A stretch of DNA of 64,000 nucleotides from an uncultured Prevotella sp. (GTDB lineage: Bacteria; Bacteroidota; Bacteroidia; Bacteroidales; Bacteroidaceae): positions 30,120 through 94,119 of the forward strand of contig ONTZ01000006.1 of the NCBI GenBank assembly GCA_900320905.1, written 5' to 3'. The notes beneath the pieces were generated by a model, which ran no database searches, was not told where the DNA came from, and was given only the letters and a program-made list of their open reading frames with translations. The position numbers and the translations under genes are program-made. The first letter of the stretch is position 1. Every line of letters begins with the position of its first letter. This document shows positions 1-64,000 of this stretch, one piece after another.

Positions 1-897
1 ATGGACCAGGGCGGTTTCTGTGTGGAGAACCGCTATGTGGCAGCCCAGCAATTATTCGACCGCACAGGTCAGGAGAACGAAGACCTGAAAGAGTGGCGTG
101 AGTTGCAGACACGTTGGAACCAGTTTGGTGCCTTCATTCCCCTTTTCCGCAGTCATGGTCAGTGGCCGTTGCGTGAGATTTGGAATATTGCTCCTGATGA
201 GCATCCTGCTTATAAGTCTTTCGTCTATTATGACAAGTTGCGCTATCGCCTGATGCCTTACCTCTATTCGATGGCAGGTTGGGCTCATTTCAGGGACTAT
301 ACCCTGATGCGTGCCTTGGTGATGGACTTTAACGGTGACAAGGAAGTAGAGAATATCGGCAACCAGTGGATGTTCGGTCCTGCCCTGATGGCATGTCCTG
401 TTGGTTATTACAAGGCTCGTAATCGTAGCGTCTATTTTCCAGAAAAGTGTGGTTGGTATAACCTCTATACCAATGAGTACATCCAGGGAGGTCAGCGCCT
501 CGTTGTCGATGCACCATACGAACAGATTCCCGTCTTTGTCCGTGAGGGAGCCATTATCCCATTCGGTCCTGATATGGAGTGGAGCGATGAGAAACCAGCG
601 GAACTCATCAACCTCTATATCTATGCTGGTCAGGATGGTGCCTTCCAACTTTACGAGGATGAAGGTACAAACTACAACTACGAGAAGGGCAAGTATGCCA
701 CCATCGATATTACTTACGATGATGCCTCGAAGACGGTATCTTTTGGCGCTCGCAAGGGCCAGTTCCCTGGCATGTTGAAAAACCGTCGCTTCAATGTCGT
801 CCTCGTCACGAAGGATGCGCCGAAGCCCTTGAACCTCGAGAATCCTGAGGGCGTGATGGTGAACTACAATGGCAAGGCCGTCACCTGTAATCTGTAA
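1..897 (+). CDS. GH31 glycoside hydrolase, C-terminal part (probable alpha-xylosidase)
   Basis: The frame is open to the first base, so the 5' end (signal peptide, nucleophile Asp, most of the catalytic barrel) lies outside the window; the first Met is internal. The visible 298 residues begin at the GGFCVENRY segment near the end of a family 31 barrel, continue through WPLREIW and YRLMPYLYS, and end in beta-sandwich domains. GH31 enzymes release terminal alpha-linked sugars. The DQGGFC context and the neighbouring GH2 and second GH31 genes fit a secreted alpha-xylosidase acting on xyloglucan oligosaccharides; alpha-glucosidase activity cannot be excluded. It is followed after 23 bases by a sensor-like gene in the same direction, probably one operon. 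Confidence 0.85.
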   Translation: MDQGGFCVENRYVAAQQLFDRTGQENEDLKEWRELQTRWNQFGAFIPLFRSHGQWPLREIWNIAPDEHPAYKSFVYYDKLRYRLMPYLYSMAGWAHFRDYTLMRALVMDFNGDKEVENIGNQWMFGPALMACPVGYYKARNRSVYFPEKCGWYNLYTNEYIQGGQRLVVDAPYEQIPVFVREGAIIPFGPDMEWSDEKPAELINLYIYAGQDGAFQLYEDEGTNYNYEKGKYATIDITYDDASKTVSFGARKGQFPGMLKNRRFNVVLVTKDAPKPLNLENPEGVMVNYNGKAVTCNL

Positions 898-920
898 ACA
901 ATAAAAAACGAAATAGAAAT

Positions 921-2417
921 ATGAAAAAGGTATTAATCTTGATTTTGAGTGTGCTCTTCTGCTGCGGCACTATTGTGGCCCAGGAGAAGAGTGATTTGCA
1001 AAAACGTGCGGAAGCCGTAGACCCCAGTAAGAACATCGCCTCGGCCCGTTCCTTGTTTATCCATGCTTTCAACGACTATTATAACAAAGGTCAGATCCAT
1101 CAGGGCGTGGAGTGTGCCGTCAAGGCAGCGGGTCTCTATTACAAGGAGAATTACTGGAAGGAAGCCTTCGACTTGTTACGCCGTGCTGATGAAACCGTCA
1201 ACGCAGGGAAACAGTCGGCTGCTGAGAAGGCAGCATCGCACTATCTGGTCACCAAGGAGCGTGTGCAGATGTATATCAAACTGCGGAAGAGTGAAAGTGC
1301 CAAAGATCAGTTGAACACCTTGGAGGCTTTGGCAAATCAGGCCAACGATGAGAACATCAAGAATGACTTGCTCTATACGAAGGCTATCTACTATTACACC
1401 TTCGGGATGAATGCCCAAGGTAATGCCGTCTTTAAGGAGATGGCCGATAAGTTGACGGCTACGAAGAACTATGACAAGGTAGATGAGGTCTACCAGACAC
1501 TGATTGCCAACGGTAGAAAGAGCAACAATGCCAATCTGGTGGCTCAGTCGTATAGCAACTATATCGCCTGGAAGGATTCTACGGATGCAATGAAGCATGC
1601 TGACGAGATCAGTGCACTGAAGAAACAGATTGCTGACAATGAAGCCTCCATTTCAGAGAAGGACAGTTCGTTGACAACCCGTCAGGTGATTATCATCGGA
1701 CTGTGTATCCTGGCTGCTGCACTGGCTGCTGCGCTGGTTGTTGGCGGTATTGTGCTACTGCGCTTTATCTTCCTGACCCGTAAGCAGAAGAAAGTCATCA
1801 AACTGGCTAACGAGAGCAATGCCTTGAAGGCTAAGTTTATCAGCAATATCTCTGCCCAGTTGGAGCCGACGCTGCAGAAACTCGACAGTCGTGTGCCGGA
1901 GGTCAAGGCCTTGTTGGACTTCTCCAGTCATGTGCAGATGCTGTCGGAGTTGGAGAATGCCACTTATGATTCTGCCGAATTGGAAGACACACCGATACAT
2001 CCGTTCTGTGAGGGACTGATGGATCAGATACGCGATAAGGTAAAGAATGATGTCACGCTGACGGTGAATGCCCAGAAGATGAGTGCGAAGATACATAAGG
2101 AATACGTCTCACACATCCTGCTGCATCTGTTGAACAACGCGGCAGAGTATACGCCGGAGGGTGGCACCATCTGTCTGGAATTCAAGAAGCGTGGTCCGCA
2201 TACACACCAGTTCCTGGTGTCCGACACTGGCGCTGGCATTCCAGAAGAAAAGCGTGAGGATGTGTTCAAGCCCTTCCTTGAAATCCACGACCTCACCGCC
2301 GGCGACGGACTCGGATTGCCTATCTGTAAGCAGATGGCCTTGAAGATGAACGGCGATCTTGACATTGATCCACAGTTTACCAGAGGAACTCGTTTTATAC
2401 TTGATTTACATGTGTGA
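921..2417 (+). CDS. Membrane histidine-kinase-like protein with TPR-like sensor; phospho-acceptor His absent
   Basis: A 498-residue protein. Residues 1-20 form a signal peptide, about 30-240 is an all-helical TPR-like periplasmic region, about 254-283 is one membrane span, and the C-terminus is a GHKL ATPase domain (N-box NNAAEY near 405, DTGAGIP near 435, GDGLGLP near 462). The dimerisation helix starts FISNIS as in ordinary kinases, but the next residue, normally the phosphorylated His of SHELRTPL, is Ala312 (SAQLEP). Autophosphorylation in the usual way therefore looks impossible; the protein may be an allosteric partner or phosphatase. It lies 3 bases upstream of the GH2 gene, so it could sense products of this locus. 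No response regulator is adjacent. Confidence 0.85.
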   Translation: MKKVLILILSVLFCCGTIVAQEKSDLQKRAEAVDPSKNIASARSLFIHAFNDYYNKGQIHQGVECAVKAAGLYYKENYWKEAFDLLRRADETVNAGKQSAAEKAASHYLVTKERVQMYIKLRKSESAKDQLNTLEALANQANDENIKNDLLYTKAIYYYTFGMNAQGNAVFKEMADKLTATKNYDKVDEVYQTLIANGRKSNNANLVAQSYSNYIAWKDSTDAMKHADEISALKKQIADNEASISEKDSSLTTRQVIIIGLCILAAALAAALVVGGIVLLRFIFLTRKQKKVIKLANESNALKAKFISNISAQLEPTLQKLDSRVPEVKALLDFSSHVQMLSELENATYDSAELEDTPIHPFCEGLMDQIRDKVKNDVTLTVNAQKMSAKIHKEYVSHILLHLLNNAAEYTPEGGTICLEFKKRGPHTHQFLVSDTGAGIPEEKREDVFKPFLEIHDLTAGDGLGLPICKQMALKMNGDLDIDPQFTRGTRFILDLHV

Positions 2418-2420
2418 TGT

Positions 2421-4868
2421 ATGAGAAACAGGTTGATACTTTTAGCCGTTGCGGTCATGACGATACTGACTGCACAGGCGAGAGACAGACAGTGCTTTGA
2501 CAAGGACTGGCGTTTTAACTTAGGCGACTCGGCCATTATGGCCAGGGCGGATTTCGATGACAGCAGTTGGCGCCGTCTCGATGTGCCTCACGACTGGGCC
2601 ATCGAAGGTGACTTCTATGTGGGTAATCCCAGTGGGGCAGGCGGTGGTGCCTTGCCTGGTGGTATCGGTTGGTACCGCAAGCACTTTGAAGTGAAAAGTG
2701 AGGAAGTGAAAAGTGAAAAGTTCTTCTTGGAGTTCGACGGCGTCTATATGAATTCCACGGTCTATGTGAATGGCCAGAAAGTGGGTTACCGACCCTACGG
2801 TTATTCGAGTTTCGAGTACGATATCACACCGTATGTCCGAGAGGGCGAGAACGTGGTGGCAGTACGGGTGGACAACTCCGACCAACCTAACTCCCGCTGG
2901 TACAGTGGCTGCGGTATCTATCGCCACGTGTGGTTCACCAAGACCAATCCTGTGCATGTGGCTCACTGGGGTGTTAATGCAAGTAGCAGTATGGTAAAGG
3001 GAAAGGGCCGTCTCGACATTGAGGTTACGCTCGAAGGTCAGGGGACGGTAGAAAACACTTTGTTCGATCCCAATGGTAAAGTCGTAGGCAAGTCAAAGGG
3101 CTTGAAATCTGCCATTACCATCGCCAAGCCCATGCTCTGGTCGTGTGAGACTCCTAATATATATAAGGTACGCACGAATATTAAGGTGGGCAATAAGATA
3201 GTGGATACCTATGAGACCACTACGGGTTTCCGTTCGTTTAAGTTTGATGCCGCCACAGGTTTCTGGCTCAACGGCAAGAATTTTAAACTCAACGGTGTTT
3301 GTGAGCACCACGACTTCGGATGTCTGGGAGCAGCCCTGAATGAAGATGCGCTGCACCGTAAACTCTCGAAACTCAAGGCGATGGGTGTCAACTCCATCCG
3401 TTCCTCGCACAACCCACCAGCACCAGAGTTGCTCAATATGTGCGACACGATGGGGCTGATTGTGATGGACGAGAGTTTCGACATGTGGCGCCGCAAGAAG
3501 ACACAGAACGACTATGCCCGTTTCTTCGACGAGTGGCATGAACGTGATCTCACCGACCTTGTGGTGCGCGACAGGAACCATCCTTGTATCCTGATGTGGA
3601 GCATCGGTAACGAGGTGCTCGAACAATGGTCGGGAGCAGGGGCCGATGAACTGACCTTAGAACAGGCAAACCTCATCCTGAATGCCGCCCATGATGCCTC
3701 GACGCTGGCGAAGGACGGCGAACTGAGTCCTAACTCTATCCTGACCATCCACCTCGCTGACATTATCAAGCGCAACGACGGGGCAGACCGTCCCATCCTC
3801 GCAGGCTGTAACGAACCTAGTCCCAACAACCACCTCTTCAAGAGTGGAGCCATCGATATCATCGGTTTCAACTATCACCACCAGTGGGTGAAGGATGTGC
3901 CGAAGAACTTCCCCGACAAACCTTTCATTTTCTCTGAGAGTGTGTCGGCCCTGCAGACGAGAGGCTACTATAAGATGCCATCCGACGTTGTGACATGGGC
4001 TCCGCAGGAGTGGTATCTCCCCTATACCGACCCCTCGTATATGTGTTCGGCTTATGACAACATGCATGCCTCATGGAGTTCGACCCATGAGGAGACCTGG
4101 GATGTGGTGAAGCACACGCCCTATGTCGGCGGACAGTATATCTGGACAGGTTGGGACTATATCGGCGAGCCCACGCCCTATGGCTTCCCGGCACGCAGTT
4201 CATACTTCGGCATCATCGACCTGGCAGGTTTTCCCAAGGACTCCTACTACATGTATCAGAGCGAGTGGACGGAGACACCTGTGCTGCACCTCTTCCCCCA
4301 TTGGAACTGGTTGCCGGGTGAGACCATCGACATGTGGTGCTATTATAACCATGCCGACGAGGTGGAACTCTTCATCAACGGCAAGAGTCAGGGTGTGCGC
4401 CGCAAGACCGCAGAGAATCCTGAGGGGCGCTATGACATGCACCAGACGAAGGCTAAGTTGAATAGTGAATATCACGTCGGTTGGCGTGTTACTTTCGAGC
4501 CTGGCGAGGTAAAGGCTGTGGCACGTAAGGACGGTAGGATAGTGGGTGAACAGACCATCAAGACCGCCGGCGTGCCGGAACGGATTCGCCTGACAAAGGA
4601 CTATGTGGGTAAGACCACCACTTTCGTGAATGTCGAGGTGGTGGATAAGGATGGTAACCTCTGTCCGTGGGCCGAAGACCAGATCTACTTCTCCGTCGAT
4701 GGCGATGCAAAGATTATAGGTACCGATAACGGTTGCCAGACTTCGATGGAGAACTTCAAGGCTCCGCAGCGCAAGGCTTTCTTCGGCAAGTGTATGGTGG
4801 TGGTGACGGGTAACGGTTCTATTACCGCCAAGTCGCCGACACTCCTGCCGGGTGTAATCGAGTTCTAA
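2421..4868 (+). CDS. GH2 beta-galactosidase, secreted
   Basis: An 815-residue family 2 glycoside hydrolase with a signal peptide (about 1-20), sugar-binding and immunoglobulin-like N-terminal domains, a TIM barrel and C-terminal beta domains (DUF4982 and GH2 C5 type). The catalytic acid/base is Glu398 in WSIGNEV and the nucleophile is Glu506 in IFSES. It should remove beta-linked galactose or a related sugar from oligosaccharides in the periplasm or at the surface. It starts 3 bases after the kinase-like gene and precedes a GH31 gene, one operon. An in-frame tract encoding EVKSEEVKSEK near residues 91-100 comes from a dispersed GTGAAAA repeat and is not expected in the family. Confidence 0.88.
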   Translation: MRNRLILLAVAVMTILTAQARDRQCFDKDWRFNLGDSAIMARADFDDSSWRRLDVPHDWAIEGDFYVGNPSGAGGGALPGGIGWYRKHFEVKSEEVKSEKFFLEFDGVYMNSTVYVNGQKVGYRPYGYSSFEYDITPYVREGENVVAVRVDNSDQPNSRWYSGCGIYRHVWFTKTNPVHVAHWGVNASSSMVKGKGRLDIEVTLEGQGTVENTLFDPNGKVVGKSKGLKSAITIAKPMLWSCETPNIYKVRTNIKVGNKIVDTYETTTGFRSFKFDAATGFWLNGKNFKLNGVCEHHDFGCLGAALNEDALHRKLSKLKAMGVNSIRSSHNPPAPELLNMCDTMGLIVMDESFDMWRRKKTQNDYARFFDEWHERDLTDLVVRDRNHPCILMWSIGNEVLEQWSGAGADELTLEQANLILNAAHDASTLAKDGELSPNSILTIHLADIIKRNDGADRPILAGCNEPSPNNHLFKSGAIDIIGFNYHHQWVKDVPKNFPDKPFIFSESVSALQTRGYYKMPSDVVTWAPQEWYLPYTDPSYMCSAYDNMHASWSSTHEETWDVVKHTPYVGGQYIWTGWDYIGEPTPYGFPARSSYFGIIDLAGFPKDSYYMYQSEWTETPVLHLFPHWNWLPGETIDMWCYYNHADEVELFINGKSQGVRRKTAENPEGRYDMHQTKAKLNSEYHVGWRVTFEPGEVKAVARKDGRIVGEQTIKTAGVPERIRLTKDYVGKTTTFVNVEVVDKDGNLCPWAEDQIYFSVDGDAKIIGTDNGCQTSMENFKAPQRKAFFGKCMVVVTGNGSITAKSPTLLPGVIEF
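2689..2720. repeat. GTGAAAA tandem tract inside GH2 coding sequence
   Basis: Near-perfect tandem copies of AAGTGAAAAGTGA lie in frame in the GH2 N-terminal domain and encode alternating EVKSE. The same motif occurs at 4908-4930, 7834-7863, 55898-55910 and 62854-62877. Confidence 0.75.
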
Positions 4869-4888
4869 AATAAAAAAGGTTAAGCCGT

Positions 4889-7246
4889 ATGAAAAGAATA
4901 CTGATATCACTTTTCACTTTTCACTTCTCGCTTATCGTTTCTCTGGCGCAGATCCAGACCAATGCAGGCATCCAGTACCTGCAGTGTATGCAAAAGGATA
5001 TGTCGACAGACTTCTATGATTTGTCGAATACCTATTTCCTCGCTGATTCGCTGGTGAATTTCGATACGTCGAAGGGTGAGGGCTTGGTGCAGTGGAAACG
5101 CTATCGGTTGAGTCCACGTCAGGCATTCAATCTGAATGGCTACTGGCCTGTCAGGATGCAGATGCTGGATTTCCCAGATGCAGCCTATGAGAACGATCCG
5201 GCGTTGAAGATCAAGATAGAGTGGGTGAGCCCCAGGACGGCGAGGATCAGGATGCTGACGACGCCTGTTGAGCCGAAGAATACCGATCAGGAGGACGTGA
5301 TGTTTTGCGAGGCCTTTAAGGCGAATCACGGGGACAGACCCCATGATCTTCGCTCCGCTACTATCACAGGGGTCAGTCCCCATGATTCGCGGGAGGCCAT
5401 TACATATCGAACGCAGTATGGCAGTATTGAGGTCCAGAGATATCCCTTCCGCATTGTGATAAAGGATGCCAACGGGCGTATCCTGACACAGACACGCCAC
5501 ATCATCGACAATGACTCGACGCAGGTCAAACTCCTGCCGTTCTCATTCATCAAGCGCGGCAGTGACAACTCTCGCAGCATCAATCCTGTCTTCTTATTAT
5601 CACCTGGTGAGAGAATCTACGGCTGTGGAGAGTCGTTTACCTCGCTCAACAAGGTGGGGCAAAAGGTGCATCTCTCCGTCACCGATCCACAGGGTCCTGA
5701 GACCGATGGGCAGTACAAGCCCGTACCTTTTTATTTCTCGAATCGTGGCTATGGCGTTTTCATGCACACCTCGGCGCCAGTGACCTGCGACTTCGGTGCC
5801 AGTTATATCGGTGCCCAGCGTCTGTTTATGGCCGACGAGATGATGGATTTCTTCGTGTTCTTCGGTGAGCCGAAGGATATCCTCGATGAGTATACGAACA
5901 TCACGGGTAAGTCGCCCATGTTGCCCCTTTGGAGTTTCGGTACGTGGATGAGCCGTATCACCTATTTCTCTCAGGAGGAGGGCCTGGAGATTGCCCGTCA
6001 GTTGAGGGCGCACAAGATTCCTTCCGACGTCATCCATTTCGATACAGGTTGGTTTGGTATCGACTGGCAGTGCGACTATGAGTTTGCCAAGGACCGTTTC
6101 CCCGATCCTGTCGGCATGCTGAAGCAGTTGGCGGATGACGGTTTCCACACCTGTCTGTGGCAGTTGCCTTACTTCACCCCCAAGAACCGTTTCTTCCCTG
6201 AGATTATCCAGAAAGGCTTGCACGTGGTGAATGCCACTGGAGGCATGCCGGTGGAGGATGCCATCCTCGACTTCTCCAATCCAGCGACCGTCAGTTGGTA
6301 TCAGAGTAAGATAGAAGGACTGATGCGGCAGGGGGTCAGCACTATCAAGTGCGACTTCGGCGAGGCAGCCCCCTACAATGGCTTCTACCACAGTGGCAAG
6401 GGTGGACTCTACGAGCATAACCTCTACCCCCTGCGCTATAACAAGGCCCTTTGGGAGGTGGTGGAGCGCTCACATCCTGGCGAGGGCATCATCTGGGCGC
6501 GCTCAGCCTGGGCAGGCTCTCAGCGTTACGCCCTGCATTGGGGAGGCGATGCCGCTACGAATAATATAGGTATGTTAGGTGATCTGCGTGGCGGATTGAG
6601 TTTCGGCCTGAGCGGTTTCTCCTTCTGGAGCCACGATATGGGTGGTTTCGTCACCGCCTCGCCAGAGGATATCTACCGCCGTTGGCTGCCCTTCGGTTTC
6701 CTGTCGAGTCACACCAGAGCCCATGGTGCCCCTCCCACGGAACCCTGGCTTATCTCCGAGAGTTTTACGAAGGCTTTCCGCGAGTGTGCCGAGATGAAGT
6801 ATAAGTTGATGCCTTACGTCTATGCGCAGGCAAAGGACTGTTCGGAGCGCGGTCTGCCGATGGTACGTGCATTGTTGGTGGAGTTCCCTCATGATCCGGG
6901 TGCCTGGCTCGTAGAAGATGAGTATATGTTTGGTTCGCAGATCCTCGTGGCTCCCCTCTTGGAGTCCGGCAACGAGCGTATGGTTTACCTGCCTCGTGGT
7001 AAATGGATTGACTACCAGACGGGCAAGGTCTACGACGGTGGCTATCAGACCATCCAGGCAGGCAAGATACCCGCCATCATCCTTGTGCGCGACGGTTCGC
7101 TGATACCCCATGCCCCTTTGGCACAGCGTACGGATCAGATCAACTGGAACAAGATCGAATGGAAGGCCTACAAGGCTGCTGCCAGGAAGTGCACAGGACT
7201 CTTCTTCAAGCCAGGCGACACGACCCTCCAGACCATCGAGCGATAA
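4889..7246 (+). CDS. GH31 glycoside hydrolase (probable alpha-xylosidase), secreted
   Basis: A 785-residue family 31 enzyme. A signal peptide ends near residue 21, followed by an N-terminal beta-sandwich, a TIM barrel with nucleophile Asp489 in KCDFGE and acid/base Asp554 in HWGGDA, and C-terminal beta domains. The KCDFGEAAP context resembles YicI-type alpha-xylosidases, so removal of alpha-xylose is the best guess; other alpha-glycosides are possible. It is the last gene of the glycan operon and converges with a DUF4294 gene 3 bases away. Two repeat families have entered it: a GTGAAAA-type tract makes up the signal-peptide core (LFTFHFSL), and a 64-base palindromic element lies in frame at 5324-5387 (about residues 146-167). 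Confidence 0.88.
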   Translation: MKRILISLFTFHFSLIVSLAQIQTNAGIQYLQCMQKDMSTDFYDLSNTYFLADSLVNFDTSKGEGLVQWKRYRLSPRQAFNLNGYWPVRMQMLDFPDAAYENDPALKIKIEWVSPRTARIRMLTTPVEPKNTDQEDVMFCEAFKANHGDRPHDLRSATITGVSPHDSREAITYRTQYGSIEVQRYPFRIVIKDANGRILTQTRHIIDNDSTQVKLLPFSFIKRGSDNSRSINPVFLLSPGERIYGCGESFTSLNKVGQKVHLSVTDPQGPETDGQYKPVPFYFSNRGYGVFMHTSAPVTCDFGASYIGAQRLFMADEMMDFFVFFGEPKDILDEYTNITGKSPMLPLWSFGTWMSRITYFSQEEGLEIARQLRAHKIPSDVIHFDTGWFGIDWQCDYEFAKDRFPDPVGMLKQLADDGFHTCLWQLPYFTPKNRFFPEIIQKGLHVVNATGGMPVEDAILDFSNPATVSWYQSKIEGLMRQGVSTIKCDFGEAAPYNGFYHSGKGGLYEHNLYPLRYNKALWEVVERSHPGEGIIWARSAWAGSQRYALHWGGDAATNNIGMLGDLRGGLSFGLSGFSFWSHDMGGFVTASPEDIYRRWLPFGFLSSHTRAHGAPPTEPWLISESFTKAFRECAEMKYKLMPYVYAQAKDCSERGLPMVRALLVEFPHDPGAWLVEDEYMFGSQILVAPLLESGNERMVYLPRGKWIDYQTGKVYDGGYQTIQAGKIPAIILVRDGSLIPHAPLAQRTDQINWNKIEWKAYKAAARKCTGLFFKPGDTTLQTIER
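5324..5387. repeat. Dispersed palindromic element (ATCACGGGGACAGTCCCC family) inside GH31 gene
   Basis: Two copies of a palindromic half, ATCACGGGGACAGNCCCC plus ATGAT, are joined by a CTTCGCTCCGCTACT linker. The whole 64-base element is nearly identical to 21379-21441, which lies inside a glycosyltransferase gene. Here it adds about 21 residues without breaking the frame. Confidence 0.85.
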
Positions 7247-7249
7247 TCA

Positions 7250-7903
7250 TCATATCTGGCCGGACTCAACCATGAGGACGACACGTTCGGTGAGTCGGTC
7301 CACCCCTTCGGCGTCATAGCCTTTCTTCAGGCTGGCGCCGAAGGCCCAGGCGAAGGTCTGCCAGAATCCGGCTCGGAAGGGCCCCATGAAGGCCTTGATC
7401 ATCTCGTATGAAGAAGAGTGGCATTCGCGGTCAATCAGTTTGATCAGCAGTTTGCCTTGCGAGTAGGTGAGTTTCTTCATCCTCGGCTTGTAGGTCTTGA
7501 ATATCTCGTTCTCCACCTTCTTCATGTGCTCTTCCTTGCCCTCCTTTGTGGGGATGGTTTCCAGAACCTCCGTTGTCTCGTAGAGCAGTTGCTTGGCTTC
7601 CTTGGCTATCGGTAGCACCTTCTTCACGTTGGTCACCAGCCGCATATAGGCCTGTGCCTGTTTTTTGTTCTTGAAGGTGAGTTGGGGATAGACATATACG
7701 TTGTTCATCTCCATATACTGGATACTGTCACCCTCGTGGAGCACCTTGCCCACTTTCACCGTTGGTACAAACGAGGGGGAGTCCATTTCTGCCAGCACCT
7801 GTTCGGCGGTCATTCGCTCTTCTTGAGCGAATGAAGTGAAAAGTGATAAGTGAAAAGTGAGAAGTATCGCTATCACTCGCAGATATGGGCTTGTTTTTGT
7901 CAT
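7250..7903 (-). CDS. DUF4294 family secreted protein
   Basis: A 217-residue protein recognised as DUF4294, a Bacteroidota family of unknown function (YVYPQLTFKNKKQ region, central helices, RECHSSSYEMIK). Residues 1-26 form a signal peptide whose core LTFHLSLFTSF is encoded by a GTGAAAA-type tandem tract (7834-7863). The ATG at 7903 lies 9 bases after a TACTTTTG -7 box (7919-7912), so the transcript is leaderless or nearly so. It converges with the GH31 gene and diverges from the HhH/beta-barrel gene. Confidence 0.85.
   Translation of the reverse strand: MTKTSPYLRVIAILLTFHLSLFTSFAQEERMTAEQVLAEMDSPSFVPTVKVGKVLHEGDSIQYMEMNNVYVYPQLTFKNKKQAQAYMRLVTNVKKVLPIAKEAKQLLYETTEVLETIPTKEGKEEHMKKVENEIFKTYKPRMKKLTYSQGKLLIKLIDRECHSSSYEMIKAFMGPFRAGFWQTFAWAFGASLKKGYDAEGVDRLTERVVLMVESGQI
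7834..7863. repeat. GTGAAAA tandem tract forming a signal peptide
   Basis: Copies of AAGTGAAAAGTGA lie within the first 25 codons of the DUF4294 gene. On the coding (minus) strand they read CACTTTTCACTT and encode the hydrophobic core of the signal peptide. Confidence 0.7.
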
Positions 7904-7911
7904 TACGGGTG

Positions 7912-7919
7912 CAAAAGTA
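7912..7919 (-). promoter_or_regulatory. -7 box of DUF4294 gene
   Basis: TACTTTTG on the minus strand, 9 bases before the ATG, implying a 5' leader of at most a few bases. Confidence 0.55.
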
Positions 7920-7957
7920 CGCAGTTTTTCCGAATAGATGATAAAAAAGCATGGCTT

Positions 7958-7991
7958 TTTGTGTTTATTTCAGAAAAAAGGAGTATCTTTG
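7958..7991 (+). promoter_or_regulatory. Promoter of HhH/beta-barrel gene
   Basis: TTTG at 7958-7961 and TATCTTTG at 7984-7991 with a 22-base spacer, 36 bases before the ATG at 8028. It is divergent from the DUF4294 promoter. Confidence 0.6.
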
Positions 7992-8027
7992 CAGAGATTT
8001 TAATGGTCAAACTTAAATTTAAGGATT

Positions 8028-10025
8028 ATGAGGACACAAATCGTGTTATTGTTCATGTGGATGTCGTGGACTGTGCAGGCGCAGTCAGGGCACGAATGGG
8101 AAGTGTATCTGAACGATGTGATGACGGCAGAGGATGCGAGCAGTGTGACATGGGAGGACACCTACGACCTGCTCTGTGAACTGGAACAGCATCCGTTGGA
8201 CATCAATCAGGCGACGCGGGAACAGTTGGAGCAGTTGCCTTTTCTCTCGGCTCAGCAGGTGGAGGAGATGGTGGAGTATCTCTATCGCTATGGGCCGATG
8301 AAGTCGTTGGGGGAGTTAAGGATGATCCGCTCGCTCGATGATGGCAGGCGCAGGTTGCTTACCTGTGTTATATTTATAGGGGAGGACGGAGGATCAGGGG
8401 GACGGGTCCATGATTCTCATCACGAACTGATGGCGACGGCGCGTATTCCTTTTTATGAGCGGAAGGGTGACGCAGGTGCCTACCGAGGTTATCCATATAG
8501 GCATTGGCTGCGATACCAGTTGACGTATGGCGATCAGTTGAAGGCTGGTATCGTGGGGTCACAGGATGCGGGCGAACCATTCTTCGCAGGAAAGAATCGG
8601 CTTGGCTATGACTATTATTCTTTCTATCTGCAACTGAATCACTGGCGACGGATTGAGACGCTGGTGTTAGGCAACTACCGTGTGTCGATGGGAATGGGAT
8701 TAATCCTCAACAACAGTTTTGGTCTCGGCAAGGTGTCGATGCTGCAAAACATGGGTCGTCCGACGAGTACCCTCCGTGCCCATTCCTCCCGTTCTTCCGA
8801 CAGTTATCTGCAAGGAGCGGCGGCTACCGTGAACATAGCCAAAGGACTGACGGCAACGGGCTTCGTTTCCTATCGGGCGATGGATGCAACACTCAACAGC
8901 GACGGTACGGCAGCAACGATCCTCACCTCAGGCTATCATCGTACTGAGACGGAACTGGAGAAAAAGAACAACCTGAAGAATACAACCTTTGGCGGGAATA
9001 TCCGCTATCAGGCCAACGGCTATCATGCAGGACTGAATGTGGTTGCAACCCACCTGAACCGGGAACTGAAACCCAACACCTCTGCACTTTATCGTCAGTA
9101 CTATGCGCAGGGCTATGACTTCCTGAATATAAGTGCCGACTATGGCTATGTGCATCACCGCTTCTCCGTGAACGGTGAGACGGCCCTCAACCGCGACGGG
9201 GCTTTGGCTACCATCAACAGTGTGAGTCTGCAACTCAGCAGCGAGTGGAGTCTGATGGCACTTTACCGTTTCTATTCCTACCGTTATACCTCGCTCTATG
9301 CCAACAGTTATAGCGATGGGGGTAGTGTGCAGAACGAGAGTGGCATTTACTTTGGTGCCACCTGGCAACCCTCGCCGTCGTGGAAACTGATGGCCTATAC
9401 AGACTTTGCCTATTTCCCCTGGCCCAAGTACCAGATATCACAATCATCTCATTCTTGGGATAATCTCATGCAGTTATCCTATACCAAGAAGCGTTGGAAA
9501 TTTGGAGGACGGTATCGGCTCCGCATCCGACAGAAAGACAATGAAGACCAGACGGCACTGTTCACGAGGACGGAGCATCGGGGACGGCTAAGTGCGGAGT
9601 ATAGTCGTGGATTGCAAATCCCCGACAACAAAGGGTGGGGCTGGAGCAGCAGGACGCAGGTTGACTTCGGTTTCACATCCTTCAAAACGCATGAACGGGG
9701 ATTGATGGTCAGCGAGACAGTAGGCTTTACGCATCGTTGGCTGCGACTGAATGGTGGGATGGGGTATTTCCATACCGACAGTTACGACAGTCGCGCCTAT
9801 CTCTATGAGTTGGGATCGCTCTATTCTTATTCTGTAATCCAGTTCAGTGGCGAGGGCATCCGTTACTGGCTGATGGTTCGTGCCAATATTGGCAAGCGCC
9901 TCATGCTGACGGCCAAATTTGGCACCACCAACTATTTCGACCGCTCCACCATCGGCAGCAGTTACCAGCAGATCAACCACTCCTCCCAGACAGACCTCGA
10001 CCTGCAGGTGAGATGTAAGTTTTGA
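8028..10025 (+). CDS. Helix-hairpin-helix protein with outer-membrane beta-barrel
   Basis: A 665-residue protein with a signal peptide (about 1-19), a helix-hairpin-helix domain at about 48-115 (PLDINQATREQLEQLPFLS), and from about 140 onward alternating amphipathic strands ending in a C-terminal Phe (VRCKF), as in outer-membrane barrels. This architecture is common in Bacteroidota; its function is not established, and a link to DNA or peptidoglycan contact has only been suggested by the HhH motif. A stretch at 8392-8428 (GGSGGRVHDSHH), between HhH and barrel, resembles a degenerate copy of the ATCACGGGGACAG palindromic element. It is transcribed from its own promoter. Confidence 0.8.
   Translation: MRTQIVLLFMWMSWTVQAQSGHEWEVYLNDVMTAEDASSVTWEDTYDLLCELEQHPLDINQATREQLEQLPFLSAQQVEEMVEYLYRYGPMKSLGELRMIRSLDDGRRRLLTCVIFIGEDGGSGGRVHDSHHELMATARIPFYERKGDAGAYRGYPYRHWLRYQLTYGDQLKAGIVGSQDAGEPFFAGKNRLGYDYYSFYLQLNHWRRIETLVLGNYRVSMGMGLILNNSFGLGKVSMLQNMGRPTSTLRAHSSRSSDSYLQGAAATVNIAKGLTATGFVSYRAMDATLNSDGTAATILTSGYHRTETELEKKNNLKNTTFGGNIRYQANGYHAGLNVVATHLNRELKPNTSALYRQYYAQGYDFLNISADYGYVHHRFSVNGETALNRDGALATINSVSLQLSSEWSLMALYRFYSYRYTSLYANSYSDGGSVQNESGIYFGATWQPSPSWKLMAYTDFAYFPWPKYQISQSSHSWDNLMQLSYTKKRWKFGGRYRLRIRQKDNEDQTALFTRTEHRGRLSAEYSRGLQIPDNKGWGWSSRTQVDFGFTSFKTHERGLMVSETVGFTHRWLRLNGGMGYFHTDSYDSRAYLYELGSLYSYSVIQFSGEGIRYWLMVRANIGKRLMLTAKFGTTNYFDRSTIGSSYQQINHSSQTDLDLQVRCKF
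8392..8428. repeat. Degenerate ATCACGGGGACAG-type element in HhH gene
   Basis: GATCAGGGGGACGGGTCC followed by ATGATTCTCATCACG matches one half of the palindromic element seen intact at 5324 and 21379, at the HhH/barrel boundary. Confidence 0.45.
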
Positions 10026-10057
10026 ATAACCAATATGATTACTTTTTCTTTTCTTTT

Positions 10058-10089
10058 TTTGTATGATTTCCAAAATCTTTGTACTTTTG
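10058..10089 (+). promoter_or_regulatory. Promoter of PQQ-like propeller gene
   Basis: TTTG at 10058-10061, a 20-base spacer and TACTTTTG at 10082-10089: an excellent Bacteroidota promoter. It rules out the in-frame ATG at 10063 and supports a start at 10117. Confidence 0.75.
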
Positions 10090-10116
10090 CAATCGATTTT
10101 ACATGATGTTTGCAAT

Positions 10117-11685
10117 ATGAACATGAAGTCTCTAACACGTATATTACTCTTATCAATATTGCTATTGGTGTGTCTGGCATCCAGGGCCGATGATGCCAAC
10201 AGAGTTCCGGTCGGCCAGACTATCGACAGTACGGCAGTGATGGCTGAGAGCCAGACATTCGGACACCGAATAGAAAGTGTGGTTATTGATCCGTACCTTG
10301 ACTATATGTTGCTGAAATTCCGCGATACGACCAAAAGCGGGAAATGGTTGCAATTCAAAGGTGAGATAGGTGCGTATAGTATAAAAGAGTCTAAGTTGTT
10401 ATGGACTTACCCGTTTGATTACAGAAACACAACAGCCCATTGTACGAAGGCAGGGGTGGTTGTTTCCAAAGGTAATAAAGTCGTAATGCTCGATCCGACG
10501 ACGGGCAAGGTTCGCTGGCAAGGCAAATTCTATCCCGTTCAGTTTGATGACTCCACGAATGTCGTGCTTGGCTATGCCAGTGCCAGGTCAAGTAAGTTGA
10601 GCAGTTATAACTTGACAACGGGGCAGTTGTTATGGACAGCCAACATGCCGCACGAAAAGAACTGGGGGTGGAACCATGTCATACGAGAGGACTCTATACA
10701 CTGGCTGATTGTAGCCGACAACTTGAACCGCCTGAATATCCAAACCGGCGAAGTCTGTGCCTATGAAGCCAAGACGGGTGTGACCGACGTAAAGGGTGCT
10801 ATCCTGCAGGGATTGGTAATGGCTGGTACGGCGGTTGCTGGTGCGATGGCAACGGGCTATGCTGCTTATCCTATGGGAGTTGTCGGCTCGAATGTCATCA
10901 ATCAGTTACACTCCAATGTGGTTCTCGACGATTCGCTTTATTTCTTTGCCGATCGTGAGCATGTGGCCTGCCTTGACAATACAATGAATCCTGTTTGGAG
11001 TTATGAGTTCCCCTCAAAGACTTCGGCTTTCTCTCGACTGGTCTGCAACGACAGCACGCTCTATATGTTTAATCTGGGTTTTGGCCTGAAGAACGGGCGG
11101 CAGCGTACGAAAATGGGACGTCCGTTTATCGCTGCCTTTGACAAGCACTCGGGAGTATGCCATTTTATGAATATGCTGAGTATGAAAAAGGACATGGTGG
11201 AGGATGCTGTACTCAATCCTGATGGCACTTTTATGCTCTTTGATGACGGATTGGCCTATAAGCGTGAACTCAACGACTCAACGGTGACTATTTCGCAGTG
11301 GGATGTCGAGAAATACGGTAAGTTGGAGGCTATCATAACCCAGCCTGTGTATGCCTACTATAATCTTAAGGACATGTTTGATGTTATCGCTTCCGACGGC
11401 ATTTTCTTTCCTGTGATGACTGAGAGTGGTGACATTTTCATGGTTGACAGAGATCTTAGGATATCTGAGCGCTTTCCGGCCTATTCTCTTTATTGGCCGA
11501 TTTGCAAGGTAGGCGACCGAATGTGCGTGTATTCGCCTTCAAGTCGCAGGCAGGATATCTGGCTGGTCTCGCTTCAAGGAATACCAGAGATACAAATGAC
11601 GATTACAATTCGTGGAATAGGAATAGCCGGCGGAAAACTATTCCTATTCAACGACGACCGTATGTTTTCTCTGCCGCTTGACTAA
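10117..11685 (+). CDS. PQQ-like beta-propeller repeat protein, exported
   Basis: A 522-residue protein. The start at 10117 (or 10123, two codons later) is chosen because an upstream in-frame ATG lies between the -33 and -7 promoter elements. An N-terminal signal peptide (LLLSILLLVCLASRA) is followed by repeated propeller blades with motifs such as MLDPTTGKVRW and YNLTTGQLLWTA, typical of PQQ-binding-like seven- or eight-bladed propellers. A hydrophobic insertion (GLVMAGTAVAGAMATGYAAYPMG) interrupts the blades near residues 225-255. No enzymatic motif is visible; such proteins often act as scaffolds in the cell envelope. It stands alone, followed by the non-coding repeat region. Confidence 0.75.
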   Translation: MNMKSLTRILLLSILLLVCLASRADDANRVPVGQTIDSTAVMAESQTFGHRIESVVIDPYLDYMLLKFRDTTKSGKWLQFKGEIGAYSIKESKLLWTYPFDYRNTTAHCTKAGVVVSKGNKVVMLDPTTGKVRWQGKFYPVQFDDSTNVVLGYASARSSKLSSYNLTTGQLLWTANMPHEKNWGWNHVIREDSIHWLIVADNLNRLNIQTGEVCAYEAKTGVTDVKGAILQGLVMAGTAVAGAMATGYAAYPMGVVGSNVINQLHSNVVLDDSLYFFADREHVACLDNTMNPVWSYEFPSKTSAFSRLVCNDSTLYMFNLGFGLKNGRQRTKMGRPFIAAFDKHSGVCHFMNMLSMKKDMVEDAVLNPDGTFMLFDDGLAYKRELNDSTVTISQWDVEKYGKLEAIITQPVYAYYNLKDMFDVIASDGIFFPVMTESGDIFMVDRDLRISERFPAYSLYWPICKVGDRMCVYSPSSRRQDIWLVSLQGIPEIQMTITIRGIGIAGGKLFLFNDDRMFSLPLD

Positions 11686-11714
11686 TCATATTCTGCAAAC
11701 TTCGGGAAACCTTC

Positions 11715-12179
11715 ACCTGAATCTGGGGCATGTTTCTGCCCCCTGTGCATAGGTGTGTCCAAGTTTCTAGGCAGGATTTTCAAGTTTTTGGATGGTCTGT
11801 CATGGATTTGGGACATGTCATTTTGAACCTATAAAACTCAGCCCCAAAACTGGGAGAAGGTATTCCGACCTCGGTAAAACGTGTCCCAATTCTGGGTGAA
11901 GAAAACCCGACCCCGGAGAAATATGCCTTGAATCTAAGGCAAGAAAAGCCGACCTCGGGATAATATCCCTCAGATCTGAGGCAAGATATTCCGACCCCGG
12001 AAAAGTCTGACCCAGTTTTTGGGTGAAGAAATACCGACCACAGGAAAACATGCCTCAATTCTAGGGCAAAACATTCCGACCTCGGAATATCTTCTCCCAG
12101 TTTTAAGGCAAGTTTTTCAAACTATAAAATGCTTTGTCCCAGATTCAGGGCATATAATTCCGGCCTCGGGATGGTTTAC
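11715..12179. repeat. 42-nt tandem hairpin-repeat array (about 11 units)
   Basis: Units are 42-43 bases long, starting at 11715, 11758, 11801, 11842, 11885, 11927, 11969, 12011, 12054, 12096 and 12138. Each has an inverted repeat (CCCA..TGGG type), then a short linker and CCGACCTCGG or CCGACCCCGG. The first stem covaries between units: CCC/GGG at 11885, CTT/AAG at 11927, CTC/GAG at 11969. Units at 11801 and 12096 share a variant second half (AACTATAAAA-like). Units are diverged, not identical, and there are no unique spacers, so this is not CRISPR. Open frames across it merely repeat the 14-codon period and have no start context. It fills most of the gap between the propeller gene and the restriction-modification locus. 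Confidence 0.85.
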
Positions 12180-12188
12180 ACTGGGGGG

Positions 12189-12286
12189 TACAGGTGCTTT
12201 GTACAGCCAGTACAAAGCACCTGTACTGGCAGTACAGAAGCCTTGTACCGCTGGTACAGCAGTTTTGTACGATGATAAAACCACAT
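12189..12286 (+). repeat. 98-bp GTAC-rich dispersed element, copy A
   Basis: Three units of 22 bases with pattern TACAnnnnnnTTGTACnGnCAG, then a fourth ending TTGTACGATGATAAAAC. A second copy, 98 bases long and about 80 percent identical without gaps, lies in reverse orientation at 48159-48256. It directly abuts the 42-nt array. No gene is seen in 12287-12380. Confidence 0.85.
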
Positions 12287-12347
12287 GAATAACTGCCATA
12301 AATGCTAAAAAACGCACCAACAGTACCGCTATATCAATTCTTTTTTG

Positions 12348-12355
12348 TATATTTG
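12348..12355 (+). promoter_or_regulatory. -7 box upstream of the restriction-modification locus
   Basis: TATATTTG followed by CACC, 25 bases before the ATG at 12381; no good -33 TTTG is present. Confidence 0.5.
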
Positions 12356-12380
12356 CACCATCATTAGCAAACAAAACTGT

Positions 12381-12503
12381 ATGAGCGACAAAGAACCTGG
12401 CTACGTTTACATATTGACTAATCCCAGTTTTCGCGAGGATTGGGTGAAGGTTGGCAAGAGTTCACGTCCTGTGGATGTGAAAAGCAAAGTTCACTATAAA
12501 TAG
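12381..12503 (+). pseudogene. Truncated GIY-YIG (T5orf172-type) nuclease gene
   Basis: A 40-codon frame. Its first 36 residues (YVYILTNPSF, VKVGKSSRPVDV) match the start of GIY-YIG/T5orf172 proteins, which are usually several times longer and continue with RSKELDNTAVPLPFE. After VKSK the sequence jumps to VHYK and a stop, as if an internal deletion joined the start to an end. The catalytic Arg and Glu of the GIY-YIG fold are missing. It stands directly upstream of mod, and its promoter probably drives the whole locus. It may persist as a leader ORF. Confidence 0.6.
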
Positions 12504-12511
12504 AAACGGAA

Positions 12512-14437
12512 ATGGCTGCTATTAATGATTTGATTGCCAAGATAGAGGATGAAGACCTCCGTAATAAGATAGATGCTGAGTTGAAAAGGCTTCTGAAACA
12601 GAAGAAGTTTGGCTTGATGTTTGAAGACCACATGCCTGAGGGTCTGGCGGAAGGTGCTATATATCCCAGTCTTGAATTTGTGGATCAGGTGCAACATGCT
12701 CCAGACAAGGCACTTTGGCATGCGCTGATAGAGGCTGACAATTATTATGCCTTGCAACTGTTGGCTTACCTCTATCCGGGTATGGTGGATTGCATCTATA
12801 TTGACCCGCCATATAATACTGGAGCCAGAGATTGGAAGTACAACAACGACTATGTGGATTCAGCAGACCAGTATCGTCACTCGAAATGGCTCTCTATGAT
12901 GAAGCGGCGTCTTCTGTTGGCAAAGAAACTGCTGGACCCTCGCGACTCAGTGTTGATTGTCACCATCGATGAAAAGGAATACCTGCATTTGGGATGTCTG
13001 TTGGAAGAATTGTTCCCTGAAGCAAGGATGCAGATGGTAAGTAGCGTAATAAACCCTGCGGGAGTAAGTAGAGGTGGGGAGTTCGCAAGAACAGATGAGT
13101 ACATTTATATAGTCATGTTTGGAAATATGTCCCCCCAGAAATTACCTTTATCTGATGATTGGAGGGGAAAAATCAAAGGAGGCTATAAAGACAAATTAAG
13201 ATGGAATGGGTTGATGCGTTCTGGAACTAATGCAAGAAGAGAAGATCGACCCAACTTGTTTTATCCAATCTATGTATCAAAAGATGGATTACGTATCAAT
13301 AAGATAGGTGATTCCATTCCTTTGACAAAAAATCGTAAAGAGGTGGAAACTCTTATTGATTCTGTTGCAATTTGGCCAATTCGTTCTGATGGCTCGGAAG
13401 GTAACTGGCAAATATCGCAAGATAAATTGACCTTTTTATACAAAAAAGGATATATACGCTTAGGAAGTTTTACAGAATTTGCGATGTCGCTATCCTATCT
13501 TAAAAGTGGGGAGGCAACAAAAGTAGATGAGGGAAAATTCCCAATTATAGGTCACAGAGACGATGGTTCCATTATTGTGGATGAAAGTGAATATGAAGCA
13601 AATTATATCCCAGGCACTCAGTGGTGGATTACATCACATGATGCAACACAACAAGGAACAAAGCAACTTAATGCTATTATTGGCAAACGTTTTGATTTCC
13701 CTAAGTCTGTTTACGCTGTTCACGATACCATTCGCTTCTTCGTGGCAAACAAGCCCAACGCTCTGATTATTGATTTCTTTGCAGGCTCAGGTACAACACT
13801 CCATGCTGTGAACTTGCTGAATGCAGAGGATGGTGGTAATCGTCGTTGCATTTTGGTGACAAACAATGAGGTATCAGAGCAAGAAGCAAAAGATCTGAAA
13901 AAGAAAGGCTTTAAACCAGGCGACGAGGAATGGGAGCGGCTTGGTATAGCACGCTATGTCACATGGCCTCGTACGGTGTGCTCTATTGAGGGACATGATG
14001 TGAACGGGCAACCACTGAAAGGAGAATATCTTGGCACAGATCATCGCCAAATGAAAGATGGCTTTGAGGCCAACTGTGTGTTCTTCAAGTTGAACTTCCT
14101 TGATAAGACCAAGGTGGCATTGGGTCGCCAGTTCCGTGAATTGCTGCCTTTACTTTGGATGAAAGCAGGAGGAGAAGGGCCTTGTCCACAGTTAGAGACA
14201 GATGAGATTCCCAAGAAATTAATTCTTCCCGAGAATCGCCTTGCAGTTCTTACAGACGAAACCATTTTTACGGACTTTATGGAAGCCGTAAATGAATATA
14301 GAAAAATACGTATGGTTTTCCTTGTGGTGGATAGCGACTCTTTGTACAGAGATATGGCTCGCTGCTTCCCACAGAAGCAGACATGTCAACTCTATCGTGA
14401 CTATTTAGATAACTTCCGTATCAACCAAACAAGATAA
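12512..14437 (+). CDS. mod: Type III restriction-modification DNA methyltransferase (Mod)
   Basis: A 641-residue beta-class amino-methyltransferase. Catalytic motif IV DPPYN is at residues 98-102 and the AdoMet-binding motif I FAGSGTT is at 423-429, so IV precedes I. It would methylate one adenine per site and supplies target recognition to the Res subunit. The central part (about residues 180-400, 13050-13710) is AT-richer and differs in codon use from the flanks, consistent with an exchangeable target-recognition domain. The gene lies 8 bases after the GIY-YIG remnant and 4 bases before res. Confidence 0.88.
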   Translation: MAAINDLIAKIEDEDLRNKIDAELKRLLKQKKFGLMFEDHMPEGLAEGAIYPSLEFVDQVQHAPDKALWHALIEADNYYALQLLAYLYPGMVDCIYIDPPYNTGARDWKYNNDYVDSADQYRHSKWLSMMKRRLLLAKKLLDPRDSVLIVTIDEKEYLHLGCLLEELFPEARMQMVSSVINPAGVSRGGEFARTDEYIYIVMFGNMSPQKLPLSDDWRGKIKGGYKDKLRWNGLMRSGTNARREDRPNLFYPIYVSKDGLRINKIGDSIPLTKNRKEVETLIDSVAIWPIRSDGSEGNWQISQDKLTFLYKKGYIRLGSFTEFAMSLSYLKSGEATKVDEGKFPIIGHRDDGSIIVDESEYEANYIPGTQWWITSHDATQQGTKQLNAIIGKRFDFPKSVYAVHDTIRFFVANKPNALIIDFFAGSGTTLHAVNLLNAEDGGNRRCILVTNNEVSEQEAKDLKKKGFKPGDEEWERLGIARYVTWPRTVCSIEGHDVNGQPLKGEYLGTDHRQMKDGFEANCVFFKLNFLDKTKVALGRQFRELLPLLWMKAGGEGPCPQLETDEIPKKLILPENRLAVLTDETIFTDFMEAVNEYRKIRMVFLVVDSDSLYRDMARCFPQKQTCQLYRDYLDNFRINQTR

Positions 14438-14441
14438 GGTT

Positions 14442-17168
14442 ATGAAGGACGAACTGATTTCATTCCAGAAAAGGGCATTAGCGCAATTGCGTAATCATTG
14501 TGCTGCGGCTCATAATGAATATAAGAACACCAGGCAGAATCAGGTGGTGTCGTTCACTGCACCTACGGGTGCTGGTAAGACTATCATTATGGCTTCGCTG
14601 ATAGAGGACATCTTGTTTGGTAATGAGCAATATGTGGAGCAGCCAGATGCGATCTTTGTTTGGTTGTCTGATTCGCCAGAGTTAAATTTGCAATCGAAAG
14701 AGAAGATTGACACCAAATCAGATAAGATTAGGATCAATCAGTGTGTAGTGATTTCAGATGACTCCTTTGATCGTGAAACTCTGGAGGAGGGACATATCTA
14801 CTTTTTGAATACTCAGAAGTTAAGTCGTACCAGTAATCTAACGGTGCATTCCGATAATCGTCAGTTTACCATCTGGGAAACGTTGTCGAACACGATCTAC
14901 GAAAAGGCCGACAAGTTGTATTTCATCATTGATGAGGCTCATCGTGGTATGCGAGGCACTGAGGCCGGACGTGCTACAACTATTATGCAGAAGTTTATTC
15001 TCGGTAGCGAGCCGGATGGTTTGCCACCTGTACCAGTCGTTATAGGTATGTCTGCAACCATAGAGCGTTTCAGCCAATTGGTTAAAAATTCTACTGCTAC
15101 CAATCGTCCTGTAAGAGTTTATCCGGAAGAAGTACGTTCATCAGGTCTGCTTAAAGATAGGGTGATTATCTATTATCCCAAAGAGGCAAACGAGCAGAAG
15201 GACTTAGCCGTATTGCAGGCTGCTACTGATGAGTGGTTACAGAAGTGTTTGCACTGGACCACTTTCTGTCGTGAGCAGCACCACTGGATGGTGAAGCCTA
15301 TTTTTGTGGTTCAGGTTTTGAATGGTAACAACGAGAATCTTTCCGAGACAAAACTTGATGAATGCCTTGCGAAGATAGAAGAACGGGCTGGATGTAAGTT
15401 TGAGAGGGGGGAGGTCGTGCATGCTTTTGGCGATACGAAGGGTGTCGTTAATATTTATGGACTTGAAGTGCCATACTTAGAGCCGTCGAAGATACAGGAT
15501 GACAAGCAAGTACGGGTTGTTTTCTTTAAAGAAACACTTTCTACAGGATGGGATTGTCCGAGGGCAGAGACCATGATGTCATTCCGTCGCTACGTGGATT
15601 CTACTGCTATAGCTCAGTTGTTGGGTCGAATGGTTCGCACGCCGATTCAACAGCGCATTATGGTTGACGATATGCTGAATGATGTGCAATTGTTCTTGCC
15701 ACATTTCGATGCCGATAAGGTAAAGAAAGTGGTGGATGAATTGCAGAATGAAGAGGGCGGAGAATTGCCAACAGATATTATTGGTGATGAGATTGAACGC
15801 GGTTCGTTTGTCTGGGTAACATCAAGAAGAGCGAATCGCAAGCCCCAAAAGGAAGATCAGAGTCTGTCATTATTTGATCAGTCGGATATGACATCTGACG
15901 GTTCCCAAGGGCAAACTATTCCAAACTCTTATGTCGCAGATCGGCCCCGTCGAACGGAGAAAAAGCAGGATGAACCATCTGTCGCCCCTGAATCTATTGA
16001 TTTTGAGTATGATCGCATAGACCGTACTAAGATTGTAGAGTTTATCAATGACAAGGCACTGCCAAGTTATCAGGTTAGGCCCTATCAGCAGAGCAATTAT
16101 CTGACTTCGCTATATTCCCTTGTTCGTTTCCTCCTTCTCTCAGGATTAGATATTCATGCAAAAGAGGAAGTCATCAATACAATCGTTGAGAGAATAAATA
16201 GTTATATAGAAAGACTGAGACATTCTGGGAAATATACAGAAGCCAAAGCGAAGGTTGTCAATTTTGAGATGCTTGCCAGCGTGTACGATGCCTTTGGAGA
16301 AAAGATTAAAGCAGACCCTGTCAAAAATGTTTTTTCTGAGACAAATGTCGATATAGAGCGACAACTACGAATTGCCGAGAAGCAACTTGGTAATGAAGGC
16401 GTTGCAGTAGCGTATGGTAGGAAATATGACAATCCGGATGCACCAGGTAGTTATATGGTTGATGTGATCTTGTTTGTATGCGATGAGGAGCAGATGAAAC
16501 TGTTGCATGACTATGCCAAAGCGACATACCATCAGTTGAATGACAAATATAGGCAGAAGACTACCCAGTTGTCGGATATGTTGAAGACGCAATATCGGAA
16601 TATTGTCCGTGATAGTGCTGAAGTTTCTGATGTTCCATTCTTCTTGGGTGAGAACATCATGTTCCGTAACGATGAGGATGGTGAAGAATATACTGACCAT
16701 CTCTTTGTAGATGAGGTGACGGGTAAGGTTCGCATCAAACTTAATGAATGGGAAAAGAAAGTTATTGATGAGGAGCGCAAGAATGAAGAATTCCGCTGTT
16801 GGTATCGTAATCCTTCTCGAGGAAGGGATGCGCTGGCTTTATACCATATATATAAAGGGACGAAAAAGGCTTTCTATCCTGACTTTTTGATTATCCGTAA
16901 GGAGAATGGTGGAGATTATATTATTGATATTCTTGAACCACACAATCCTGCGTATGATGATAACGTGAGCAAGGCTAAGGCATTGGCTCAGTATGCTACA
17001 GAGAATCCATGTATCGGTAGGGCACAATTGATCAGATTATCAAAGACTGCAACTGGTGAAGAACTCCGGCGTCTTGATTTTGCCGCTCATAGCGAGTTGC
17101 GTGAAAAGGTGGCGGTGATTAATACCAATGAGGAATTGGATCATTTGTTTACACAGTATGGGGAGTAG
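14442..17168 (+). CDS. res: Type III restriction enzyme Res (DEAD/DEAH helicase-nuclease)
   Basis: A 908-residue superfamily 2 helicase: Walker A APTGAGKT with Lys46, DEAH at 164-167, motif III SAT, and motif VI QLLGRMVRTP. A C-terminal PD-(D/E)xK-like region is near residue 811 (YPDFLIIRKENGGDYIIDILEPH, split here for description); the usual ExK is IDILEP, so the nuclease motif is unusual and worth comparing with family members. Res translocates or switches on DNA and cleaves when two unmethylated sites are found. It directly follows mod, forming a complete two-subunit system. Confidence 0.87.
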   Translation: MKDELISFQKRALAQLRNHCAAAHNEYKNTRQNQVVSFTAPTGAGKTIIMASLIEDILFGNEQYVEQPDAIFVWLSDSPELNLQSKEKIDTKSDKIRINQCVVISDDSFDRETLEEGHIYFLNTQKLSRTSNLTVHSDNRQFTIWETLSNTIYEKADKLYFIIDEAHRGMRGTEAGRATTIMQKFILGSEPDGLPPVPVVIGMSATIERFSQLVKNSTATNRPVRVYPEEVRSSGLLKDRVIIYYPKEANEQKDLAVLQAATDEWLQKCLHWTTFCREQHHWMVKPIFVVQVLNGNNENLSETKLDECLAKIEERAGCKFERGEVVHAFGDTKGVVNIYGLEVPYLEPSKIQDDKQVRVVFFKETLSTGWDCPRAETMMSFRRYVDSTAIAQLLGRMVRTPIQQRIMVDDMLNDVQLFLPHFDADKVKKVVDELQNEEGGELPTDIIGDEIERGSFVWVTSRRANRKPQKEDQSLSLFDQSDMTSDGSQGQTIPNSYVADRPRRTEKKQDEPSVAPESIDFEYDRIDRTKIVEFINDKALPSYQVRPYQQSNYLTSLYSLVRFLLLSGLDIHAKEEVINTIVERINSYIERLRHSGKYTEAKAKVVNFEMLASVYDAFGEKIKADPVKNVFSETNVDIERQLRIAEKQLGNEGVAVAYGRKYDNPDAPGSYMVDVILFVCDEEQMKLLHDYAKATYHQLNDKYRQKTTQLSDMLKTQYRNIVRDSAEVSDVPFFLGENIMFRNDEDGEEYTDHLFVDEVTGKVRIKLNEWEKKVIDEERKNEEFRCWYRNPSRGRDALALYHIYKGTKKAFYPDFLIIRKENGGDYIIDILEPHNPAYDDNVSKAKALAQYATENPCIGRAQLIRLSKTATGEELRRLDFAAHSELREKVAVINTNEELDHLFTQYGE

Positions 17169-17183
17169 TATAAAGGAAAGAAA

Positions 17184-17357
17184 ATGGGAACATTAAAAGA
17201 GTATAAATGCAAAGGTTGTGGTTATTCCATAACGGGCACCAGGAAAGGTCGTACCTTGGGTATGATGGGTGAAATCGAAACGGAAAAAGTCCCGAGGAAA
17301 TGTCCCAAATGCGGAGGTGATATGAAAGAAACTGGTACTGTCATCATGATAGATTAG
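17184..17357 (+). CDS. Small zinc-ribbon protein
   Basis: 57 residues with two CxxC knuckles (CKGCGY at 9-14, CPKCGG at 40-45), a basic linker and no other domain. It starts 15 bases after res and ends before a strong hairpin, so it is probably the last gene of the restriction-modification operon. Its role is unknown; small zinc ribbons often bind nucleic acid or proteins. Confidence 0.65.
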   Translation: MGTLKEYKCKGCGYSITGTRKGRTLGMMGEIETEKVPRKCPKCGGDMKETGTVIMID

Positions 17358-17393
17358 TATTTTATTGTGAAAACCAAACAGTAAGAAAAGTAA

Positions 17394-17424
17394 AAGATGC
17401 AGGGCTGAGATAGTCCTGCATCTT
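17394..17424 (+). terminator. Hairpin after zinc-ribbon gene
   Basis: A perfect 10-bp stem, AAGATGCAGG with CCTGCATCTT, and an 11-base loop. No T-run follows, so it is a probable transcript end or barrier. Confidence 0.55.
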
Positions 17425-17485
17425 CATTCAGGAGGCACATCATAGAAGATACCGTTCATCTTCCGTTCAGTTCAAGGCTACTTAA

Positions 17486-17833
17486 TTAGTACGATTCAAC
17501 ATCTTCAAGGCTATCAATTAATTCAATAATGGATTTCCCATCAATCTTGAATTGTTCAAGAGCAGCATTGCCATTCTCGAAACGCTGATACTCTTGAGTG
17601 AAGTGCTCATCGGATAATGCGACATACTCTGGGTCTGACATAAAGTAATAGCGATTACCTTTATAACTGAACGCTAAATCATAACCCTGAACAGCAAAGT
17701 CGTAAAATAACGTTTCCTCAATACTATTTTTGTAGCCGTGATAAAGGCTTCCGTTATGGCTGTAGTCTGGCATATACTTACCATTAAACAAATAACCAGC
17801 CAAATCTTTCATTACATAATCTGCTTTTGCCAT
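17486..17833 (-). CDS. Hypothetical protein, possible immunity protein
   Basis: 115 residues, acidic, rich in aromatic residues, with no signal peptide or membrane span. It lies 7 bases downstream of the toxin-like gene on the same strand, as immunity genes do next to polymorphic toxins. I do not recognise the family; the immunity role is inferred only from position and composition. Its base composition is AT-richer than core genes here. Confidence 0.5.
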   Translation of the reverse strand: MAKADYVMKDLAGYLFNGKYMPDYSHNGSLYHGYKNSIEETLFYDFAVQGYDLAFSYKGNRYYFMSDPEYVALSDEHFTQEYQRFENGNAALEQFKIDGKSIIELIDSLEDVESY

Positions 17834-17840
17834 TTTGTTA

Positions 17841-18209
17841 TTATTTTAAATTTATTGCATCTTCTAAAAGTTTCTTCAATCCTTCTGTTAGAGGTTTAGC
17901 ATCCAAAGGATGGCCATCTTTCCAAGGATGATAATGAGCCCCGAGACCTTTGTGATCTGTGGTATGTATTTCGAACAATTTCTTTCCATCGTCACCATAT
18001 TTGGCAACTCCTTTAAGTCCTTTTCCACCCTTGTTAAATACAGCATATATTGAATTTGGTGTATGACTTTCCTCAGGCAGACTAATAGAATCTTTCGTGT
18101 TCTTAAGTTCCAAAACCTTAATGCCAGAAGGTGTAACCATAATTGTTTTCCACCTTCTTCCTGCTTCAGAATGAGTAGTTCCGAGAGCAAAACTTCCATT
18201 ACCTCCCAT
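17841..18209 (-). CDS. Toxin-like C-terminal domain, probably frameshifted from the upstream DUF4417 gene
   Basis: 122 residues opening with GGNGSFALGTTHSEAGRRW, a linker style typical of polymorphic toxin C-terminal modules, then a basic domain with TDHKGLGAHYHPWKDG, whose His residues could be catalytic. The ATG overlaps the end of the DUF4417 gene by 11 bases in another frame. Removing one G from the GGG at 18205-18207 would join RYG to GNGSFAL and give one protein of about 360 residues. The toxin reading is an inference from layout. Confidence 0.45.
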   Translation of the reverse strand: MGGNGSFALGTTHSEAGRRWKTIMVTPSGIKVLELKNTKDSISLPEESHTPNSIYAVFNKGGKGLKGVAKYGDDGKKLFEIHTTDHKGLGAHYHPWKDGHPLDAKPLTEGLKKLLEDAINLK

Positions 18210-18924
18210 AGCGCATGTAGTTTAATCGTTCGTTTTCAAAAAACACACTAATATCCAAATACTCACCAGGCATGACGGTGCCGTAGCGGACAATAAGAGA
18301 GGGTTTGAGTGTAGAGATGGCTTTCTCGTAGCCACGATACCAAAGATACTTTGACAAATCGTGCTTTAGAATACCTTTGCAGTTGATGGCAATAATAGAA
18401 TGTCTTGGCATGGAGGACCAACTATAAGCATAACTATCCGGGAGTGACCATGTGACATTTGGAATTACCCTAACACCATTTCTTTGTAGATAAGCAGAGA
18501 ATGCTCTATTGATATACGCACAGAAATATCTATCTTCAGCAGACATGTCTGCATATTGAGACAGGTCTGTACCAATCACAGAATGGCACTTCTTAAAGAA
18601 CTCCAAATACTTTTCAGGATTTCGAAGAACCCTAATGAAAAGTAAGTCGTTGATGAAGAAATGTACCGTGCAGTTGTAGTCCTTGTAAGCATAGGCCTCA
18701 TTAAACGGAACCAACCTTGTAGGTGTTTCGCCATAATAAGGTACCAGAGCCGGTAAAGGGGTCGTAAACGACTGCGGCATCTCTCCATACAAATCACTGT
18801 GGAAAAGTTCAGTCATGTTTAGGCTGAACGTTTTCCTTTCTTTCTTAACTTTACCCTTTCGGGAAGGTGATGAGATCGTACTTGAATGGCTCTCATAACC
18901 AGAAAAAAACAGAATCTGTTCCAT
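18199..18924 (-). CDS. DUF4417 domain protein, 3' end frameshifted
   Basis: 241 residues recognised as DUF4417 from the sequence around VHFFINDLLF, NPEKYLEFFKKC, INRAFSAYLQ, VIPNVTW and HSIIAIN. The family is of unknown function and is often linked to mobile or plasmid regions. The frame stops with NYMRYGR where the next gene begins GGNGSFAL, which looks like a one-base insertion in a G-run splitting a longer protein. It could also be programmed frameshifting or a sequence error. Confidence 0.6.
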   Translation of the reverse strand: MEQILFFSGYESHSSTISSPSRKGKVKKERKTFSLNMTELFHSDLYGEMPQSFTTPLPALVPYYGETPTRLVPFNEAYAYKDYNCTVHFFINDLLFIRVLRNPEKYLEFFKKCHSVIGTDLSQYADMSAEDRYFCAYINRAFSAYLQRNGVRVIPNVTWSLPDSYAYSWSSMPRHSIIAINCKGILKHDLSKYLWYRGYEKAISTLKPSLIVRYGTVMPGEYLDISVFFENERLNYMRYGR

Positions 18925-18974
18925 TTTTTACTCGTTTTTATTAAAATATTTTAAAAAAGCCCGATATGAGAACC

Positions 18975-19011
18975 TTTGTGTACTACTTATAAGATTAATT
19001 ACTTACTTTTG
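18975..19011 (+). promoter_or_regulatory. Promoter of candidate small RNA
   Basis: TACTTTTG at 19004-19011 followed by CACTGG; the nearest upstream TTTG is at 18975, a 25-base spacer, longer than ideal. Confidence 0.5.
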
Positions 19012-19017
19012 CACTGG

Positions 19018-19114
19018 AACTATCCAGGTCCCCTGATTCTGGGGCAACTCAGAAAGATATCGGGAGGTTTCCTATTGACCCTGCGCTATTGCCCTAGCGC
19101 GGGGTCATTTTTTT
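19018..19114 (+). ncRNA. Candidate small RNA of about 95 nt
   Basis: A -7 box (19004-19011) is followed without any ORF by a hairpin (CCCC/GGGG around 19031-19044) and a strong intrinsic terminator ending at 19114. The 15 bases at 19032-19046 match the first unit of the 42-nt array (11715-11729) at 14 positions. No RNA family was recognised; 6S-like RNAs should be tested. The flanking 18925-18974 and 19115-19388 are AT-rich with nothing else visible. Confidence 0.45.
19076..19114 (+). terminator. Intrinsic terminator of candidate small RNA
   Basis: A 13-bp stem, TGACCCTGCGCTA with TAGCGCGGGGTCA (one G-U pair), a 6-base loop and a run of seven T. Confidence 0.85.
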
Positions 19115-19388
19115 GTTGCCCATTCTCTGTTATATTTTCTTTTGCATGATTAATGCCCCTCCATATTTAATTGTTTATAACTTGACTTCATCCTATTAAG
19201 GGATTTAGTCATTATCATTTGCAAAGATAAACATATTTTTAATCTCATCCAAAAATAAAAACTGAAATATTCTATTTTCAAACTATTTTTAGTAATTTCG
19301 CCACCTGAAAATAGAAAAGACAACAAATAAAAACAATTCAAGCACTGGAATTAACAGGTAGATTCATTGCCATTCACAAAAATAAGTG

Positions 19389-19396
19389 TAACTTTG
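19389..19396 (+). promoter_or_regulatory. -7 box of DUF6794-type gene
   Basis: TAACTTTG 22 bases before the ATG at 19418, with an ATTG 19 bases upstream. It excludes in-frame starts further upstream. Confidence 0.55.
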
Positions 19397-19417
19397 CATC
19401 GGATAATCAATAGCGGT

Positions 19418-19717
19418 ATGAAGAAAAGACTTGAATTAAAGCAGGTGCCAAGAACAAAGAAGGATGCCTTTGCCCAGTTGGATGCTCAATTTAATGAAGA
19501 GGAGAAAGGCCAGATTGCCAAAGCCGACTCCATAGAACTTCATTTCTCATTGGGGATGTGGATTCGGAACAACTGGATATATCAACAGGACGAAGAGGAT
19601 GTGAAGCACTTGGCGGAAATGTTTGGTGAGGATTCTCCGTTCTTTCAAGCGGATGATCTGTCTGGCAGAATCATCGAGTCGTACCAACGGCATCTGAGAG
19701 CAATAAAGAAGAAATAG
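19418..19717 (+). CDS. DUF6794-type small protein
   Basis: 99 residues. The start is set by the -7 box just upstream. It contains HFSLGMWIRNNWIYQ and a C-terminal DLSGRIIESYQRHL, matching my memory of the DUF6794 family of unknown function, often found in accessory regions. It is cytosolic and charged. It is followed after 21 bases by another small gene in the same direction. Confidence 0.6.
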   Translation: MKKRLELKQVPRTKKDAFAQLDAQFNEEEKGQIAKADSIELHFSLGMWIRNNWIYQQDEEDVKHLAEMFGEDSPFFQADDLSGRIIESYQRHLRAIKKK

Positions 19718-19738
19718 GTTACATAAAATATTAGCATT

Positions 19739-20017
19739 ATGAGTAATAATAAAGATGCAGAATTTGCTGTAAGGATGGAAATGATTACCAACAAAGCAGC
19801 AAAAGATATTGTTAAATATCTAACATCGAATATCAATAATTCGATGGTATCAGTGGTGTCATTGGTTAAGGCTATGGCTATCATGTTAGAGGCAAGCAAA
19901 GCGGCAGGAGAAGACGATGAATTTTTTGAGTCGATAATCTTTGATACGTTAAAGTCTGCAAGAAAGGAAGCAAGTAAGTTGGTGGGCAAAGTTGGAGGAG
20001 GAAAGTCCGGGAACTAG
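19739..20017 (+). CDS. Hypothetical small helical protein
   Basis: 92 residues, predicted largely helical, with a mildly hydrophobic centre (VSVVSLVKAMAIMLEA) and a Gly-rich tail; family not recognised. It is probably cotranscribed with the preceding small gene. Confidence 0.5.
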   Translation: MSNNKDAEFAVRMEMITNKAAKDIVKYLTSNINNSMVSVVSLVKAMAIMLEASKAAGEDDEFFESIIFDTLKSARKEASKLVGKVGGGKSGN

Positions 20018-20019
20018 AA

Positions 20020-20220
20020 TCACTTTAGTTTTGCAAAAAAAATGGGGCTCCGCTGAGTCCCTGACCCAACAGACATGATCATGTCAAGATTGAAGTATTC
20101 TACTTGATAATTTTTACCATCAGCGGCAGTTGTCGCAAATTTTGCGCCAACTGGTTCTCCTTTCAACTCTTCTTTTAAAGCGTTGTTGATATGTTTACCA
20201 ACAGTTTTAATATCTCTCGG
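20020..20220 (-). pseudogene. RhuM-family gene fragment
   Basis: Read on the minus strand, this frame without a start gives RDIKTVGKHINNALKEEL and then FATTAADGKNYQVEYFNLD, the core of RhuM-family virulence/antirepressor-like proteins. After NLDMIMSVG, where YRV..RG is expected, it diverges and stops. The 5' end is cut at 20221 by a TAA next to an AATCAGGGGACGG sequence related to the palindromic repeat family. The stretch 20221-20361 holds nothing else. Confidence 0.6.
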
Positions 20221-20361
20221 TTAGAATCAGGGGACGGTTCTTGTGATCATTTCGAAAATATTGATTAACTTTGCAAACGAAATATGGTTGAAAGATGTCG
20301 GATGTATGAAGTCTGAAGGCTGATGTGAAATATAATTTGTAACTTTGGAACAAAATAAGAT

Positions 20362-20783
20362 ATGAACAACGAAATAGAAAAAAGAGAACAACAGTTCGAA
20401 GAGATACGTGGTATTATAACATTCCATAGGTCGAAGGCATTGCAAGGTGTTAATGAGGAATCGCTGATGATGAGTTGGCGAGTGGGACAAGTAGTTTCTC
20501 ATCGACTAAAAACAACGAGTGGGGGAGCAAAGTCGTTACGCAACTATCAGAATATCTTCGGACAAAGGATCCTTCTTTGAAGGGATATAGCAGAAGAAAC
20601 ATTTATAATATGGTGATGTTTTACGAGGCATATTCTTCTGAAGCGTTTCGCATAAAAACAGACTCCTTGAAACTTCAAACAATTGTGCAGAAGCCGTCTG
20701 CACAATTGGATGCGGAATTAGTGCAGACGGATTCTGCGAATTTCTTGGAACAGCAGAATCAAAGGGAAGGTTCTGGTGACTAG
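20362..20783 (+). pseudogene. DUF1016 (YhcG-type) nuclease gene, frameshifted and truncated
   Basis: The first frame gives the DUF1016 N-terminus (WRVGQVVSHRLK). The A-run at 20508-20512 is followed in the next frame by NEWGSKVVTQLSEYL and GYSRRNIYNMVMFYEAY, the rest of the DUF1016_N domain. The PD-(D/E)xK nuclease half is missing, replaced by unrelated residues to a stop at 20783. YhcG proteins are PDDEXK nucleases common in mobile regions. The remaining 20784-20844 holds nothing recognisable. Confidence 0.7.
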
Positions 20784-20844
20784 ACAAAGTGAAAGGTGAT
20801 ACAGATAAGGAACTATTCCCACGATCAAGGAAATCGAGGAAATA

Positions 20845-22014
20845 CTATAATGAGTATATGAGCGAGTGGTACAGGTCGATGACTTGTGAGGCGACGTCTT
20901 GTCCTTCGAAGCGGCGGATGTATTCACGGCTGCGGCGGATGCGCTGTTCGCGACCTTCGGCTCCGCGCAGACTTTGGCGGATGGCATTTGCCATACCTTC
21001 GGCATCATCGGGGGCTACATAGAATGAGTCGGGGCCTCCGGCCTCCTCTAAGCAGGAACCTGTGCAGGCCACTACAGGCAGACCGCAACTGATGGCTTCG
21101 ATGATGGGAATGCCGAAGCCTTCGTAGACGGAAGGATAGACGAATGCCTCTGCTCCAGCATAAAGGGCTGGCAATTCCTCGTCGCTCACACCGTGAAGGA
21201 TGCGGACACGGTGATCCAGATGGTTTGCTTTAGCGTAATCAGTGACTTGATCCGTGTATTTCGTATGGCGTCCCACAATGACGAGGCTGATGTCTTCAGG
21301 AAGATAGGGTAGGGCCTTTACTGCCAACAGGATATTCTTACGGGCCTCGATGCTGCCGACGCTGAGGATGTAGCGGGGAATCACGGGGACAGTCCCCATG
21401 ATCTTCGCTTCGCTGCTATCACGGGGACAGTCCCCGTGATTAGGAGCACTAAAGCGCGGGGCGCAACTCTGGTAGATGACGGAGATGCGGCTCTCGTCCA
21501 CTTGTCCGAGTTCGATGATGTCACGCTTCGTACATTCGCTGACGGCGATGATATGGTCAGCCTCGCGGATGGTCTGACGGAACTTCCAGGCGTAGATTTT
21601 TGTGTCGAGCCAGTTGTAAAACTCCGGATGGCGCAGGAAGATGAGGTCATGGATGGTGACCACGCTCTTGATACCACTCTTGCGAATGCCGATGGGTAGT
21701 TCGCCGGAGAGTCCGTGATAGAGTTGTACACCGTCGCGCTTTAAGTCGCTGACGATACCATAACTGCGCCAGAGTGATTTGCCAAAGGGAAGGTGGGTGC
21801 TCTGGGGGTAGCAGAACGAGAGGTTATCGTGGCTTATGACTTGTCCTCGAAGGTCATCTCGACCCTTATCTGGGGCGTAGAGGCGCAGAATCAGGGGGAC
21901 AGTTTCGCTGCAACGGGCAATATCGTTGACGAGTGTCCGTCCGTAACTGCCCAGTCCCGTTCCGTTGCGTACAATCCGCTTGGCGTCGTATCCGATGATA
22001 AGTTGTTGGTTCAT
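20845..22014 (-). CDS. GT4 family glycosyltransferase
   Basis: 389 residues with a GT-B fold: N-terminal GTGLGSYGRTL, mid-protein TIHDLIFLRHPEF, and C-terminal nucleotide-sugar site VYPSVYEGFGIPIIEA, typical of mannosyl/glucosyltransferase family 4. It transfers a sugar to a growing surface glycan at the cytosolic face. Its ATG overlaps the gtrA stop (ATGA). A 63-base palindromic repeat (21379-21441) sits in frame between the two Rossmann domains (about residues 192-212), giving GTVPVI-type residues foreign to the family; a degenerate copy is at 21887-21902. Confidence 0.85.
   Translation of the reverse strand: MNQQLIIGYDAKRIVRNGTGLGSYGRTLVNDIARCSETVPLILRLYAPDKGRDDLRGQVISHDNLSFCYPQSTHLPFGKSLWRSYGIVSDLKRDGVQLYHGLSGELPIGIRKSGIKSVVTIHDLIFLRHPEFYNWLDTKIYAWKFRQTIREADHIIAVSECTKRDIIELGQVDESRISVIYQSCAPRFSAPNHGDCPRDSSEAKIMGTVPVIPRYILSVGSIEARKNILLAVKALPYLPEDISLVIVGRHTKYTDQVTDYAKANHLDHRVRILHGVSDEELPALYAGAEAFVYPSVYEGFGIPIIEAISCGLPVVACTGSCLEEAGGPDSFYVAPDDAEGMANAIRQSLRGAEGREQRIRRSREYIRRFEGQDVASQVIDLYHSLIYSL
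21379..21441. repeat. Dispersed palindromic element (ATCACGGGGACAGTCCCC family) inside GT4 gene
   Basis: Two perfect halves of ATCACGGGGACAGTCCCC plus (A/G)TGAT are joined by CTTCGCTTCGCTGCT. It is almost identical to 5324-5387 but in the opposite orientation relative to the host gene, and is read through in frame at the domain linker. Confidence 0.88.
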
Positions 22015-22391
22015 TTGCTCTTGAAGTGTTTGAAAACGAATCTGACGAGTACGAAGTTCATGGGTACGGCAATGGCATACACGGCGAAGGGAGCCAGTTC
22101 GGGACTGAGACCCAGCCAGAGGAAGAAGTTGAGCAGCACTATGTGCAGCAGGTAGTTCGTCAGATGTGCACCACCGAATCCTATGCCGTTCTTGGCAGAT
22201 GTCTTCTCCTTAAAAGTGTAGTGGGCAGAGAGGTAATAGTTGACGAGGAAACTCAGTATGTAGCCAATGGTGTAGGCTACATTCACATTCATCCAGTGCA
22301 TCAGCACCCAGTAGATGCCGTAGTGGATGGCAGTGGAAATCGTGCCCACGACAACGAAACGTATCAGTTCACCAAATGTCTCTTTTTTCAC
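22011..22391 (-). CDS. GtrA-like membrane protein
   Basis: 126 residues from a GTG start, with four membrane spans and the GtrA signature (RFVVVGTISTAIHYGIYW, YILSFLVNYYLSAHYTF). A longer frame begins at TTG 22415, but that codon overlaps the -7 box, so GTG at 22391 is preferred. GtrA proteins are thought to flip undecaprenyl-phosphate sugars. It overlaps GT4 by 4 bases. Confidence 0.8.
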   Translation of the reverse strand: MKKETFGELIRFVVVGTISTAIHYGIYWVLMHWMNVNVAYTIGYILSFLVNYYLSAHYTFKEKTSAKNGIGFGGAHLTNYLLHIVLLNFFLWLGLSPELAPFAVYAIAVPMNFVLVRFVFKHFKSK

Positions 22392-22412
22392 TATCTGTAC
22401 CGAATTATGCTG

Positions 22413-22420
22413 CAAAGATA
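22413..22420 (-). promoter_or_regulatory. -7 box of gtrA-GT4 operon
   Basis: TATCTTTG on the minus strand. It overlaps the TTG at 22415 and therefore supports the downstream GTG start. Confidence 0.6.
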
Positions 22421-22426
22421 CAAATT

Positions 22427-22454
22427 ATTCTTAATTCTTAATTCTTAATTCTTA
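22427..22454. repeat. ATTCTTA heptamer repeated four times
   Basis: Four perfect tandem ATTCTTA units between the divergent gtrA and aminotransferase promoters, covering the expected -33 region of the latter. Confidence 0.85.
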
Positions 22455-22463
22455 ATTTATTTG

Positions 22464-22471
22464 TACCTTTG
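22464..22471 (+). promoter_or_regulatory. -7 box of aminotransferase operon
   Basis: TACCTTTG followed by CACCC, 33 bases before the ATG at 22504; the -33 position lies in or next to the ATTCTTA tract. Confidence 0.6.
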
Positions 22472-22503
22472 CACCCAAATAACATAAATAATTGCAACAG
22501 ACA

Positions 22504-23535
22504 ATGAATTTCCTTGATAGAAATGAGTTTAATTTCGAGCCGAGTGACAAGGTGGTGGAAGCCATCAAGAACTTCGACCCGAAGACATTGTGCTTCTATA
22601 CCCGCATCTACGATCAGGGCAAGAAGAGTGTAATCAGTGTGAGGCTTAGTGAGATTTACGGCGTGCCTGAGGAACAAGTGCTGCTGGCCTACGGCGGTGA
22701 GGATATCCTGAAGAATGCCATTCATTACTATCTGATGAAAGGTGACAACAAGAAGATTCTCATTCCGGAGTTCTCGTGGTGGTATTATAATAAGGTGGCC
22801 AGTGAGTGCTACGGCACCTTCGAGATGTATCCCCTGCACGAGCAGGACGACACCTTCGCCTACGATGTCGACGAGGTGATAGAGTACACCAACCGTATCC
22901 ATCCACGTATGCTCCTGCTGGCTTCGCCGAACAATCCTACGGGTAATAGTCTGACCTGTGAGGAGATTGGCCGTATCATGGAGCATATCCCTGAGGATAC
23001 GATGGTGCTGATTGATGAGGCATACGCCAGTTTTATCACCAGCGACACAGACTATATCGCTCCATTGGTGAACAAGTACCGCAACCTGATCATTTCGCGT
23101 ACCCTGTCTAAGTTCTACGGACTGCCTGGCCTGCGTTGCGGATTCGGATTCATCGGCCAGGGCCACACGCATTTCATCAGTTATATCAACAAATACTTAG
23201 GCTACAACCGTTTCTCTGAGGCTGTGGCCTTGGCTGCCCTCGATAGTGATGACCACTACCGTCGTGTGGCCGATGATATGGAGTGGGGACGCCAGTTGTA
23301 TAAGAAGGCCTTAGGCGACAAACCGGGATTCAAGGTGTATAAGTCGGTGGCCAACTTCATCCTGATCAAGTATCCCATCGAAATCAAGGAGGCTCTGATG
23401 GAGGCTCTGAAGATTCAGGATTACAAGATCAAATTCATGAGCGACAAGGGTCTGGAGTCCTGTCTGCGTATCACCCTCGGACGTAAGGAACAGACACAGA
23501 CGGTTGTGGATACGATATTGAAGGTGTTGGGATGA
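22504..23535 (+). CDS. Class I/II PLP aminotransferase (histidinol-phosphate aminotransferase-like)
   Basis: 343 residues from ATG 22504 (an upstream TTG is less likely). Fold type I markers: SPNNPTGN, DEAY, and the PLP lysine Lys203 in SRTLSKFYGLPGLRCGF. It resembles HisC/CobD-type enzymes but lies in a glycan locus, overlapping a nucleotidyltransferase by 4 bases. The pair may make and activate an amino-phospho substituent for the glycan; the substrate is unknown. Confidence 0.75.
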   Translation: MNFLDRNEFNFEPSDKVVEAIKNFDPKTLCFYTRIYDQGKKSVISVRLSEIYGVPEEQVLLAYGGEDILKNAIHYYLMKGDNKKILIPEFSWWYYNKVASECYGTFEMYPLHEQDDTFAYDVDEVIEYTNRIHPRMLLLASPNNPTGNSLTCEEIGRIMEHIPEDTMVLIDEAYASFITSDTDYIAPLVNKYRNLIISRTLSKFYGLPGLRCGFGFIGQGHTHFISYINKYLGYNRFSEAVALAALDSDDHYRRVADDMEWGRQLYKKALGDKPGFKVYKSVANFILIKYPIEIKEALMEALKIQDYKIKFMSDKGLESCLRITLGRKEQTQTVVDTILKVLG

Positions 23536-24275
23536 TAGGCGTGATATTAGCCGCAGGGATGGCAAAGCGACTGAGGCCGCTGACGGATACAAAACCGAAA
23601 TGCCTGTTGGAGGTTGGGGGCAAGACCCTGCTTCAACGTACGGTGGAGGCGATGGTTTCTGCCGGTATCAGCGAGTTTCTTGTGGTCACTGGCTATCGCG
23701 CCTCAATGATCCGCGATTTCCTGGATGACCTAGATCTCTTAGGAGATCCTAGGAGCCCTAGGATATCCTATATCGATAATCCCGACTACGCCCACAATAA
23801 TAATATCTTCTCCCTTTGGCTGGCAATGCAGGAGTTGCATGGCCAGGAGGTGCTGCTGATGGACAGTGACATCCTCTGTGACCCCGAGGCTGTACGCCGT
23901 GTGGCTCGTCAGGATTGTTCTGCCCTTGCTATGCAGCGACATGAGTTGGGCGAGGAGGAGATGAAAATCGTGGTGGATCAGGACTTTCACATCACAGAGA
24001 TCAGTAAGACTTGTCGGGTGGAAGATGCCATCGGTGAGTCGGTGGGTATCGAGAAGATGACACCCGACTACACGGAGGCTATCTATCAGGAACTGCGCCA
24101 GATGATCCTCGACGAGGGACTTATTGATATCTTCTATGAACGCGCCTTTGAGCGCCTGATTCCTCAGGGGCACACTTTCAAGGTGGTGGATACCACCGAC
24201 CTCTTCTCATACGAACTCGACACCCCTGAGGACTTCCATAAAGCGACAGAACAACTCCCCAAGTCACTCCTTTAA
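23532..24275 (+). CDS. Sugar/choline-phosphate-type nucleotidyltransferase
   Basis: 247 residues. N-terminal NTP-binding LAAGMAKRLRPLTDTKPKCL, then NPDYAHNNNIFSL and the metal-site MDSD: the LicC/PntC-type nucleotidyltransferase layout. It is expected to couple a phosphorylated or phosphonate amino-alcohol (or sugar phosphate) to CMP or another nucleotide. It is related to 31783-32514 but clearly distinct. A CCTAGG repeat cluster (23738-23765) adds about 11 residues (LLGDPRSPRIS) just before the substrate loop. Confidence 0.75.
   Translation: MIGVILAAGMAKRLRPLTDTKPKCLLEVGGKTLLQRTVEAMVSAGISEFLVVTGYRASMIRDFLDDLDLLGDPRSPRISYIDNPDYAHNNNIFSLWLAMQELHGQEVLLMDSDILCDPEAVRRVARQDCSALAMQRHELGEEEMKIVVDQDFHITEISKTCRVEDAIGESVGIEKMTPDYTEAIYQELRQMILDEGLIDIFYERAFERLIPQGHTFKVVDTTDLFSYELDTPEDFHKATEQLPKSLL
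23738..23765. repeat. CCTAGG palindrome cluster inside nucleotidyltransferase gene
   Basis: CCTAGG at 23748-23753 and 23757-23762, flanked by TTAGGA and TCCTA half sites, within coding sequence; related to 37436-37479 and 43467-43499. Confidence 0.75.
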
Positions 24276-24285
24276 AGAATAAGTT

Positions 24286-25212
24286 ATGGATCTGTCAGTC
24301 GTTTCCCCTGTCTATCGTGGAGAGAAGATGCTCAGCGAGTTGGTTGAGCGCATTCACAAGGCCATCTCACCATTGACTGACAACTATGAGATTGTGCTTG
24401 TCAACGACTGTTCTCCAGATAATTCCTGGGAGTGCATATCTGAGATTTGTAAAGTCGACAAGAAAGTGAAGGGCATCAATCTGAGTAGAAACTTCGGACA
24501 GCCGTATGCCATCACAGCCGGACTCACCTATGCCAAAGGTAACTATATTGCCGTCATCGACTGCGATCTTCAGAACAAGCCGGAAGACCTGCCTGCAATG
24601 TACCAGAAGGCCCTTGAAGGCTATGATGTGGTCAGTGCCCGTCGGGTGGTTCGTGAGGACACCTTTATGAAGCGTATGTCTTCAGCAATCTTCCACAGGG
24701 TGTATGACTTCTTGAGTGGATTTGATACAGACAAGGCTGTGGCTGAGTTTGGCATCTATAGCAGGAAGATTGTTGATGTGTACTGCAGCATCCCTGAATA
24801 TTCTCGGTCTTTTGTGGAGTTGATTCATACGCTGGGCTTCAAGAAGACTACCGTAGATGTACTTCACGATCATCGTTTGGAGGGGAAAAGTTCCTATAAT
24901 CTGTATCGGTTGCTAAAATTGTCATACGACTCTATTATCTCCAACAGCAATCGCCCGCTGCATCTTGCAGTCGCCTTGGGGCTGATGATGTCTATATTGT
25001 CATTCCTCATGGCTATCTATAATATCTTTGCCAAGTTCTGGGGACTGAATGAGGTTGCAGGTTATACCTCCACCATCTTCTCGATCTGGTTCGTGGGTGG
25101 GCTTCTCCTGTTGATGATGGGTGTTCTGGGGCTGTATATCGGGAAAATATTCGACCAGGTGAAGGGCAGACCAGTGTTTATCGTTAGTGATACTTTGAAT
25201 ATCGAACAATGA
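24286..25212 (+). CDS. GT2 family polyprenyl-phosphate glycosyltransferase (GtrB/DPM1-like)
   Basis: 308 residues: GT-A domain with SVVSPVYRGE, VNDCSPDNSW and the metal-binding IDCDLQ, then two C-terminal membrane spans (about 225-245 and 260-285). This layout belongs to enzymes that put a sugar on undecaprenyl phosphate. With GtrA and the membrane glycosyltransferase nearby it could form a periplasmic glycan-decoration route. Confidence 0.8.
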   Translation: MDLSVVSPVYRGEKMLSELVERIHKAISPLTDNYEIVLVNDCSPDNSWECISEICKVDKKVKGINLSRNFGQPYAITAGLTYAKGNYIAVIDCDLQNKPEDLPAMYQKALEGYDVVSARRVVREDTFMKRMSSAIFHRVYDFLSGFDTDKAVAEFGIYSRKIVDVYCSIPEYSRSFVELIHTLGFKKTTVDVLHDHRLEGKSSYNLYRLLKLSYDSIISNSNRPLHLAVALGLMMSILSFLMAIYNIFAKFWGLNEVAGYTSTIFSIWFVGGLLLLMMGVLGLYIGKIFDQVKGRPVFIVSDTLNIEQ

Positions 25213-25221
25213 TTTCTTCGT

Positions 25222-26343
25222 ATGATTCCATTCAATAAGCCATACTGCTCAGGACGTGAACTGAGTTATATTCAGGAAGTCTGCCACTCGACAACGATGT
25301 CGGGCAATGGCGATTTTACGAAACTGTGCCACGGATTCTTTGAGAAACGCTACGGTTTCCGCAAGTGTCTGCTCACGACCTCGGGTACGGATGCGCTGGA
25401 GATGTGTGCCATGCTGTGTCGTCTGCAGCCTGGCGACGAGGTCATCGTGCCTTCCTATACCTTCGTGTCGTCTGCCATTGCCTTCCTGCGTGAGGGGGCT
25501 GCCATCCGTTTTGCCGATAGTGGGGCCGATAATCCGAATTTGACAGTAGAGAGCATCCGTCCGTTGATTAACGAAAAGACTCGTGTGATCGTTGTCGTCC
25601 ACTATGCTGGTGTGGCCTGCGACATGGATGCCATCATGGCTCTGGCAGAAGAGCACCATCTTTTAGTTGTAGAAGATGCGGCTCATGCCGTGGACTCGTA
25701 TTACAAAGACCGTCCCCTTGGGGGCATCGGCCATCTGGCGGCCTTCTCTTTCCATGAGACGAAGAACATTAACTGCGGAGAGGGAGGCATGCTGGTTGTC
25801 AATGACGAGCGGTTCATCAGCCGTGCAGAGATTATATGGGAAAAGGGCACAAACCGTGCGGAGTTCTATCGTGGGATGGTGAATAAATACGGCTGGTGCG
25901 ACCTGGGATCTTCTTTCCTGCCGTCTGAGTTGAATGCCGCTTTCTTATGGGCGCAACTGGAGCAGATGGGTGACATCCAGGCTAAGCGTCGTCATATCTG
26001 GGAACGTTACGATGAGGCTTTAAGAGGTCATCTGCATGCTGAAATCAGCCTGCCTTCGATTCCTGACTATGCCACAAATAATTACCATATGTATTACCTG
26101 CTCTGCCCATCGCTTGAGGTGAGAACCCGTCTGATGAACTATCTTAAGAACAAGGGTGTGCAGGCCACTTTCCATTATCTCCCATTGCATTCAAGTGTTT
26201 ATTACAAGGACAAGCATGACGGAAGGCCGTTGCCAAATTGCGACAGGTATGCCGATACTTTGGTTCGCTTGCCGCTGTTCTATGAAATGACAGATGAGGA
26301 GATAGATACGGTCAATAAACTACTACTTGGGTTTAAGGGGTAA
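25222..26343 (+). CDS. rffA: dTDP-4-amino-4,6-dideoxygalactose transaminase
   Basis: 373 residues, DegT/DnrJ/EryC1 family. PLP lysine Lys181 in FHETKNINCGEGG, plus TSGTDALEM and EDAAHAVDS. RffA/WecE converts dTDP-4-keto-6-deoxyglucose to dTDP-4-amino-4,6-dideoxygalactose with glutamate as amino donor, supplying an amino sugar for surface glycans. The dTDP-glucose genes for its substrate are not in the window. It is part of the same rightward operon as the GT2. Confidence 0.85.
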   Translation: MIPFNKPYCSGRELSYIQEVCHSTTMSGNGDFTKLCHGFFEKRYGFRKCLLTTSGTDALEMCAMLCRLQPGDEVIVPSYTFVSSAIAFLREGAAIRFADSGADNPNLTVESIRPLINEKTRVIVVVHYAGVACDMDAIMALAEEHHLLVVEDAAHAVDSYYKDRPLGGIGHLAAFSFHETKNINCGEGGMLVVNDERFISRAEIIWEKGTNRAEFYRGMVNKYGWCDLGSSFLPSELNAAFLWAQLEQMGDIQAKRRHIWERYDEALRGHLHAEISLPSIPDYATNNYHMYYLLCPSLEVRTRLMNYLKNKGVQATFHYLPLHSSVYYKDKHDGRPLPNCDRYADTLVRLPLFYEMTDEEIDTVNKLLLGFKG

Positions 26344-26356
26344 TACGCTGTCAGTC

Positions 26357-28249
26357 ATGAAGAAAATTGTCAATGCCATCAGATGGTTTTTTTCTAATCA
26401 TACCTGTGTGTTCTGGTTGGGAATGGCTATCGTCTTGTTGGCAACGACATTGGAGGTTGTACGTGGACGTAACACTAATTACTTCGATTATCAGGACTCT
26501 ACCCGTATGTTTTGGGAGGGACTCAGTCCATATAATCTGGAGTATGCCCAAGCGCATGGCATCTATTTTCTCTATTCTCCTGTGTTCAGTGTGATCTTTG
26601 CTCCGATATTCTTATCGCCCTGGTGGCTGGGACCGTATCTCTGGAATATTGGCAACTACAGCCTGTTCTCACTGGCAATCCAAAAGTTACCTCATCAGTT
26701 TGACAAATATAAGCATTGGATATTCCTGTTCTTGTTTTCCGTCATCCTGCAAACGGTTTTCTGCTATCAGCATAACATTATCGTTGCCTACATCTATATC
26801 TTCGCCTTTATCCTATTAGAGCGTGGAAAGGGCTTCTGGGCTGTTTTCCTCATCATGCTCTCAGCCACTACCAAGGTTTACGGCGTTGCAGAACTGGCTA
26901 TTCTCCTTTGTTATCCTAAAATGTGGCGGAACTTCGGATATGCTATCCTGTGTGGCGCCTTTTTCCTGCTGTTACCAGCCATTAATACCTCCTTCGACAA
27001 TCCTTTCATGTTATATCAGGAGATGTTCGACATGATAGCAAGTCACCATAGTGATTCGGATTTTGTCGGTATTCTCTTTGCCAGGGGACTTAAGCCCTTC
27101 TTGCTGCCCAACTATCGCATCGTACAAGTCATCTTATTTATACTCTTAGGCATAGCATTCTTTGTGCGCTATAAACGATGGCATCAACTTGAATTCCGTG
27201 TGCAGGCATTAGCAGTGCTGACGGGTTTCATGATATTGTTCAGTGATTGCCCGGAAACCCATACCTATATTATTGCGTTTCCTTTCTATGCGATGGCATT
27301 CTGGTTGCGTCAGGAGCGTAATTGGATTGACTGGACACTCTTCTGGTCGCTTGTCGTTAACTTCTGCATCCTGCCTACGGATGTGCTTTGTCCTGTATGG
27401 CTGCATGAGTATATCCATGAGACGTTCTGGCTTGATGTCTACACCTATTTCTTATGTTGGCTGCGTATCATCTGGTGGGCTGTAGGACCGGAAGAAAAGG
27501 TAATGATTCCTAAAAAGGCGATGACAGTATTGTTGGCTCTCCTGATACCGATGGCGATACAGGCACAGAATAACAAGACTTTTAAGGTGAAGGGCGTTTC
27601 CTTTAAGATGGTTTATGTGGAGGGTGGCTCCTTCTCTATGGGTGCTTTCCCCAATGACAAGGAGGCCGATGCTGATGAGGTGCGCCATCAGGTAAGACTG
27701 AATAGTTTCTATATGGGTGAGACGGAGGTGACACAGGCTTTGTGGGAGGCCGTGATGCCAAAGAACCGTTCAAAGAACAAGTCGCCTCAGCATCCTGTAG
27801 AATACGTGACCTACGACATGTGTAAGGAGTTCATCTCCAGACTGAACTCAATGAGTGGCCTGCACTTCCGTTTGCCTTCTGAGGCAGAATGGGAATATGC
27901 AGCAAGAGGTGGCAACAAGTCGAAGGGGTATTTGTATTCAGGCAGTAACAATATTGCCGAGGTGGCAAATTACCTCAAGGATCCCAATCATGCAGCCCAT
28001 CAGCCTGTCGCTCAGTTAAAACCTAATGAACTGGGTCTTTATGATATGTCTGGCAATGTCTGGGAATGGTGCGAGGACTGGTATCGGAAGACACCACAAA
28101 GCAAACCTTCAAGCAATTTCTATGTCATACGAGGCGGGGCCTATGATTGTGATCCCAAATATTGCAGGGTAAGCAATCGCTTTATGTACGATCAGCGCCG
28201 ACGTTTCAGGCATGTGGGCTTCCGTCTTGCTTTGTCTGCAAGAGAATAA
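26357..28249 (+). CDS. Fusion: GT87/DUF2029-like membrane glycosyltransferase plus FGE-sulfatase (SUMF1) domain
   Basis: 630 residues from ATG 26357 (a longer frame would start at TTG inside rffA). Residues 1-382 carry about ten membrane spans in the style of GT87/DUF2029 glycosyltransferases. Residues 383-404 (MIPKKAMTVLLALLIPMAIQ) look like a free signal peptide, and 405-630 is a formylglycine-generating-enzyme domain (GGSFSMG, RLPSEAEWEYAARGG, GNVWEWCEDW, VGFRLA). The Cys pair Cys598-x4-Cys603 matches the catalytic pair of true FGE. At the joint, GGTAATG contains TAA in the next frame overlapping ATG 27503, so two ancestral genes may have been fused by an indel. ATG 27503 could still give a separate exported protein. 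Confidence 0.7.
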   Translation: MKKIVNAIRWFFSNHTCVFWLGMAIVLLATTLEVVRGRNTNYFDYQDSTRMFWEGLSPYNLEYAQAHGIYFLYSPVFSVIFAPIFLSPWWLGPYLWNIGNYSLFSLAIQKLPHQFDKYKHWIFLFLFSVILQTVFCYQHNIIVAYIYIFAFILLERGKGFWAVFLIMLSATTKVYGVAELAILLCYPKMWRNFGYAILCGAFFLLLPAINTSFDNPFMLYQEMFDMIASHHSDSDFVGILFARGLKPFLLPNYRIVQVILFILLGIAFFVRYKRWHQLEFRVQALAVLTGFMILFSDCPETHTYIIAFPFYAMAFWLRQERNWIDWTLFWSLVVNFCILPTDVLCPVWLHEYIHETFWLDVYTYFLCWLRIIWWAVGPEEKVMIPKKAMTVLLALLIPMAIQAQNNKTFKVKGVSFKMVYVEGGSFSMGAFPNDKEADADEVRHQVRLNSFYMGETEVTQALWEAVMPKNRSKNKSPQHPVEYVTYDMCKEFISRLNSMSGLHFRLPSEAEWEYAARGGNKSKGYLYSGSNNIAEVANYLKDPNHAAHQPVAQLKPNELGLYDMSGNVWEWCEDWYRKTPQSKPSSNFYVIRGGAYDCDPKYCRVSNRFMYDQRRRFRHVGFRLALSARE

Positions 28250-28253
28250 CTAA

Positions 28254-29099
28254 CTATTTCTTCTGGTTTTGTCGCATATAGTCAGGGAAGGTCAGCGACC
28301 AGCGTGAGCCTTTCCATTTGCGTACTAATGTGTCGTAGTCGGCCAGATGCTTATATGACAGACGTTTCTGCAACCAGGGGCGACACTCCTTTTCTTTTAC
28401 GAAATTGCCATAGAGTTCAAACTCCGAGAATCCAGCATGGCAACTGCGGTCATAACTGTTGAGAATTGTTTGAATCCAAGGGAGACCAGATCGTTGGCTG
28501 ATAGCCTTGTGTAATGACTCTATCTGTCCCTTGTCGAAAAGCATCTTGTGGTCTACGTATGACAACTGATGCAGTTCCAGTCCTGGCAGTATTTGATGGA
28601 TATTGTCGTAATAGGGCTGGTGTTCTTCATAACTCATATAGAAGACCGTCTTTCCTTCTTGAGTAAGAAAAACGTGTGGGCGAATCAAAACGTGGTCTGC
28701 ATCTATGCACAGATAATGTTGGCATGTCCCCACCTTGCCACTGAGTTTGATGAATTGCTGAAACAGCCATCCGCTACGATTGATGGTCTTGCCGTCCGGA
28801 AGATGTATCTCAAGGCCCAAGTCTTTGGGGCCGAACCCTAAGACAGTACCTTCGTCAACGAACTGCAGTCCTCTCTCCTCACAGAAACTGATAATCTCCT
28901 GCTGAGGGGGAGCCACAATATAAATATCCTTTATTGGATGCTGTACCTGATGGCGTACGCCTTCCAGACACAGGGGTAGGATATGCAGGTCCTTGGCGAT
29001 GATGGGGATCACCACGTCGATAGGCTCCTTGGCTGGTTCTAGTTTTGGAAAACTGCGCCAGGCAAATAGCCGATATCTGATTTTTCGTTTCTGAGACAT
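28254..29099 (-). CDS. DUF6492 family protein (glycosyltransferase-like)
   Basis: 281 residues. N-terminal IDVVIPIIAKDLHILPLCLEG and a YLCIDADHVLI metal-site-like motif suggest a GT-A fold of the DUF6492 group. It is the last gene of the phosphonate-glycan operon, 9 bases after the GT11 gene, and probably transfers a sugar in the same glycan. It converges with the fusion gene. Confidence 0.65.
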   Translation of the reverse strand: MSQKRKIRYRLFAWRSFPKLEPAKEPIDVVIPIIAKDLHILPLCLEGVRHQVQHPIKDIYIVAPPQQEIISFCEERGLQFVDEGTVLGFGPKDLGLEIHLPDGKTINRSGWLFQQFIKLSGKVGTCQHYLCIDADHVLIRPHVFLTQEGKTVFYMSYEEHQPYYDNIHQILPGLELHQLSYVDHKMLFDKGQIESLHKAISQRSGLPWIQTILNSYDRSCHAGFSEFELYGNFVKEKECRPWLQKRLSYKHLADYDTLVRKWKGSRWSLTFPDYMRQNQKK

Positions 29100-29108
29100 A
29101 TCTTGAGT

Positions 29109-29951
29109 TTATAAGATTCTTCTGAACCAGTAATCAAAGCGTTGGAAGGCTTCTGTGGTCATAGCCGTTTCGTCGCTGCTATCCATTCTGTAGAGCGGGA
29201 TGTCGCGATACATAGCCGCAACAAGCGAGAAGGTACTTGGTGGACCTATCAGGAAATCGCATTCGGAAAGCATGAAAAGATCTTCTGGCGCATTGCCGTG
29301 AAGATGATGAATGTGTACAGTCGGACACAGACGTTGGTAGGTCTCTTCCGATACAGCAGGATCATTGGTGGACAGATAGACGTGAATGTCCTCATTCTGA
29401 TGTATTGCGGCGAACCTGTTGATATGGCTCGCATAGGTATCGTCATCGAAGAGAAACTTGCCATCCTGCCAATCTGCATAGTCACCCCTGCGGATGTGGA
29501 CACCGAGACGGATGGTGGACGGTGGAAGGTGGGGCGAGGCGGTTTTTTCTGCCTCCTGCATCTTTGTCCTGACAGGCTCTGTGTATTCATCGTCAATGGT
29601 GAACAGATCACAGATGTCCTTGCGGTACTTCAGGAACAGGTCATAGAATCGGACATTCCAACCACTGACCACGATATGCTTGTGGCGTAGCATCTTCTTT
29701 TCCAGTGCATCACGGTCACAGTCACTGTGCTTGAAACTGGCCGTTGGCAAAAGTTTCAGCGCTGCCAGATATTTTGCAAATAGGTACCATCCGAAGCCTG
29801 TCAGGTTGGTGTGGCAGATATGGAAGTACTGGTACTTATAACTGAAGCGCATGGAGATAACCTTGCGTCCATGCTCCCTGCCCCAGGCATACACGTGGGC
29901 ATACTGCAACAGGTTGTTGCACATCTGACTTTTATCTCTGGCGAATATCAT
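29109..29951 (-). CDS. GT11 alpha-1,2-fucosyltransferase-like
   Basis: 280 residues with the GVHIRRGDYADW motif of GDP-fucose-dependent fucosyltransferases near residue 150 and C-terminal FLIGPPSTFSLVAAMY. It would add fucose or a related deoxysugar to the surface glycan. It overlaps the GT90 gene by 4 bases. Confidence 0.75.
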   Translation of the reverse strand: MIFARDKSQMCNNLLQYAHVYAWGREHGRKVISMRFSYKYQYFHICHTNLTGFGWYLFAKYLAALKLLPTASFKHSDCDRDALEKKMLRHKHIVVSGWNVRFYDLFLKYRKDICDLFTIDDEYTEPVRTKMQEAEKTASPHLPPSTIRLGVHIRRGDYADWQDGKFLFDDDTYASHINRFAAIHQNEDIHVYLSTNDPAVSEETYQRLCPTVHIHHLHGNAPEDLFMLSECDFLIGPPSTFSLVAAMYRDIPLYRMDSSDETAMTTEAFQRFDYWFRRIL

Positions 29952-30946
29952 AACTCAACCTTGTTAGTGATTTCAAAATACTTCTTCAGCACCAGGAGGG
30001 ATATCAGTTTCTCGCGCTCCTTGTCGCGGAACTGGTCGACGTATTCGTGCGCATGCTTAATGATGGCTTCTGCCTCTTCTGGATGGTCAATATAGTATTG
30101 CAGGCGTTCTTCAAGATTGGAGAAATCATCGTTCACCTCTATGTAATGATAGTTTGGCTTGAGTGTTCCTTCCATGAACCAGGTCTCACAGGTGAGACGG
30201 GGCGTAACGGCAATACTGTTCGACGACATGACCCACTTCAGGTTTGAGGCTACGTCGTTGCCCTCAAGCGACATTACAAACTTATAATCAAGGTGCTCGC
30301 CAATGGTCATTTTTTCAGCTTGCCATTCAGGATGATCATCCCATCTGTTGGTGGAGGCTGCATCAACAAGGGGAGACTGTCCATTGGCAAAATGTTCCAT
30401 AAAAAGAGTCCTGTTTTCTTTCTGTTCTCCAAGATCTCCACGAAAGATGGCAACATTCTTCTTCTCACGCCATGTTTTCTTATCGTCAACGAAAAGGAAA
30501 TGACGGACTTTATCGAGTTTTAGTATCACCGAGTTCTGATTATCATCGCCAAGAGGACGACTCTTGATGATGGTTGGTAATGGCAACAAGGTTGTGATGT
30601 CTCCATGGCGCAGTACCCACTTTAGTTTGCCACTGAAATAATGTGCTATCTCCATCGCATCGAAGTAGTAGGTTTTCTGGTTCGTCATGGGCTGCTTGTT
30701 CAGTGTCACTGCCTTCTCGTTCCACAATGTCTGGTCAATCGGTGAACTCGTAGTGAGTTTGTTGTAATAATCAACTCGTGATATGATATAGTCTTTGTCT
30801 GAGCGGCTGTTAAACTTAGCAAGTTGTGATTTTAATTGTATTCGCCAGAACCACTTAGGAGTAATCTTGCACAGATAACTCTTTAGATAGTATGCAAACT
30901 TGCAATTCTTTCCATTGTTTAGCAGATAATATAACTTACGATTCAT
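29948..30946 (-). CDS. GT90 (CAP10-like) glycosyltransferase
   Basis: 332 residues with GT90 features: FRGDLGEQKENR, KFVMSLEGNDVASNLKWVMSSNS and ETWFMEG. The family includes capsule and LPS xylosyl/glucosyltransferases. It starts 2 bases after licD and overlaps the GT11 gene; same operon. Confidence 0.75.
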   Translation of the reverse strand: MNRKLYYLLNNGKNCKFAYYLKSYLCKITPKWFWRIQLKSQLAKFNSRSDKDYIISRVDYYNKLTTSSPIDQTLWNEKAVTLNKQPMTNQKTYYFDAMEIAHYFSGKLKWVLRHGDITTLLPLPTIIKSRPLGDDNQNSVILKLDKVRHFLFVDDKKTWREKKNVAIFRGDLGEQKENRTLFMEHFANGQSPLVDAASTNRWDDHPEWQAEKMTIGEHLDYKFVMSLEGNDVASNLKWVMSSNSIAVTPRLTCETWFMEGTLKPNYHYIEVNDDFSNLEERLQYYIDHPEEAEAIIKHAHEYVDQFRDKEREKLISLLVLKKYFEITNKVEL

Positions 30947-30948
30947 GG

Positions 30949-31779
30949 TTACCTTATGAATGACCTGTTATCAGAATAATCCTTGTAAGGAAGATGATAG
31001 TCGAGATACTGGAAATTGTGGGTATGCTGATGTTCCTGTTTGGGTATGACCATATAATCGCCATAAGTGTAAGTGAGGTAGTCGTGAGCATGTTCTACTC
31101 CCATCACCTCTTTCCCTTCGAAGAGTACTGGCGTTGGCAAACCATACATATTCTTTGGCATCACACCACGGTGTCCATCATCGAAATTCACAGTCATAGA
31201 GGATTGCTCGTAGTTATATTTACTCATGATGCGCTTAATCTTCTGCTGTAACTTGGTACGGGAATATAGTTTACGACAGAGCAGGGGAATCCACGAACTT
31301 GGTCCATGACCATGCTTGTAGGGATCGCGATGCAGGAAATACAAAACCTTTTTGTAGTACTCATAGCGAGTCAACTGTATCTCCTGAAGCAACTTACTGT
31401 CAGGCATACCGTCAATAGGAAACACGTCGATATAGAGCCCACCAATATAGTCTATATGCATACGCTCTATCAGTGTGGTGGTGTTATCCTGAATCTTGCC
31501 AAAGGGGAATGGATAATCATTGTCATTCTCTGCACAGATGGCTTCCAAATGACCGGGAAGCCACTCCTTGGCATGTTGCATGAAACGTTCATAATCAGGG
31601 CGAGGCATGCAGACGTCGACATCATCGTCCCAAGGAATGAAACCGCCATGGCGGATGGCTCCCAACATGGTACCGTCGCAGATATAGCAGCGGATGTTGT
31701 GCTCACGACATACGCGATCGACATCTATAAGAATGGGCAGGATGTGCTGTTGGAGTTCCTTTATACTATATGCTGGCAT
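30949..31779 (-). CDS. LicD family phosphotransferase
   Basis: 276 residues: IRCYICDGTMLGAIRHGGFIPWDDDVDV (described in pieces: CDGTMLGA, GGFIPWDDD) is the LicD signature. LicD enzymes move phosphocholine or a similar group from a CDP carrier to a sugar. Lying 3 bases after pntC in an aminoethylphosphonate operon, it most likely attaches 2-aminoethylphosphonate from its CMP ester to the glycan. Confidence 0.82.
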   Translation of the reverse strand: MPAYSIKELQQHILPILIDVDRVCREHNIRCYICDGTMLGAIRHGGFIPWDDDVDVCMPRPDYERFMQHAKEWLPGHLEAICAENDNDYPFPFGKIQDNTTTLIERMHIDYIGGLYIDVFPIDGMPDSKLLQEIQLTRYEYYKKVLYFLHRDPYKHGHGPSSWIPLLCRKLYSRTKLQQKIKRIMSKYNYEQSSMTVNFDDGHRGVMPKNMYGLPTPVLFEGKEVMGVEHAHDYLTYTYGDYMVIPKQEHQHTHNFQYLDYHLPYKDYSDNRSFIR

Positions 31780-31782
31780 ACA

Positions 31783-32514
31783 CTATATTCTTTTAATGAT
31801 ATTTTTTTCTGCATATTCAAGGTCTTGCTCGTCGTCAATCTCATACCAGGCCAGTCCTTCTTCACAAAGCACATAGACAGGGCTTACTGTCTGCGACATG
31901 TGTAGTAACTGGTACTCATAGCCTAACTTGTGGTTCTCGGCAATCTTGTTTTCGTAATCATTAGCCATTTTTGTAAAGAATGGGGCAGACAACTTATGAA
32001 TACCTACCAATTCTCCTTTGGCATCCAGTTCTTCTTTGTGGACGGAGCATCGGGTTAAAACGTGGTTGCTGTCACATTCCACATAGTATTGGTCTTGGAA
32101 CTTGGTGACAGGTGTTATCAGCATGACATCTGGTTGAACGCAGTCCAACAAAGCCTCAATGGCACGATGTTCGAAAATCAAGTCACTTTCGAGTAAGAGG
32201 AAATCTTCGTCAGGAGCCAATGCTGTTCGACAGCAATACAGGGTATACATGCTGTTTGTATCAGCATAGATAGGATTCTCAACACATTCTATTTGAGGAA
32301 AGCGTTTCTCTAACTCCCGATAGGCTTCCTGATGATAGCCCACACCGATAATAATGCGCTTCATACCACAATCTATCAAGGTCTGCACAGAACGTTCAAT
32401 CATAGGAACACCTCCAACCTCAATAAAGCCTTTGGGCATATCGTCTGTCTTATGGCCGAATCTGGTACCCATACCTGCTGCCATAATGACTGCTGTCGTT
32501 ACTTTCTCAGGCAT
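31783..32514 (-). CDS. pntC: Probable 2-aminoethylphosphonate cytidylyltransferase (PntC-type)
   Basis: 243 residues with nucleotide-binding MAAGMGTRFGHKTDDMPKG, ENPIYADTNSMYTL and the metal-site LLESD, all typical of LicC/PntC enzymes. PntC activates 2-aminoethylphosphonate with CTP. It overlaps phnW by 8 bases and precedes licD, which strongly supports this substrate. No aminotransferase is fused to it. Confidence 0.75.
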   Translation of the reverse strand: MPEKVTTAVIMAAGMGTRFGHKTDDMPKGFIEVGGVPMIERSVQTLIDCGMKRIIIGVGYHQEAYRELEKRFPQIECVENPIYADTNSMYTLYCCRTALAPDEDFLLLESDLIFEHRAIEALLDCVQPDVMLITPVTKFQDQYYVECDSNHVLTRCSVHKEELDAKGELVGIHKLSAPFFTKMANDYENKIAENHKLGYEYQLLHMSQTVSPVYVLCEEGLAWYEIDDEQDLEYAEKNIIKRI

Positions 32515-33646
32515 GATAGACCGGCTTAATATTGTAGTAGTTCAACGCTTCTTTCAGCACGACAAAGAAATCTTCAATATCCGTCACGTCAATAGCCCCC
32601 AATGCACAAAGACGGAAGGTGTTGGTAGTAGAGATCTTTCCCGGATAGATGGTAAATCCACGTTCATAACAGTAATCGTGTACATGCTCAAAACTCCAGT
32701 TAGGATCATCTGGATACTTGACTGAAACCACAAGTCCAGACTCTATGTTCTTATCAATCACTGTCTGGAATCCTAACTCATCGAGTCCCTGATGAATGGC
32801 ATCGTAGACTCTGCGATGGCGAGCAAACTTGGCCACTTCTCCTTCTGCAAAATATTCCTTCAGAGCCTGGATGGTGGCATAGATGGTCTGAACAGGAGGC
32901 GTGAAATGCATCTCGCCCGTCTTTTCGAAGTATTCGTACTGAAGGTAGAGATTGCAATAGTAAGAACGGGTAGGGTAGTTCTTAGAAGCCTTGATGATGT
33001 CTTCTCGCCCAATGATAAAAGATAGTCCAGACATGGCCATCAGGCCTTTTTGCGCTGAGGCCATACAGAAATCGACGTTATCCTTGACCACATCCAGGGG
33101 AATCATGCCCAGCGTAGAAGTGGTGTCGGTAATGAAGATAGCGCCATACTGGTGAGCCAATGCGCCTATCTCGCGGATGGGGTTCAGAACACCTGTTCCT
33201 GTTTCATGGTGGCAACAATAAACCACGGCCACATCAGGATTATCCTGAAGAACCTGCTCTACTTTAGCCAGGTCGGGCTGTTTATAGACACTTGACTGGA
33301 GGTTGATATGGGGAATGTGATACATCTGGCATACTTCTACGGCACGAGTGTTGTAGGCACCATTGTTAACTACCAGTATCTTTTTACCTTCTGGTACAAG
33401 AGAGTTGATACAAATATCTATATTGATAGTCCCTGAACCACAAAACAGCACTGACGTGTATTGGTCCTCCGGAGCATGAACCACTTTCAGAAGGTCAGAG
33501 CGAAGTTGCTTCATCAGTCCAGCAAACTCCTGTTCACGTGGACAGATATCTGGTACTACCTGTGCCATCTTTACCGTGTCCGTTGTCGTGGCAGGCCCAG
33601 GATTGAGCAGTATGTTTCTTTTTATTTTGATTGATTCCATCTTCAT
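32507..33646 (-). CDS. phnW: 2-aminoethylphosphonate-pyruvate transaminase
   Basis: 379 residues, class V PLP enzyme: LLNPGPATTTDTVK, FCGSGT, TDTTSTLG and PLP lysine Lys200 in ASAQKG. It interconverts phosphonoacetaldehyde and 2-aminoethylphosphonate; in this biosynthetic context it runs toward the amine, third step after PepM and Ppd. It overlaps ppd by 4 bases. Confidence 0.85.
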   Translation of the reverse strand: MKMESIKIKRNILLNPGPATTTDTVKMAQVVPDICPREQEFAGLMKQLRSDLLKVVHAPEDQYTSVLFCGSGTINIDICINSLVPEGKKILVVNNGAYNTRAVEVCQMYHIPHINLQSSVYKQPDLAKVEQVLQDNPDVAVVYCCHHETGTGVLNPIREIGALAHQYGAIFITDTTSTLGMIPLDVVKDNVDFCMASAQKGLMAMSGLSFIIGREDIIKASKNYPTRSYYCNLYLQYEYFEKTGEMHFTPPVQTIYATIQALKEYFAEGEVAKFARHRRVYDAIHQGLDELGFQTVIDKNIESGLVVSVKYPDDPNWSFEHVHDYCYERGFTIYPGKISTTNTFRLCALGAIDVTDIEDFFVVLKEALNYYNIKPVYHA

Positions 33647-34782
33647 TTATTTAAAAAATCCATGAGAGCCTCTTTATTCTGTATGGGTGTGGTAGTGGGG
33701 CGTCCCAGATCCTTACGATTTCCTTTCTTTACCCGTATCTCTAATAAAATAGGACCATCAATGGTTTGGAGTGGGGAGTGAGGCGTGAGGCGTGAAAGTT
33801 CTTTTTCTAACTCTTCTTTCGTTGCTACACTAATGGCTGCCTTATAGCCTACGGCTTTTGCAACTGCGGGCAAATCAATCTTCAGTCCTACGGTAGGCTG
33901 TCCGCCAACGCTGTCGTGCGCTCCGTTATTGAATACCACGTGAATGTAGTTCTTAGGCGCTTTACTGGCAACAATAGCCATACTGCCCATATGCATGATG
34001 GCAGCACCATCACCATCAAAGCACCATACGTGACGGTCTTGTTTTTCCAACGCAATACCCAAGGCGATTTGTGAAGCATGTCCCATAGAGCCTACAGTTA
34101 GGAAATCACGTTCATGACCTTGCCCCTTTATGGTGCGATATTCAAAGAGTTCGCGACTAATCATGCCTGTCGTAGATACAATCACATCTTTCCCGTTGAT
34201 GGCAGAAGCAACAATCTGAATGGCTTCTTCACGCGAAAGCGTCAAACCGCTATCCATGGTGCTCTGCAGGGTATAGGCATCGAAAGTGTCTTTTTCAATA
34301 ATCAAGGCATAACATTCCTTGGTTTGCTGCATGAACTCAACAGCATTCTTGATTTGGATGCCTGCCTGGTCTTCTTCCTTAGAAAGAATGGTATACGAAA
34401 TCCCCATCGCTTCCAACAAGGATGTAGTTACCTTTCCCTGCTTCACATGTTGAGGCTCGTCGTGAACACCAGGCTTTCCTCGCCAGCCAATCACCAGAAG
34501 AACGGGTATGTTATAGACTTCTTTATCCACGAGGGAGGCTAATGGGTTGATAATATTGCCCTCTCCGGAATTTTGCATATAGACAACGGGTATTTGTGCT
34601 GTGGCAAGATAATGACCAGCGGCGATACCCATTGCCCCTCCTTCGTTGGCAGCGATGATATGATTCTGGGCATGATCAGTGACATAGGCACATAGATTCT
34701 TCAACAGAGAGTCTGGAACTCCTGTATAGAAGTTAATGCCATAAGATGCCAACTTCTGATAGAAAAAAGATGGACGTATCAT
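33643..34782 (-). CDS. ppd: Phosphonopyruvate decarboxylase
   Basis: 379 residues, ThDP-dependent. GVPDSLLKNL, the conserved Glu in AANEGGAMGIA, and the ThDP-Mg site FDGDGAAIMHMG. The start at 34782 shares one base with the pepM stop (TAATG); an upstream in-frame ATG at 34830 lies inside pepM. It converts phosphonopyruvate to phosphonoacetaldehyde, pulling the unfavourable PepM reaction forward. A short GAGGCGT tandem tract (33779-33797) encodes RLTPHSPLQ near the C-terminus. Confidence 0.85.
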   Translation of the reverse strand: MIRPSFFYQKLASYGINFYTGVPDSLLKNLCAYVTDHAQNHIIAANEGGAMGIAAGHYLATAQIPVVYMQNSGEGNIINPLASLVDKEVYNIPVLLVIGWRGKPGVHDEPQHVKQGKVTTSLLEAMGISYTILSKEEDQAGIQIKNAVEFMQQTKECYALIIEKDTFDAYTLQSTMDSGLTLSREEAIQIVASAINGKDVIVSTTGMISRELFEYRTIKGQGHERDFLTVGSMGHASQIALGIALEKQDRHVWCFDGDGAAIMHMGSMAIVASKAPKNYIHVVFNNGAHDSVGGQPTVGLKIDLPAVAKAVGYKAAISVATKEELEKELSRLTPHSPLQTIDGPILLEIRVKKGNRKDLGRPTTTPIQNKEALMDFLNK

Positions 34783-36083
34783 TACTTTGTTCCTGGAATT
34801 AATTCTAATATTTCCTTGATTGGCATGCAAAGTGGATTCGCTTCTAAAGAACGTTCATTCTGCAATATGCTTTCTGCACATTTCATCATGGCAGGGTATG
34901 CAGCACGCAACATGTGGTTCGCATATATGACGATATTGACTCCCCATTCTGCCAACTCACTCTCTTTAATGTGATTATAGGTGGTAGGAACTACAACAAT
35001 GGGAACGGCAGAATGATGTTGACGGAAGACCTGACAAAAAGCCTTGATGTCTTCTCCTGTCTTCTCCTTAGAATGAATCATAATACCGTCGGCACCAGCA
35101 TCTACATAGGCTAAACAGCGTTGTAGGGCATCTTCTATTGTTTTACCTGCTATCAGACTTTCACAACGGGCAATAATCATGAAGTCTTTTGTGACCTGAG
35201 CCTCTTTCCCCATTCTGATCTTATTGCAGAAACCTTCTACACTATCTTGTGTCTGAATGGCTTCTGTACCAAATAAAGAGTTCTTTTTCAACCCAATCTT
35301 ATCTTCAATAATCACTGCAGAAATACCATTGCGTTCCAATGTCCTTACGGTGAAGACAAAATGCTCGGGCTTCCCTCCCGTGTCGCCATCATAGATGATG
35401 GGTTTGGTAGTACATTCCAGAATGTTATTCAAATCCTGCATCCGGGTGGTTAAGTCCACTGCCTCAATGTCAGGTTTGCCTTTCGAAGTGGAGTCGGTCA
35501 AGGAACTGGACCACATGCCATCAAAGGAAACTTTACTATTTCCTCTTTCTGTCTCTAGATTTTCTACGATCAATCCGCTAAGTCCATCATGGACTTCCAA
35601 AATGCGCACGATGGGTTTAGCCGCTATTAATCTCCGTAATGTCTTCAGACGGATGTCGGGTGTTGTGCCAATCTTCTTGATTTCCTTATCAAGCGATGAT
35701 GAGTTGATGCCTTTGGTATAAGGTATCTCTATGACCTCGCCACCGATCTGTTTCATGGTCTCAAAGACCTGTTGGCGCAGTTCAGAATCTGCCCCCTCAC
35801 ACCAATCATCGCCATGTATGATATAATCTGGACGGTATTTTAGCAGGTTAGGCACATAACTCCATTCGTCTTGAGGAACTATTTGGCTAACTCCCTTTAT
35901 ATTCTCAATCACATTTTTTCGTTGATCATAGGTCATGTAAGGAAGACGCTGATGAGTCGCAATGGCTTTGTCTGTGAAAAGACCAATCATTACATCACCA
36001 TATTTCGCACCTTCATTAATGATATTAATCAAGCCGGGATGCATGATGTCACCTATCATGCCCAAATATACAATCTTATTCAT
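34782..36083 (-). CDS. pepM: Phosphoenolpyruvate mutase with N-terminal nucleotidyltransferase-like domain
   Basis: 433 residues. Residues about 145-430 are the mutase, with signature EDKxGxxxNS at 260-269 and YDGDTGG at 231-237; it makes the C-P bond of phosphonopyruvate from PEP. Residues 1-135 resemble a TagD-type cytidylyltransferase, but the catalytic HxGH reads HPGL (15-18), so this domain is probably not active in the usual way. The ATG at 36083 lies 5 bases after the -7 box, giving an essentially leaderless transcript. First gene of an eight-gene operon. Confidence 0.88.
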   Translation of the reverse strand: MNKIVYLGMIGDIMHPGLINIINEGAKYGDVMIGLFTDKAIATHQRLPYMTYDQRKNVIENIKGVSQIVPQDEWSYVPNLLKYRPDYIIHGDDWCEGADSELRQQVFETMKQIGGEVIEIPYTKGINSSSLDKEIKKIGTTPDIRLKTLRRLIAAKPIVRILEVHDGLSGLIVENLETERGNSKVSFDGMWSSSLTDSTSKGKPDIEAVDLTTRMQDLNNILECTTKPIIYDGDTGGKPEHFVFTVRTLERNGISAVIIEDKIGLKKNSLFGTEAIQTQDSVEGFCNKIRMGKEAQVTKDFMIIARCESLIAGKTIEDALQRCLAYVDAGADGIMIHSKEKTGEDIKAFCQVFRQHHSAVPIVVVPTTYNHIKESELAEWGVNIVIYANHMLRAAYPAMMKCAESILQNERSLEANPLCMPIKEILELIPGTK

Positions 36084-36087
36084 ATTG

Positions 36088-36095
36088 CAAAGGTA
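36088..36095 (-). promoter_or_regulatory. -7 box of phosphonate-glycan operon
   Basis: TACCTTTG on the minus strand directly before the pepM start; no clear -33 element at the right distance. Confidence 0.6.
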
Positions 36096-36133
36096 CTATA
36101 ATCTCTGCAAATTAACTGTTTTTTTAATTATTA

Positions 36134-36165
36134 TTTGCATATGTACTGCAAAATTGTTATCTTTG
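36134..36165 (+). promoter_or_regulatory. Promoter of acyltransferase gene
   Basis: TTTG 36134-36137, a 20-base spacer and TATCTTTG 36158-36165. It places the start at ATG 36186, not at an upstream in-frame codon. Confidence 0.75.
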
Positions 36166-36185
36166 CATTGGAATTCCAACGAAAT

Positions 36186-37160
36186 ATGAAATTATTGTAT
36201 TATATTATATATCTGATCTGGTATGCGTTCTCGCTCTTGCCAATGAGAATACATTATGTGAACTCATATCTCCTGTATCTCGTGGTTTATCGTTTGTTGC
36301 GATATCGTAAAAAAGTAGTCAGACAGAATCTGAAAGGAGCCTTCCCTGAAAAAGAAGAGGCGGAACTTAGAAGAATAGAACATGGATTTTATCATTTCTT
36401 CTGTGACTACCTGGTGGAGACGGTGAAACTGATGACCATCAGTCAGAAGGAAATGAAAAGACGCATCGTATTCAGGAATGCAGAACTTGTTGATGAGATT
36501 ATGGGAAGCGGACAGTCTATTGCCCTGTATCTGGGACATTACTGTAATTGGGAATGGGTGTCGTCCATTCCGTTGTGGGTAAATCCGAATGCATGGTGTG
36601 GACAGGTCTATCACCCATTGGAGAATAAGGATTTCGACAAACTTTTCCTTAATATTCGCGAAAGAATGGGCGCTCACTGTATAGCCATGCAGGATACACT
36701 CCGTGAGGTGGTGAAACACAAACGGGAGAACCAGCCAATCATCATCGGATACATCTCTGACCAAAAGCCTCATTGGGTGAATATCCATCACTGGGTGGAC
36801 TTCCTTCATCATGACACTCCGGTCTTGACGGGAACTGAGCGCATCGTTCATAAGATGAATCATGCTGTGGTGTATCTTGATATTCAACGTGTTCGTCGAG
36901 GCTATTATGAAGCAGAGTTTAAACTCGTCACCCGTGAGCCTCAGAAGATGAAGGAATATGAATTGACGGATATCTATTTTAAGATGTTGGAGACGAGCAT
37001 TAGGCGTGCTCCTGAGTTCTGGCTGTGGAGTCATGACAGATGGAAGCGTACTCGTAAGGAATTTAATGAGCGCTTTGAGGTCATCGACGGAAAAGTAATT
37101 GCCAAGGATCATCCAGATAATAAGCCTGCTCCACCGAAAAAGCCTTGGTATAAGTTCTGA
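36186..37160 (+). CDS. Lysophospholipid/lipid A acyltransferase family protein
   Basis: 324 residues, with an N-terminal membrane anchor and the LpxL/LpxM-type motif HYCNWE (HxxxxE) in LYLGHYCNWEW near 120, and FRFLHxDTPV-like TPVLTGTERI later. It transfers an acyl chain to a lipid A or related glycolipid precursor at the inner membrane. Start chosen from the promoter. It converges with the first sulfatase gene with no gap. Confidence 0.8.
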   Translation: MKLLYYIIYLIWYAFSLLPMRIHYVNSYLLYLVVYRLLRYRKKVVRQNLKGAFPEKEEAELRRIEHGFYHFFCDYLVETVKLMTISQKEMKRRIVFRNAELVDEIMGSGQSIALYLGHYCNWEWVSSIPLWVNPNAWCGQVYHPLENKDFDKLFLNIRERMGAHCIAMQDTLREVVKHKRENQPIIIGYISDQKPHWVNIHHWVDFLHHDTPVLTGTERIVHKMNHAVVYLDIQRVRRGYYEAEFKLVTREPQKMKEYELTDIYFKMLETSIRRAPEFWLWSHDRWKRTRKEFNERFEVIDGKVIAKDHPDNKPAPPKKPWYKF

Positions 37161-39116
37161 CTAAGGCATGAGATGGTTCTTGGTCATGCGTTCCATGTAT
37201 TGTTGGATGATGGCCTTCAGTTCACGTTCCATCTGAGGCTGTAGTTCCGTTTTTCCTTTCAGGTTGTTTTTCATCAGACGGTCTTCAAGGCTATAGATGG
37301 CTTTGGTGTCGGTACCGTCAAACTGAAGCACATAGCCGTATTTCACGTATTGGTAAATGCCGTTGAGATAGTTTACGGCCCAAGTGTCCTCTGCGGGGGT
37401 ATTTAGCACATCTATGCCGAAGGCGAAGTATTTCTTAGGATGTCCTAGGTCGTTCCTAGGAAGTCCTAGGAGACCTAGGACGGTAGGTAAGATATCAATC
37501 TGCTGAGCCACCTTGTCGTGATAGGCCGGGGTTGCTGTGGGGTCATATATAATAATAGGTGAGCAGAAACCGCCTAAGTCTGTCTGATATTCTGGATGGT
37601 CACTCATATTCGTATGATCGCTGGTCAGCACGAAGATAGTGTTGGAGAACCAAGGTTGTTTCTGGGCTGTCTCAAAGAATCTGCCAATAGCCATATCCGT
37701 ATAGCGGATACACTTGTGGATAGGCAGGCTTCCCTCGGGGAAATCCTTCTTGTACTTTTCTGGAATCACAAAGGGGTGATGGCTGGAAGCAGTGAAGATG
37801 GCTGTCATAAAGGGCTGTCTCATCTTTGACATCTCTTCGGCATAGTACTGCATGAAGGGCTCGTCCCAGATAGCCCAGGTGCCGTCGAAATCGTCTGTGC
37901 CGTGTGCTGCCTCGTATTCAGTGCGTCCGTAGTATTTCTGAAAACCAGTCTTTTGAGCGAAAGCCTGAAATCCCATCGAACCATTCTGGGCACCATGGAA
38001 GAAGGCTGTCTCATAACCTTCTGCAGAAAGGATCCCTGCCAGTCCTGTGTAGTCGTTCATGGAGGCGGGGGTCAGGAAGAAAGGTTCCACAAACATAGGG
38101 ATGCTGGAGAGGATGGAGGGCATACCATCGATGCTCTTCCTGCCGTTACAGAAACTATAACGGAAGGTAATACTCTTATTGACGAGTGAGTCTGTATAAG
38201 GGGTGTAGCCCTTGTATCTGCCATTATCGAGGTCTTTATTCAAGGCACCGATATATTCCCTTCCGAAACTTTCCACGATGAGGATAACGACATTCTTGCT
38301 TGTTCCACAGGAGTCCTTCCATTCATTGGCTGAAAGAAGAGAGTCTGTAGGGACGTGAATCGGACTAAAAAGTGCCTCCATCTGTTCCTGGCTTTCGAAA
38401 TATGCAGGTACAACGAATACATTTTTGCCGATGGTGCGTATCAAGGAGAAAGGCGTGTTTAGCACCAATGCCGCATCGGTAGGCCGCTGGGCATACTGGT
38501 TGGCATTCGAGATGGTGATAGGACGGACGGCAGTGGTAAAACCGCCTCGTATGCCTGCAATGCTTAGTGGAATGGCAATCAGCAATGCAGTGATGTTGGC
38601 AATGTAGTAGTATCGGAGGTTAGTGGCGGCTTTGGGTGTAGCGTAAAGTTTCCAAAGCACTGTCATCACGAGGAGGAACAATAGCACGAGGTACCAATGA
38701 TTGAGAAATTCTGTGCCAATGATACTTCCAAGATTACCCTCATTGGAGAATTCATCAAACACCGTCGTCGTCGTGCGGCGCATGGTATACTGGAAGTATA
38801 CGGAGTCTGCGAGATTCACCGCCAGAGTGATACCGTTAATAATAAGGTATAGCAATTTACAGAACTGATGATACCCTCTGCTTTCTTTCTTGTGCCAGGG
38901 TAACAGCATCAGCACGATATAAAGCGCATTGGTATAGATGATGGCTGAGGTATCGAAGAGCAGACCTCCCTTAAAGACATTGGACGTATAGTTTAGATAA
39001 CTGGCATTCTCAAAGTAGTATTCGCAGCGTGCTATCTGATAGACGAGATACACCAGCAACAGGTTCCACACCGTTGCTGCCACTGACGAAAATGGCTTGT
39101 TGAGAATCTGTTTCAT
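37161..39116 (-). CDS. LTA synthase-like membrane sulfatase
   Basis: 651 residues with five N-terminal membrane spans and an extracytoplasmic alkaline-phosphatase/sulfatase domain (VVILIVESFGREYI, LTSDHTNM). The nucleophile position, Thr in most family members, appears as Ser in CNGRKSIDGMPS. Such enzymes move phosphoglycerol or phosphoethanolamine-type groups onto envelope glycans. Four CCTAGG palindromes are embedded at 37444-37479, encoding LGLLGLPRNDLGHPKK. It overlaps the paralogue upstream by 4 bases. Confidence 0.78.
   Translation of the reverse strand: MKQILNKPFSSVAATVWNLLLVYLVYQIARCEYYFENASYLNYTSNVFKGGLLFDTSAIIYTNALYIVLMLLPWHKKESRGYHQFCKLLYLIINGITLAVNLADSVYFQYTMRRTTTTVFDEFSNEGNLGSIIGTEFLNHWYLVLLFLLVMTVLWKLYATPKAATNLRYYYIANITALLIAIPLSIAGIRGGFTTAVRPITISNANQYAQRPTDAALVLNTPFSLIRTIGKNVFVVPAYFESQEQMEALFSPIHVPTDSLLSANEWKDSCGTSKNVVILIVESFGREYIGALNKDLDNGRYKGYTPYTDSLVNKSITFRYSFCNGRKSIDGMPSILSSIPMFVEPFFLTPASMNDYTGLAGILSAEGYETAFFHGAQNGSMGFQAFAQKTGFQKYYGRTEYEAAHGTDDFDGTWAIWDEPFMQYYAEEMSKMRQPFMTAIFTASSHHPFVIPEKYKKDFPEGSLPIHKCIRYTDMAIGRFFETAQKQPWFSNTIFVLTSDHTNMSDHPEYQTDLGGFCSPIIIYDPTATPAYHDKVAQQIDILPTVLGLLGLPRNDLGHPKKYFAFGIDVLNTPAEDTWAVNYLNGIYQYVKYGYVLQFDGTDTKAIYSLEDRLMKNNLKGKTELQPQMERELKAIIQQYMERMTKNHLMP
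37436..37479. repeat. CCTAGG palindrome cluster inside sulfatase gene
   Basis: CCTAGG at 37444, 37455, 37465 and 37474, spaced 9-11 bases, with a TTAGGA half site at 37435-37440; in frame. Confidence 0.85.
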
Positions 39117-40969
39117 CGTTTGTTGAGGTCTTTTGATGCCGCCTGCAGTATGGCTTTTGCCTGACGGATCAGTTTCTCTTGATCCAAGCCTTGTGAGGCT
39201 ACCACACGGTTGCTGATGAAATCGTAGTTTACGAAATTACTGTCATCGTACATGGAGAATCCGTCGTCGTAGGTGTTGATGGCAATCGGATTTGTGTATG
39301 ACTTGCTCATCACGTCGCGACTGAAAGTAAAGTCCTTGTGGCTTATGCCCATCTGCCCCAACAGTGTAGCGGGCAGATCGGTCTGATTACATATCTGCTC
39401 GATGCGTTGTGGTGCTTTTACGGCTCCACCAGTCCATATCATCGGTATGTGGTTCTTCAGAGGATTTGTTTCATCGATATTCTTATAGGGTAAACCATGA
39501 TCAGGCAGCATAATAATCAAGGTGTTATTCCATACAGGGTTTTGACGGAGTCTCTTTATGAAATTCCCTACACATTGGTCTAAATAGTAGAAAGCATTCA
39601 GGATTTCATCTTCAAACTTGTTGATAGGGACATCCCACGGCGCATGACTACTCAGTGTGGAAAAACCAATGAGATAAGGTTGGGGTAGGGTTGTACAGAG
39701 ATCGTAGAGTGTACCGAAGGTGATATCGTCGCGTACTCCCCATCTGGCACTTTTCTGTTCGTCAGCACTATAGTCTTGTTGCCATGTCAGTTGCTGGAAG
39801 CCCCCGCTGACAAGATAACTGCGCATATTGGTGAAGTTGATGTCGCCACCATAGAGATAGTGGGTATGGTAGTTCCTCTCATCTGAGAGTGTTCGTGCTA
39901 TGTTGGGCAGAGTCATGGATTTTGACGGAATTTTCATTACCGACATCGTAGGGAATGACGGATATCCACTCCATGTGCATACGGTGCCTCTGTCTGTACG
40001 CCAGGTGTTGCCATAGCAATTGGCAAAGTAGATGCCTTCATGAGCCAGACGGTTCAGATTGGGAGTCACATCATCCATGCCTCCGATTTCCGTAAAGGTA
40101 CCACCCAGACTTTCAAGAAGGATGATGACGATGTTTGGTGTCTGGGTCGTAAGTAGTGTGTCATTTCCTGTGCTCTCTGTGTTATATAGCCTGCTGATGA
40201 TTTTTTCACACTCGCTGTCATCCATAAAGTGGTAGGAGACATTATTGGTGGCAGTCTTCTCAAACGAGGCAAAGAAACTGAATACAGGATTCACTGCCGA
40301 ATGGTTTAAGAACTGGTTTTGTGAATAGTACACCTGTCCGATATTCGTCGTTGACTCACCTAATCCGCCCCTGATGCCGATAACGATAAGAGGGATACAA
40401 ATCAGATAGAAGATCGTCTCAAGAATACGTGCGACTTTTAGTCCGTAACGTTCGTACTCTTGGTCCGTAACGTTCGTGCTCTTGGTCCGTAACGTACGTA
40501 CTGCATTCTTGTAACCTATAAAAATCAGAAGTGTCACTACTAAAGTCACGATGACTCGCCAGACGAGATACGCTGTGGTTACGCTGGCCATGGCCTCAGT
40601 AGGAGTTTCAAGGTATTGGAGGCACGAGGCATCGAGTTTGAATCCCCAGAAAGGATAAAGGCTGGTGTCGGCTACGACGGCTAATGCCATCGCCAGCGAG
40701 ATGATGGCAAAGAACGAAAGGAGTATGAGTCTCAGCCATCTCTTGAATCCCGTCCAGACGCTTAGCATCATCAGGAGGAAGGGGACACTCAGGATATAGA
40801 GTGATGTGGAGAGGTCGAGTGAGAGTCCGTGACGTACCACATCGCACATATCGCTGAAAGTCACAGGATGGTCTGCTCCGTTACAGAGCATAAACGCTAT
40901 CTTGGCAGCCACAAAGATGAGTAACGTCCACAGGTAGGTCTTCAGAAGAAATAATGCCCTTTTCGCCAT
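39113..40969 (-). CDS. LTA synthase-like membrane sulfatase (paralogue)
   Basis: 618 residues from ATG 40969, just past the msbA stop (a longer frame would start inside msbA). Five membrane spans are followed by a sulfatase domain with nucleophile Thr in NTWRTDRG and LPDHGLP. It should transfer a phospho-substituent to an envelope polymer. A 22-bp tandem repeat (40441-40506) lies between the membrane part and the catalytic domain, encoding roughly TLRTKSTNVTDQEYERYGL. Operon with miaB-msbA upstream and the paralogue downstream. Confidence 0.78.
   Translation of the reverse strand: MAKRALFLLKTYLWTLLIFVAAKIAFMLCNGADHPVTFSDMCDVVRHGLSLDLSTSLYILSVPFLLMMLSVWTGFKRWLRLILLSFFAIISLAMALAVVADTSLYPFWGFKLDASCLQYLETPTEAMASVTTAYLVWRVIVTLVVTLLIFIGYKNAVRTLRTKSTNVTDQEYERYGLKVARILETIFYLICIPLIVIGIRGGLGESTTNIGQVYYSQNQFLNHSAVNPVFSFFASFEKTATNNVSYHFMDDSECEKIISRLYNTESTGNDTLLTTQTPNIVIILLESLGGTFTEIGGMDDVTPNLNRLAHEGIYFANCYGNTWRTDRGTVCTWSGYPSFPTMSVMKIPSKSMTLPNIARTLSDERNYHTHYLYGGDINFTNMRSYLVSGGFQQLTWQQDYSADEQKSARWGVRDDITFGTLYDLCTTLPQPYLIGFSTLSSHAPWDVPINKFEDEILNAFYYLDQCVGNFIKRLRQNPVWNNTLIIMLPDHGLPYKNIDETNPLKNHIPMIWTGGAVKAPQRIEQICNQTDLPATLLGQMGISHKDFTFSRDVMSKSYTNPIAINTYDDGFSMYDDSNFVNYDFISNRVVASQGLDQEKLIRQAKAILQAASKDLNKR
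40441..40506. repeat. 22-bp tandem repeat, three units, inside sulfatase gene
   Basis: GTCCGTAACGTTCGTACTCTT plus G, repeated three times with few changes. The unit is not a multiple of three, so each copy is read in a different frame, yet no stop arises. Confidence 0.85.
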
Positions 40970-40973
40970 CAGC

Positions 40974-42803
40974 CTATAGTTTCTGCATCTCGTTGAGTTT
41001 CTTGTAATAGCCGTCGAAGGCAAGCAGTTCCTCATGGGTGCCCCTTTCTACGATGCGCCCTTCATGGAGCACACAGATCTCGTCTGCGTTCTTGATGGTA
41101 CTCAGGCGGTGGGCGATGGCTACCGTCGTACGGGTCTTCATCAAACGTTCGAGAGCATCCTGTACCAGTCGCTCGCTCTCCGTGTCGAGGGCAGAGGTGG
41201 CTTCGTCGAGGATGAGGATGGGCGGGTTCTTCAGGATGGCACGGGCGATGGAGACACGCTGGCGCTGTCCGCCACTGAGTCTGCCGCCCCTGTCGCCGAT
41301 ATTCGTGTCAAACGCTGCCTCAGAGGCCATGATGAAATCGTAGGCATTGGCAATGCGGGCAGCCTCCTCTATCTCGTCCTGAGTGGCATTGTCCACACCG
41401 AAGGAGATGTTGTGGCGGAAGGAGTCGTTGAAGAGGATGGCCTCCTGATTCACGTTACCGATGAGTTGGCGCAGGTCGTGGATGCCAAGGTCCTTCACGT
41501 TGATGCCGTCGATAAGCACCTCGCCTTCCTGCACATCGTAGTAGCGGGGGATCAGGTCTACCAGTGTCGACTTGCCGCTGCCGCTCTGTCCCACGATGGC
41601 AATGGTCTTTCCCTTGGGGATGGTCAGGTTGATGTCTTTCAGCACCCACTGCTCCCCATAGCGGAACGATACGTTGCGGAACTCAATCTGATGCTCGAAT
41701 CTGGACAGGCGCTTGGGATGACTGGGTTCCTTGATGGTATTTTCCGCCAACAGGATCTTGTCGATACGCTCCATAGATGCCAGGCCTTTCGGAATATTGT
41801 AGCCTACCTTTGAGACTTCTTTCAGTGGATTGATGATGCTATAGAGGATTACCATATAATAGATAAAGGTAGGACCGGAGAGCGTCATATTGTTCAGAAC
41901 CAGCACACCGCCGAACCACAGGACGATCACAATCATCGTCGTCCCCAGGAACTCACTCAGGGGATGGCCTAAGTTCTGGCGGATGTTCACTTTCATGATA
42001 TCGTTACGATAGGTGCTGTTGATGGTATTAAACTTATCGCGCATCTTTCCTTCTGCACAGAAGGCTTTGATGATGCGCAGGCCGCTCAGCGTTTCCTCTA
42101 CCACTGTCATCGTATCGCTCCACAGTGCCTGTGCCTTGATGCTCTGCGCTTTTAGTTTTCTTCCAATCCAACCCATAAACCATCCGATGGTGGGTATGAT
42201 GATGATGGCAAACAAAGTGAGTTGCCAGGAAATGAGTATCAGGGTGATAAAATACGATATGATGAGGATGGGGTTCTTGAACATCAGGTCGAGGCTGGAC
42301 ATAATGCTTGTCTCCACCTCCTGAACATCGCCAGACATACGGGCTATGATATCACCTTTGCGTTCCTCTGTGAAGAATCCCAGCGGGAGACTGACAATCT
42401 TTTCATACAACTGGTTGCGGATATCCCTTACGATACCGGTTCTGATAGGTACAACGCTCGATGCTGCCAGGAAATAGGCAAATGTCTTGAAGAGGGTGGC
42501 AACAATCAGGAAGATTCCGATGAAAAGCAAGGTGGTAGTAGCCCCTTCATCTGCTATGAACATATTGATGTAATAGTAGATATTGTTGATGGCCACATCC
42601 TTGAAACTGCCGTCGCTCCACGCCATCAGTTCCGTCACGTTGACACTGTCGCCTGTCTTGAAAAGAATCTGCAAGATAGGAATCAGGGCTGCAAATGAGA
42701 AAATGTTCAGTAATGCCGAAAGAATATTGAATACAATCGACAAGATGATGTATTTCTTATACGGTGGCACAAACCGTCTGAGAACATTCAAAAACTCTTT
42801 CAT
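40974..42803 (-). CDS. msbA: MsbA-type lipid/glycolipid ABC exporter
   Basis: 609 residues, half-transporter: six membrane spans in the first 320 residues, then the ATPase with Walker A GQSGSGKST (Lys411), signature LSGGQRQR and Walker B ILILDEATSALD. It flips lipid A-core or a similar lipid across the inner membrane. Its ATG overlaps the miaB stop. Placement next to a lipid-A-type acyltransferase and two envelope phosphotransferases fits the role; exact substrate not visible. Confidence 0.8.
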   Translation of the reverse strand: MKEFLNVLRRFVPPYKKYIILSIVFNILSALLNIFSFAALIPILQILFKTGDSVNVTELMAWSDGSFKDVAINNIYYYINMFIADEGATTTLLFIGIFLIVATLFKTFAYFLAASSVVPIRTGIVRDIRNQLYEKIVSLPLGFFTEERKGDIIARMSGDVQEVETSIMSSLDLMFKNPILIISYFITLILISWQLTLFAIIIIPTIGWFMGWIGRKLKAQSIKAQALWSDTMTVVEETLSGLRIIKAFCAEGKMRDKFNTINSTYRNDIMKVNIRQNLGHPLSEFLGTTMIVIVLWFGGVLVLNNMTLSGPTFIYYMVILYSIINPLKEVSKVGYNIPKGLASMERIDKILLAENTIKEPSHPKRLSRFEHQIEFRNVSFRYGEQWVLKDINLTIPKGKTIAIVGQSGSGKSTLVDLIPRYYDVQEGEVLIDGINVKDLGIHDLRQLIGNVNQEAILFNDSFRHNISFGVDNATQDEIEEAARIANAYDFIMASEAAFDTNIGDRGGRLSGGQRQRVSIARAILKNPPILILDEATSALDTESERLVQDALERLMKTRTTVAIAHRLSTIKNADEICVLHEGRIVERGTHEELLAFDGYYKKLNEMQKL

Positions 42804-44122
42804 AATGCTTCTCCTAATAATGTTGCGCTGGTGGAATCTGTTATCTTTACACGCACCGTCTCGCCGATATGATGTCCGGCCTTGTCGAACACCACCATCT
42901 TGTTTTGTTCCGTCCGTCCGCAGAGTTGTTCTCTGGATCTCTTTGAGAAGCCCTCCACGAGCACGTCGAAGGCTTTGCCCTCGTCTTTCTTGTTCTGCTG
43001 GGCGGAGATCTCCGTCTGCAAGGCAATCAGTTCGTTCAGTCTGCGAATCTTCTCTTCCTCAGGCACATCGTCGGGCAGATGCTTCGAGGCGTAGGTGCCT
43101 GGACGCTCCGAGTACTTGAACATAAAGGCGGAGTCGTAGCCCACCTCGCGCATCAGACTCAAAGAGAGTTGGTGGTCTTCCTCCGTCTCTGAGCAATAGC
43201 CCACAAAGATGTCGGTAGAGAGTCCGCAGTCAGGGATGATCCGACGGATGGCAGCGACACGGTCCAGATACCACTCACGGGTGTATTTGCGGTTCATCAG
43301 TTTCAGAATCCTGTCGCTGCCGCTCTGTACTGGCAGGTGGATATGCTTGCAGACATTCGGCATCTCGGCAATCACCTGCAGTGTCTCATCGCTCATGTCC
43401 TTCGGATGGGAAGTAGTAAATCTCACTCTCATCTCAGGGACTTCTTCAGCGACTCGCCGCAGAAGACTAGGAAATCCTAGGGTTCCTAGGGATCCTAGGC
43501 TCTCTAAGTGATAGGAGTTCACATTCTGTCCCAGCAGCGTCACTTCCTTATAGCCCTTGTCTCGCAGGTCGCGCACCTCTCGTAGGATGCTCTCCACATC
43601 GCGACTCCGTTCCCGTCCTCTGGTATAGGGTACGATGCAGTAGTGACAGAAGTTGTTGCAGCCCCGCATGATACTCACGAAACCGCCTATCTTATGACCT
43701 AAGCCGATACGCTGTGGCACCACATCTTTATATGTTTCCGTCTTGGAGAGTTCGATGTTCATCGCCTTATGGCCTGTCTCTGCCTGCGCAATCAAGTCCG
43801 GCAGCGACAAGTAGGCGTCAGGGCCAGCCACAAGGTCGGCATGATGGTTTTCCAACAGATCCTGCTGTGCCCGTTCCGCCATACATCCCAGCACGCCAAT
43901 GATCAGGGGACGCTTGCGGCGAAGGGCTGCCAGTGCCTCCAGACGGTGATAGATCTTCTGTTCGGCATTGTCTCTGACACTGCAGGTGTTCAGAAAGACG
44001 GCATCCGCCTCGTCCAGACAGTCGGTACTCTCGTAGCCAGCCATCTGCATCACCGATGCCACCACTTCCGAGTCTGCAACATTCATCTGACAGCCGTAGG
44101 TCTCAATATACAGTTTCTTCAT
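42800..44122 (-). CDS. miaB: tRNA-2-methylthio-N6-dimethylallyladenosine synthase
   Basis: 440 residues. The start is ATG 44122, 21 bases downstream of the -7 box; a longer in-frame start overlaps the promoter. N-terminal UPF0004 cysteines Cys11, Cys47, Cys80; radical-SAM CxxxCxxC at 155, 159 and 162 (GCNNFCHYC); C-terminal TRAM domain. It adds the methylthio group at A37 of tRNAs reading UNN codons. A CCTAGG cluster (43467-43499) encodes SLGSLGTLGFPS between strands of the SAM domain. Confidence 0.9.
   Translation of the reverse strand: MKKLYIETYGCQMNVADSEVVASVMQMAGYESTDCLDEADAVFLNTCSVRDNAEQKIYHRLEALAALRRKRPLIIGVLGCMAERAQQDLLENHHADLVAGPDAYLSLPDLIAQAETGHKAMNIELSKTETYKDVVPQRIGLGHKIGGFVSIMRGCNNFCHYCIVPYTRGRERSRDVESILREVRDLRDKGYKEVTLLGQNVNSYHLESLGSLGTLGFPSLLRRVAEEVPEMRVRFTTSHPKDMSDETLQVIAEMPNVCKHIHLPVQSGSDRILKLMNRKYTREWYLDRVAAIRRIIPDCGLSTDIFVGYCSETEEDHQLSLSLMREVGYDSAFMFKYSERPGTYASKHLPDDVPEEEKIRRLNELIALQTEISAQQNKKDEGKAFDVLVEGFSKRSREQLCGRTEQNKMVVFDKAGHHIGETVRVKITDSTSATLLGEAL
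43467..43499. repeat. CCTAGG palindrome cluster inside miaB
   Basis: CCTAGG at 43476, 43485 and 43494 (9-base period), with an ACTAGGA half site at 43467; in frame within an essential-type housekeeping enzyme. Confidence 0.85.
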
Positions 44123-44142
44123 GATCTGATCTAATTTGGGTG

Positions 44143-44150
44143 CAAAGGTA
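44143..44150 (-). promoter_or_regulatory. -7 box of miaB-msbA-sulfatase operon
   Basis: TACCTTTG on the minus strand, 21 bases before ATG 44122; this decides the miaB start. Confidence 0.65.
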
Positions 44151-44178
44151 CTAATAAGTGAGCGAAAATCCAAATATT

Positions 44179-44234
44179 TAACCTAAAGATAACATACATT
44201 TTGCTATATTATTCGGTAATTCTCCGTACCTTTG
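44179..44234 (+). promoter_or_regulatory. OmpR-type operator and -7 box, CPBP-like gene
   Basis: TAACCTAAAGATAACATAC at 44179-44197 (TAAC half sites 11 bases apart) and TACCTTTG at 44227-44234, exactly 48 bases from the first TAAC. Confidence 0.8.
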
Positions 44235-44256
44235 CACCCGAAAAGAGAAGGGAAAG

Positions 44257-45036
44257 ATGAAGAAAGCACTGATGTATCTCCTTTTGGCATTGGGCATAAT
44301 GCTTGGTGTGGTGTTTGTGGGTGGGGCTGTGATCAGTTTCTCCGCAGGCTTCATCGACGGGTACAATGAGGCTCATCCTGGCACAACGGATTCAAGGACG
44401 ATGATCCTTTCCAGTGGTATGATATTGGTGTTCCTGACTTGTGTGATACTCAATATCGTGTTTCTTCGTCTCCACTATGCATCATACACCGTAGGACGTG
44501 TTCCTATGGAGAAACGCTGGCGGGTGGTTGCCTGGCTGTTGTTGGCGATGGCGGGTCTTACATTGGTTTCTTGTATGATGTGGAATCCCCTGACGGATTC
44601 CGACGAGGCTGTGCGTACCTCTTATGCCTGGATGAAGGAGCATCTGGTGACTTCGGTGATATTGTGTGTCATCATTGAGGCCACTGCCGACCTGATCATC
44701 TTCGGCGGGGTGCTGCGTGAGATATTAGAGTGGAAGCATCGTCCTGAAATCGTCATCCCCATCTTTGGGGCTGTGATTGGCCTCCTCTCAGGACTTTTCA
44801 GCCATCCTCTGTTAATCATCCCCGGTATGATGATAGCCCAGTTGGAAGGCTATGTCTATGAGTATAGCCGTAGTGTCATCCCCGTGATTATCTGCGATAG
44901 CGTCTTCTGGATGGTGATGTTGTGTATGATGGGTTTCACCTTCCCATGGTGGTGCTTGCTCATTGCCGCTGCAATGATTATTCCTGGCACCGTGTTTGCC
45001 CTCAAGACGATGGAGCCTTACAAGCCCATCGATTAA
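44257..45036 (+). CDS. Multi-pass membrane protein, CPBP-like
   Basis: 259 residues, about seven membrane spans. The region FGGVLREILEW followed by LLSGLFSHPLLIIPGM resembles the CPBP intramembrane protease family, but the EExxxR and HxxxN motifs are not intact, so protease activity is doubtful. Its promoter carries the TAAC operator shared with three other genes here. It converges with the response regulator with a 4-base overlap of stops. Confidence 0.6.
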   Translation: MKKALMYLLLALGIMLGVVFVGGAVISFSAGFIDGYNEAHPGTTDSRTMILSSGMILVFLTCVILNIVFLRLHYASYTVGRVPMEKRWRVVAWLLLAMAGLTLVSCMMWNPLTDSDEAVRTSYAWMKEHLVTSVILCVIIEATADLIIFGGVLREILEWKHRPEIVIPIFGAVIGLLSGLFSHPLLIIPGMMIAQLEGYVYEYSRSVIPVIICDSVFWMVMLCMMGFTFPWWCLLIAAAMIIPGTVFALKTMEPYKPID

Positions 45037-45731
45037 ATGACTATCAATTGCAGTCCGATACCTCTGACGGTCTTGAGGTTGATGCGAGGCTCGTCGGCAA
45101 GCAGTTTGCGGAGTTTATTCACAAACACATCGAGACTGCGTGAGGCGAAGTAGTCATCCTCTGTATTCCAGAATCGGCTGAGGATAGCCTCGCGACGCAC
45201 GACATTATTCTTATTATCGGCAAGTATCGCCAGTATCTGTGCCTCACGCTGGGTGATAGTCTGTGAGACGTTAGTCTCATCGTTGCGCAGGGTGGCGTGG
45301 TCAGCATCGAGGGTATATTTGCCGAGTTTGTAGTGACTGGTCTCCTTCTGAGTCTTGGCACCGCCTCGCATCTTCATCAGTGCCTGGATGTGGGCATCGA
45401 GTTCCTCAGGCACGAAGGGTTTCTTTACGTAGTTGTTGATGCCCAGACGGTAGCCCGCCTTCACGTCGTTGGGTGAGGTGAGGGCGGAGGTGAAGATGAT
45501 AATCACGTCACCGTCAGTCTCGCGAATGCGCTCCACCATCTCAAAACCGTTCATCACGGGCATGTCGATATCGGAGATGATCACGTCGGGGTGTGTCTGC
45601 TCCCACATCTTCACACCTTCTTTTCCATTACAGGCGGTGCTCACTTCATAGCCGCCGATGATGTCTTCGAGACCTGTCTTCTCGATATAGGCGAGGGACT
45701 CGTCGTCTTCCACTAAGAGTAATTTGATCAT
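45033..45731 (-). CDS. OmpR/PhoB-family response regulator
   Basis: 232 residues: receiver domain with phospho-acceptor Asp54 (ISDIDMPVMNG), the acidic pair EDD at 8-10, Lys in VKKPF, then a winged-helix DNA-binding domain (about 130-230, ITQREAQILAILAD, VRRE, RSLDVFVNKLRKLL). Lies 12 bases after the kinase gene. OmpR-type proteins bind direct repeats at about 11-base period, as in the TAAC sites in four nearby promoters, so it is the best candidate for their regulator. Confidence 0.87.
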   Translation of the reverse strand: MIKLLLVEDDESLAYIEKTGLEDIIGGYEVSTACNGKEGVKMWEQTHPDVIISDIDMPVMNGFEMVERIRETDGDVIIIFTSALTSPNDVKAGYRLGINNYVKKPFVPEELDAHIQALMKMRGGAKTQKETSHYKLGKYTLDADHATLRNDETNVSQTITQREAQILAILADNKNNVVRREAILSRFWNTEDDYFASRSLDVFVNKLRKLLADEPRINLKTVRGIGLQLIVI

Positions 45732-45743
45732 AGGGATATGGGT

Positions 45744-47051
45744 TTAATGGGTTTGATGAGTTACTTTGGGGATATAAAGGGTAAACTCAGAATATTTATC
45801 TTTCTCGCTGCTGACGGTGACCTTGCCGCCGTGAGCCTGCATCACTTGGTCCACATAGTTCAGTCCGAGTCCGAAGCCAGAGACACCGCCCTTGCGGTTC
45901 TTCTCGTGGATGGCGGCTCGCCCGAACTTGTCGAAGATCACCTGCTGTTCTTCCTTCGTCATACCGATACCGTTGTCACGTACCTTTAATAAGACATTCT
46001 TATCGGTATCGAAGGTCTTGATTTCTATCTTAATCTCGTCCTTCGAATACTTGATGGCGTTGTCGATGAGGTTGGCGATGGCTTCTGTCATATACTGCTC
46101 GTCAGCCAGTACGTTCTTTACTTCTAAGCGGGTCGTGATCTCGATGGGTTTCGTCGCCTTTGCCTTGGCCTTCTCTACCAGGTCGTTGATGATCGGCTCG
46201 ATATGGATGTCCCACTTGTTCAGGATGAGTTTTTTGTTTTCGAGTTTTGAGATGGTCAGCAGTTTGTTGACGAGTGCCAGCAGGTGCTCGGCTTCTTCTT
46301 CAATAATGCTATAGTATTTCTCCTTGATCTGTGGCTTGTCGTCCACTTTACCACTGTGCAGGAAGTGGGCTCCCATAATGATGCTTGACAGCGGCGACTT
46401 CATATCATGCACCATCGCATACGAGAAGTCATTACGTAGTTCGGCTATCTGCTCCTGTTCTGTGATGAAACGCAGCAGTTGGATGATGATGATGGCGAAG
46501 AAACCGAGGATGATGGCACTGATGAGAAAGAGCGGACTCAGCCGTCGGCCCAGTTCGGGGTAGGGGTTGTTGAGGGCTAACCGAATGGCCTTTGACTGGT
46601 CACGACGGATGCTAACGGGCTTTGTCAGTATCGACCACGACGAACTGCGGTCATTGTTCTGGCGCAGTATCTGTCCTTCGGCATCTATCTCCTGAACCGT
46701 TACATCGCGGTTGATACGTGCTACGTTCAACAGGGAATCGACAAATAATGCCACTGTGTCGAGTGATATCTCTGACTGGTATATGCGGCTCAGGGCATCA
46801 TTCATACCCTCCACCGATGAGGCTAATGAGAGATTGCCACGAGCCTCTGGCAGACTGAGTGTGTCGCCCTTGGTCACGATGTCAGCACGGTTGTAACTCT
46901 CGTAGAACATCGCCCAGGTCAGTTGGTTGTCCACCCTCTCCGTGATGTCTTTCGTCACCGAACGGTAGGTCATCCACATATAGAGTCCCAGCAGCAACAA
47001 TACCGCTATGGCACTCACTATCGACACATATTTATATTTATTATTATGCAT
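45744..47051 (-). CDS. Sensor histidine kinase
   Basis: 435 residues. The start is ATG 47051, 36 bases downstream of the -7 box; a longer frame runs into the promoter. Two membrane spans (about 8-28 and 175-198) bracket a periplasmic sensor; then the H-box YAMVHDMKSPLSS, N-box NLIDNAIKYS, G1 RDNGIGM and G2 GFGLGL. A complete, apparently active kinase, paired with the regulator downstream. Its promoter faces away from the SPFH gene and shares the intergenic TAAC operator. Confidence 0.88.
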   Translation of the reverse strand: MHNNKYKYVSIVSAIAVLLLLGLYMWMTYRSVTKDITERVDNQLTWAMFYESYNRADIVTKGDTLSLPEARGNLSLASSVEGMNDALSRIYQSEISLDTVALFVDSLLNVARINRDVTVQEIDAEGQILRQNNDRSSSWSILTKPVSIRRDQSKAIRLALNNPYPELGRRLSPLFLISAIILGFFAIIIIQLLRFITEQEQIAELRNDFSYAMVHDMKSPLSSIIMGAHFLHSGKVDDKPQIKEKYYSIIEEEAEHLLALVNKLLTISKLENKKLILNKWDIHIEPIINDLVEKAKAKATKPIEITTRLEVKNVLADEQYMTEAIANLIDNAIKYSKDEIKIEIKTFDTDKNVLLKVRDNGIGMTKEEQQVIFDKFGRAAIHEKNRKGGVSGFGLGLNYVDQVMQAHGGKVTVSSEKDKYSEFTLYIPKVTHQTH

Positions 47052-47086
47052 ACCCCTCGCGCACCTCGTGTTCTCTTTACGAGGGG

Positions 47087-47094
47087 CAAAGGTA
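47087..47094 (-). promoter_or_regulatory. -7 box of kinase-regulator operon
   Basis: TACCTTTG on the minus strand; the divergent operator (47131-47156) lies 37 bases upstream of it. Confidence 0.6.
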
Positions 47095-47130
47095 CGCATT
47101 ATTTCCGAGACGACCAAAGAAATGAAGATT

Positions 47131-47186
47131 TAACATAAAGATAACATACAAATAACAGGTAGATATTTGTTTTTTTTGTACCTTTG
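47131..47186 (+). promoter_or_regulatory. OmpR-type operator and -7 box, SPFH gene
   Basis: TAAC at 47131, 47142 and 47153 (11-base period) and TACCTTTG at 47179-47186, 48 bases from the first TAAC. Located between the divergent kinase and SPFH genes. Confidence 0.8.
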
Positions 47187-47215
47187 TCGCTGTATTAACA
47201 AACATTATTTTGAAA

Positions 47216-48070
47216 ATGAAACAGTATTATCGCATTCTGGCTTATGTCGGAGGAGGCATAGCCCTGGTTTTGATCCTTTTTGCTACCTGCTGCACGGTAG
47301 TAGACTCTGGTGAGGTGGGAATTCGTTTCCATAAGTGGTCACTCAACGAACAGGACTACGGTGGTGTGGAAGGGACGTGCAAGGGTTGGGTGTTTTATAA
47401 CCCCATCACGACTAACGTGTTTACTTACCCCACGTTCACACAGCGTAAGCAGTACGAGACATTCTCCGTGAATGCCAAGGATGCTTCGCTCTTCGAGATG
47501 GACCCCACCATCGCCTATCGCATCAATCCTGACAAGGCCTGTGACATATTTACTAAATATCGTGTGGGCGTGAAGGAACTGGAAGAGGGCTATATCCGTA
47601 CTTGTATCTATGAGGCCTACCGTACCTGTGCCAACCAGTACACCTCGGACTCGCTGATGTCGAACCGTGCCAACTTTGAGCGTGACGTCCGTGCCCGTCT
47701 GGAGAAGTCGCTGATGGCTGAGGGATTCCTTGTGGAGGAATTCACCTCGAAGATCACGCCTCCCTCATCGCTGCTCTCGATGATCGATGCCAAGAACACC
47801 GCTATCCAGAGTGCCCTGAAGGCTGAGAACGAGGTGAAGGAGGCTGAGGCTAACGCCAAGATTGCCGTCGCCAAGGCCGAGGGTAATGCCAAGGCTATGA
47901 AGATCAAGGCTGATGCGGAGGCTTACTATAACAGAACGATTGCTGCCTCGCTCTCGCCGATGATTGTCCAGGAGGACATGATTGAGAAGTGGGATGGCAA
48001 GATGCCTCAGATCATGAGTGGCAACGGTGGTATGATTATGGACATCTCGAAGGTCATCGGCAGCAAGTGA
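47216..48070 (+). CDS. SPFH/prohibitin-domain membrane protein
   Basis: 284 residues from ATG 47216 (an upstream TTG is less likely). One N-terminal membrane span (about 8-28), a prohibitin-like SPFH domain (VDSGEVGIRFHKW, ITPPSSLLSMIDAK), and a long Ala/Glu/Lys-rich coiled coil (about 195-245). SPFH proteins form membrane-bound oligomers tied to protease control and envelope stress. Its promoter carries the TAAC operator. A perfect hairpin 48119-48149 follows. Confidence 0.8.
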   Translation: MKQYYRILAYVGGGIALVLILFATCCTVVDSGEVGIRFHKWSLNEQDYGGVEGTCKGWVFYNPITTNVFTYPTFTQRKQYETFSVNAKDASLFEMDPTIAYRINPDKACDIFTKYRVGVKELEEGYIRTCIYEAYRTCANQYTSDSLMSNRANFERDVRARLEKSLMAEGFLVEEFTSKITPPSSLLSMIDAKNTAIQSALKAENEVKEAEANAKIAVAKAEGNAKAMKIKADAEAYYNRTIAASLSPMIVQEDMIEKWDGKMPQIMSGNGGMIMDISKVIGSK

Positions 48071-48118
48071 TCTTTGCTCTGTACTTTTGCTTTTCAACAG
48101 CCAACTAAAAGGAGACAG

Positions 48119-48149
48119 AACTCACGGGGACAGTCTGACCCCGTGAGTT
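48119..48149. repeat. Palindrome AACTCACGGGG, possible terminator of SPFH gene
   Basis: AACTCACGGGG pairs perfectly with CCCCGTGAGTT across a 9-base loop; related to the ATCACGGGGACAG repeat family and placed after the SPFH gene, 9 bases before GTAC element copy B. Confidence 0.7.
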
Positions 48150-48158
48150 CATAAATTA

Positions 48159-48256
48159 ATGTAGTTTTATCATCGTACAAGACTACTGTACCATCGGTAC
48201 AAGACTTCTGTACTGTCAGTACAAAAGGTCTGTACTGCCAGTACAAAGCACTTGTA
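48159..48256 (-). repeat. 98-bp GTAC-rich dispersed element, copy B
   Basis: Reverse-orientation copy of 12189-12286, the same length, about 80 percent identical, with the same 22-base internal period and the same TTGTACGATGATAAAAC end. Confidence 0.85.
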
Positions 48257-48370
48257 CTACAACCATGTCCGATATTCCGCCTGCGGGAAAGCCTGCTATA
48301 TAATCCCAAGGTGCGAAAAACTTGTATGGAGAGGGGCTTTTTTATAGTTTGTTAACGCCGAAATCACATT

Positions 48371-48426
48371 TAACCTAAAGATAACGAACAAATAACATAT
48401 TGTTTTTGTAGTTTATTCTACCTTTG
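48371..48426 (+). promoter_or_regulatory. OmpR-type operator and -7 box, DUF3836 gene
   Basis: TAAC at 48371, 48382 and 48393 and TACCTTTG at 48419-48426; again 48 bases from the first TAAC to the -7 box. Confidence 0.8.
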
Positions 48427-48487
48427 CAGCGTCTAAAGGACAAACGAACAAGATAATTAAAAGTTGAACAATTAAAAAACAAGAGTT

Positions 48488-48973
48488 ATGGAAACTATCA
48501 TCACCGCAGCAACAGTACTTTCAATGTACTTCAACGCTATCAACAGCAACGACGTGAACTATATGTACAACGGCGACATCGAGGATGGCAAAGTGAACAA
48601 GATCGAGGTCTATGAGCGTAACGACAACCAGCAGATGGAGCAGAAGATGGAATACTGCTACGAGTACGACGAGCAGGGCCGTCTGACCAGCAAGGAGATG
48701 CTGAGTTGGGACGATGCCAAGAAGGACTGGGTGAAGAACAGTCGCCTCACCTATAAATATTATAAGAACGGCTACAACGTGGAGGTGAGCCACTGGAATG
48801 CTGAGAAGCAGCAGTACGACCTGCCCCAGGAGGTGACGCTCTACCGCTCGAAGGCTCCCAGCCTGACCACGGTGAGAACCTATAAGATGAATGAGACGCA
48901 GGACAATATGTACCTGACGAGCAGCATGGTGATGATGGAGCCGCTCGACGACCGCCTGCTCGCTGCCCAATAA
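48488..48973 (+). CDS. DUF3836-type protein
   Basis: 161 residues with a YEYDEQGRLTSKEM region and Trp/Tyr-rich strands, matching the Bacteroidota DUF3836 family of unknown function. The N-terminus (METIITAATVLSMYF) is only weakly like a signal peptide. The promoter carries the TAAC operator and the 5' leader is about 55 bases. A hairpin follows at 49009-49040. Confidence 0.7.
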   Translation: METIITAATVLSMYFNAINSNDVNYMYNGDIEDGKVNKIEVYERNDNQQMEQKMEYCYEYDEQGRLTSKEMLSWDDAKKDWVKNSRLTYKYYKNGYNVEVSHWNAEKQQYDLPQEVTLYRSKAPSLTTVRTYKMNETQDNMYLTSSMVMMEPLDDRLLAAQ

Positions 48974-49008
48974 GAATCCACCCATCTCTCTCACATTATT
49001 ATATACAG

Positions 49009-49040
49009 GCCGCCATGCATGAGCAATCATGTCTGGCGGC
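49009..49040 (+). terminator. Hairpin after DUF3836 gene
   Basis: GCCGCCA pairs with TGGCGGC, with an inner ATGA/TCAT stem; no T-run follows. Nothing else is seen in 49041-49157. Confidence 0.45.
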
Positions 49041-49157
49041 TCTTCGTATCGGTAAGTCAACAACAAAGCAACTGGCATTTGCTTCTTCTATCTCACAGCG
49101 TGCCTGTCCCTGTTACTCAATTATTCTTAACACAAAGATTATTGAACTCATCAGTAT

Positions 49158-49254
49158 ATTCAGCCAAATAACATCATTATTATATAAATTTGGCTAAATA
49201 AATAGGTATATATTTGGCCAAATAGGATAAAAGTGTTATCTTTGTGGCCAAATA
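49158..49254 (+). promoter_or_regulatory. Promoter with TTTGGCCAAA operator sites, ATPase gene
   Basis: TTTG 49213-49216, a 20-base spacer and TATCTTTG 49237-49244 form the promoter. TTTGGCCAAAT (49213-49223) is a palindrome covering the -33 box; related sites are TTTGGCTAAAT (49189-49199), GTGGCCAAAT (49244-49253) and GCCAAATAA (49158-49166). Confidence 0.7.
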
Positions 49255-49269
49255 TAATAAGATATCGGT

Positions 49270-50706
49270 ATGATTGTTGGTAGAAAACGAGAGATGGAGG
49301 AACTTAGGAACCTCTACGAAAGCAATAAGGCTGAGTTTGTTGCCATATATGGTCGCAGACGAGTAGGAAAGACGTTTCTTGTCAAAGAGATGTTCCAAGA
49401 CAAAATGACTTTCTATCATAGTGGCCTGTCGCCTTTTGACAAAGAGCGCAAAATCAGCATGCGTGACCAACTTGAGGCTTTTTATGCCAGTTTACAACGT
49501 TACGGCATGGAGGAAAGCAGTTGCCCCAAATCATGGATGGAGGCTTTCCGGCTGTTAGGAGAACTATTGGACCAAATTGATGACGGGAAGCGTCAGTTGA
49601 TATTCATCGACGAACTACCATGGATGGATACACCTCGTTCCAAATTCCTGATGGCCTTTGAGCATTTCTGGAACACATGGGGTGCATGGCACGACAGGGT
49701 TATGCTGATTGTTTGCGGTAGTGCCACATCGTGGATGCTTGACAATCTCATCAATAGCAAGGGCGGCCTTTACGACCGTCTGACATGGCAGATCAAATTG
49801 TCTCCCTTCACCTTAGGAGAGTGCAAGGAATTCTTCAATGCAAAGAATATAATGTTATCCACTTACGACATCGTGGAGTGTTATATGATACTTGGAGGAA
49901 TACCTTACTATCTGAATTACCTGCAACGAGGGAAGAGCATTGCTCAGAACATTGACTTGTTGTTCTTCGACAGAAATGCGAAACTAGCCTCTGAGTTTCA
50001 GAGACTTTTCGGTTCATTGTTTGTCAACCCTGACGATTACATGAAAATCGTCAGATTATTAGCGAAGCGTCATACCGGCTATACGCGTGATGAAATCACC
50101 TCTAATCTTGGCATGACGTCTGGAGGAACTTTCACGAGAATGCTGGAGTCTCTTGTCGCCAGCGATTTCATAGTCAGTTACCATCCCTTTGGCATCAGTC
50201 AGAAAGAGATCAGATACAAGTTATGTGACAGTTTCTGTCTTTTCTATCTACGCTTCGTGGACGGTCATAACCGGCAGGATGAGTCTTTCTGGCTTCATCA
50301 CCAGAATGCACCTCAACTTAATGCCTGGCGTGGATTAGCCTTCGAGCAGGTATGTTTTGCCCACGTTTTTAAGATTAAGAAAGCCTTGGGAGTGGAAGGG
50401 GTGGCCTCATCGGAGTCTGCATTGATTATTCGTGGAGATGAAGAAGAGAGAGGTGCCCAGATAGATATGCTGATTGTGCGCGACGATCGTGTGGTGAACC
50501 TCTGTGAGATGAAATTCCTATCGAAAGCCTTCGAACCAAAAACAGAAGATGAACAGACGTTGAGGGAGCGCATAGCAACAGTGCAAGAACTATTGTCGTT
50601 CAAGCATACTGTTCACCTGACTTTAGTTACCACAGTCGGCCTCAAGGCAAATGTCCACAGTGGCGTTTTCCAGCATATTATCACAATCGACCAATTGATA
50701 GATTAG
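49270..50706 (+). CDS. AAA ATPase, archaeal-ATPase/DUF234 type
   Basis: 478 residues: Walker A YGRRRVGKTFL near residue 35, Walker B LIFIDELPWMD, sensor motif IVCGSATSWM, then a winged helix and a DUF234/PD-(D/E)xK-like C-terminus (GAQIDMLIVRDDRVVNLCEMKF, keyed by D, E and K). The family is abundant in Bacteroidota; function is poorly defined, possibly a DNA-linked or defence role. Promoter palindromes suggest tight local control. Confidence 0.8.
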   Translation: MIVGRKREMEELRNLYESNKAEFVAIYGRRRVGKTFLVKEMFQDKMTFYHSGLSPFDKERKISMRDQLEAFYASLQRYGMEESSCPKSWMEAFRLLGELLDQIDDGKRQLIFIDELPWMDTPRSKFLMAFEHFWNTWGAWHDRVMLIVCGSATSWMLDNLINSKGGLYDRLTWQIKLSPFTLGECKEFFNAKNIMLSTYDIVECYMILGGIPYYLNYLQRGKSIAQNIDLLFFDRNAKLASEFQRLFGSLFVNPDDYMKIVRLLAKRHTGYTRDEITSNLGMTSGGTFTRMLESLVASDFIVSYHPFGISQKEIRYKLCDSFCLFYLRFVDGHNRQDESFWLHHQNAPQLNAWRGLAFEQVCFAHVFKIKKALGVEGVASSESALIIRGDEEERGAQIDMLIVRDDRVVNLCEMKFLSKAFEPKTEDEQTLRERIATVQELLSFKHTVHLTLVTTVGLKANVHSGVFQHIITIDQLID

Positions 50707-50729
50707 CACTAACGATTTGCAGTCGCACC

Positions 50730-50852
50730 ATGCAACAGGACTACAACTCTTCTGCCTCTGGATATCTGGAGGATTCATACGAGGGCATCAGCCGGACATT
50801 TACCGATGTGGAGATACTGAGCACATCGGAGGTAAATGTCGTGGCTTTTTAA
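50730..50852 (+). pseudogene. N-terminal remnant of a serine/threonine protein kinase gene
   Basis: A 40-codon frame (MQQDYNSSASGYLEDSY, then FTDVEILSTSEVNVVAF) resembling the first 40 residues of Prevotella-type serine/threonine kinases, stopping where AKGKRYGR..LLK would follow. The recognition is from memory. An imperfect hairpin (50795-50840) lies within it and may end the ATPase transcript. Confidence 0.4.
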
Positions 50853-50920
50853 ATTCAATTCTATACACTTCGGCCAAATATATAGATAATTCAAATTTAG
50901 CACCTACTTTGTGTTCCTTT

Positions 50921-52237
50921 TTACATATCTTTCTTACTGAGTGAACCAATGTGAATGGTCATCTTGCGCAGTTCGGGAGTCTGGGCTACCATCGTGTCAA
51001 CCTTCTCCTTAAAGGATGCCTCGTCGTAACGGCTCTCGTCCTTCTTCAGTTCATAAGCCCATGCTTTCTTTCCAACGGGGTCAACCACCACAAGGTCTAT
51101 CTCATTGAAGCCTTTTCTGTCCCACCATTTGCCGACGATGTATTGTCCTTCTTCCTGAAACTTACGAGCGAAATAACGCTCCATCATCAGTCCTGACAGA
51201 CTATCATAGTCGCGCTTGATGATGTCGCCAAGGGCTTTCTGTGCCTTATTTTCCACCAAAGCCTGATACTTGAAGAAAAAACGGAACCAGAATATCAGGA
51301 AGCAGTCATCCAACTGATAGCGCATCTTCTTACTGCTCTCTTTGGCAAAGATGGGCTGGTACTTACTAATCAGTCCATAATAATCTTCCAGGCGTGACAG
51401 ATAACTACTGATATTGTCAACACCTAATTCGTTCTTGATTTCAGCGCTGGTCTTCATGCCACTGGCAATGCAGGTCAGGATAGAGAAATAGATGACGTAA
51501 TCTGTGCCGAACTCCTCTATCAAGATGTTCTTGCCTTCATTGATGAAGGGGGAGTTTTCTTCCGTCAGTGCTGCCAGCATCTTGTTTTTACGAGTCTTGC
51601 CACGGTCAAGCAACAAGGTGACATACCATGCCACACCACCCGTAATGCTAAACAATGCCAGTAAGTCCTCTGGCGTATAGTCCGGATTGAAGTCGTTTAG
51701 GATTTCCTTCAGTACATCAGTTTTGAATGGCTGGAGCGTCAACTTTTCATCGGCACGCCCGAAAAGCGGTTCCTCGTAGTCCTCAAAAATCTTTTTCATC
51801 AGTGTAAAAACAGAGCCGCTGATAATCAGGTTCAAGTGACTCTTCCGTTTCCATAAGTCCCAGTCACGCTGCATATCACTGAATACCGTTGGGTTTACCT
51901 TCTGGAAATTCTGGAACTCATCGATGACCAAAGTGAATGGTCTGCTCTCTGAAAGCCGGAGCACGAATCTAAAGACCTCGGCAAAGGAGTTTGCCTGTCC
52001 CAAAACAGGAACTCCAAGTTTGTGAGTAATCTCGGCCACGAAGTCCTGACATAACAGCGTCTCTGCTTTCTTTCCGACGAAGAAATAGAGGATGGTTTCA
52101 TCCCCGCATCTTTGCGACAACTCCGTCTTACCAATACGCCTGCGACCCATGATGACGGTCATTCGCGCCTCACGCTTACTTTGGCCTAAGACCTCTCTGA
52201 GCAGTTGTTGCTCTGACTCCCTATCATAGAACTTCAT
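50921..52237 (-). CDS. AAA ATPase with DUF234-type C-terminus
   Basis: 438 residues: Walker A GRRRIGKTELS near 36, Walker B TLVIDEFQNF, IISGSVFTLMKK, a winged-helix part (ITGGVAWYVTLLL, ELGVDNISSYLSRLE), and a C-terminal nuclease-like segment (GFNEIDLVVVDPVGKKAWAYELKK) with D, E and K spaced like PD-(D/E)xK. Same broad family as 49270-50706 but not a close copy. A perfect 17-base palindrome lies between its -7 box and the start. Confidence 0.8.
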   Translation of the reverse strand: MKFYDRESEQQLLREVLGQSKREARMTVIMGRRRIGKTELSQRCGDETILYFFVGKKAETLLCQDFVAEITHKLGVPVLGQANSFAEVFRFVLRLSESRPFTLVIDEFQNFQKVNPTVFSDMQRDWDLWKRKSHLNLIISGSVFTLMKKIFEDYEEPLFGRADEKLTLQPFKTDVLKEILNDFNPDYTPEDLLALFSITGGVAWYVTLLLDRGKTRKNKMLAALTEENSPFINEGKNILIEEFGTDYVIYFSILTCIASGMKTSAEIKNELGVDNISSYLSRLEDYYGLISKYQPIFAKESSKKMRYQLDDCFLIFWFRFFFKYQALVENKAQKALGDIIKRDYDSLSGLMMERYFARKFQEEGQYIVGKWWDRKGFNEIDLVVVDPVGKKAWAYELKKDESRYDEASFKEKVDTMVAQTPELRKMTIHIGSLSKKDM

Positions 52238-52254
52238 AACTACAAATGATAATG

Positions 52255-52292
52255 GTCATTATAATAATGACGGTTATTATTTTGCAAAGATA
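52255..52292 (-). promoter_or_regulatory. -7 box and palindromic operator of second ATPase gene
   Basis: TATCTTTG on the minus strand at 52285-52292 and the perfect palindrome GTCATTATAATAATGAC at 52255-52271 around or just after the transcript start; a good autorepressor site. Confidence 0.65.
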
Positions 52293-52340
52293 CGAAATGT
52301 TTCCGAATAAACAAACAAAATGAAGATATTTTTTATAAGT

Positions 52341-52820
52341 TTATACAACAATGATGTCCTCAAAGCGCTGCCCCATCTTCAGCACGTACGGCTCCTGGGG
52401 CGACGGACTTGTCGGACGGTCGGAAAGTCTGATAACCAAAAAGACAATGGCAATGACTGCCAGCAGCACTAATATGCTGATAATGGTATACTTCTTTTTC
52501 TGACCCCGTCGGCTTTGAGGCTGTTCTGAAGTTGATGACGAAGAGGGGCTTGGTTCTTCTGCTTTTTCTTTGCGAAAAGCCTCCCAACTGTCATAATCAA
52601 CAAACTGAGCCAGCAGGTTAAGAGTTGACAGACGTGGCGCAGCGGGTTCTGAAAGGTATCCCCAAAGCCGTTTCAAAGTAGTGGGACTGATATGCTGGTG
52701 TATCTTGTCGAATATCATTTCCGACAGGAAGTCGAAGTCCTTGGGTGTCTGCATGCGTCTGCCTGCAACAACCTCAATCGCCTCACGTAATCTCTGTATG
52801 TTCTCCTCTTGGTAGTCCAT
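52341..52820 (-). CDS. Single-span membrane protein with N-terminal helical domain
   Basis: 159 residues: a helical N-terminal domain (ISPTTLKRLWGYLSEP, then LLAQFVDYDSWEAFRKEK) seen in many Bacteroidota proteins, a Ser/Gln/basic linker, one membrane span (about 111-131) and a short exported tail. Function unknown; an anti-sigma-like or regulatory role is possible but not shown. Confidence 0.6.
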   Translation of the reverse strand: MDYQEENIQRLREAIEVVAGRRMQTPKDFDFLSEMIFDKIHQHISPTTLKRLWGYLSEPAAPRLSTLNLLAQFVDYDSWEAFRKEKAEEPSPSSSSTSEQPQSRRGQKKKYTIISILVLLAVIAIVFLVIRLSDRPTSPSPQEPYVLKMGQRFEDIIVV

Positions 52821-52876
52821 GGGGTCAAAGTCTTATCGCTTTACTCGATGTTGTCGCCTGTTTCCAAACGACGGTA

Positions 52877-52884
52877 CAAAGATA
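52877..52884 (-). promoter_or_regulatory. -7 box of single-span membrane protein gene
   Basis: TATCTTTG on the minus strand, 57 bases before the ATG at 52820. Confidence 0.5.
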
Positions 52885-52984
52885 TACATTTTTTTTGAGT
52901 GTCGCAACATTGTGAACTTTTTTTTGCTTTAGAGGGCAAAATAAGGACTGAGTCACCTTATTATATAATACACGCGTGAAAGTT

Positions 52985-53040
52985 TAACCTAAAGATAACA
53001 TACGTTTTGCATAGGGTTAGAAAAAAAGTCCGTACCTTTG
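52985..53040 (+). promoter_or_regulatory. OmpR-type operator and -7 box, M16 peptidase gene
   Basis: TAACCTAAAGATAACATAC at 52985-53003 and TACCTTTG at 53033-53040, 48 bases from the first TAAC; same 19-base core as 44179. Confidence 0.82.
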
Positions 53041-53075
53041 CAGCCGAAAGGTTAATTCAACTAATTGATAACATT

Positions 53076-55895
53076 ATGAAACTAAGAAAACTTTTCGTAG
53101 CAGTCGCACTGCTCACAGTAGGACTTGCTTCGGCACAGCAACAGATGCAGATGCCGGAAATTCCAGTTGACAAGGATGTTCGTGTCGGCAAACTCGCCAA
53201 CGGACTGACTTATTATCTGCGTCACAACAACACGCCAGAGAAGAAGGCTAACTTCTACATCGCCCAGCGCGTGGGCTCCATCCAGGAGGACGACTCGCAG
53301 CAGGGACTGGCACACTTCTTGGAGCACATGGCCTTTAACGGCTCTGAGCACTTTCCACAGGGAAAGATGCTGGAGTATCTGCAGACCATCGGTGTTCAGT
53401 TCGGACGTAGTCTGAATGCCTACACCTCTATCGACCGCACCGTGTATTATATCGCTGACGTCTCTACAGAGCGCCAGAGTGCCCTCGACTCTTGTATGCT
53501 GGTACTCCGCGACTGGTCGAGCGGTATCACGGCTGAGCCTGCTGAGATTGAGAAGGAGCGCGACGTGATCCACAACGAGTACCGTATGCGCAACAGCCCC
53601 AATCAGCGTATGATTGAGCGTGCCCTTCCCACCCTGTTCCAGGGTTCAAAGTACGGCTACCGTATGCCTATCGGTAAGATGGAGATCGTGGATAACTTCA
53701 AGCCCGAGGAACTCATCGCCTATTATAAGAAATGGTACCGTCCTGACAACCAGGGTATCATCATCGTGGGAGACATCGATGTTGATTATACCGAGAACAT
53801 GATTAAGAAACTCTTCGGTGACATCGTGGTGCCTGCCGATGCTGCCAAGGTGATCGACGAGCCTGTGCCCGACAATGAGAAAGCCATCTATGTGGCTGAG
53901 AAGGACAAAGAACAGCAGTACTCCATCCTCATGCTCTCAATGAAGCGTGACCCCATCCCAACAGAACTGAAAAAGACGGCAGCCTATCTGGTGCAGGACT
54001 ACCTGAACGATATGGTGTGTGCTATGCTCAATGCCCGTTTCTCAGAGATTCAGCAGCAGCCCGACTGTCCTTTCATACAGGCTCAGGCCCAGGACGGCAA
54101 CTTCATGCAACTGGCCCGTACCAAGGATGCCCTGATGCTGATTGGCGTGGCTAAGGAAGGCAAGGATATCGAGACCCTGCAGGCTGTGGCCCGTGAGGGA
54201 AAGCGTGCCCACGACTTCGGCTTCACCGCTACGGAATATGCCCGTGCCAAGGCAGACTATATCAGTGCCTTGGAGAAGGTCTATACCAATCGCGACAAGC
54301 GTAAGAACGAGGAGTATGCTGACGAGTATATCGAGAACTTCCTCGAGAGTGACCCCATCCCCTCCATCGAGGATCTCTATCAGACGATGAATGCCCTGTC
54401 ACAGCAGTTGCCTATAGATGTCGTAAACCAGTATGCCCAGCAAATCATCAGCATTGATGACAAGAACCTCGTGGCCTTTAACATGGAACAGGAGAAGGAG
54501 GGCAAGACCTACGTGGCTACTGATGCCATGCAGAAGGCTTTGGAAGGTGTGCGTGCAGAAACCCTCACCGCTTGGGTGGATAATGTGAAAGAAGAGCCTC
54601 TGATGACTAAGATGCCTGCCAAGGGCAGTATCGTGAAGGAAAGTGAGAACAAGACTCTCGGATACAAGGAACTGACCCTCTCGAATGGTGCGAAGGTGAT
54701 TCTGAAGAAGACGGACTTCAAGGATGACGAGGTGAGGATGCAGGCTGAGGCCAAGGGTGGCTATTCGCTCTTCGGCAAGGCTGATGTGATGAACCTCCAA
54801 CTCGCTGAGACAGCACAGGCATACAGTGGTCTGGGCAACTTCTCGAAGTCGGAACTCGACAAGGCTCTCGCTGGTAAGATGGTCAGTTGTGCACTTTCTC
54901 TCAAGGAAGACCGCCAGTATATCAGCGGACGTTCCACACCGAAGGATCTCGAGACACTCTTCCAGTTGTTCTACCTCACACAGACCAACATCAACAAGGA
55001 CGAGAAGTCGATGGCTTCATTCATCAACCAGATGCAGACAGTGCTGAAGAACAAGAGCCTGAACCCCCAGTTGGTCTATCAGGATTCTCTCGAGAGCACC
55101 AGAAACTGCGGCAATCTGCTCTATCGTATCCCAGAGGCTGAGGATATTGCTAAGTTCGACTACGAGCGTACCCTCCAGATACTGAAGCAACTCTATGAGA
55201 ACGGCGGTCAGTTTACCTATACCATCATCGGTAACTTCGACGAACAGGCCATCCGTCCTCTCATCGAACAGTACATCGCCTCTCTGCCTGCTGGCAAGGC
55301 CGTCACTCCCAAGGAGGTCCGCACCTTCTTTAAGGGTAGGGTAAACAACCGTTTCGAGAAGCAGATGGAGACACCACAGGCTACCACCACTCAGATTTGG
55401 AAGAACGACAAGATGGCTTATACGCTTGAGAACAAGGTGCTGCTCGATGCTGCCACCCGTGTACTCACCCGCATCTACCTGCGTACCATCCGTGAGGAGG
55501 AGAGTGCTGCCTACAATGTGGGATGCAGTGGTCAGATCAGCACGATGGGTCCGAAGCCCGTATTCTTCATCACGGCCCAGGCTCCTACGAATCCTGACAA
55601 GCAGAAGATTGCTGAGGACCTGATGATGAAGTACATCAACGAGGCCAAGACTAAGATTGCCGCTGACGACCTGGATCCTGTGAAGGAGATCATGCTGAAG
55701 CAGGCTGAGGATGACAACCGTGAGAACGCCCACTGGATGGATGTACTCACAGAGTGGACAGCAGAGGGTGTGGATCTCCAGACAGGCTATGCTGAAACCG
55801 TGAAGGCTCTGACTCCTGAAAAAATCCAGAAGTTCATCACCGACTTCCTCGCTGCCGGCAACCATGCCTCTGTCGTCATGATGCCCACGAAATGA
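53076..55895 (+). CDS. M16 family zinc metallopeptidase, exported
   Basis: 939 residues from ATG 53076 (upstream in-frame codons overlap the promoter). Signal peptide ends near residue 20. The inverted zinc motif HFLEH is at 80-84, with the downstream Glu in EKERDVIHNEY; two M16 halves follow, with the second (inactive-type) half from about 520. Such peptidases degrade peptides in the periplasm. Its promoter carries the TAAC operator. A strong terminator follows. Confidence 0.88.
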   Translation: MKLRKLFVAVALLTVGLASAQQQMQMPEIPVDKDVRVGKLANGLTYYLRHNNTPEKKANFYIAQRVGSIQEDDSQQGLAHFLEHMAFNGSEHFPQGKMLEYLQTIGVQFGRSLNAYTSIDRTVYYIADVSTERQSALDSCMLVLRDWSSGITAEPAEIEKERDVIHNEYRMRNSPNQRMIERALPTLFQGSKYGYRMPIGKMEIVDNFKPEELIAYYKKWYRPDNQGIIIVGDIDVDYTENMIKKLFGDIVVPADAAKVIDEPVPDNEKAIYVAEKDKEQQYSILMLSMKRDPIPTELKKTAAYLVQDYLNDMVCAMLNARFSEIQQQPDCPFIQAQAQDGNFMQLARTKDALMLIGVAKEGKDIETLQAVAREGKRAHDFGFTATEYARAKADYISALEKVYTNRDKRKNEEYADEYIENFLESDPIPSIEDLYQTMNALSQQLPIDVVNQYAQQIISIDDKNLVAFNMEQEKEGKTYVATDAMQKALEGVRAETLTAWVDNVKEEPLMTKMPAKGSIVKESENKTLGYKELTLSNGAKVILKKTDFKDDEVRMQAEAKGGYSLFGKADVMNLQLAETAQAYSGLGNFSKSELDKALAGKMVSCALSLKEDRQYISGRSTPKDLETLFQLFYLTQTNINKDEKSMASFINQMQTVLKNKSLNPQLVYQDSLESTRNCGNLLYRIPEAEDIAKFDYERTLQILKQLYENGGQFTYTIIGNFDEQAIRPLIEQYIASLPAGKAVTPKEVRTFFKGRVNNRFEKQMETPQATTTQIWKNDKMAYTLENKVLLDAATRVLTRIYLRTIREEESAAYNVGCSGQISTMGPKPVFFITAQAPTNPDKQKIAEDLMMKYINEAKTKIAADDLDPVKEIMLKQAEDDNRENAHWMDVLTEWTAEGVDLQTGYAETVKALTPEKIQKFITDFLAAGNHASVVMMPTK

Positions 55896-55917
55896 AGAAG
55901 TGAAAAGTGAGAAAATT

Positions 55918-55960
55918 TGCTGCCGCCTTGCAAAATATTGAAGGGCGGCAGCATTTTTTT
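55918..55960 (+). terminator. Intrinsic terminator of M16 gene
   Basis: GCTGCCGCC pairs with GGCGGCAGC, followed by A and a T-run. Confidence 0.85.
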
Positions 55961-55973
55961 CTTTTTTTATTCG

Positions 55974-55981
55974 TATCTTTG
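55974..55981 (+). promoter_or_regulatory. -7 box of DUF3737-malY operon
   Basis: TATCTTTG followed by TACCCG, 23 bases before ATG 56004; no clear TTTG -33. Confidence 0.5.
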
Positions 55982-56003
55982 TACCCGATAATATACAAAA
56001 ACA

Positions 56004-56849
56004 ATGGAACTGATTAAAGACAAGACTTTCGGTGGCGAGCGCCCTCTGTTTGCTACGCACGACTTAAGACTGGAAAATGTGACGATTACCGACGGTGAGT
56101 CGGGTATCAAACAATGTCAGAACATGGAGGCTTACGACTGTAAGTTCTATGGCAAATACCCTTGGTGGCATGTCGATGGCGCCAAGATTGATAAGTGCTA
56201 TTTCGCCTTGGGCTCCCGCTCTGCCATTTGGTACTCCAACGATATGGTGATGACTAATTCACGCATCGACGGTCCGAAGTTCTTCCGTGAGATGAAGAAC
56301 CTGACGTTGGAGAACGTGGAGATTACCGATGCAGACGAGACCTTCTGGAAGGTGGACGGTATCTGTATCAAGAACGTGAAACTGCATGGGGGCACCTATC
56401 CTTTTATGTTCTCTCAGAACATTTACGTGGATGGCCTGGAGAGCGACTCGAAATATGTGTTCCAGTATTGTAAGAACGTGGAGGTTCACCATGCCAATAT
56501 CCTGACGAAGGACTCTTTCTGGGAGTGTGAGAATGTGACCATCTACGACTCCGTGCTCGATGGAGAGTATCTGGCGTGGCATTCGAAGAATGTGCGACTG
56601 GTGAATTGTCATCTGGCAGGGGAGCAGTTGCTGTGTTATACGGAGAACCTGGTATTAGAGAACTGTACCATCGACCCGATGTGCGACCGTATGTTTGAGT
56701 ACTCCACCGTTGAGGCGGACATCAAGGGACATATCGAGAATATCAAGAACCCCACTTCCGGACATATCGTCGCCGACAGTATCGGCAGCATCACCATCGA
56801 TGAGAATGTCCGCCAGCCGAATAACTGTATCATAGAGATAAGGAAATGA
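56004..56849 (+). CDS. DUF3737 family beta-helix protein
   Basis: 281 residues with short repeated strands (NVTITDGESGIKQC, NLTLENVEITDA, NVRLVNCHLAG) forming a right-handed beta-helix, recognised as DUF3737. No signal peptide. The family is commonly found beside aminotransferase-type genes; here its stop overlaps the MalY-type gene by 4 bases. Function not established. Confidence 0.8.
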   Translation: MELIKDKTFGGERPLFATHDLRLENVTITDGESGIKQCQNMEAYDCKFYGKYPWWHVDGAKIDKCYFALGSRSAIWYSNDMVMTNSRIDGPKFFREMKNLTLENVEITDADETFWKVDGICIKNVKLHGGTYPFMFSQNIYVDGLESDSKYVFQYCKNVEVHHANILTKDSFWECENVTIYDSVLDGEYLAWHSKNVRLVNCHLAGEQLLCYTENLVLENCTIDPMCDRMFEYSTVEADIKGHIENIKNPTSGHIVADSIGSITIDENVRQPNNCIIEIRK

Positions 56850-58003
56850 AATACGATTTCGATGAATTGGTAGAACGCAGGAGTACAGGTTGCGTGAAAT
56901 GGGGGGAGTGCCCGTCTGAGGATGTCATTCCCCTCTGGGTGGCGGATATGGACTTCAAGGCGGCCCCCGCCATTCAGGAGGCTATCCGTAAACGGGCTGA
57001 GCATGGCGTGTTCGGCTATACCCATGTGGAAGAAGACTATTACGAGGCTGTTGTCAATTGGTTTCAGCGTCGCCACAACTGGACCATCCGTCGTGAGGAG
57101 ATCCTCTATACCACAGGTGTCGTCCCTGCGATGAGTGTTGCCATCAAGGCACTCACGATGCCTGGCGAGAAGGTGCTGATTCTTTCGCCAGATTATAATT
57201 GCTTTTTCTCCTCCGTCCGCAACAACGGCTGTGAGGTGCTGGAAACGGCCTTGAGTCGTGTGGGCGATACGTTTGAGGTGGATTGGACAGACTTCGAAGC
57301 AAAGTGTGCTGACGAGAAAACCACCGTCTTTCTGCTCTGCAACCCTCATAACCCCTGTGGTCGTGTGTGGACCCGCGAAGAACTGGAACGGATGAACGAC
57401 ATCTGTCTGAGGCACGCTGTGAAGGTGGTGAGCGACGAGATCCACTGCGAACTCGTTATGCCGGGCTATCGTTTCCAGCCCTTTGCGGCTGTCAGTGAGG
57501 CTTGTCGCCAGAACAGCGTTATTCTCAACTCCCCCTCGAAATCCTTCAATATCGCAGGCTTGCAGACGGCAAACATCATCTGTGCCCAACCAGAATGGCG
57601 CCGTCGTCTGGATCGTGCCATCAACATCAATGAGGTGTGCGACTTGAATCCCTTCGGACCCGTCGCCCTGAAGGCTGCCTACAACGAGAGTGAGGACTGG
57701 ATCGACGCACTCAACCAGTACCTCTGGGGCAACTACCAGACGCTCTGTGCCTTTGTGGCTGAAAACCTCCCCCAGTGGCGTGTCTGCCGTCTTGAAGGCA
57801 CCTATCTCCCCTGGGTCGATATCACCGCCACAGGCATGACTTCGCAACAATATGCAGACCTGATCCTCGAAAAAGCAAAGGTTTGGGTAAATCCTGGTAC
57901 AATGTATGGCCCCCAAAGCGGTGAGGGCTACATCCGCCTGAACATCGCCACCCAGCGCAGTCGCCTCATGGAAGCGTTAGAAAGAATAAAGGATGCACTT
58001 TGA
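56846..58003 (+). CDS. MalY/PatB-type cystathionine beta-lyase
   Basis: 385 residues, fold type I PLP enzyme: PLWVADMDFKAAPAI, FGYTHVEEDYYEAV, CNPHNPCGRVW, and the PLP lysine in NSPSKSFNIAGLQ. MalY/PatB cleaves C-S bonds of cystathionine or cysteine conjugates, giving homocysteine or thiol, pyruvate and ammonia. Operon with DUF3737; ends within a bidirectional terminator. Confidence 0.85.
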   Translation: MKYDFDELVERRSTGCVKWGECPSEDVIPLWVADMDFKAAPAIQEAIRKRAEHGVFGYTHVEEDYYEAVVNWFQRRHNWTIRREEILYTTGVVPAMSVAIKALTMPGEKVLILSPDYNCFFSSVRNNGCEVLETALSRVGDTFEVDWTDFEAKCADEKTTVFLLCNPHNPCGRVWTREELERMNDICLRHAVKVVSDEIHCELVMPGYRFQPFAAVSEACRQNSVILNSPSKSFNIAGLQTANIICAQPEWRRRLDRAININEVCDLNPFGPVALKAAYNESEDWIDALNQYLWGNYQTLCAFVAENLPQWRVCRLEGTYLPWVDITATGMTSQQYADLILEKAKVWVNPGTMYGPQSGEGYIRLNIATQRSRLMEALERIKDAL

Positions 58004-58017
58004 AGTGCATCCTTTAT
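57985..58017. terminator. Bidirectional terminator between malY-type and GH43 genes
   Basis: AATAAAGGATGCACTT pairs with AAGTGCATCCTTTATT around a two-base centre; it contains the upstream stop codon. Confidence 0.8.
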
Positions 58018-58021
58018 TTAG

Positions 58022-60070
58022 TTAGTTGATTAGGTATATCTTTGTCTTGCCCTTGTAGGTGGCCTTGATGGTAGAACGGCCCTCTACGATGGGATTAATC
58101 TCAAACTTCACACCAGGCATGTCAGACGTGGCCTTCAGTTTCGAACCTGCATCCAGCGGACCATAGAGTTGATAGCGGATCTGGTCGGGATAGCCGTTCT
58201 GGTTGGTGAAACGAACAGGTGTCTGAGGAATCGTCAACGGTTTGCCATCACAGGTAATGGTCACTTGAGGCACAGCCTCTGGCTCAGATAATTGTCCGTC
58301 CTTGCAGAAGCCAATGCCGTGGAGGTCGAAGAGACCCTGCGGACGCTGCGGACCTTGAGGTCCACGACGCCCCCACTGACCCTGAGGCTGCTGGGGCTGT
58401 TGTACCTCAGGACCTTCTACCACGAGGTAGATGGCGTGCTTGCCAGCAAGTCCCTCTATAGCGGGTACACTATTGACATATGTCTTGGCCGTTTGCGGAC
58501 CAGTAGCATCGATGTTGAAGACTGTAATCTCCTGACCCTTCCAAGGATCGTCGAGACGCACGTGAATCTTAAAGGCACCCTTGTCGCTATGGGTGAGGTT
58601 CAGACAAAGCATCGGACGATCACCAGTCTTGACTCCCTCGAAGGCCTTGCAGCCCTTGGTGTCCTGAGCCAGACCACCAAAGCCAAAGTACTTGAAGCCT
58701 ACGATGCCACCATTGGTGATACCGGCGAGGTCCATCGAGTTGTTCCACACGTCGTGGTTGTCCTGCATCCAGTCGTTGGCATTGGTACCGCCATAGACGA
58801 AGCAGGCATAACCTGCTGAGTAGTAGGCATAGGGCGGCAGACCGAAGATCTGGAATCCCTCGCTGGTCACCTCGGCACCCGTATATTCGTTGCCGTCGCT
58901 GGCCTTTGCCGTCCACACATTATCCTTTGTGAAGGGGTCGTAGCCTGTAATCTTTACGACACCACCCTTGGCAACTGGTTTCTTGTCCCATGTGATCTTC
59001 ACCGGAGCCACCATCGACTGACGGGCATTGCCAAAGCCACGAGGGGGACGATGATAGAAGACGTACCACTGTCCGTTGATCTCCTGAAGGGAACCGTGGG
59101 TATTGTGTCCGAAGTTGGTGGTGATGAGTTTGCTGCCATCTTCACCTGTCACGACACCACGGGAGTCTACGAGCACACCGCCAGAACGCCAAGGACCGAG
59201 AGGCGAGTCGCCAAAGGCATAGCGCAGGGCGGAGTTGGTATTGCCCAGACCATATTCCTTGCCGCTATAGCCAGAGAACACCATCACGTATTTATTACCC
59301 ACCTGACGGATGGAGGAAGCCTCGAAGAAATTGAAGTCGAGGGGGTTCTGTCCCTCATAGAGGGCTTTATATTCGCAGCCAGCCTTGTCGAGCAGACGTC
59401 CGTCGGCACTGCTGGCGGGGATGAACGGGTCGATAGGTTCCGTACCCTCACGCTTCGAATACATGGTCTTCTGGTCGAGTTCAACAGCGGTAGAGTGCTG
59501 GAAACCATAGAACACGTAGGCACGATAGCCGATATCGTAGTCCTTGTCCTTCTTGTCGGTGATGTTCTCGATAAACACGGAGGGGTCGAAGTCGATGAGG
59601 GAGCCGGGGAGGCACTGACGACCATCCTCGGTGAGGTTGATGGGAGTGAAGGGACCATCGGGACGGTCGCCCTTACAGACCATCGGCGTGCGCCTCCAAC
59701 CACGGGAGTGGGGATAGAGGTAGTAAGTCTTTTTACCAGTGGCCTTGTCTTTCACTTCGACGAGGTCAGGGGCATACATCGTGTCCCACTGTCCATCGAC
59801 GAACCATGTGAAGATGGGGCCTTCGTCTCGCCACTGGCTCAGATCCTCTACGGGAGCCGACCACATACGGATATCGGGGCCACAATAGGCGGAGTAATTC
59901 ACATCGTGCGAGCCGATGATATAGGCGCGCAACTTACCAGGGTTGTCGGGATCCTCGAATACACGGGGCTCACCATCGGGTACATGCTCCCAGAGAGGGA
60001 GGTACGGGTTCTGGGCACTGACACTGAGTGCAGCACACACAACGAAACAGAAAACAACTAATCTTTTCAT
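58022..60070 (-). CDS. GH43 family glycoside hydrolase, secreted
   Basis: 682 residues from ATG 60070. Signal peptide ends VSAQ (about 1-20). The five-bladed propeller of GH43 shows EPRVFEDPDNPGKLRAYI in the first blade, MYAPDLVEV in the second, and FFEASSIRQVGNKYV with the catalytic Glu. A C-terminal beta region (carbohydrate-binding-like) contains a Pro/Gln/Gly-rich loop (QQPQQPQGQWGRRGPQGPQ). Likely an exo-arabinosidase, xylosidase or galactosidase for plant glycans; specificity not readable. Confidence 0.82.
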   Translation of the reverse strand: MKRLVVFCFVVCAALSVSAQNPYLPLWEHVPDGEPRVFEDPDNPGKLRAYIIGSHDVNYSAYCGPDIRMWSAPVEDLSQWRDEGPIFTWFVDGQWDTMYAPDLVEVKDKATGKKTYYLYPHSRGWRRTPMVCKGDRPDGPFTPINLTEDGRQCLPGSLIDFDPSVFIENITDKKDKDYDIGYRAYVFYGFQHSTAVELDQKTMYSKREGTEPIDPFIPASSADGRLLDKAGCEYKALYEGQNPLDFNFFEASSIRQVGNKYVMVFSGYSGKEYGLGNTNSALRYAFGDSPLGPWRSGGVLVDSRGVVTGEDGSKLITTNFGHNTHGSLQEINGQWYVFYHRPPRGFGNARQSMVAPVKITWDKKPVAKGGVVKITGYDPFTKDNVWTAKASDGNEYTGAEVTSEGFQIFGLPPYAYYSAGYACFVYGGTNANDWMQDNHDVWNNSMDLAGITNGGIVGFKYFGFGGLAQDTKGCKAFEGVKTGDRPMLCLNLTHSDKGAFKIHVRLDDPWKGQEITVFNIDATGPQTAKTYVNSVPAIEGLAGKHAIYLVVEGPEVQQPQQPQGQWGRRGPQGPQRPQGLFDLHGIGFCKDGQLSEPEAVPQVTITCDGKPLTIPQTPVRFTNQNGYPDQIRYQLYGPLDAGSKLKATSDMPGVKFEINPIVEGRSTIKATYKGKTKIYLIN

Positions 60071-60127
60071 TTGACAAATTATTATTATAATTCTATTAGC
60101 GGGTTCGGGAAAAATGAATAATCTTGG

Positions 60128-60135
60128 CAAAGATA
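60128..60135 (-). promoter_or_regulatory. -7 box of GH43 gene
   Basis: TATCTTTG on the minus strand, 58 bases before ATG 60070, supporting that start over in-frame codons upstream. Confidence 0.55.
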
Positions 60136-60141
60136 AAAAAT

Positions 60142-60187
60142 AATTGTGAATTGTGCATGGTGAATTGTGCATTATTTCGTACCTTTG
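60142..60187 (+). promoter_or_regulatory. OPT gene promoter with AATTGTG repeat tract
   Basis: AATTGTG at 60142, 60149 and 60163 precede TACCTTTG at 60180-60187; the tract covers the expected -33 position. Confidence 0.6.
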
Positions 60188-60215
60188 CAACATAAACGAA
60201 AAAAAGTGTAACAAT

Positions 60216-62201
60216 ATGGAAGATTTGGAAATGAAAAGCCAGTTGCCCGACAATGCGTTTCGGGAACTGAAAGAGGGTGAGAGTTATGAGCCGATGATGT
60301 CACCAAAGGGGCATTATCCAGAGGTCAATGCGTGGTCGGTGACGTGGGGCGTGCTGATGGCAGTGCTCTTCTCAGCAGCCGCTGCCTACTTGGGACTGAA
60401 GGTAGGTCAGGTGTTCGAGGCAGCCATCCCCATCGCCATCATCGCAGTAGGTGTTTCGACTGCTGCCAAGCGTAACAAGGCGTTGGGTGAGAATGTGATT
60501 ATCCAGAGTATTGGTGCCTGTTCGGGTGCGGTGGTGGCGGGAGCCATCTTCACGTTGCCAGCCATCTATATCCTCCAGGCAAAATATCCGGAGATGTCGG
60601 CTTCGTTCCTGAAGATATTCCTCGCCTCGTTGCTGGGTGGTATCATCGGTATCCTCTTTTTAATACCATTCCGTAAGTATTTCGTGTCGGATATGCACGG
60701 TAAGTACCCCTTCCCCGAAGCCACTGCCACCACGCAAGTGCTGGTGAGTGGGGCCAAGGGTGGCAATCAGGCCAAGCCGTTGCTGTTGGCAGGTATCGTC
60801 GGAGGACTCTACGACTTCATCGTCGCCACCTTCGGTTGGTGGAACGAGAACTTTACTTCCCGCGTGGTGGAATGGGGACAGTCGTTGGCTGACCACGCCA
60901 AACTGGTATTCAAGGTGAATACGGGTGCTGCCGTACTGGGTCTGGGTTATATTATCGGCTTCAAGTATGCGCTGATCATCACCCTCGGTTCGTTGTCGGT
61001 GTGGTGGCTCATCGTACCAGGACTCTCATTGTTATTCGGTACGGAGGTACTGAATCAGTGGGATCCCAGCATCACGACGGCAGTAGGCGACATGTCGCCA
61101 GAACAGATCTTCAAGGCCTACGGTAAGTCGATAGGTATAGGTGGTATTGCGATGGCGGGTATCATCGGCATCATCAAGTCGTGGGGCATCATCAAGGGAG
61201 CTGTCTCATTGGCAGCAAAGGAGATGAAGGGGAGTGGCGAGGCTGCTGTGGCACAGCAGCGTACGCAACGGGATTTGCCGTTTAAGTTCATTGCCATCGC
61301 CTCGATTGTGACGATTGTCATCACCTTCCTCTTCTTTTGGTTTGGGGTGATGGATGGGAATATGTTACAGGCTTTGGTGGCTATCGTCCTTGTGGCGGTG
61401 ATAGCCTTTCTCTTTACCACTGTGGCTGCGAATGCCATCGCCATCGTGGGCTCGAACCCCGTGAGTGGTATGACACTGATGACACTAATCCTCGCCTCTG
61501 TGGTGATGGTGGGTGTGGGACTTCAAGGCACGAGTGGTATGGTGGCGGCTCTGGTCATGGGCGGTGTGGTCTGCACAGCCCTGTCGATGGCGGGTGCCTT
61601 TATCACCGACCTGAAGATCGGTTATTGGTTGGGTACGACACCTCGCAAACAAGAGTCGTGGAAGTTCTTGGGTACTTTGGTTTCTGCTGCTACGGTAGGT
61701 GGTGTGATGATGCTACTCAACGAGACCTATGGCTTTGCCTCCGGACAACTCGCTGCGCCTCAGGCCAATGCGATGGCGGCAGTCATCGACCCGCTGATGA
61801 ACGGTGTCGGGGCTCCCTGGGTGCTCTATGCCATCGGTGCTGCTATCGCCATCATCCTCACACTCTGTAAGGTACCTGCCCTCGCCTTCGCACTGGGTAT
61901 GTTCATTCCGTTGGAACTGAATGTGCCGCTGCTGATAGGCGGTGCCGTCAACTGGTACGTCACCACCCGTTCGAAAGATAAGAAACAGAATGAGGCCCGT
62001 GGTGAGAAGGGTACGCTGATAGCGTCTGGCTTCATCGCTGGAGGTGCCTTGATGGGTGTGGTGAGTGCGCTGCTGCGCTTTGGTGGTTTCAATCCCGTCA
62101 GTGAGTCGTGGCTGGCCAATCCGCTCTCGGAGGTCTGCTCGCTCCTCGCGTACATATTATTAATAATATACTTCGTGCGCGCCACGAAGGTAGCGAAATA
62201 A
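60216..62201 (+). CDS. OPT family oligopeptide transporter
   Basis: 661 residues from ATG 60216, with 14-16 membrane spans and OPT signatures near the N-terminus (AYLGLKVGQVFEAAIP) and KYPFPEATATTQVL. OPT proteins import oligopeptides or metal-chelator complexes by proton symport. Monocistronic; the stop lies in a shared bidirectional terminator. Confidence 0.88.
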   Translation: MEDLEMKSQLPDNAFRELKEGESYEPMMSPKGHYPEVNAWSVTWGVLMAVLFSAAAAYLGLKVGQVFEAAIPIAIIAVGVSTAAKRNKALGENVIIQSIGACSGAVVAGAIFTLPAIYILQAKYPEMSASFLKIFLASLLGGIIGILFLIPFRKYFVSDMHGKYPFPEATATTQVLVSGAKGGNQAKPLLLAGIVGGLYDFIVATFGWWNENFTSRVVEWGQSLADHAKLVFKVNTGAAVLGLGYIIGFKYALIITLGSLSVWWLIVPGLSLLFGTEVLNQWDPSITTAVGDMSPEQIFKAYGKSIGIGGIAMAGIIGIIKSWGIIKGAVSLAAKEMKGSGEAAVAQQRTQRDLPFKFIAIASIVTIVITFLFFWFGVMDGNMLQALVAIVLVAVIAFLFTTVAANAIAIVGSNPVSGMTLMTLILASVVMVGVGLQGTSGMVAALVMGGVVCTALSMAGAFITDLKIGYWLGTTPRKQESWKFLGTLVSAATVGGVMMLLNETYGFASGQLAAPQANAMAAVIDPLMNGVGAPWVLYAIGAAIAIILTLCKVPALAFALGMFIPLELNVPLLIGGAVNWYVTTRSKDKKQNEARGEKGTLIASGFIAGGALMGVVSALLRFGGFNPVSESWLANPLSEVCSLLAYILLIIYFVRATKVAK

Positions 62202-62238
62202 AGAAGATTGGCAGGCCGCACAGCCTGCCAATCTTCTT
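62201..62238. terminator. Bidirectional terminator between OPT and TlpA genes
   Basis: AAGAAGATTGGCAGGC pairs perfectly with GCCTGCCAATCTTCTT around a 6-base loop; T-runs in both directions. It overlaps the last base of the OPT stop and the TlpA stop. Confidence 0.9.
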
Positions 62239-62774
62239 TATTGTAATTTCTCTGCGATGGTACTGAGAAGTTGCTCTCCCCGCAGGTCGCGGGCAATAAT
62301 CTCGCCCTGTTCGTTGATGAGCACATTGGCGGGAATCGACTGGATGCCGTAGAGTTGCGCACCCTTGCAGTTCCATCCTTGCAGGTCGCTCATCTGTGGC
62401 CATTTCTGACCTGTCATCTCGATAGCCTGTACCCAACTCTCTTTGTCCTTGTCGAGGGAGACACCAACGATCTCCAGTCCTTTGGCGTGATAGTGTTCGT
62501 AGGCCTTCACCACATGAGGCAACTCCCTGATGCAGGGTCCGCACCACGAAGCCCAGAAGTCGATGAGTACGAGTTTGTTCTTGCCCACATAGTCGCTTAC
62601 CTTCACCGTCTGTCCCTGAATGCCGGGCAGTTCGATGTCAGTGTACTGATTACTTGCCACGGCTTCCTGTGGCTCTTGTACTACGGCAGCGGTAGCCTCT
62701 GCTGTCTTTGCCTTCTGGTTACAACTCGTCAGGATCAACGTGGTTGCAACGAGATAAATAAATAATCTTTTCAT
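62238..62774 (-). CDS. TlpA-type thiol-disulfide oxidoreductase lipoprotein
   Basis: 178 residues: lipoprotein signal with LTSC lipobox (Cys18), a flexible Ala/Glu linker, then a thioredoxin fold with WCGPC (Cys78, Cys81) and cis-Pro in SIPANVL. It acts as a membrane-anchored reductase outside the cytoplasm. Monocistronic. Confidence 0.88.
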   Translation of the reverse strand: MKRLFIYLVATTLILTSCNQKAKTAEATAAVVQEPQEAVASNQYTDIELPGIQGQTVKVSDYVGKNKLVLIDFWASWCGPCIRELPHVVKAYEHYHAKGLEIVGVSLDKDKESWVQAIEMTGQKWPQMSDLQGWNCKGAQLYGIQSIPANVLINEQGEIIARDLRGEQLLSTIAEKLQ

Positions 62775-62853
62775 GATTGTACTGTTGTCGTTTTTGGGAT
62801 TTCTGCGGCAAAATTAGTGAAAATATCCCGGAATTCCAAGTCGGCATCAAAAT

Positions 62854-62877
62854 TTTCACTTTTCACTTTTCACTTTT
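62854..62877. repeat. GTGAAAA tandem tract, intergenic
   Basis: TTTTCACTTTTCACTTTTCA, same repeat as in 2689-2720, upstream of the tRNA gene. The rest of 62775-63029 holds a TACCTTTG (62882-62889) without an ORF and AT-rich sequence. Confidence 0.7.
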
Positions 62878-63029
62878 TTCTTACCTTTGACCTCTAAAAC
62901 AGGTCGAAGATAGGCTGCATCTCGGAAAAATTCAAATAAAATTTGGTTTTTCGCTCGATTTAGATATATTTCTCACGCTCAAGAATGCAAATTTATTTGT
63001 ATTCTCTTCGCTAAATCGAAATTTTGCAC

Positions 63030-63037
63030 TATCTTTG
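63030..63037 (+). promoter_or_regulatory. -7 box of tRNA-Arg gene
   Basis: TATCTTTG followed by CACCCG, 15 bases before the tRNA 5' end. Confidence 0.55.
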
Positions 63038-63051
63038 CACCCGAAAAGCAT

Positions 63052-63123
63052 GCCCTGATAGTTAAATGGATATAACAAGGCTCTCCTAAAGCTTAGTTCC
63101 GAGTTCGATTCTCGGTCGGGGTA
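63052..63123 (+). tRNA. tRNA-Arg(CCT)
   Basis: A full cloverleaf: acceptor GCCCTGA with TCGGGGT, D-stem GTTA/TAAC, anticodon stem AGGCT/AGCTT with loop CTCCTAA (anticodon CCT), T-arm CCGAG-TTCGATT-CTCGG and discriminator A at 63123. CCA is not encoded. Reads AGG codons. Confidence 0.92.
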
Positions 63124-63126
63124 CTG

Positions 63127-63160
63127 AGTGCGAAACCTCCTCGGATTTCGCACTTTCTTT
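63127..63160 (+). terminator. Terminator of tRNA-Arg
   Basis: AGTGCGAAA pairs perfectly with TTTCGCACT, followed by TTCTTT. Confidence 0.85.
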
Positions 63161-63193
63161 AATTATCTCTCTTGTGTCGTCTGTCGAAATAGA

Positions 63194-64000
63194 CTATTGT
63201 TTGAAGGGTACGCGATAGGTGCAGCCCTCTTTCCAGCGGGAGCAACCGAAGGCGGTGTTGCCCTTGATGATGTGCCCCTGTCCGCAGAGAGGGCAGGGGG
63301 CGCCTTCCACGGGAGAGCCAGACCCTTCGACAGGCTGAGGGGGCGTCTTCTTGCGGGTGGTCTTCGGCTTAGGGGCTGATTCCTTCTTGGGTGATTTCAC
63401 TTTTTTCAGTTCGGTATCGGAGAGAACGGTGACGCGTCGGTTGCTGGTGTCAGCCATTACCTCACTGACGATTTCCGAGACCTGTGCTTTGAGTTCCTCG
63501 ATAAACTGCTGGGCATCGTATTTCTTGTGCTCGATGTCGCGGAGTTTCTTCTCCCAGATACCCGTCAGTTCACAACTCTTCAGGAGTTCCTCGCGGATGA
63601 GGTCGATGAGTTCGATGCCCGTCGGTGTGGCGATGAGACGTTTTTTGTCACGCTTGATATAATGGCGTTTGAAGAGGGTCTCAATGATGGAGGCACGGGA
63701 GGAAGGGCGCCCGATGCCATTCTCCTTCATGGCGGCGCGGAGGGTCTCGTCCTCAACGAATTTGCCTGCCGTCTCCATCGCACGGAGCAGGGAGGCTTCA
63801 TTATAATAAGGTGGGGGCGTGGTCCATTTCTCGGTGAGGGTGGGCTTGTGGTCGCCTGATTCCCCTTTGACGAAGGTGGGCAGCGTGCGCTCCTCATCGT
63901 TGTTTTTTTCTGGATTATCTGGATTATCAGGATTTTCTGGCGATTCCGGGGTCTTCTCTCTGACAATGCGCCAGCCAGGGTCGAGGATTTCCTTGCCAGT
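63194..64000 (-). CDS. topB: DNA topoisomerase IA (TopB-type), C-terminal part
   Basis: The frame runs past the window end, so the catalytic Tyr domain is outside. Visible: YYNEASLLRAMETAGKFVEDE and ENGIGRPSSRASII, the end of the topoisomerase IA core, then a basic linker (KKVKSPKKESAPKPKTTRKK) and a C-terminal zinc finger (CPLCGQG, GCSRWKEGC). TopB-type enzymes relax and decatenate DNA. A 9-base tandem repeat (63913-63938) encodes PENPDNPDNPE within the core. Confidence 0.85.
   Translation of the reverse strand, partial: TGKEILDPGWRIVREKTPESPENPDNPDNPEKNNDEERTLPTFVKGESGDHKPTLTEKWTTPPPYYNEASLLRAMETAGKFVEDETLRAAMKENGIGRPSSRASIIETLFKRHYIKRDKKRLIATPTGIELIDLIREELLKSCELTGIWEKKLRDIEHKKYDAQQFIEELKAQVSEIVSEVMADTSNRRVTVLSDTELKKVKSPKKESAPKPKTTRKKTPPQPVEGSGSPVEGAPCPLCGQGHIIKGNTAFGCSRWKEGCTYRVPFKQ

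Follow-up and report, generated by a model that had tools for sequence, protein, structure and literature searches.

Bacteroidota promoters use unusual -33/-7 elements, and to our knowledge the action of activators on such promoters is little charted. In Escherichia coli, the pho box repeats with a pitch of 11 bp. PhoB of this organism is described as a tandem binder of direct repeats, which extend over the -35 site (PMC3348028). The system studied here shares with E. coli PhoB an OmpR-family regulator and direct repeats on the upstream promoter element, while it differs in its half-site, in its Bacteroidota -7/-33 promoter and in a private regulon of four promoters. The nearest named regulator family is RprY (RprXY of Bacteroides, RprY of Porphyromonas), for which a term search of one paper (PMC3646045) turned up neither a consensus or motif nor any binding site or direct repeat. 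Literature searches, whose coverage left out most subscription papers, returned only a general Pho review for OmpR direct repeats in Bacteroides, no earlier description among the hits listed for peptide pheromones, double-glycine exporters and bacteroidetocins, and no paper for DUF3836.

A second group of comparable systems comprises the Gram-positive peptide-pheromone bacteriocin systems (ComCDE, blp, pln), which use a LytTR-type regulator. Relatives of our locus resemble them in a short double-glycine peptide adjoining the kinase, a C39 exporter, several longer double-glycine peptides and direct-repeat operators, whereas they differ in having an OmpR-type regulator and an exporter accompanied by HlyD and TolC-like genes; moreover, searches for the window itself yielded neither such a peptide nor a close exporter. 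In the Bacteroidales RiPP cluster BGC5, a kinase and a response regulator lie beside GG-motif precursor peptides and radical SAM enzymes (PMC10352776). BGC5 shares this arrangement with the system studied here, but the section on BGC5 gives no transporter in the cluster and no operator analysis (PMC10352776).

The window is the whole stretch of 64,000 nucleotides analysed here, from an uncultured Prevotella sp. Its relevant features are as follows.

44179..44193, + strand: operator 1 (two TAAC halves; TACCTTTG at 44227, distance 48)
44227..44234, + strand: -7 box of target 1
44257..45036, + strand: target 1, membrane protein of 259 aa, a degenerate relative of CPBP (no Pfam match; hhalign)
45033..45731, - strand: response regulator of 232 aa, OmpR/PhoB type (Response_reg and Trans_reg_C, each exceeding its cut-off)
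45744..47051, - strand: sensor histidine kinase (HisKA and HATPase_c), same strand as the adjoining regulator gene
47087..47118, - strand: kinase/regulator promoter, TACCTTTG from 47094, TTTG 24 bases upstream
47131..47156, + strand: operator 2 (three TAAC halves; TACCTTTG at 47179, distance 48)
47179..47186, + strand: -7 box of target 2
47216..48070, + strand: target 2, SPFH/Band_7 protein (domain match)
48371..48396, + strand: operator 3 (three TAAC halves; TACCTTTG at 48419, distance 48)
48419..48426, + strand: -7 box of target 3
48488..48973, + strand: target 3, DUF3836 protein (domain match), a target common to peptide-bearing relatives
52985..52999, + strand: operator 4 (two TAAC halves; TACCTTTG at 53033, distance 48)
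53033..53040, + strand: -7 box of target 4
53076..55895, + strand: target 4, M16 peptidase (domain match)

A sequence-only reading of this DNA had placed repeat sites at 44179, 47131, 48371 and 52985, each with its first TAAC 48 bases before TACCTTTG and with two or three halves at an 11-base pitch. All four coordinates are correct, as are the four distances (to 44227, 47179, 48419 and 53033) and the pitch. The operators at 47131 and 48371 comprise three halves; those at 44179 and 52985 comprise two, with TTTTGC in the third position. The element TAAC(A/C)TAAAGATAAC occurs in four copies in the window, each 48 bases ahead of TACCTTTG, and no other exact copy is present elsewhere in the 3.2-Mb assembly (82% complete). 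Likewise, exact TAACNTAAAGATAAC is limited in this genome to the four operator places, and the reversed pattern has no match there. Scanning the window with up to three mismatches gave the four operator matches versus none in 100 shuffles. At two mismatches across the genome, the motif is no longer special and does not exceed the reversed control (14 extra matches, one of them the third half of operator 2, versus 30).

The regulator scored 87.7 bits for the receiver domain and 57.1 bits for the winged-helix Trans_reg_C domain, both above the Pfam cut-offs. Against the NCBIfam models it reached 181.6 bits for RprY (NF051850, cut-off 370) and 125.4 bits for Bacteroidota PhoB (NF053854, cut-off 270), and a true RprY is encoded in the same genome. 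By its sequence, the protein is of the OmpR/PhoB type with RprY as the nearest named family, yet it is not RprY itself. The kinase starts at the ATG at 47051, while the open reading frame also allows a longer TTG start at 47117. Its N-terminus carries hydrophobic segments that by eye resemble membrane anchors. One site had been assigned to the regulator's own divergent promoter region; it does lie 37-62 bases upstream of the kinase promoter, but since this promoter has its own canonical -33 TTTG, autoregulation of the regulator operon by -33 replacement is not indicated.

For target 1, no PF02517 match was obtained even at E 10, and both the Glu-Glu and the Arg motif of CPBP proteins are missing. 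Its profile, although thin, reached a profile-profile (hhalign) probability of 92% against three CPBP proteins that are associated with the system, and the predicted structure is all-helical with a mean pLDDT of 86. This suggests a distant CPBP (Rce1-like) relative whose motif is gone, so that the earlier label "CPBP-like" holds for a degenerate relative only. A fold search with the model of target 3 matched it well to three proteins: two are solved structures that bear the DUF3836 name, and the function of the third is unknown.

The fixed distance extends beyond the window. Among 112 nonredundant core sites from loci of the regulator family, the box lies at 48 in 94 and at 47 in nine, with single cases at 37 and 59 and no box in range for seven; one core site with a box at 48 also has a second box at 28. 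When only three-repeat sites with a downstream box were considered (nonredundant, same loci), 81 of 84 were at 48, while the opposite-strand control gave none at 48 and searches at pitches of 9, 10, 12, 13 and 14 found no three-repeat site. The offset counts show 48 with its 11-bp echoes at 37 and 59, other offsets being sparse. The 48 rule is therefore general, not absolute. No TAnnTTTG was in range on the own strand for two sites in Segatella copri L273, in L275, for one of two sites in L276, or for two in L278, where one site is followed by TACCTTGC at 48. Furthermore, a site at 47-49 was absent from the available DNA in 5 of the 62 loci belonging to the window's clade and in 11 of the 44 remaining loci, which contig ends explain in some cases but not all, and one member of another family (L389) has repeats out of register.

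The sequence-only reading had also held that the site covers the -33 region, as expected for an activator replacing that element. The position is supported: the usual -33 offset (offset 23) carries TTG in 74 of 359 other promoters but at none of the 136 sites (p 6e-12), and because of this absence the site seems, on sequence grounds, to take the place of the -33 element in the manner of PhoB. The sequence features of a PhoB-like activator promoter are all present, namely a direct-repeat site on the upstream core element, a fixed distance and the missing element. The PhoB boxes of the genus, at 47, are a parallel case. They share TAAC repeats, the 11-bp pitch and a fixed distance before TAnnTTTG, but differ in the distance, in mostly TGTAAC halves and in phosphate transport targets.

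In a survey of 200 genomes of the genus, of which 17 carry this response regulator and 183 do not, the motif was present in 16 of the 17 versus 7 of the others (Fisher p 2e-17; the genomes are related, so these counts are not independent). Of the seven, one (G136) has a site at 48 and encodes the cognate kinase where a contig ends. We considered whether the motif is used more widely in regulator-less genomes and rejected this, as the other six matches look like chance: each is single, none is at 48, and the reversed control motif occurs in 12 of the 200 genomes, once each. The closest M16 and DUF3836 relatives in regulator-less genomes (L156, L157 and L189) have no site, and none of 39 other M16/DUF3836 control loci has one at 48; the only one at 47, L195, is a true member. 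In addition, the operator covaries with the recognition helix. An Arg there goes with TTAAC halves in all seven loci with sites, while other residues, mostly Lys, go mostly with ATAAC (the base before TAAC is T in L271 and L349 and C in L333). This split may reflect one historical change. Combined, the co-occurrence, the siteless nearest targets and the covariation uphold the proposal of the 45033-45731 regulator as the best candidate, and the OmpR/PhoB-type geometry is supported.

With the sites, their spacing, their co-inheritance with the regulator and the missing -33 TTG in hand, we consider it very probable that the two-component pair at 45033-47051 governs a small regulon of its own, whose genes lie around it, through -33-replacing activation at 11-bp TAAC repeats; binding, activation, phosphorylation and the signal are here what we infer. 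The activated regulator would bind TAAC half-sites every 11 bp, about one helical turn and hence on the same face, with starts at 48, 37 and in some cases 26 bases ahead of the TAnnTTTG box. Since the site covers the -33 region without the usual TTG, the bound regulator would stand in for this element and recruit RNA polymerase carrying the main sigma factor, which would resemble the situation at E. coli PhoB promoters. Four transcripts would be turned on, encoding the CPBP-like membrane protein, the SPFH protein, the DUF3836 protein and the M16 peptidase.

That another regulator such as RprY or PhoB occupies the sites, the pair being a mere neighbour, is highly improbable. Both are kin of this regulator, and the repeat in PhoB boxes is similar, yet the motif tracks the window-type regulator and its recognition helix. 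RprY was rejected as the binder on the 181.6-bit score and the separate true RprY (L288, 428 bits), with no exact motif outside the window locus; PhoB was rejected on half-site, distance and targets, the Pho boxes inspected being mostly TGTAAC, at 47 and before phosphate genes. The sites might instead be repressor operators at which the bound regulator blocks polymerase, and the third half indeed overlaps the place of the -33 element, while Segatella copri sites near the regulator gene lack a downstream box on their own strand. We regard this as unlikely, as promoters without the usual TTG (136 of 136 sites) should be weak unless helped, and the fixed distance to the -7 box would suit a polymerase-contacting activator rather than a roadblock.

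As to what the regulon serves, an envelope or proteolysis stress response, in which the kinase senses cell-surface damage and the targets repair it, would fit the M16 peptidase and SPFH protein among the targets, the putative membrane anchors of the kinase, and the M16 gene with a site that adjoins the kinase also in L322 and L324. It is nevertheless doubtful, because no chaperone, DegP or Bam gene was recognised among the first downstream ORFs (by eye, no search) and sister systems govern peptide export and maturation.

In relatives, the same sites precede genes for double-glycine peptides, the C39 exporter, HlyD, a maturase and DUF3836, the last being a target common to the window's clade and the peptide-secretion relatives. 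Of 46 loci that fall outside the window's clade, 15 encode a short double-glycine peptide divergently from the kinase gene, an arrangement resembling a peptide-signal circuit. The peptide form also occurs in commensal Bacteroides, for example at L270 of B. ndongoniae. Peptide and exporter stand behind the same operator, together with kinase and regulator, in L272, L328 and L334. L325 also has the full set, its C39 gene lying just beyond the analysed stretch, as does L278, with TACCTTGC before the exporter genes; L350 and L351 have an exporter without an operator of its own.

No double-glycine peptide gene was found in the window or in 61 clade loci (L208-L268). Of their 29,244 small ORFs, one matched the peptide profile (E 1.9, without GG). 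A regular expression over small ORFs found no peptide gene in the window, and a second expression, which in the window's clade covered only ORFs behind a site, found no peptide either. No C39 exporter close to that of the relatives was detected in the window's own genome (at E 1e-100; assembly 82% complete) or in 14 clade genomes. A fifteenth relative (G273) has a C39 exporter, HlyD and double-glycine peptides at another locus; control by this regulator was rejected there, as that locus contains no TAAC-N6..8-TAAC.

In the tree, the window's clade falls among peptide-bearing lineages, and gain versus loss of the peptide is not polarised. Control of a double-glycine peptide secretion circuit is likely the ancestral or a sister role, judging from these gene neighbourhoods. 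It is possible, and we propose it tentatively, that the regulator family forms the output arm of a Bacteroidota pheromone circuit of which the window's clade lost peptide and exporter but kept the response. In such a circuit, a double-glycine peptide, mostly of 37-44 aa and divergent from the kinase gene, would leave via the C39 transporter and serve as the signal for that kinase, whereupon the OmpR-type regulator would turn on peptide, exporter, maturase, immunity-like CPBP and DUF3836 via TAAC repeats at 48. On this reading, the window's clade may listen to peptides made by others.

The rule of 11-bp TAAC repeats at 48, or at 47 for PhoB, without a -33 TTG would make regulons readable from the genome, namely those of this regulator family and of PhoB. 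For gut and rumen Bacteroidota, the analysis further suggests a candidate circuit of peptide signalling whose peptides, kinases and promoters are definite and open to experiment.

The sequence-only reading placed four TAAC-repeat operators in the window, each 48 bases before a -7 box, and the coordinates, repeats and spacing to TACCTTTG were borne out for all four. Each operator starts with TAACCTAAAGATAAC or TAACATAAAGATAAC, and TACCTTTG follows 48 bases after its first T in 4/4 sites.

Operators, their targets and the two-component system in the window
44179: operator 1, two TAAC halves, third position TTTTGC; target 1, 259-aa CPBP-like membrane protein
45033-45731 (-): OmpR/PhoB-type response regulator
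45744-47051 (-): sensor histidine kinase
47131: operator 2, three TAAC halves, 11-bp pitch; target 2, SPFH protein
48371: operator 3, three TAAC halves, 11-bp pitch; target 3, DUF3836 protein
52985: operator 4, two TAAC halves, third position TTTTGC; target 4, M16 peptidase

With up to 3 mismatches, the motif gave 4 matches in the window vs 0 in 100 shuffles. The source assembly (118 contigs totalling 3.2 Mb, 82% complete) has the exact core at these four places and nowhere else, and allowing 2 mismatches added 14 matches vs 30 for the reversed control. On the opposite strand, a TACCTTTG box facing miaB lies 29 bases downstream of the start of operator 1 (44143-44179), so that the operator might affect this gene as well. 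Near-repeats of the GTACAAGACTTCTGTACTGTCA kind were seen by eye at 48171-48262, downstream of the SPFH gene and ahead of operator 3. The stretch separating targets 3 and 4 contains a 159-aa gene and two ATPase_2-type genes (49270-50706 and 50921-52237, DUF234 being present in the latter); the matches listed for these genes included no tblastn match at 1e-8 in the relatives' loci.

The fixed distance is largely kept beyond the window. Nonredundant sites were collected from the window and loci L078-L098, L208-L283 and L322-L354 of the compared genomes. Among 89 three-repeat sites, 84 had TAnnTTTG 30-80 bases downstream, 81 of them at 48, 1 at 47 and 2 at 59; the opposite-strand box control gave 0 at 48, and this set held no three-repeat sites at a pitch of 9, 10, 12, 13 or 14. 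Core motif sites lay at 48 in 94/112 cases and at 47 in 9/112. When 117 sites were sorted by first downstream gene, all 43 DUF3836 sites had three halves at 48, while sites before the 259-aa membrane protein (n = 40; 33 at 48, 7 at 47) and M16 (n = 13; 12 at 48, 1 at 47) had two halves. The M16 sites in L322 and L324 have three halves, as do most SPFH sites (n = 6).

The operator was also said to cover the -33 region, and the promoter comparison agrees. The 359 other promoters most often have TTG 23 bases upstream of the -7 box (74) and TTTG 24 bases upstream (49). The third TAAC half occupies offsets 26-23, and TTG at offset 23 occurs in 0/136 unique 48-sites vs 74/359 other promoters (p 6e-12). 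The kinase operon carries TTTG at the usual offset, 24 before TACCTTTG. In PMC9723704, the Flavobacterium psychrophilum box spans -12 to -5 and TAnnTTGY is reported for Flavobacterium; if this numbering applies here, the TAAC halves would lie at about -60, -49 and -38. A three-repeat site in L278 (4391) stands 48 before TACCTTGC, which matches that TAnnTTGY form and not TAnnTTTG. In L269 (5068), a site at 48 precedes a 105-aa protein resembling the YbjQ family by eye. In the related group L337, L338, L341-L348 and L354, a TTAAC-half site precedes a 757-769 aa protein that by eye resembles a secreted outer-membrane protein. L273, L275, L276 and L278 carry core motifs that lack a -7 box and lie on the strand opposite to the regulator gene, 75-120 bases ahead of it; in L275 a regulator-facing box is found just upstream, an arrangement that would suit autorepression.

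Sequence comparison favors the earlier nomination of the OmpR/PhoB-type protein (45033-45731), together with its kinase, as the candidate binder. Orthologues (E below 1e-80) occur in 17 of 200 genus genomes, and the exact motif was found in 16/17 regulator-bearing vs 7/183 other genomes (p 2e-17). In G153, the only regulator-bearing genome without it, the pair lies at a contig end and DUF3836 is cut at a contig start. Among the seven motif-bearing others, G136 has a site at 48 and encodes the cognate kinase, which lies at a contig end; the remaining six have a single match each, 0/6 at 48, which fits the reversed-pattern background (12/200 genomes). In the stretches examined, no site accompanied the closest relatives in regulator-less genomes, namely M16 (66% in G009; 79% over residues 1-774 in G025) and DUF3836 (53% in G073). 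Furthermore, recognition helix and operator change together across the family: Arg in ...[ST]RLR goes with TTAAC halves in 7/7 loci with scored sites, and other residues with ATAAC halves in most loci (exceptions L271, L349 and L333). This covariation may represent one historical change. RprY was rejected as the regulator's identity (181.6 bits vs the 370 cut-off); the true RprY (428 bits) is encoded elsewhere in the genome.

A second class emerged when the 200 genus genomes were searched for TAAC-N7-TAAC upstream of TAnnTTTG. Among the first 105 matches listed, 21 of the 88 from regulator-less genomes lay at 47, and every other distance had ≤8. Of 25 loci at 47 picked for reading, 24 had a downstream ORF, and ten scanned products comprised 2 PHO4 transporters, 3 Na/Pi cotransporters, 2 porin O/P, 1 TerC, 1 outer-membrane barrel and 1 PhoB above the NCBIfam cut-off. 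PhoB in this genus thus seems to follow the design of the window's regulator, one base closer to the box. In these Pho boxes (L129-L148, L124, L125), found upstream of genes for phosphate transporters and porins and of phoB, the TAAC repeats read mostly TGTAAC and the distance from the first TAAC to TAnnTTTG is exactly 47.

Regulator relatives were found, at the thresholds used, in 28/301 genomes of the family sample and 5/295 of the order sample. In distant members the same operators stand before a very different set of genes, coding for double-glycine (GG) peptides, radical SAM, TolC-like and, once more, DUF3836 proteins, and also before HlyD, behind which comes a C39-peptidase exporter (its TIGR01193 score exceeds the cut-off in L272 and L278); Rce1/CPBP genes lie within the L278 and L282 clusters. 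Outside the window's clade (43 loci, omitting the short clade contig L281 and counting L269, the clade's nearest relative), 27 have a kinase-divergent site, 10 of which lead to a 37-62 aa peptide with a GG leader. A profile of nine such peptides, one of them the kinase-divergent peptide of L389 from another family (repeats out of register), recovered kinase-divergent peptides outside the training set in L353, L333 and L352 (E 7e-7 to 6e-5), and a kinase-divergent match in L280 out of frame with the nearby ATG. L333 and L352 have no in-register site facing away from the kinase. The total is 15/46 loci (the 43 plus L388-L390), L350 and L351 being near-copies; clusters L323, L325, L328, L333 and L334 hold extra GG peptides.

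In the tree, the window's clade (9 rows including L269, 100/96) is set among peptide-bearing lineages, and the L278/L282/Segatella copri group joins it at 94/87. A site at 48 is present in 56/62 clade loci, window included, and a kinase-divergent site in 20/62, 17 before DUF3836 and 3 before SPFH. The peptide profile had a single match among the 29,244 small ORFs of these 62 loci; it reached E 1.9 and lacks GG. At E 1e-100, no exporter was found in G000 (the window's genome), G013, G103, G199, G119, G090, G031, G018, G088, G020, G131, G153, G086, G136 or G476, several of these assemblies being incomplete. G273 has an exporter at 68% in a separate locus without a site. Its cluster (L363, 7676-13263) is free of TAAC sites; alongside the C39 exporter it encodes HlyD, four GG peptides (one resembling those of L323 and L334) and a protein of 83 aa that looks HTH-like by eye.

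The window shares DUF3836 (L272, L323, L334) and M16 (L322, L324) targets with Bacteroides members. DUF3836 is predicted to be a beta-sheet protein in the structural model, which matches solved DUF3836 structures. For target 1, the CPBP-like label stands as far as a distant CPBP relationship, but the Glu-Glu/Arg motif is absent from the 259-aa protein. Combined, the sequence comparisons support the regulon and promoter rule well, while binding by the regulator, activation and the signal are what we infer from them. A stress response, as originally suggested, is a possible reading of this regulon; the connection with peptide secretion offers the more informative lead.
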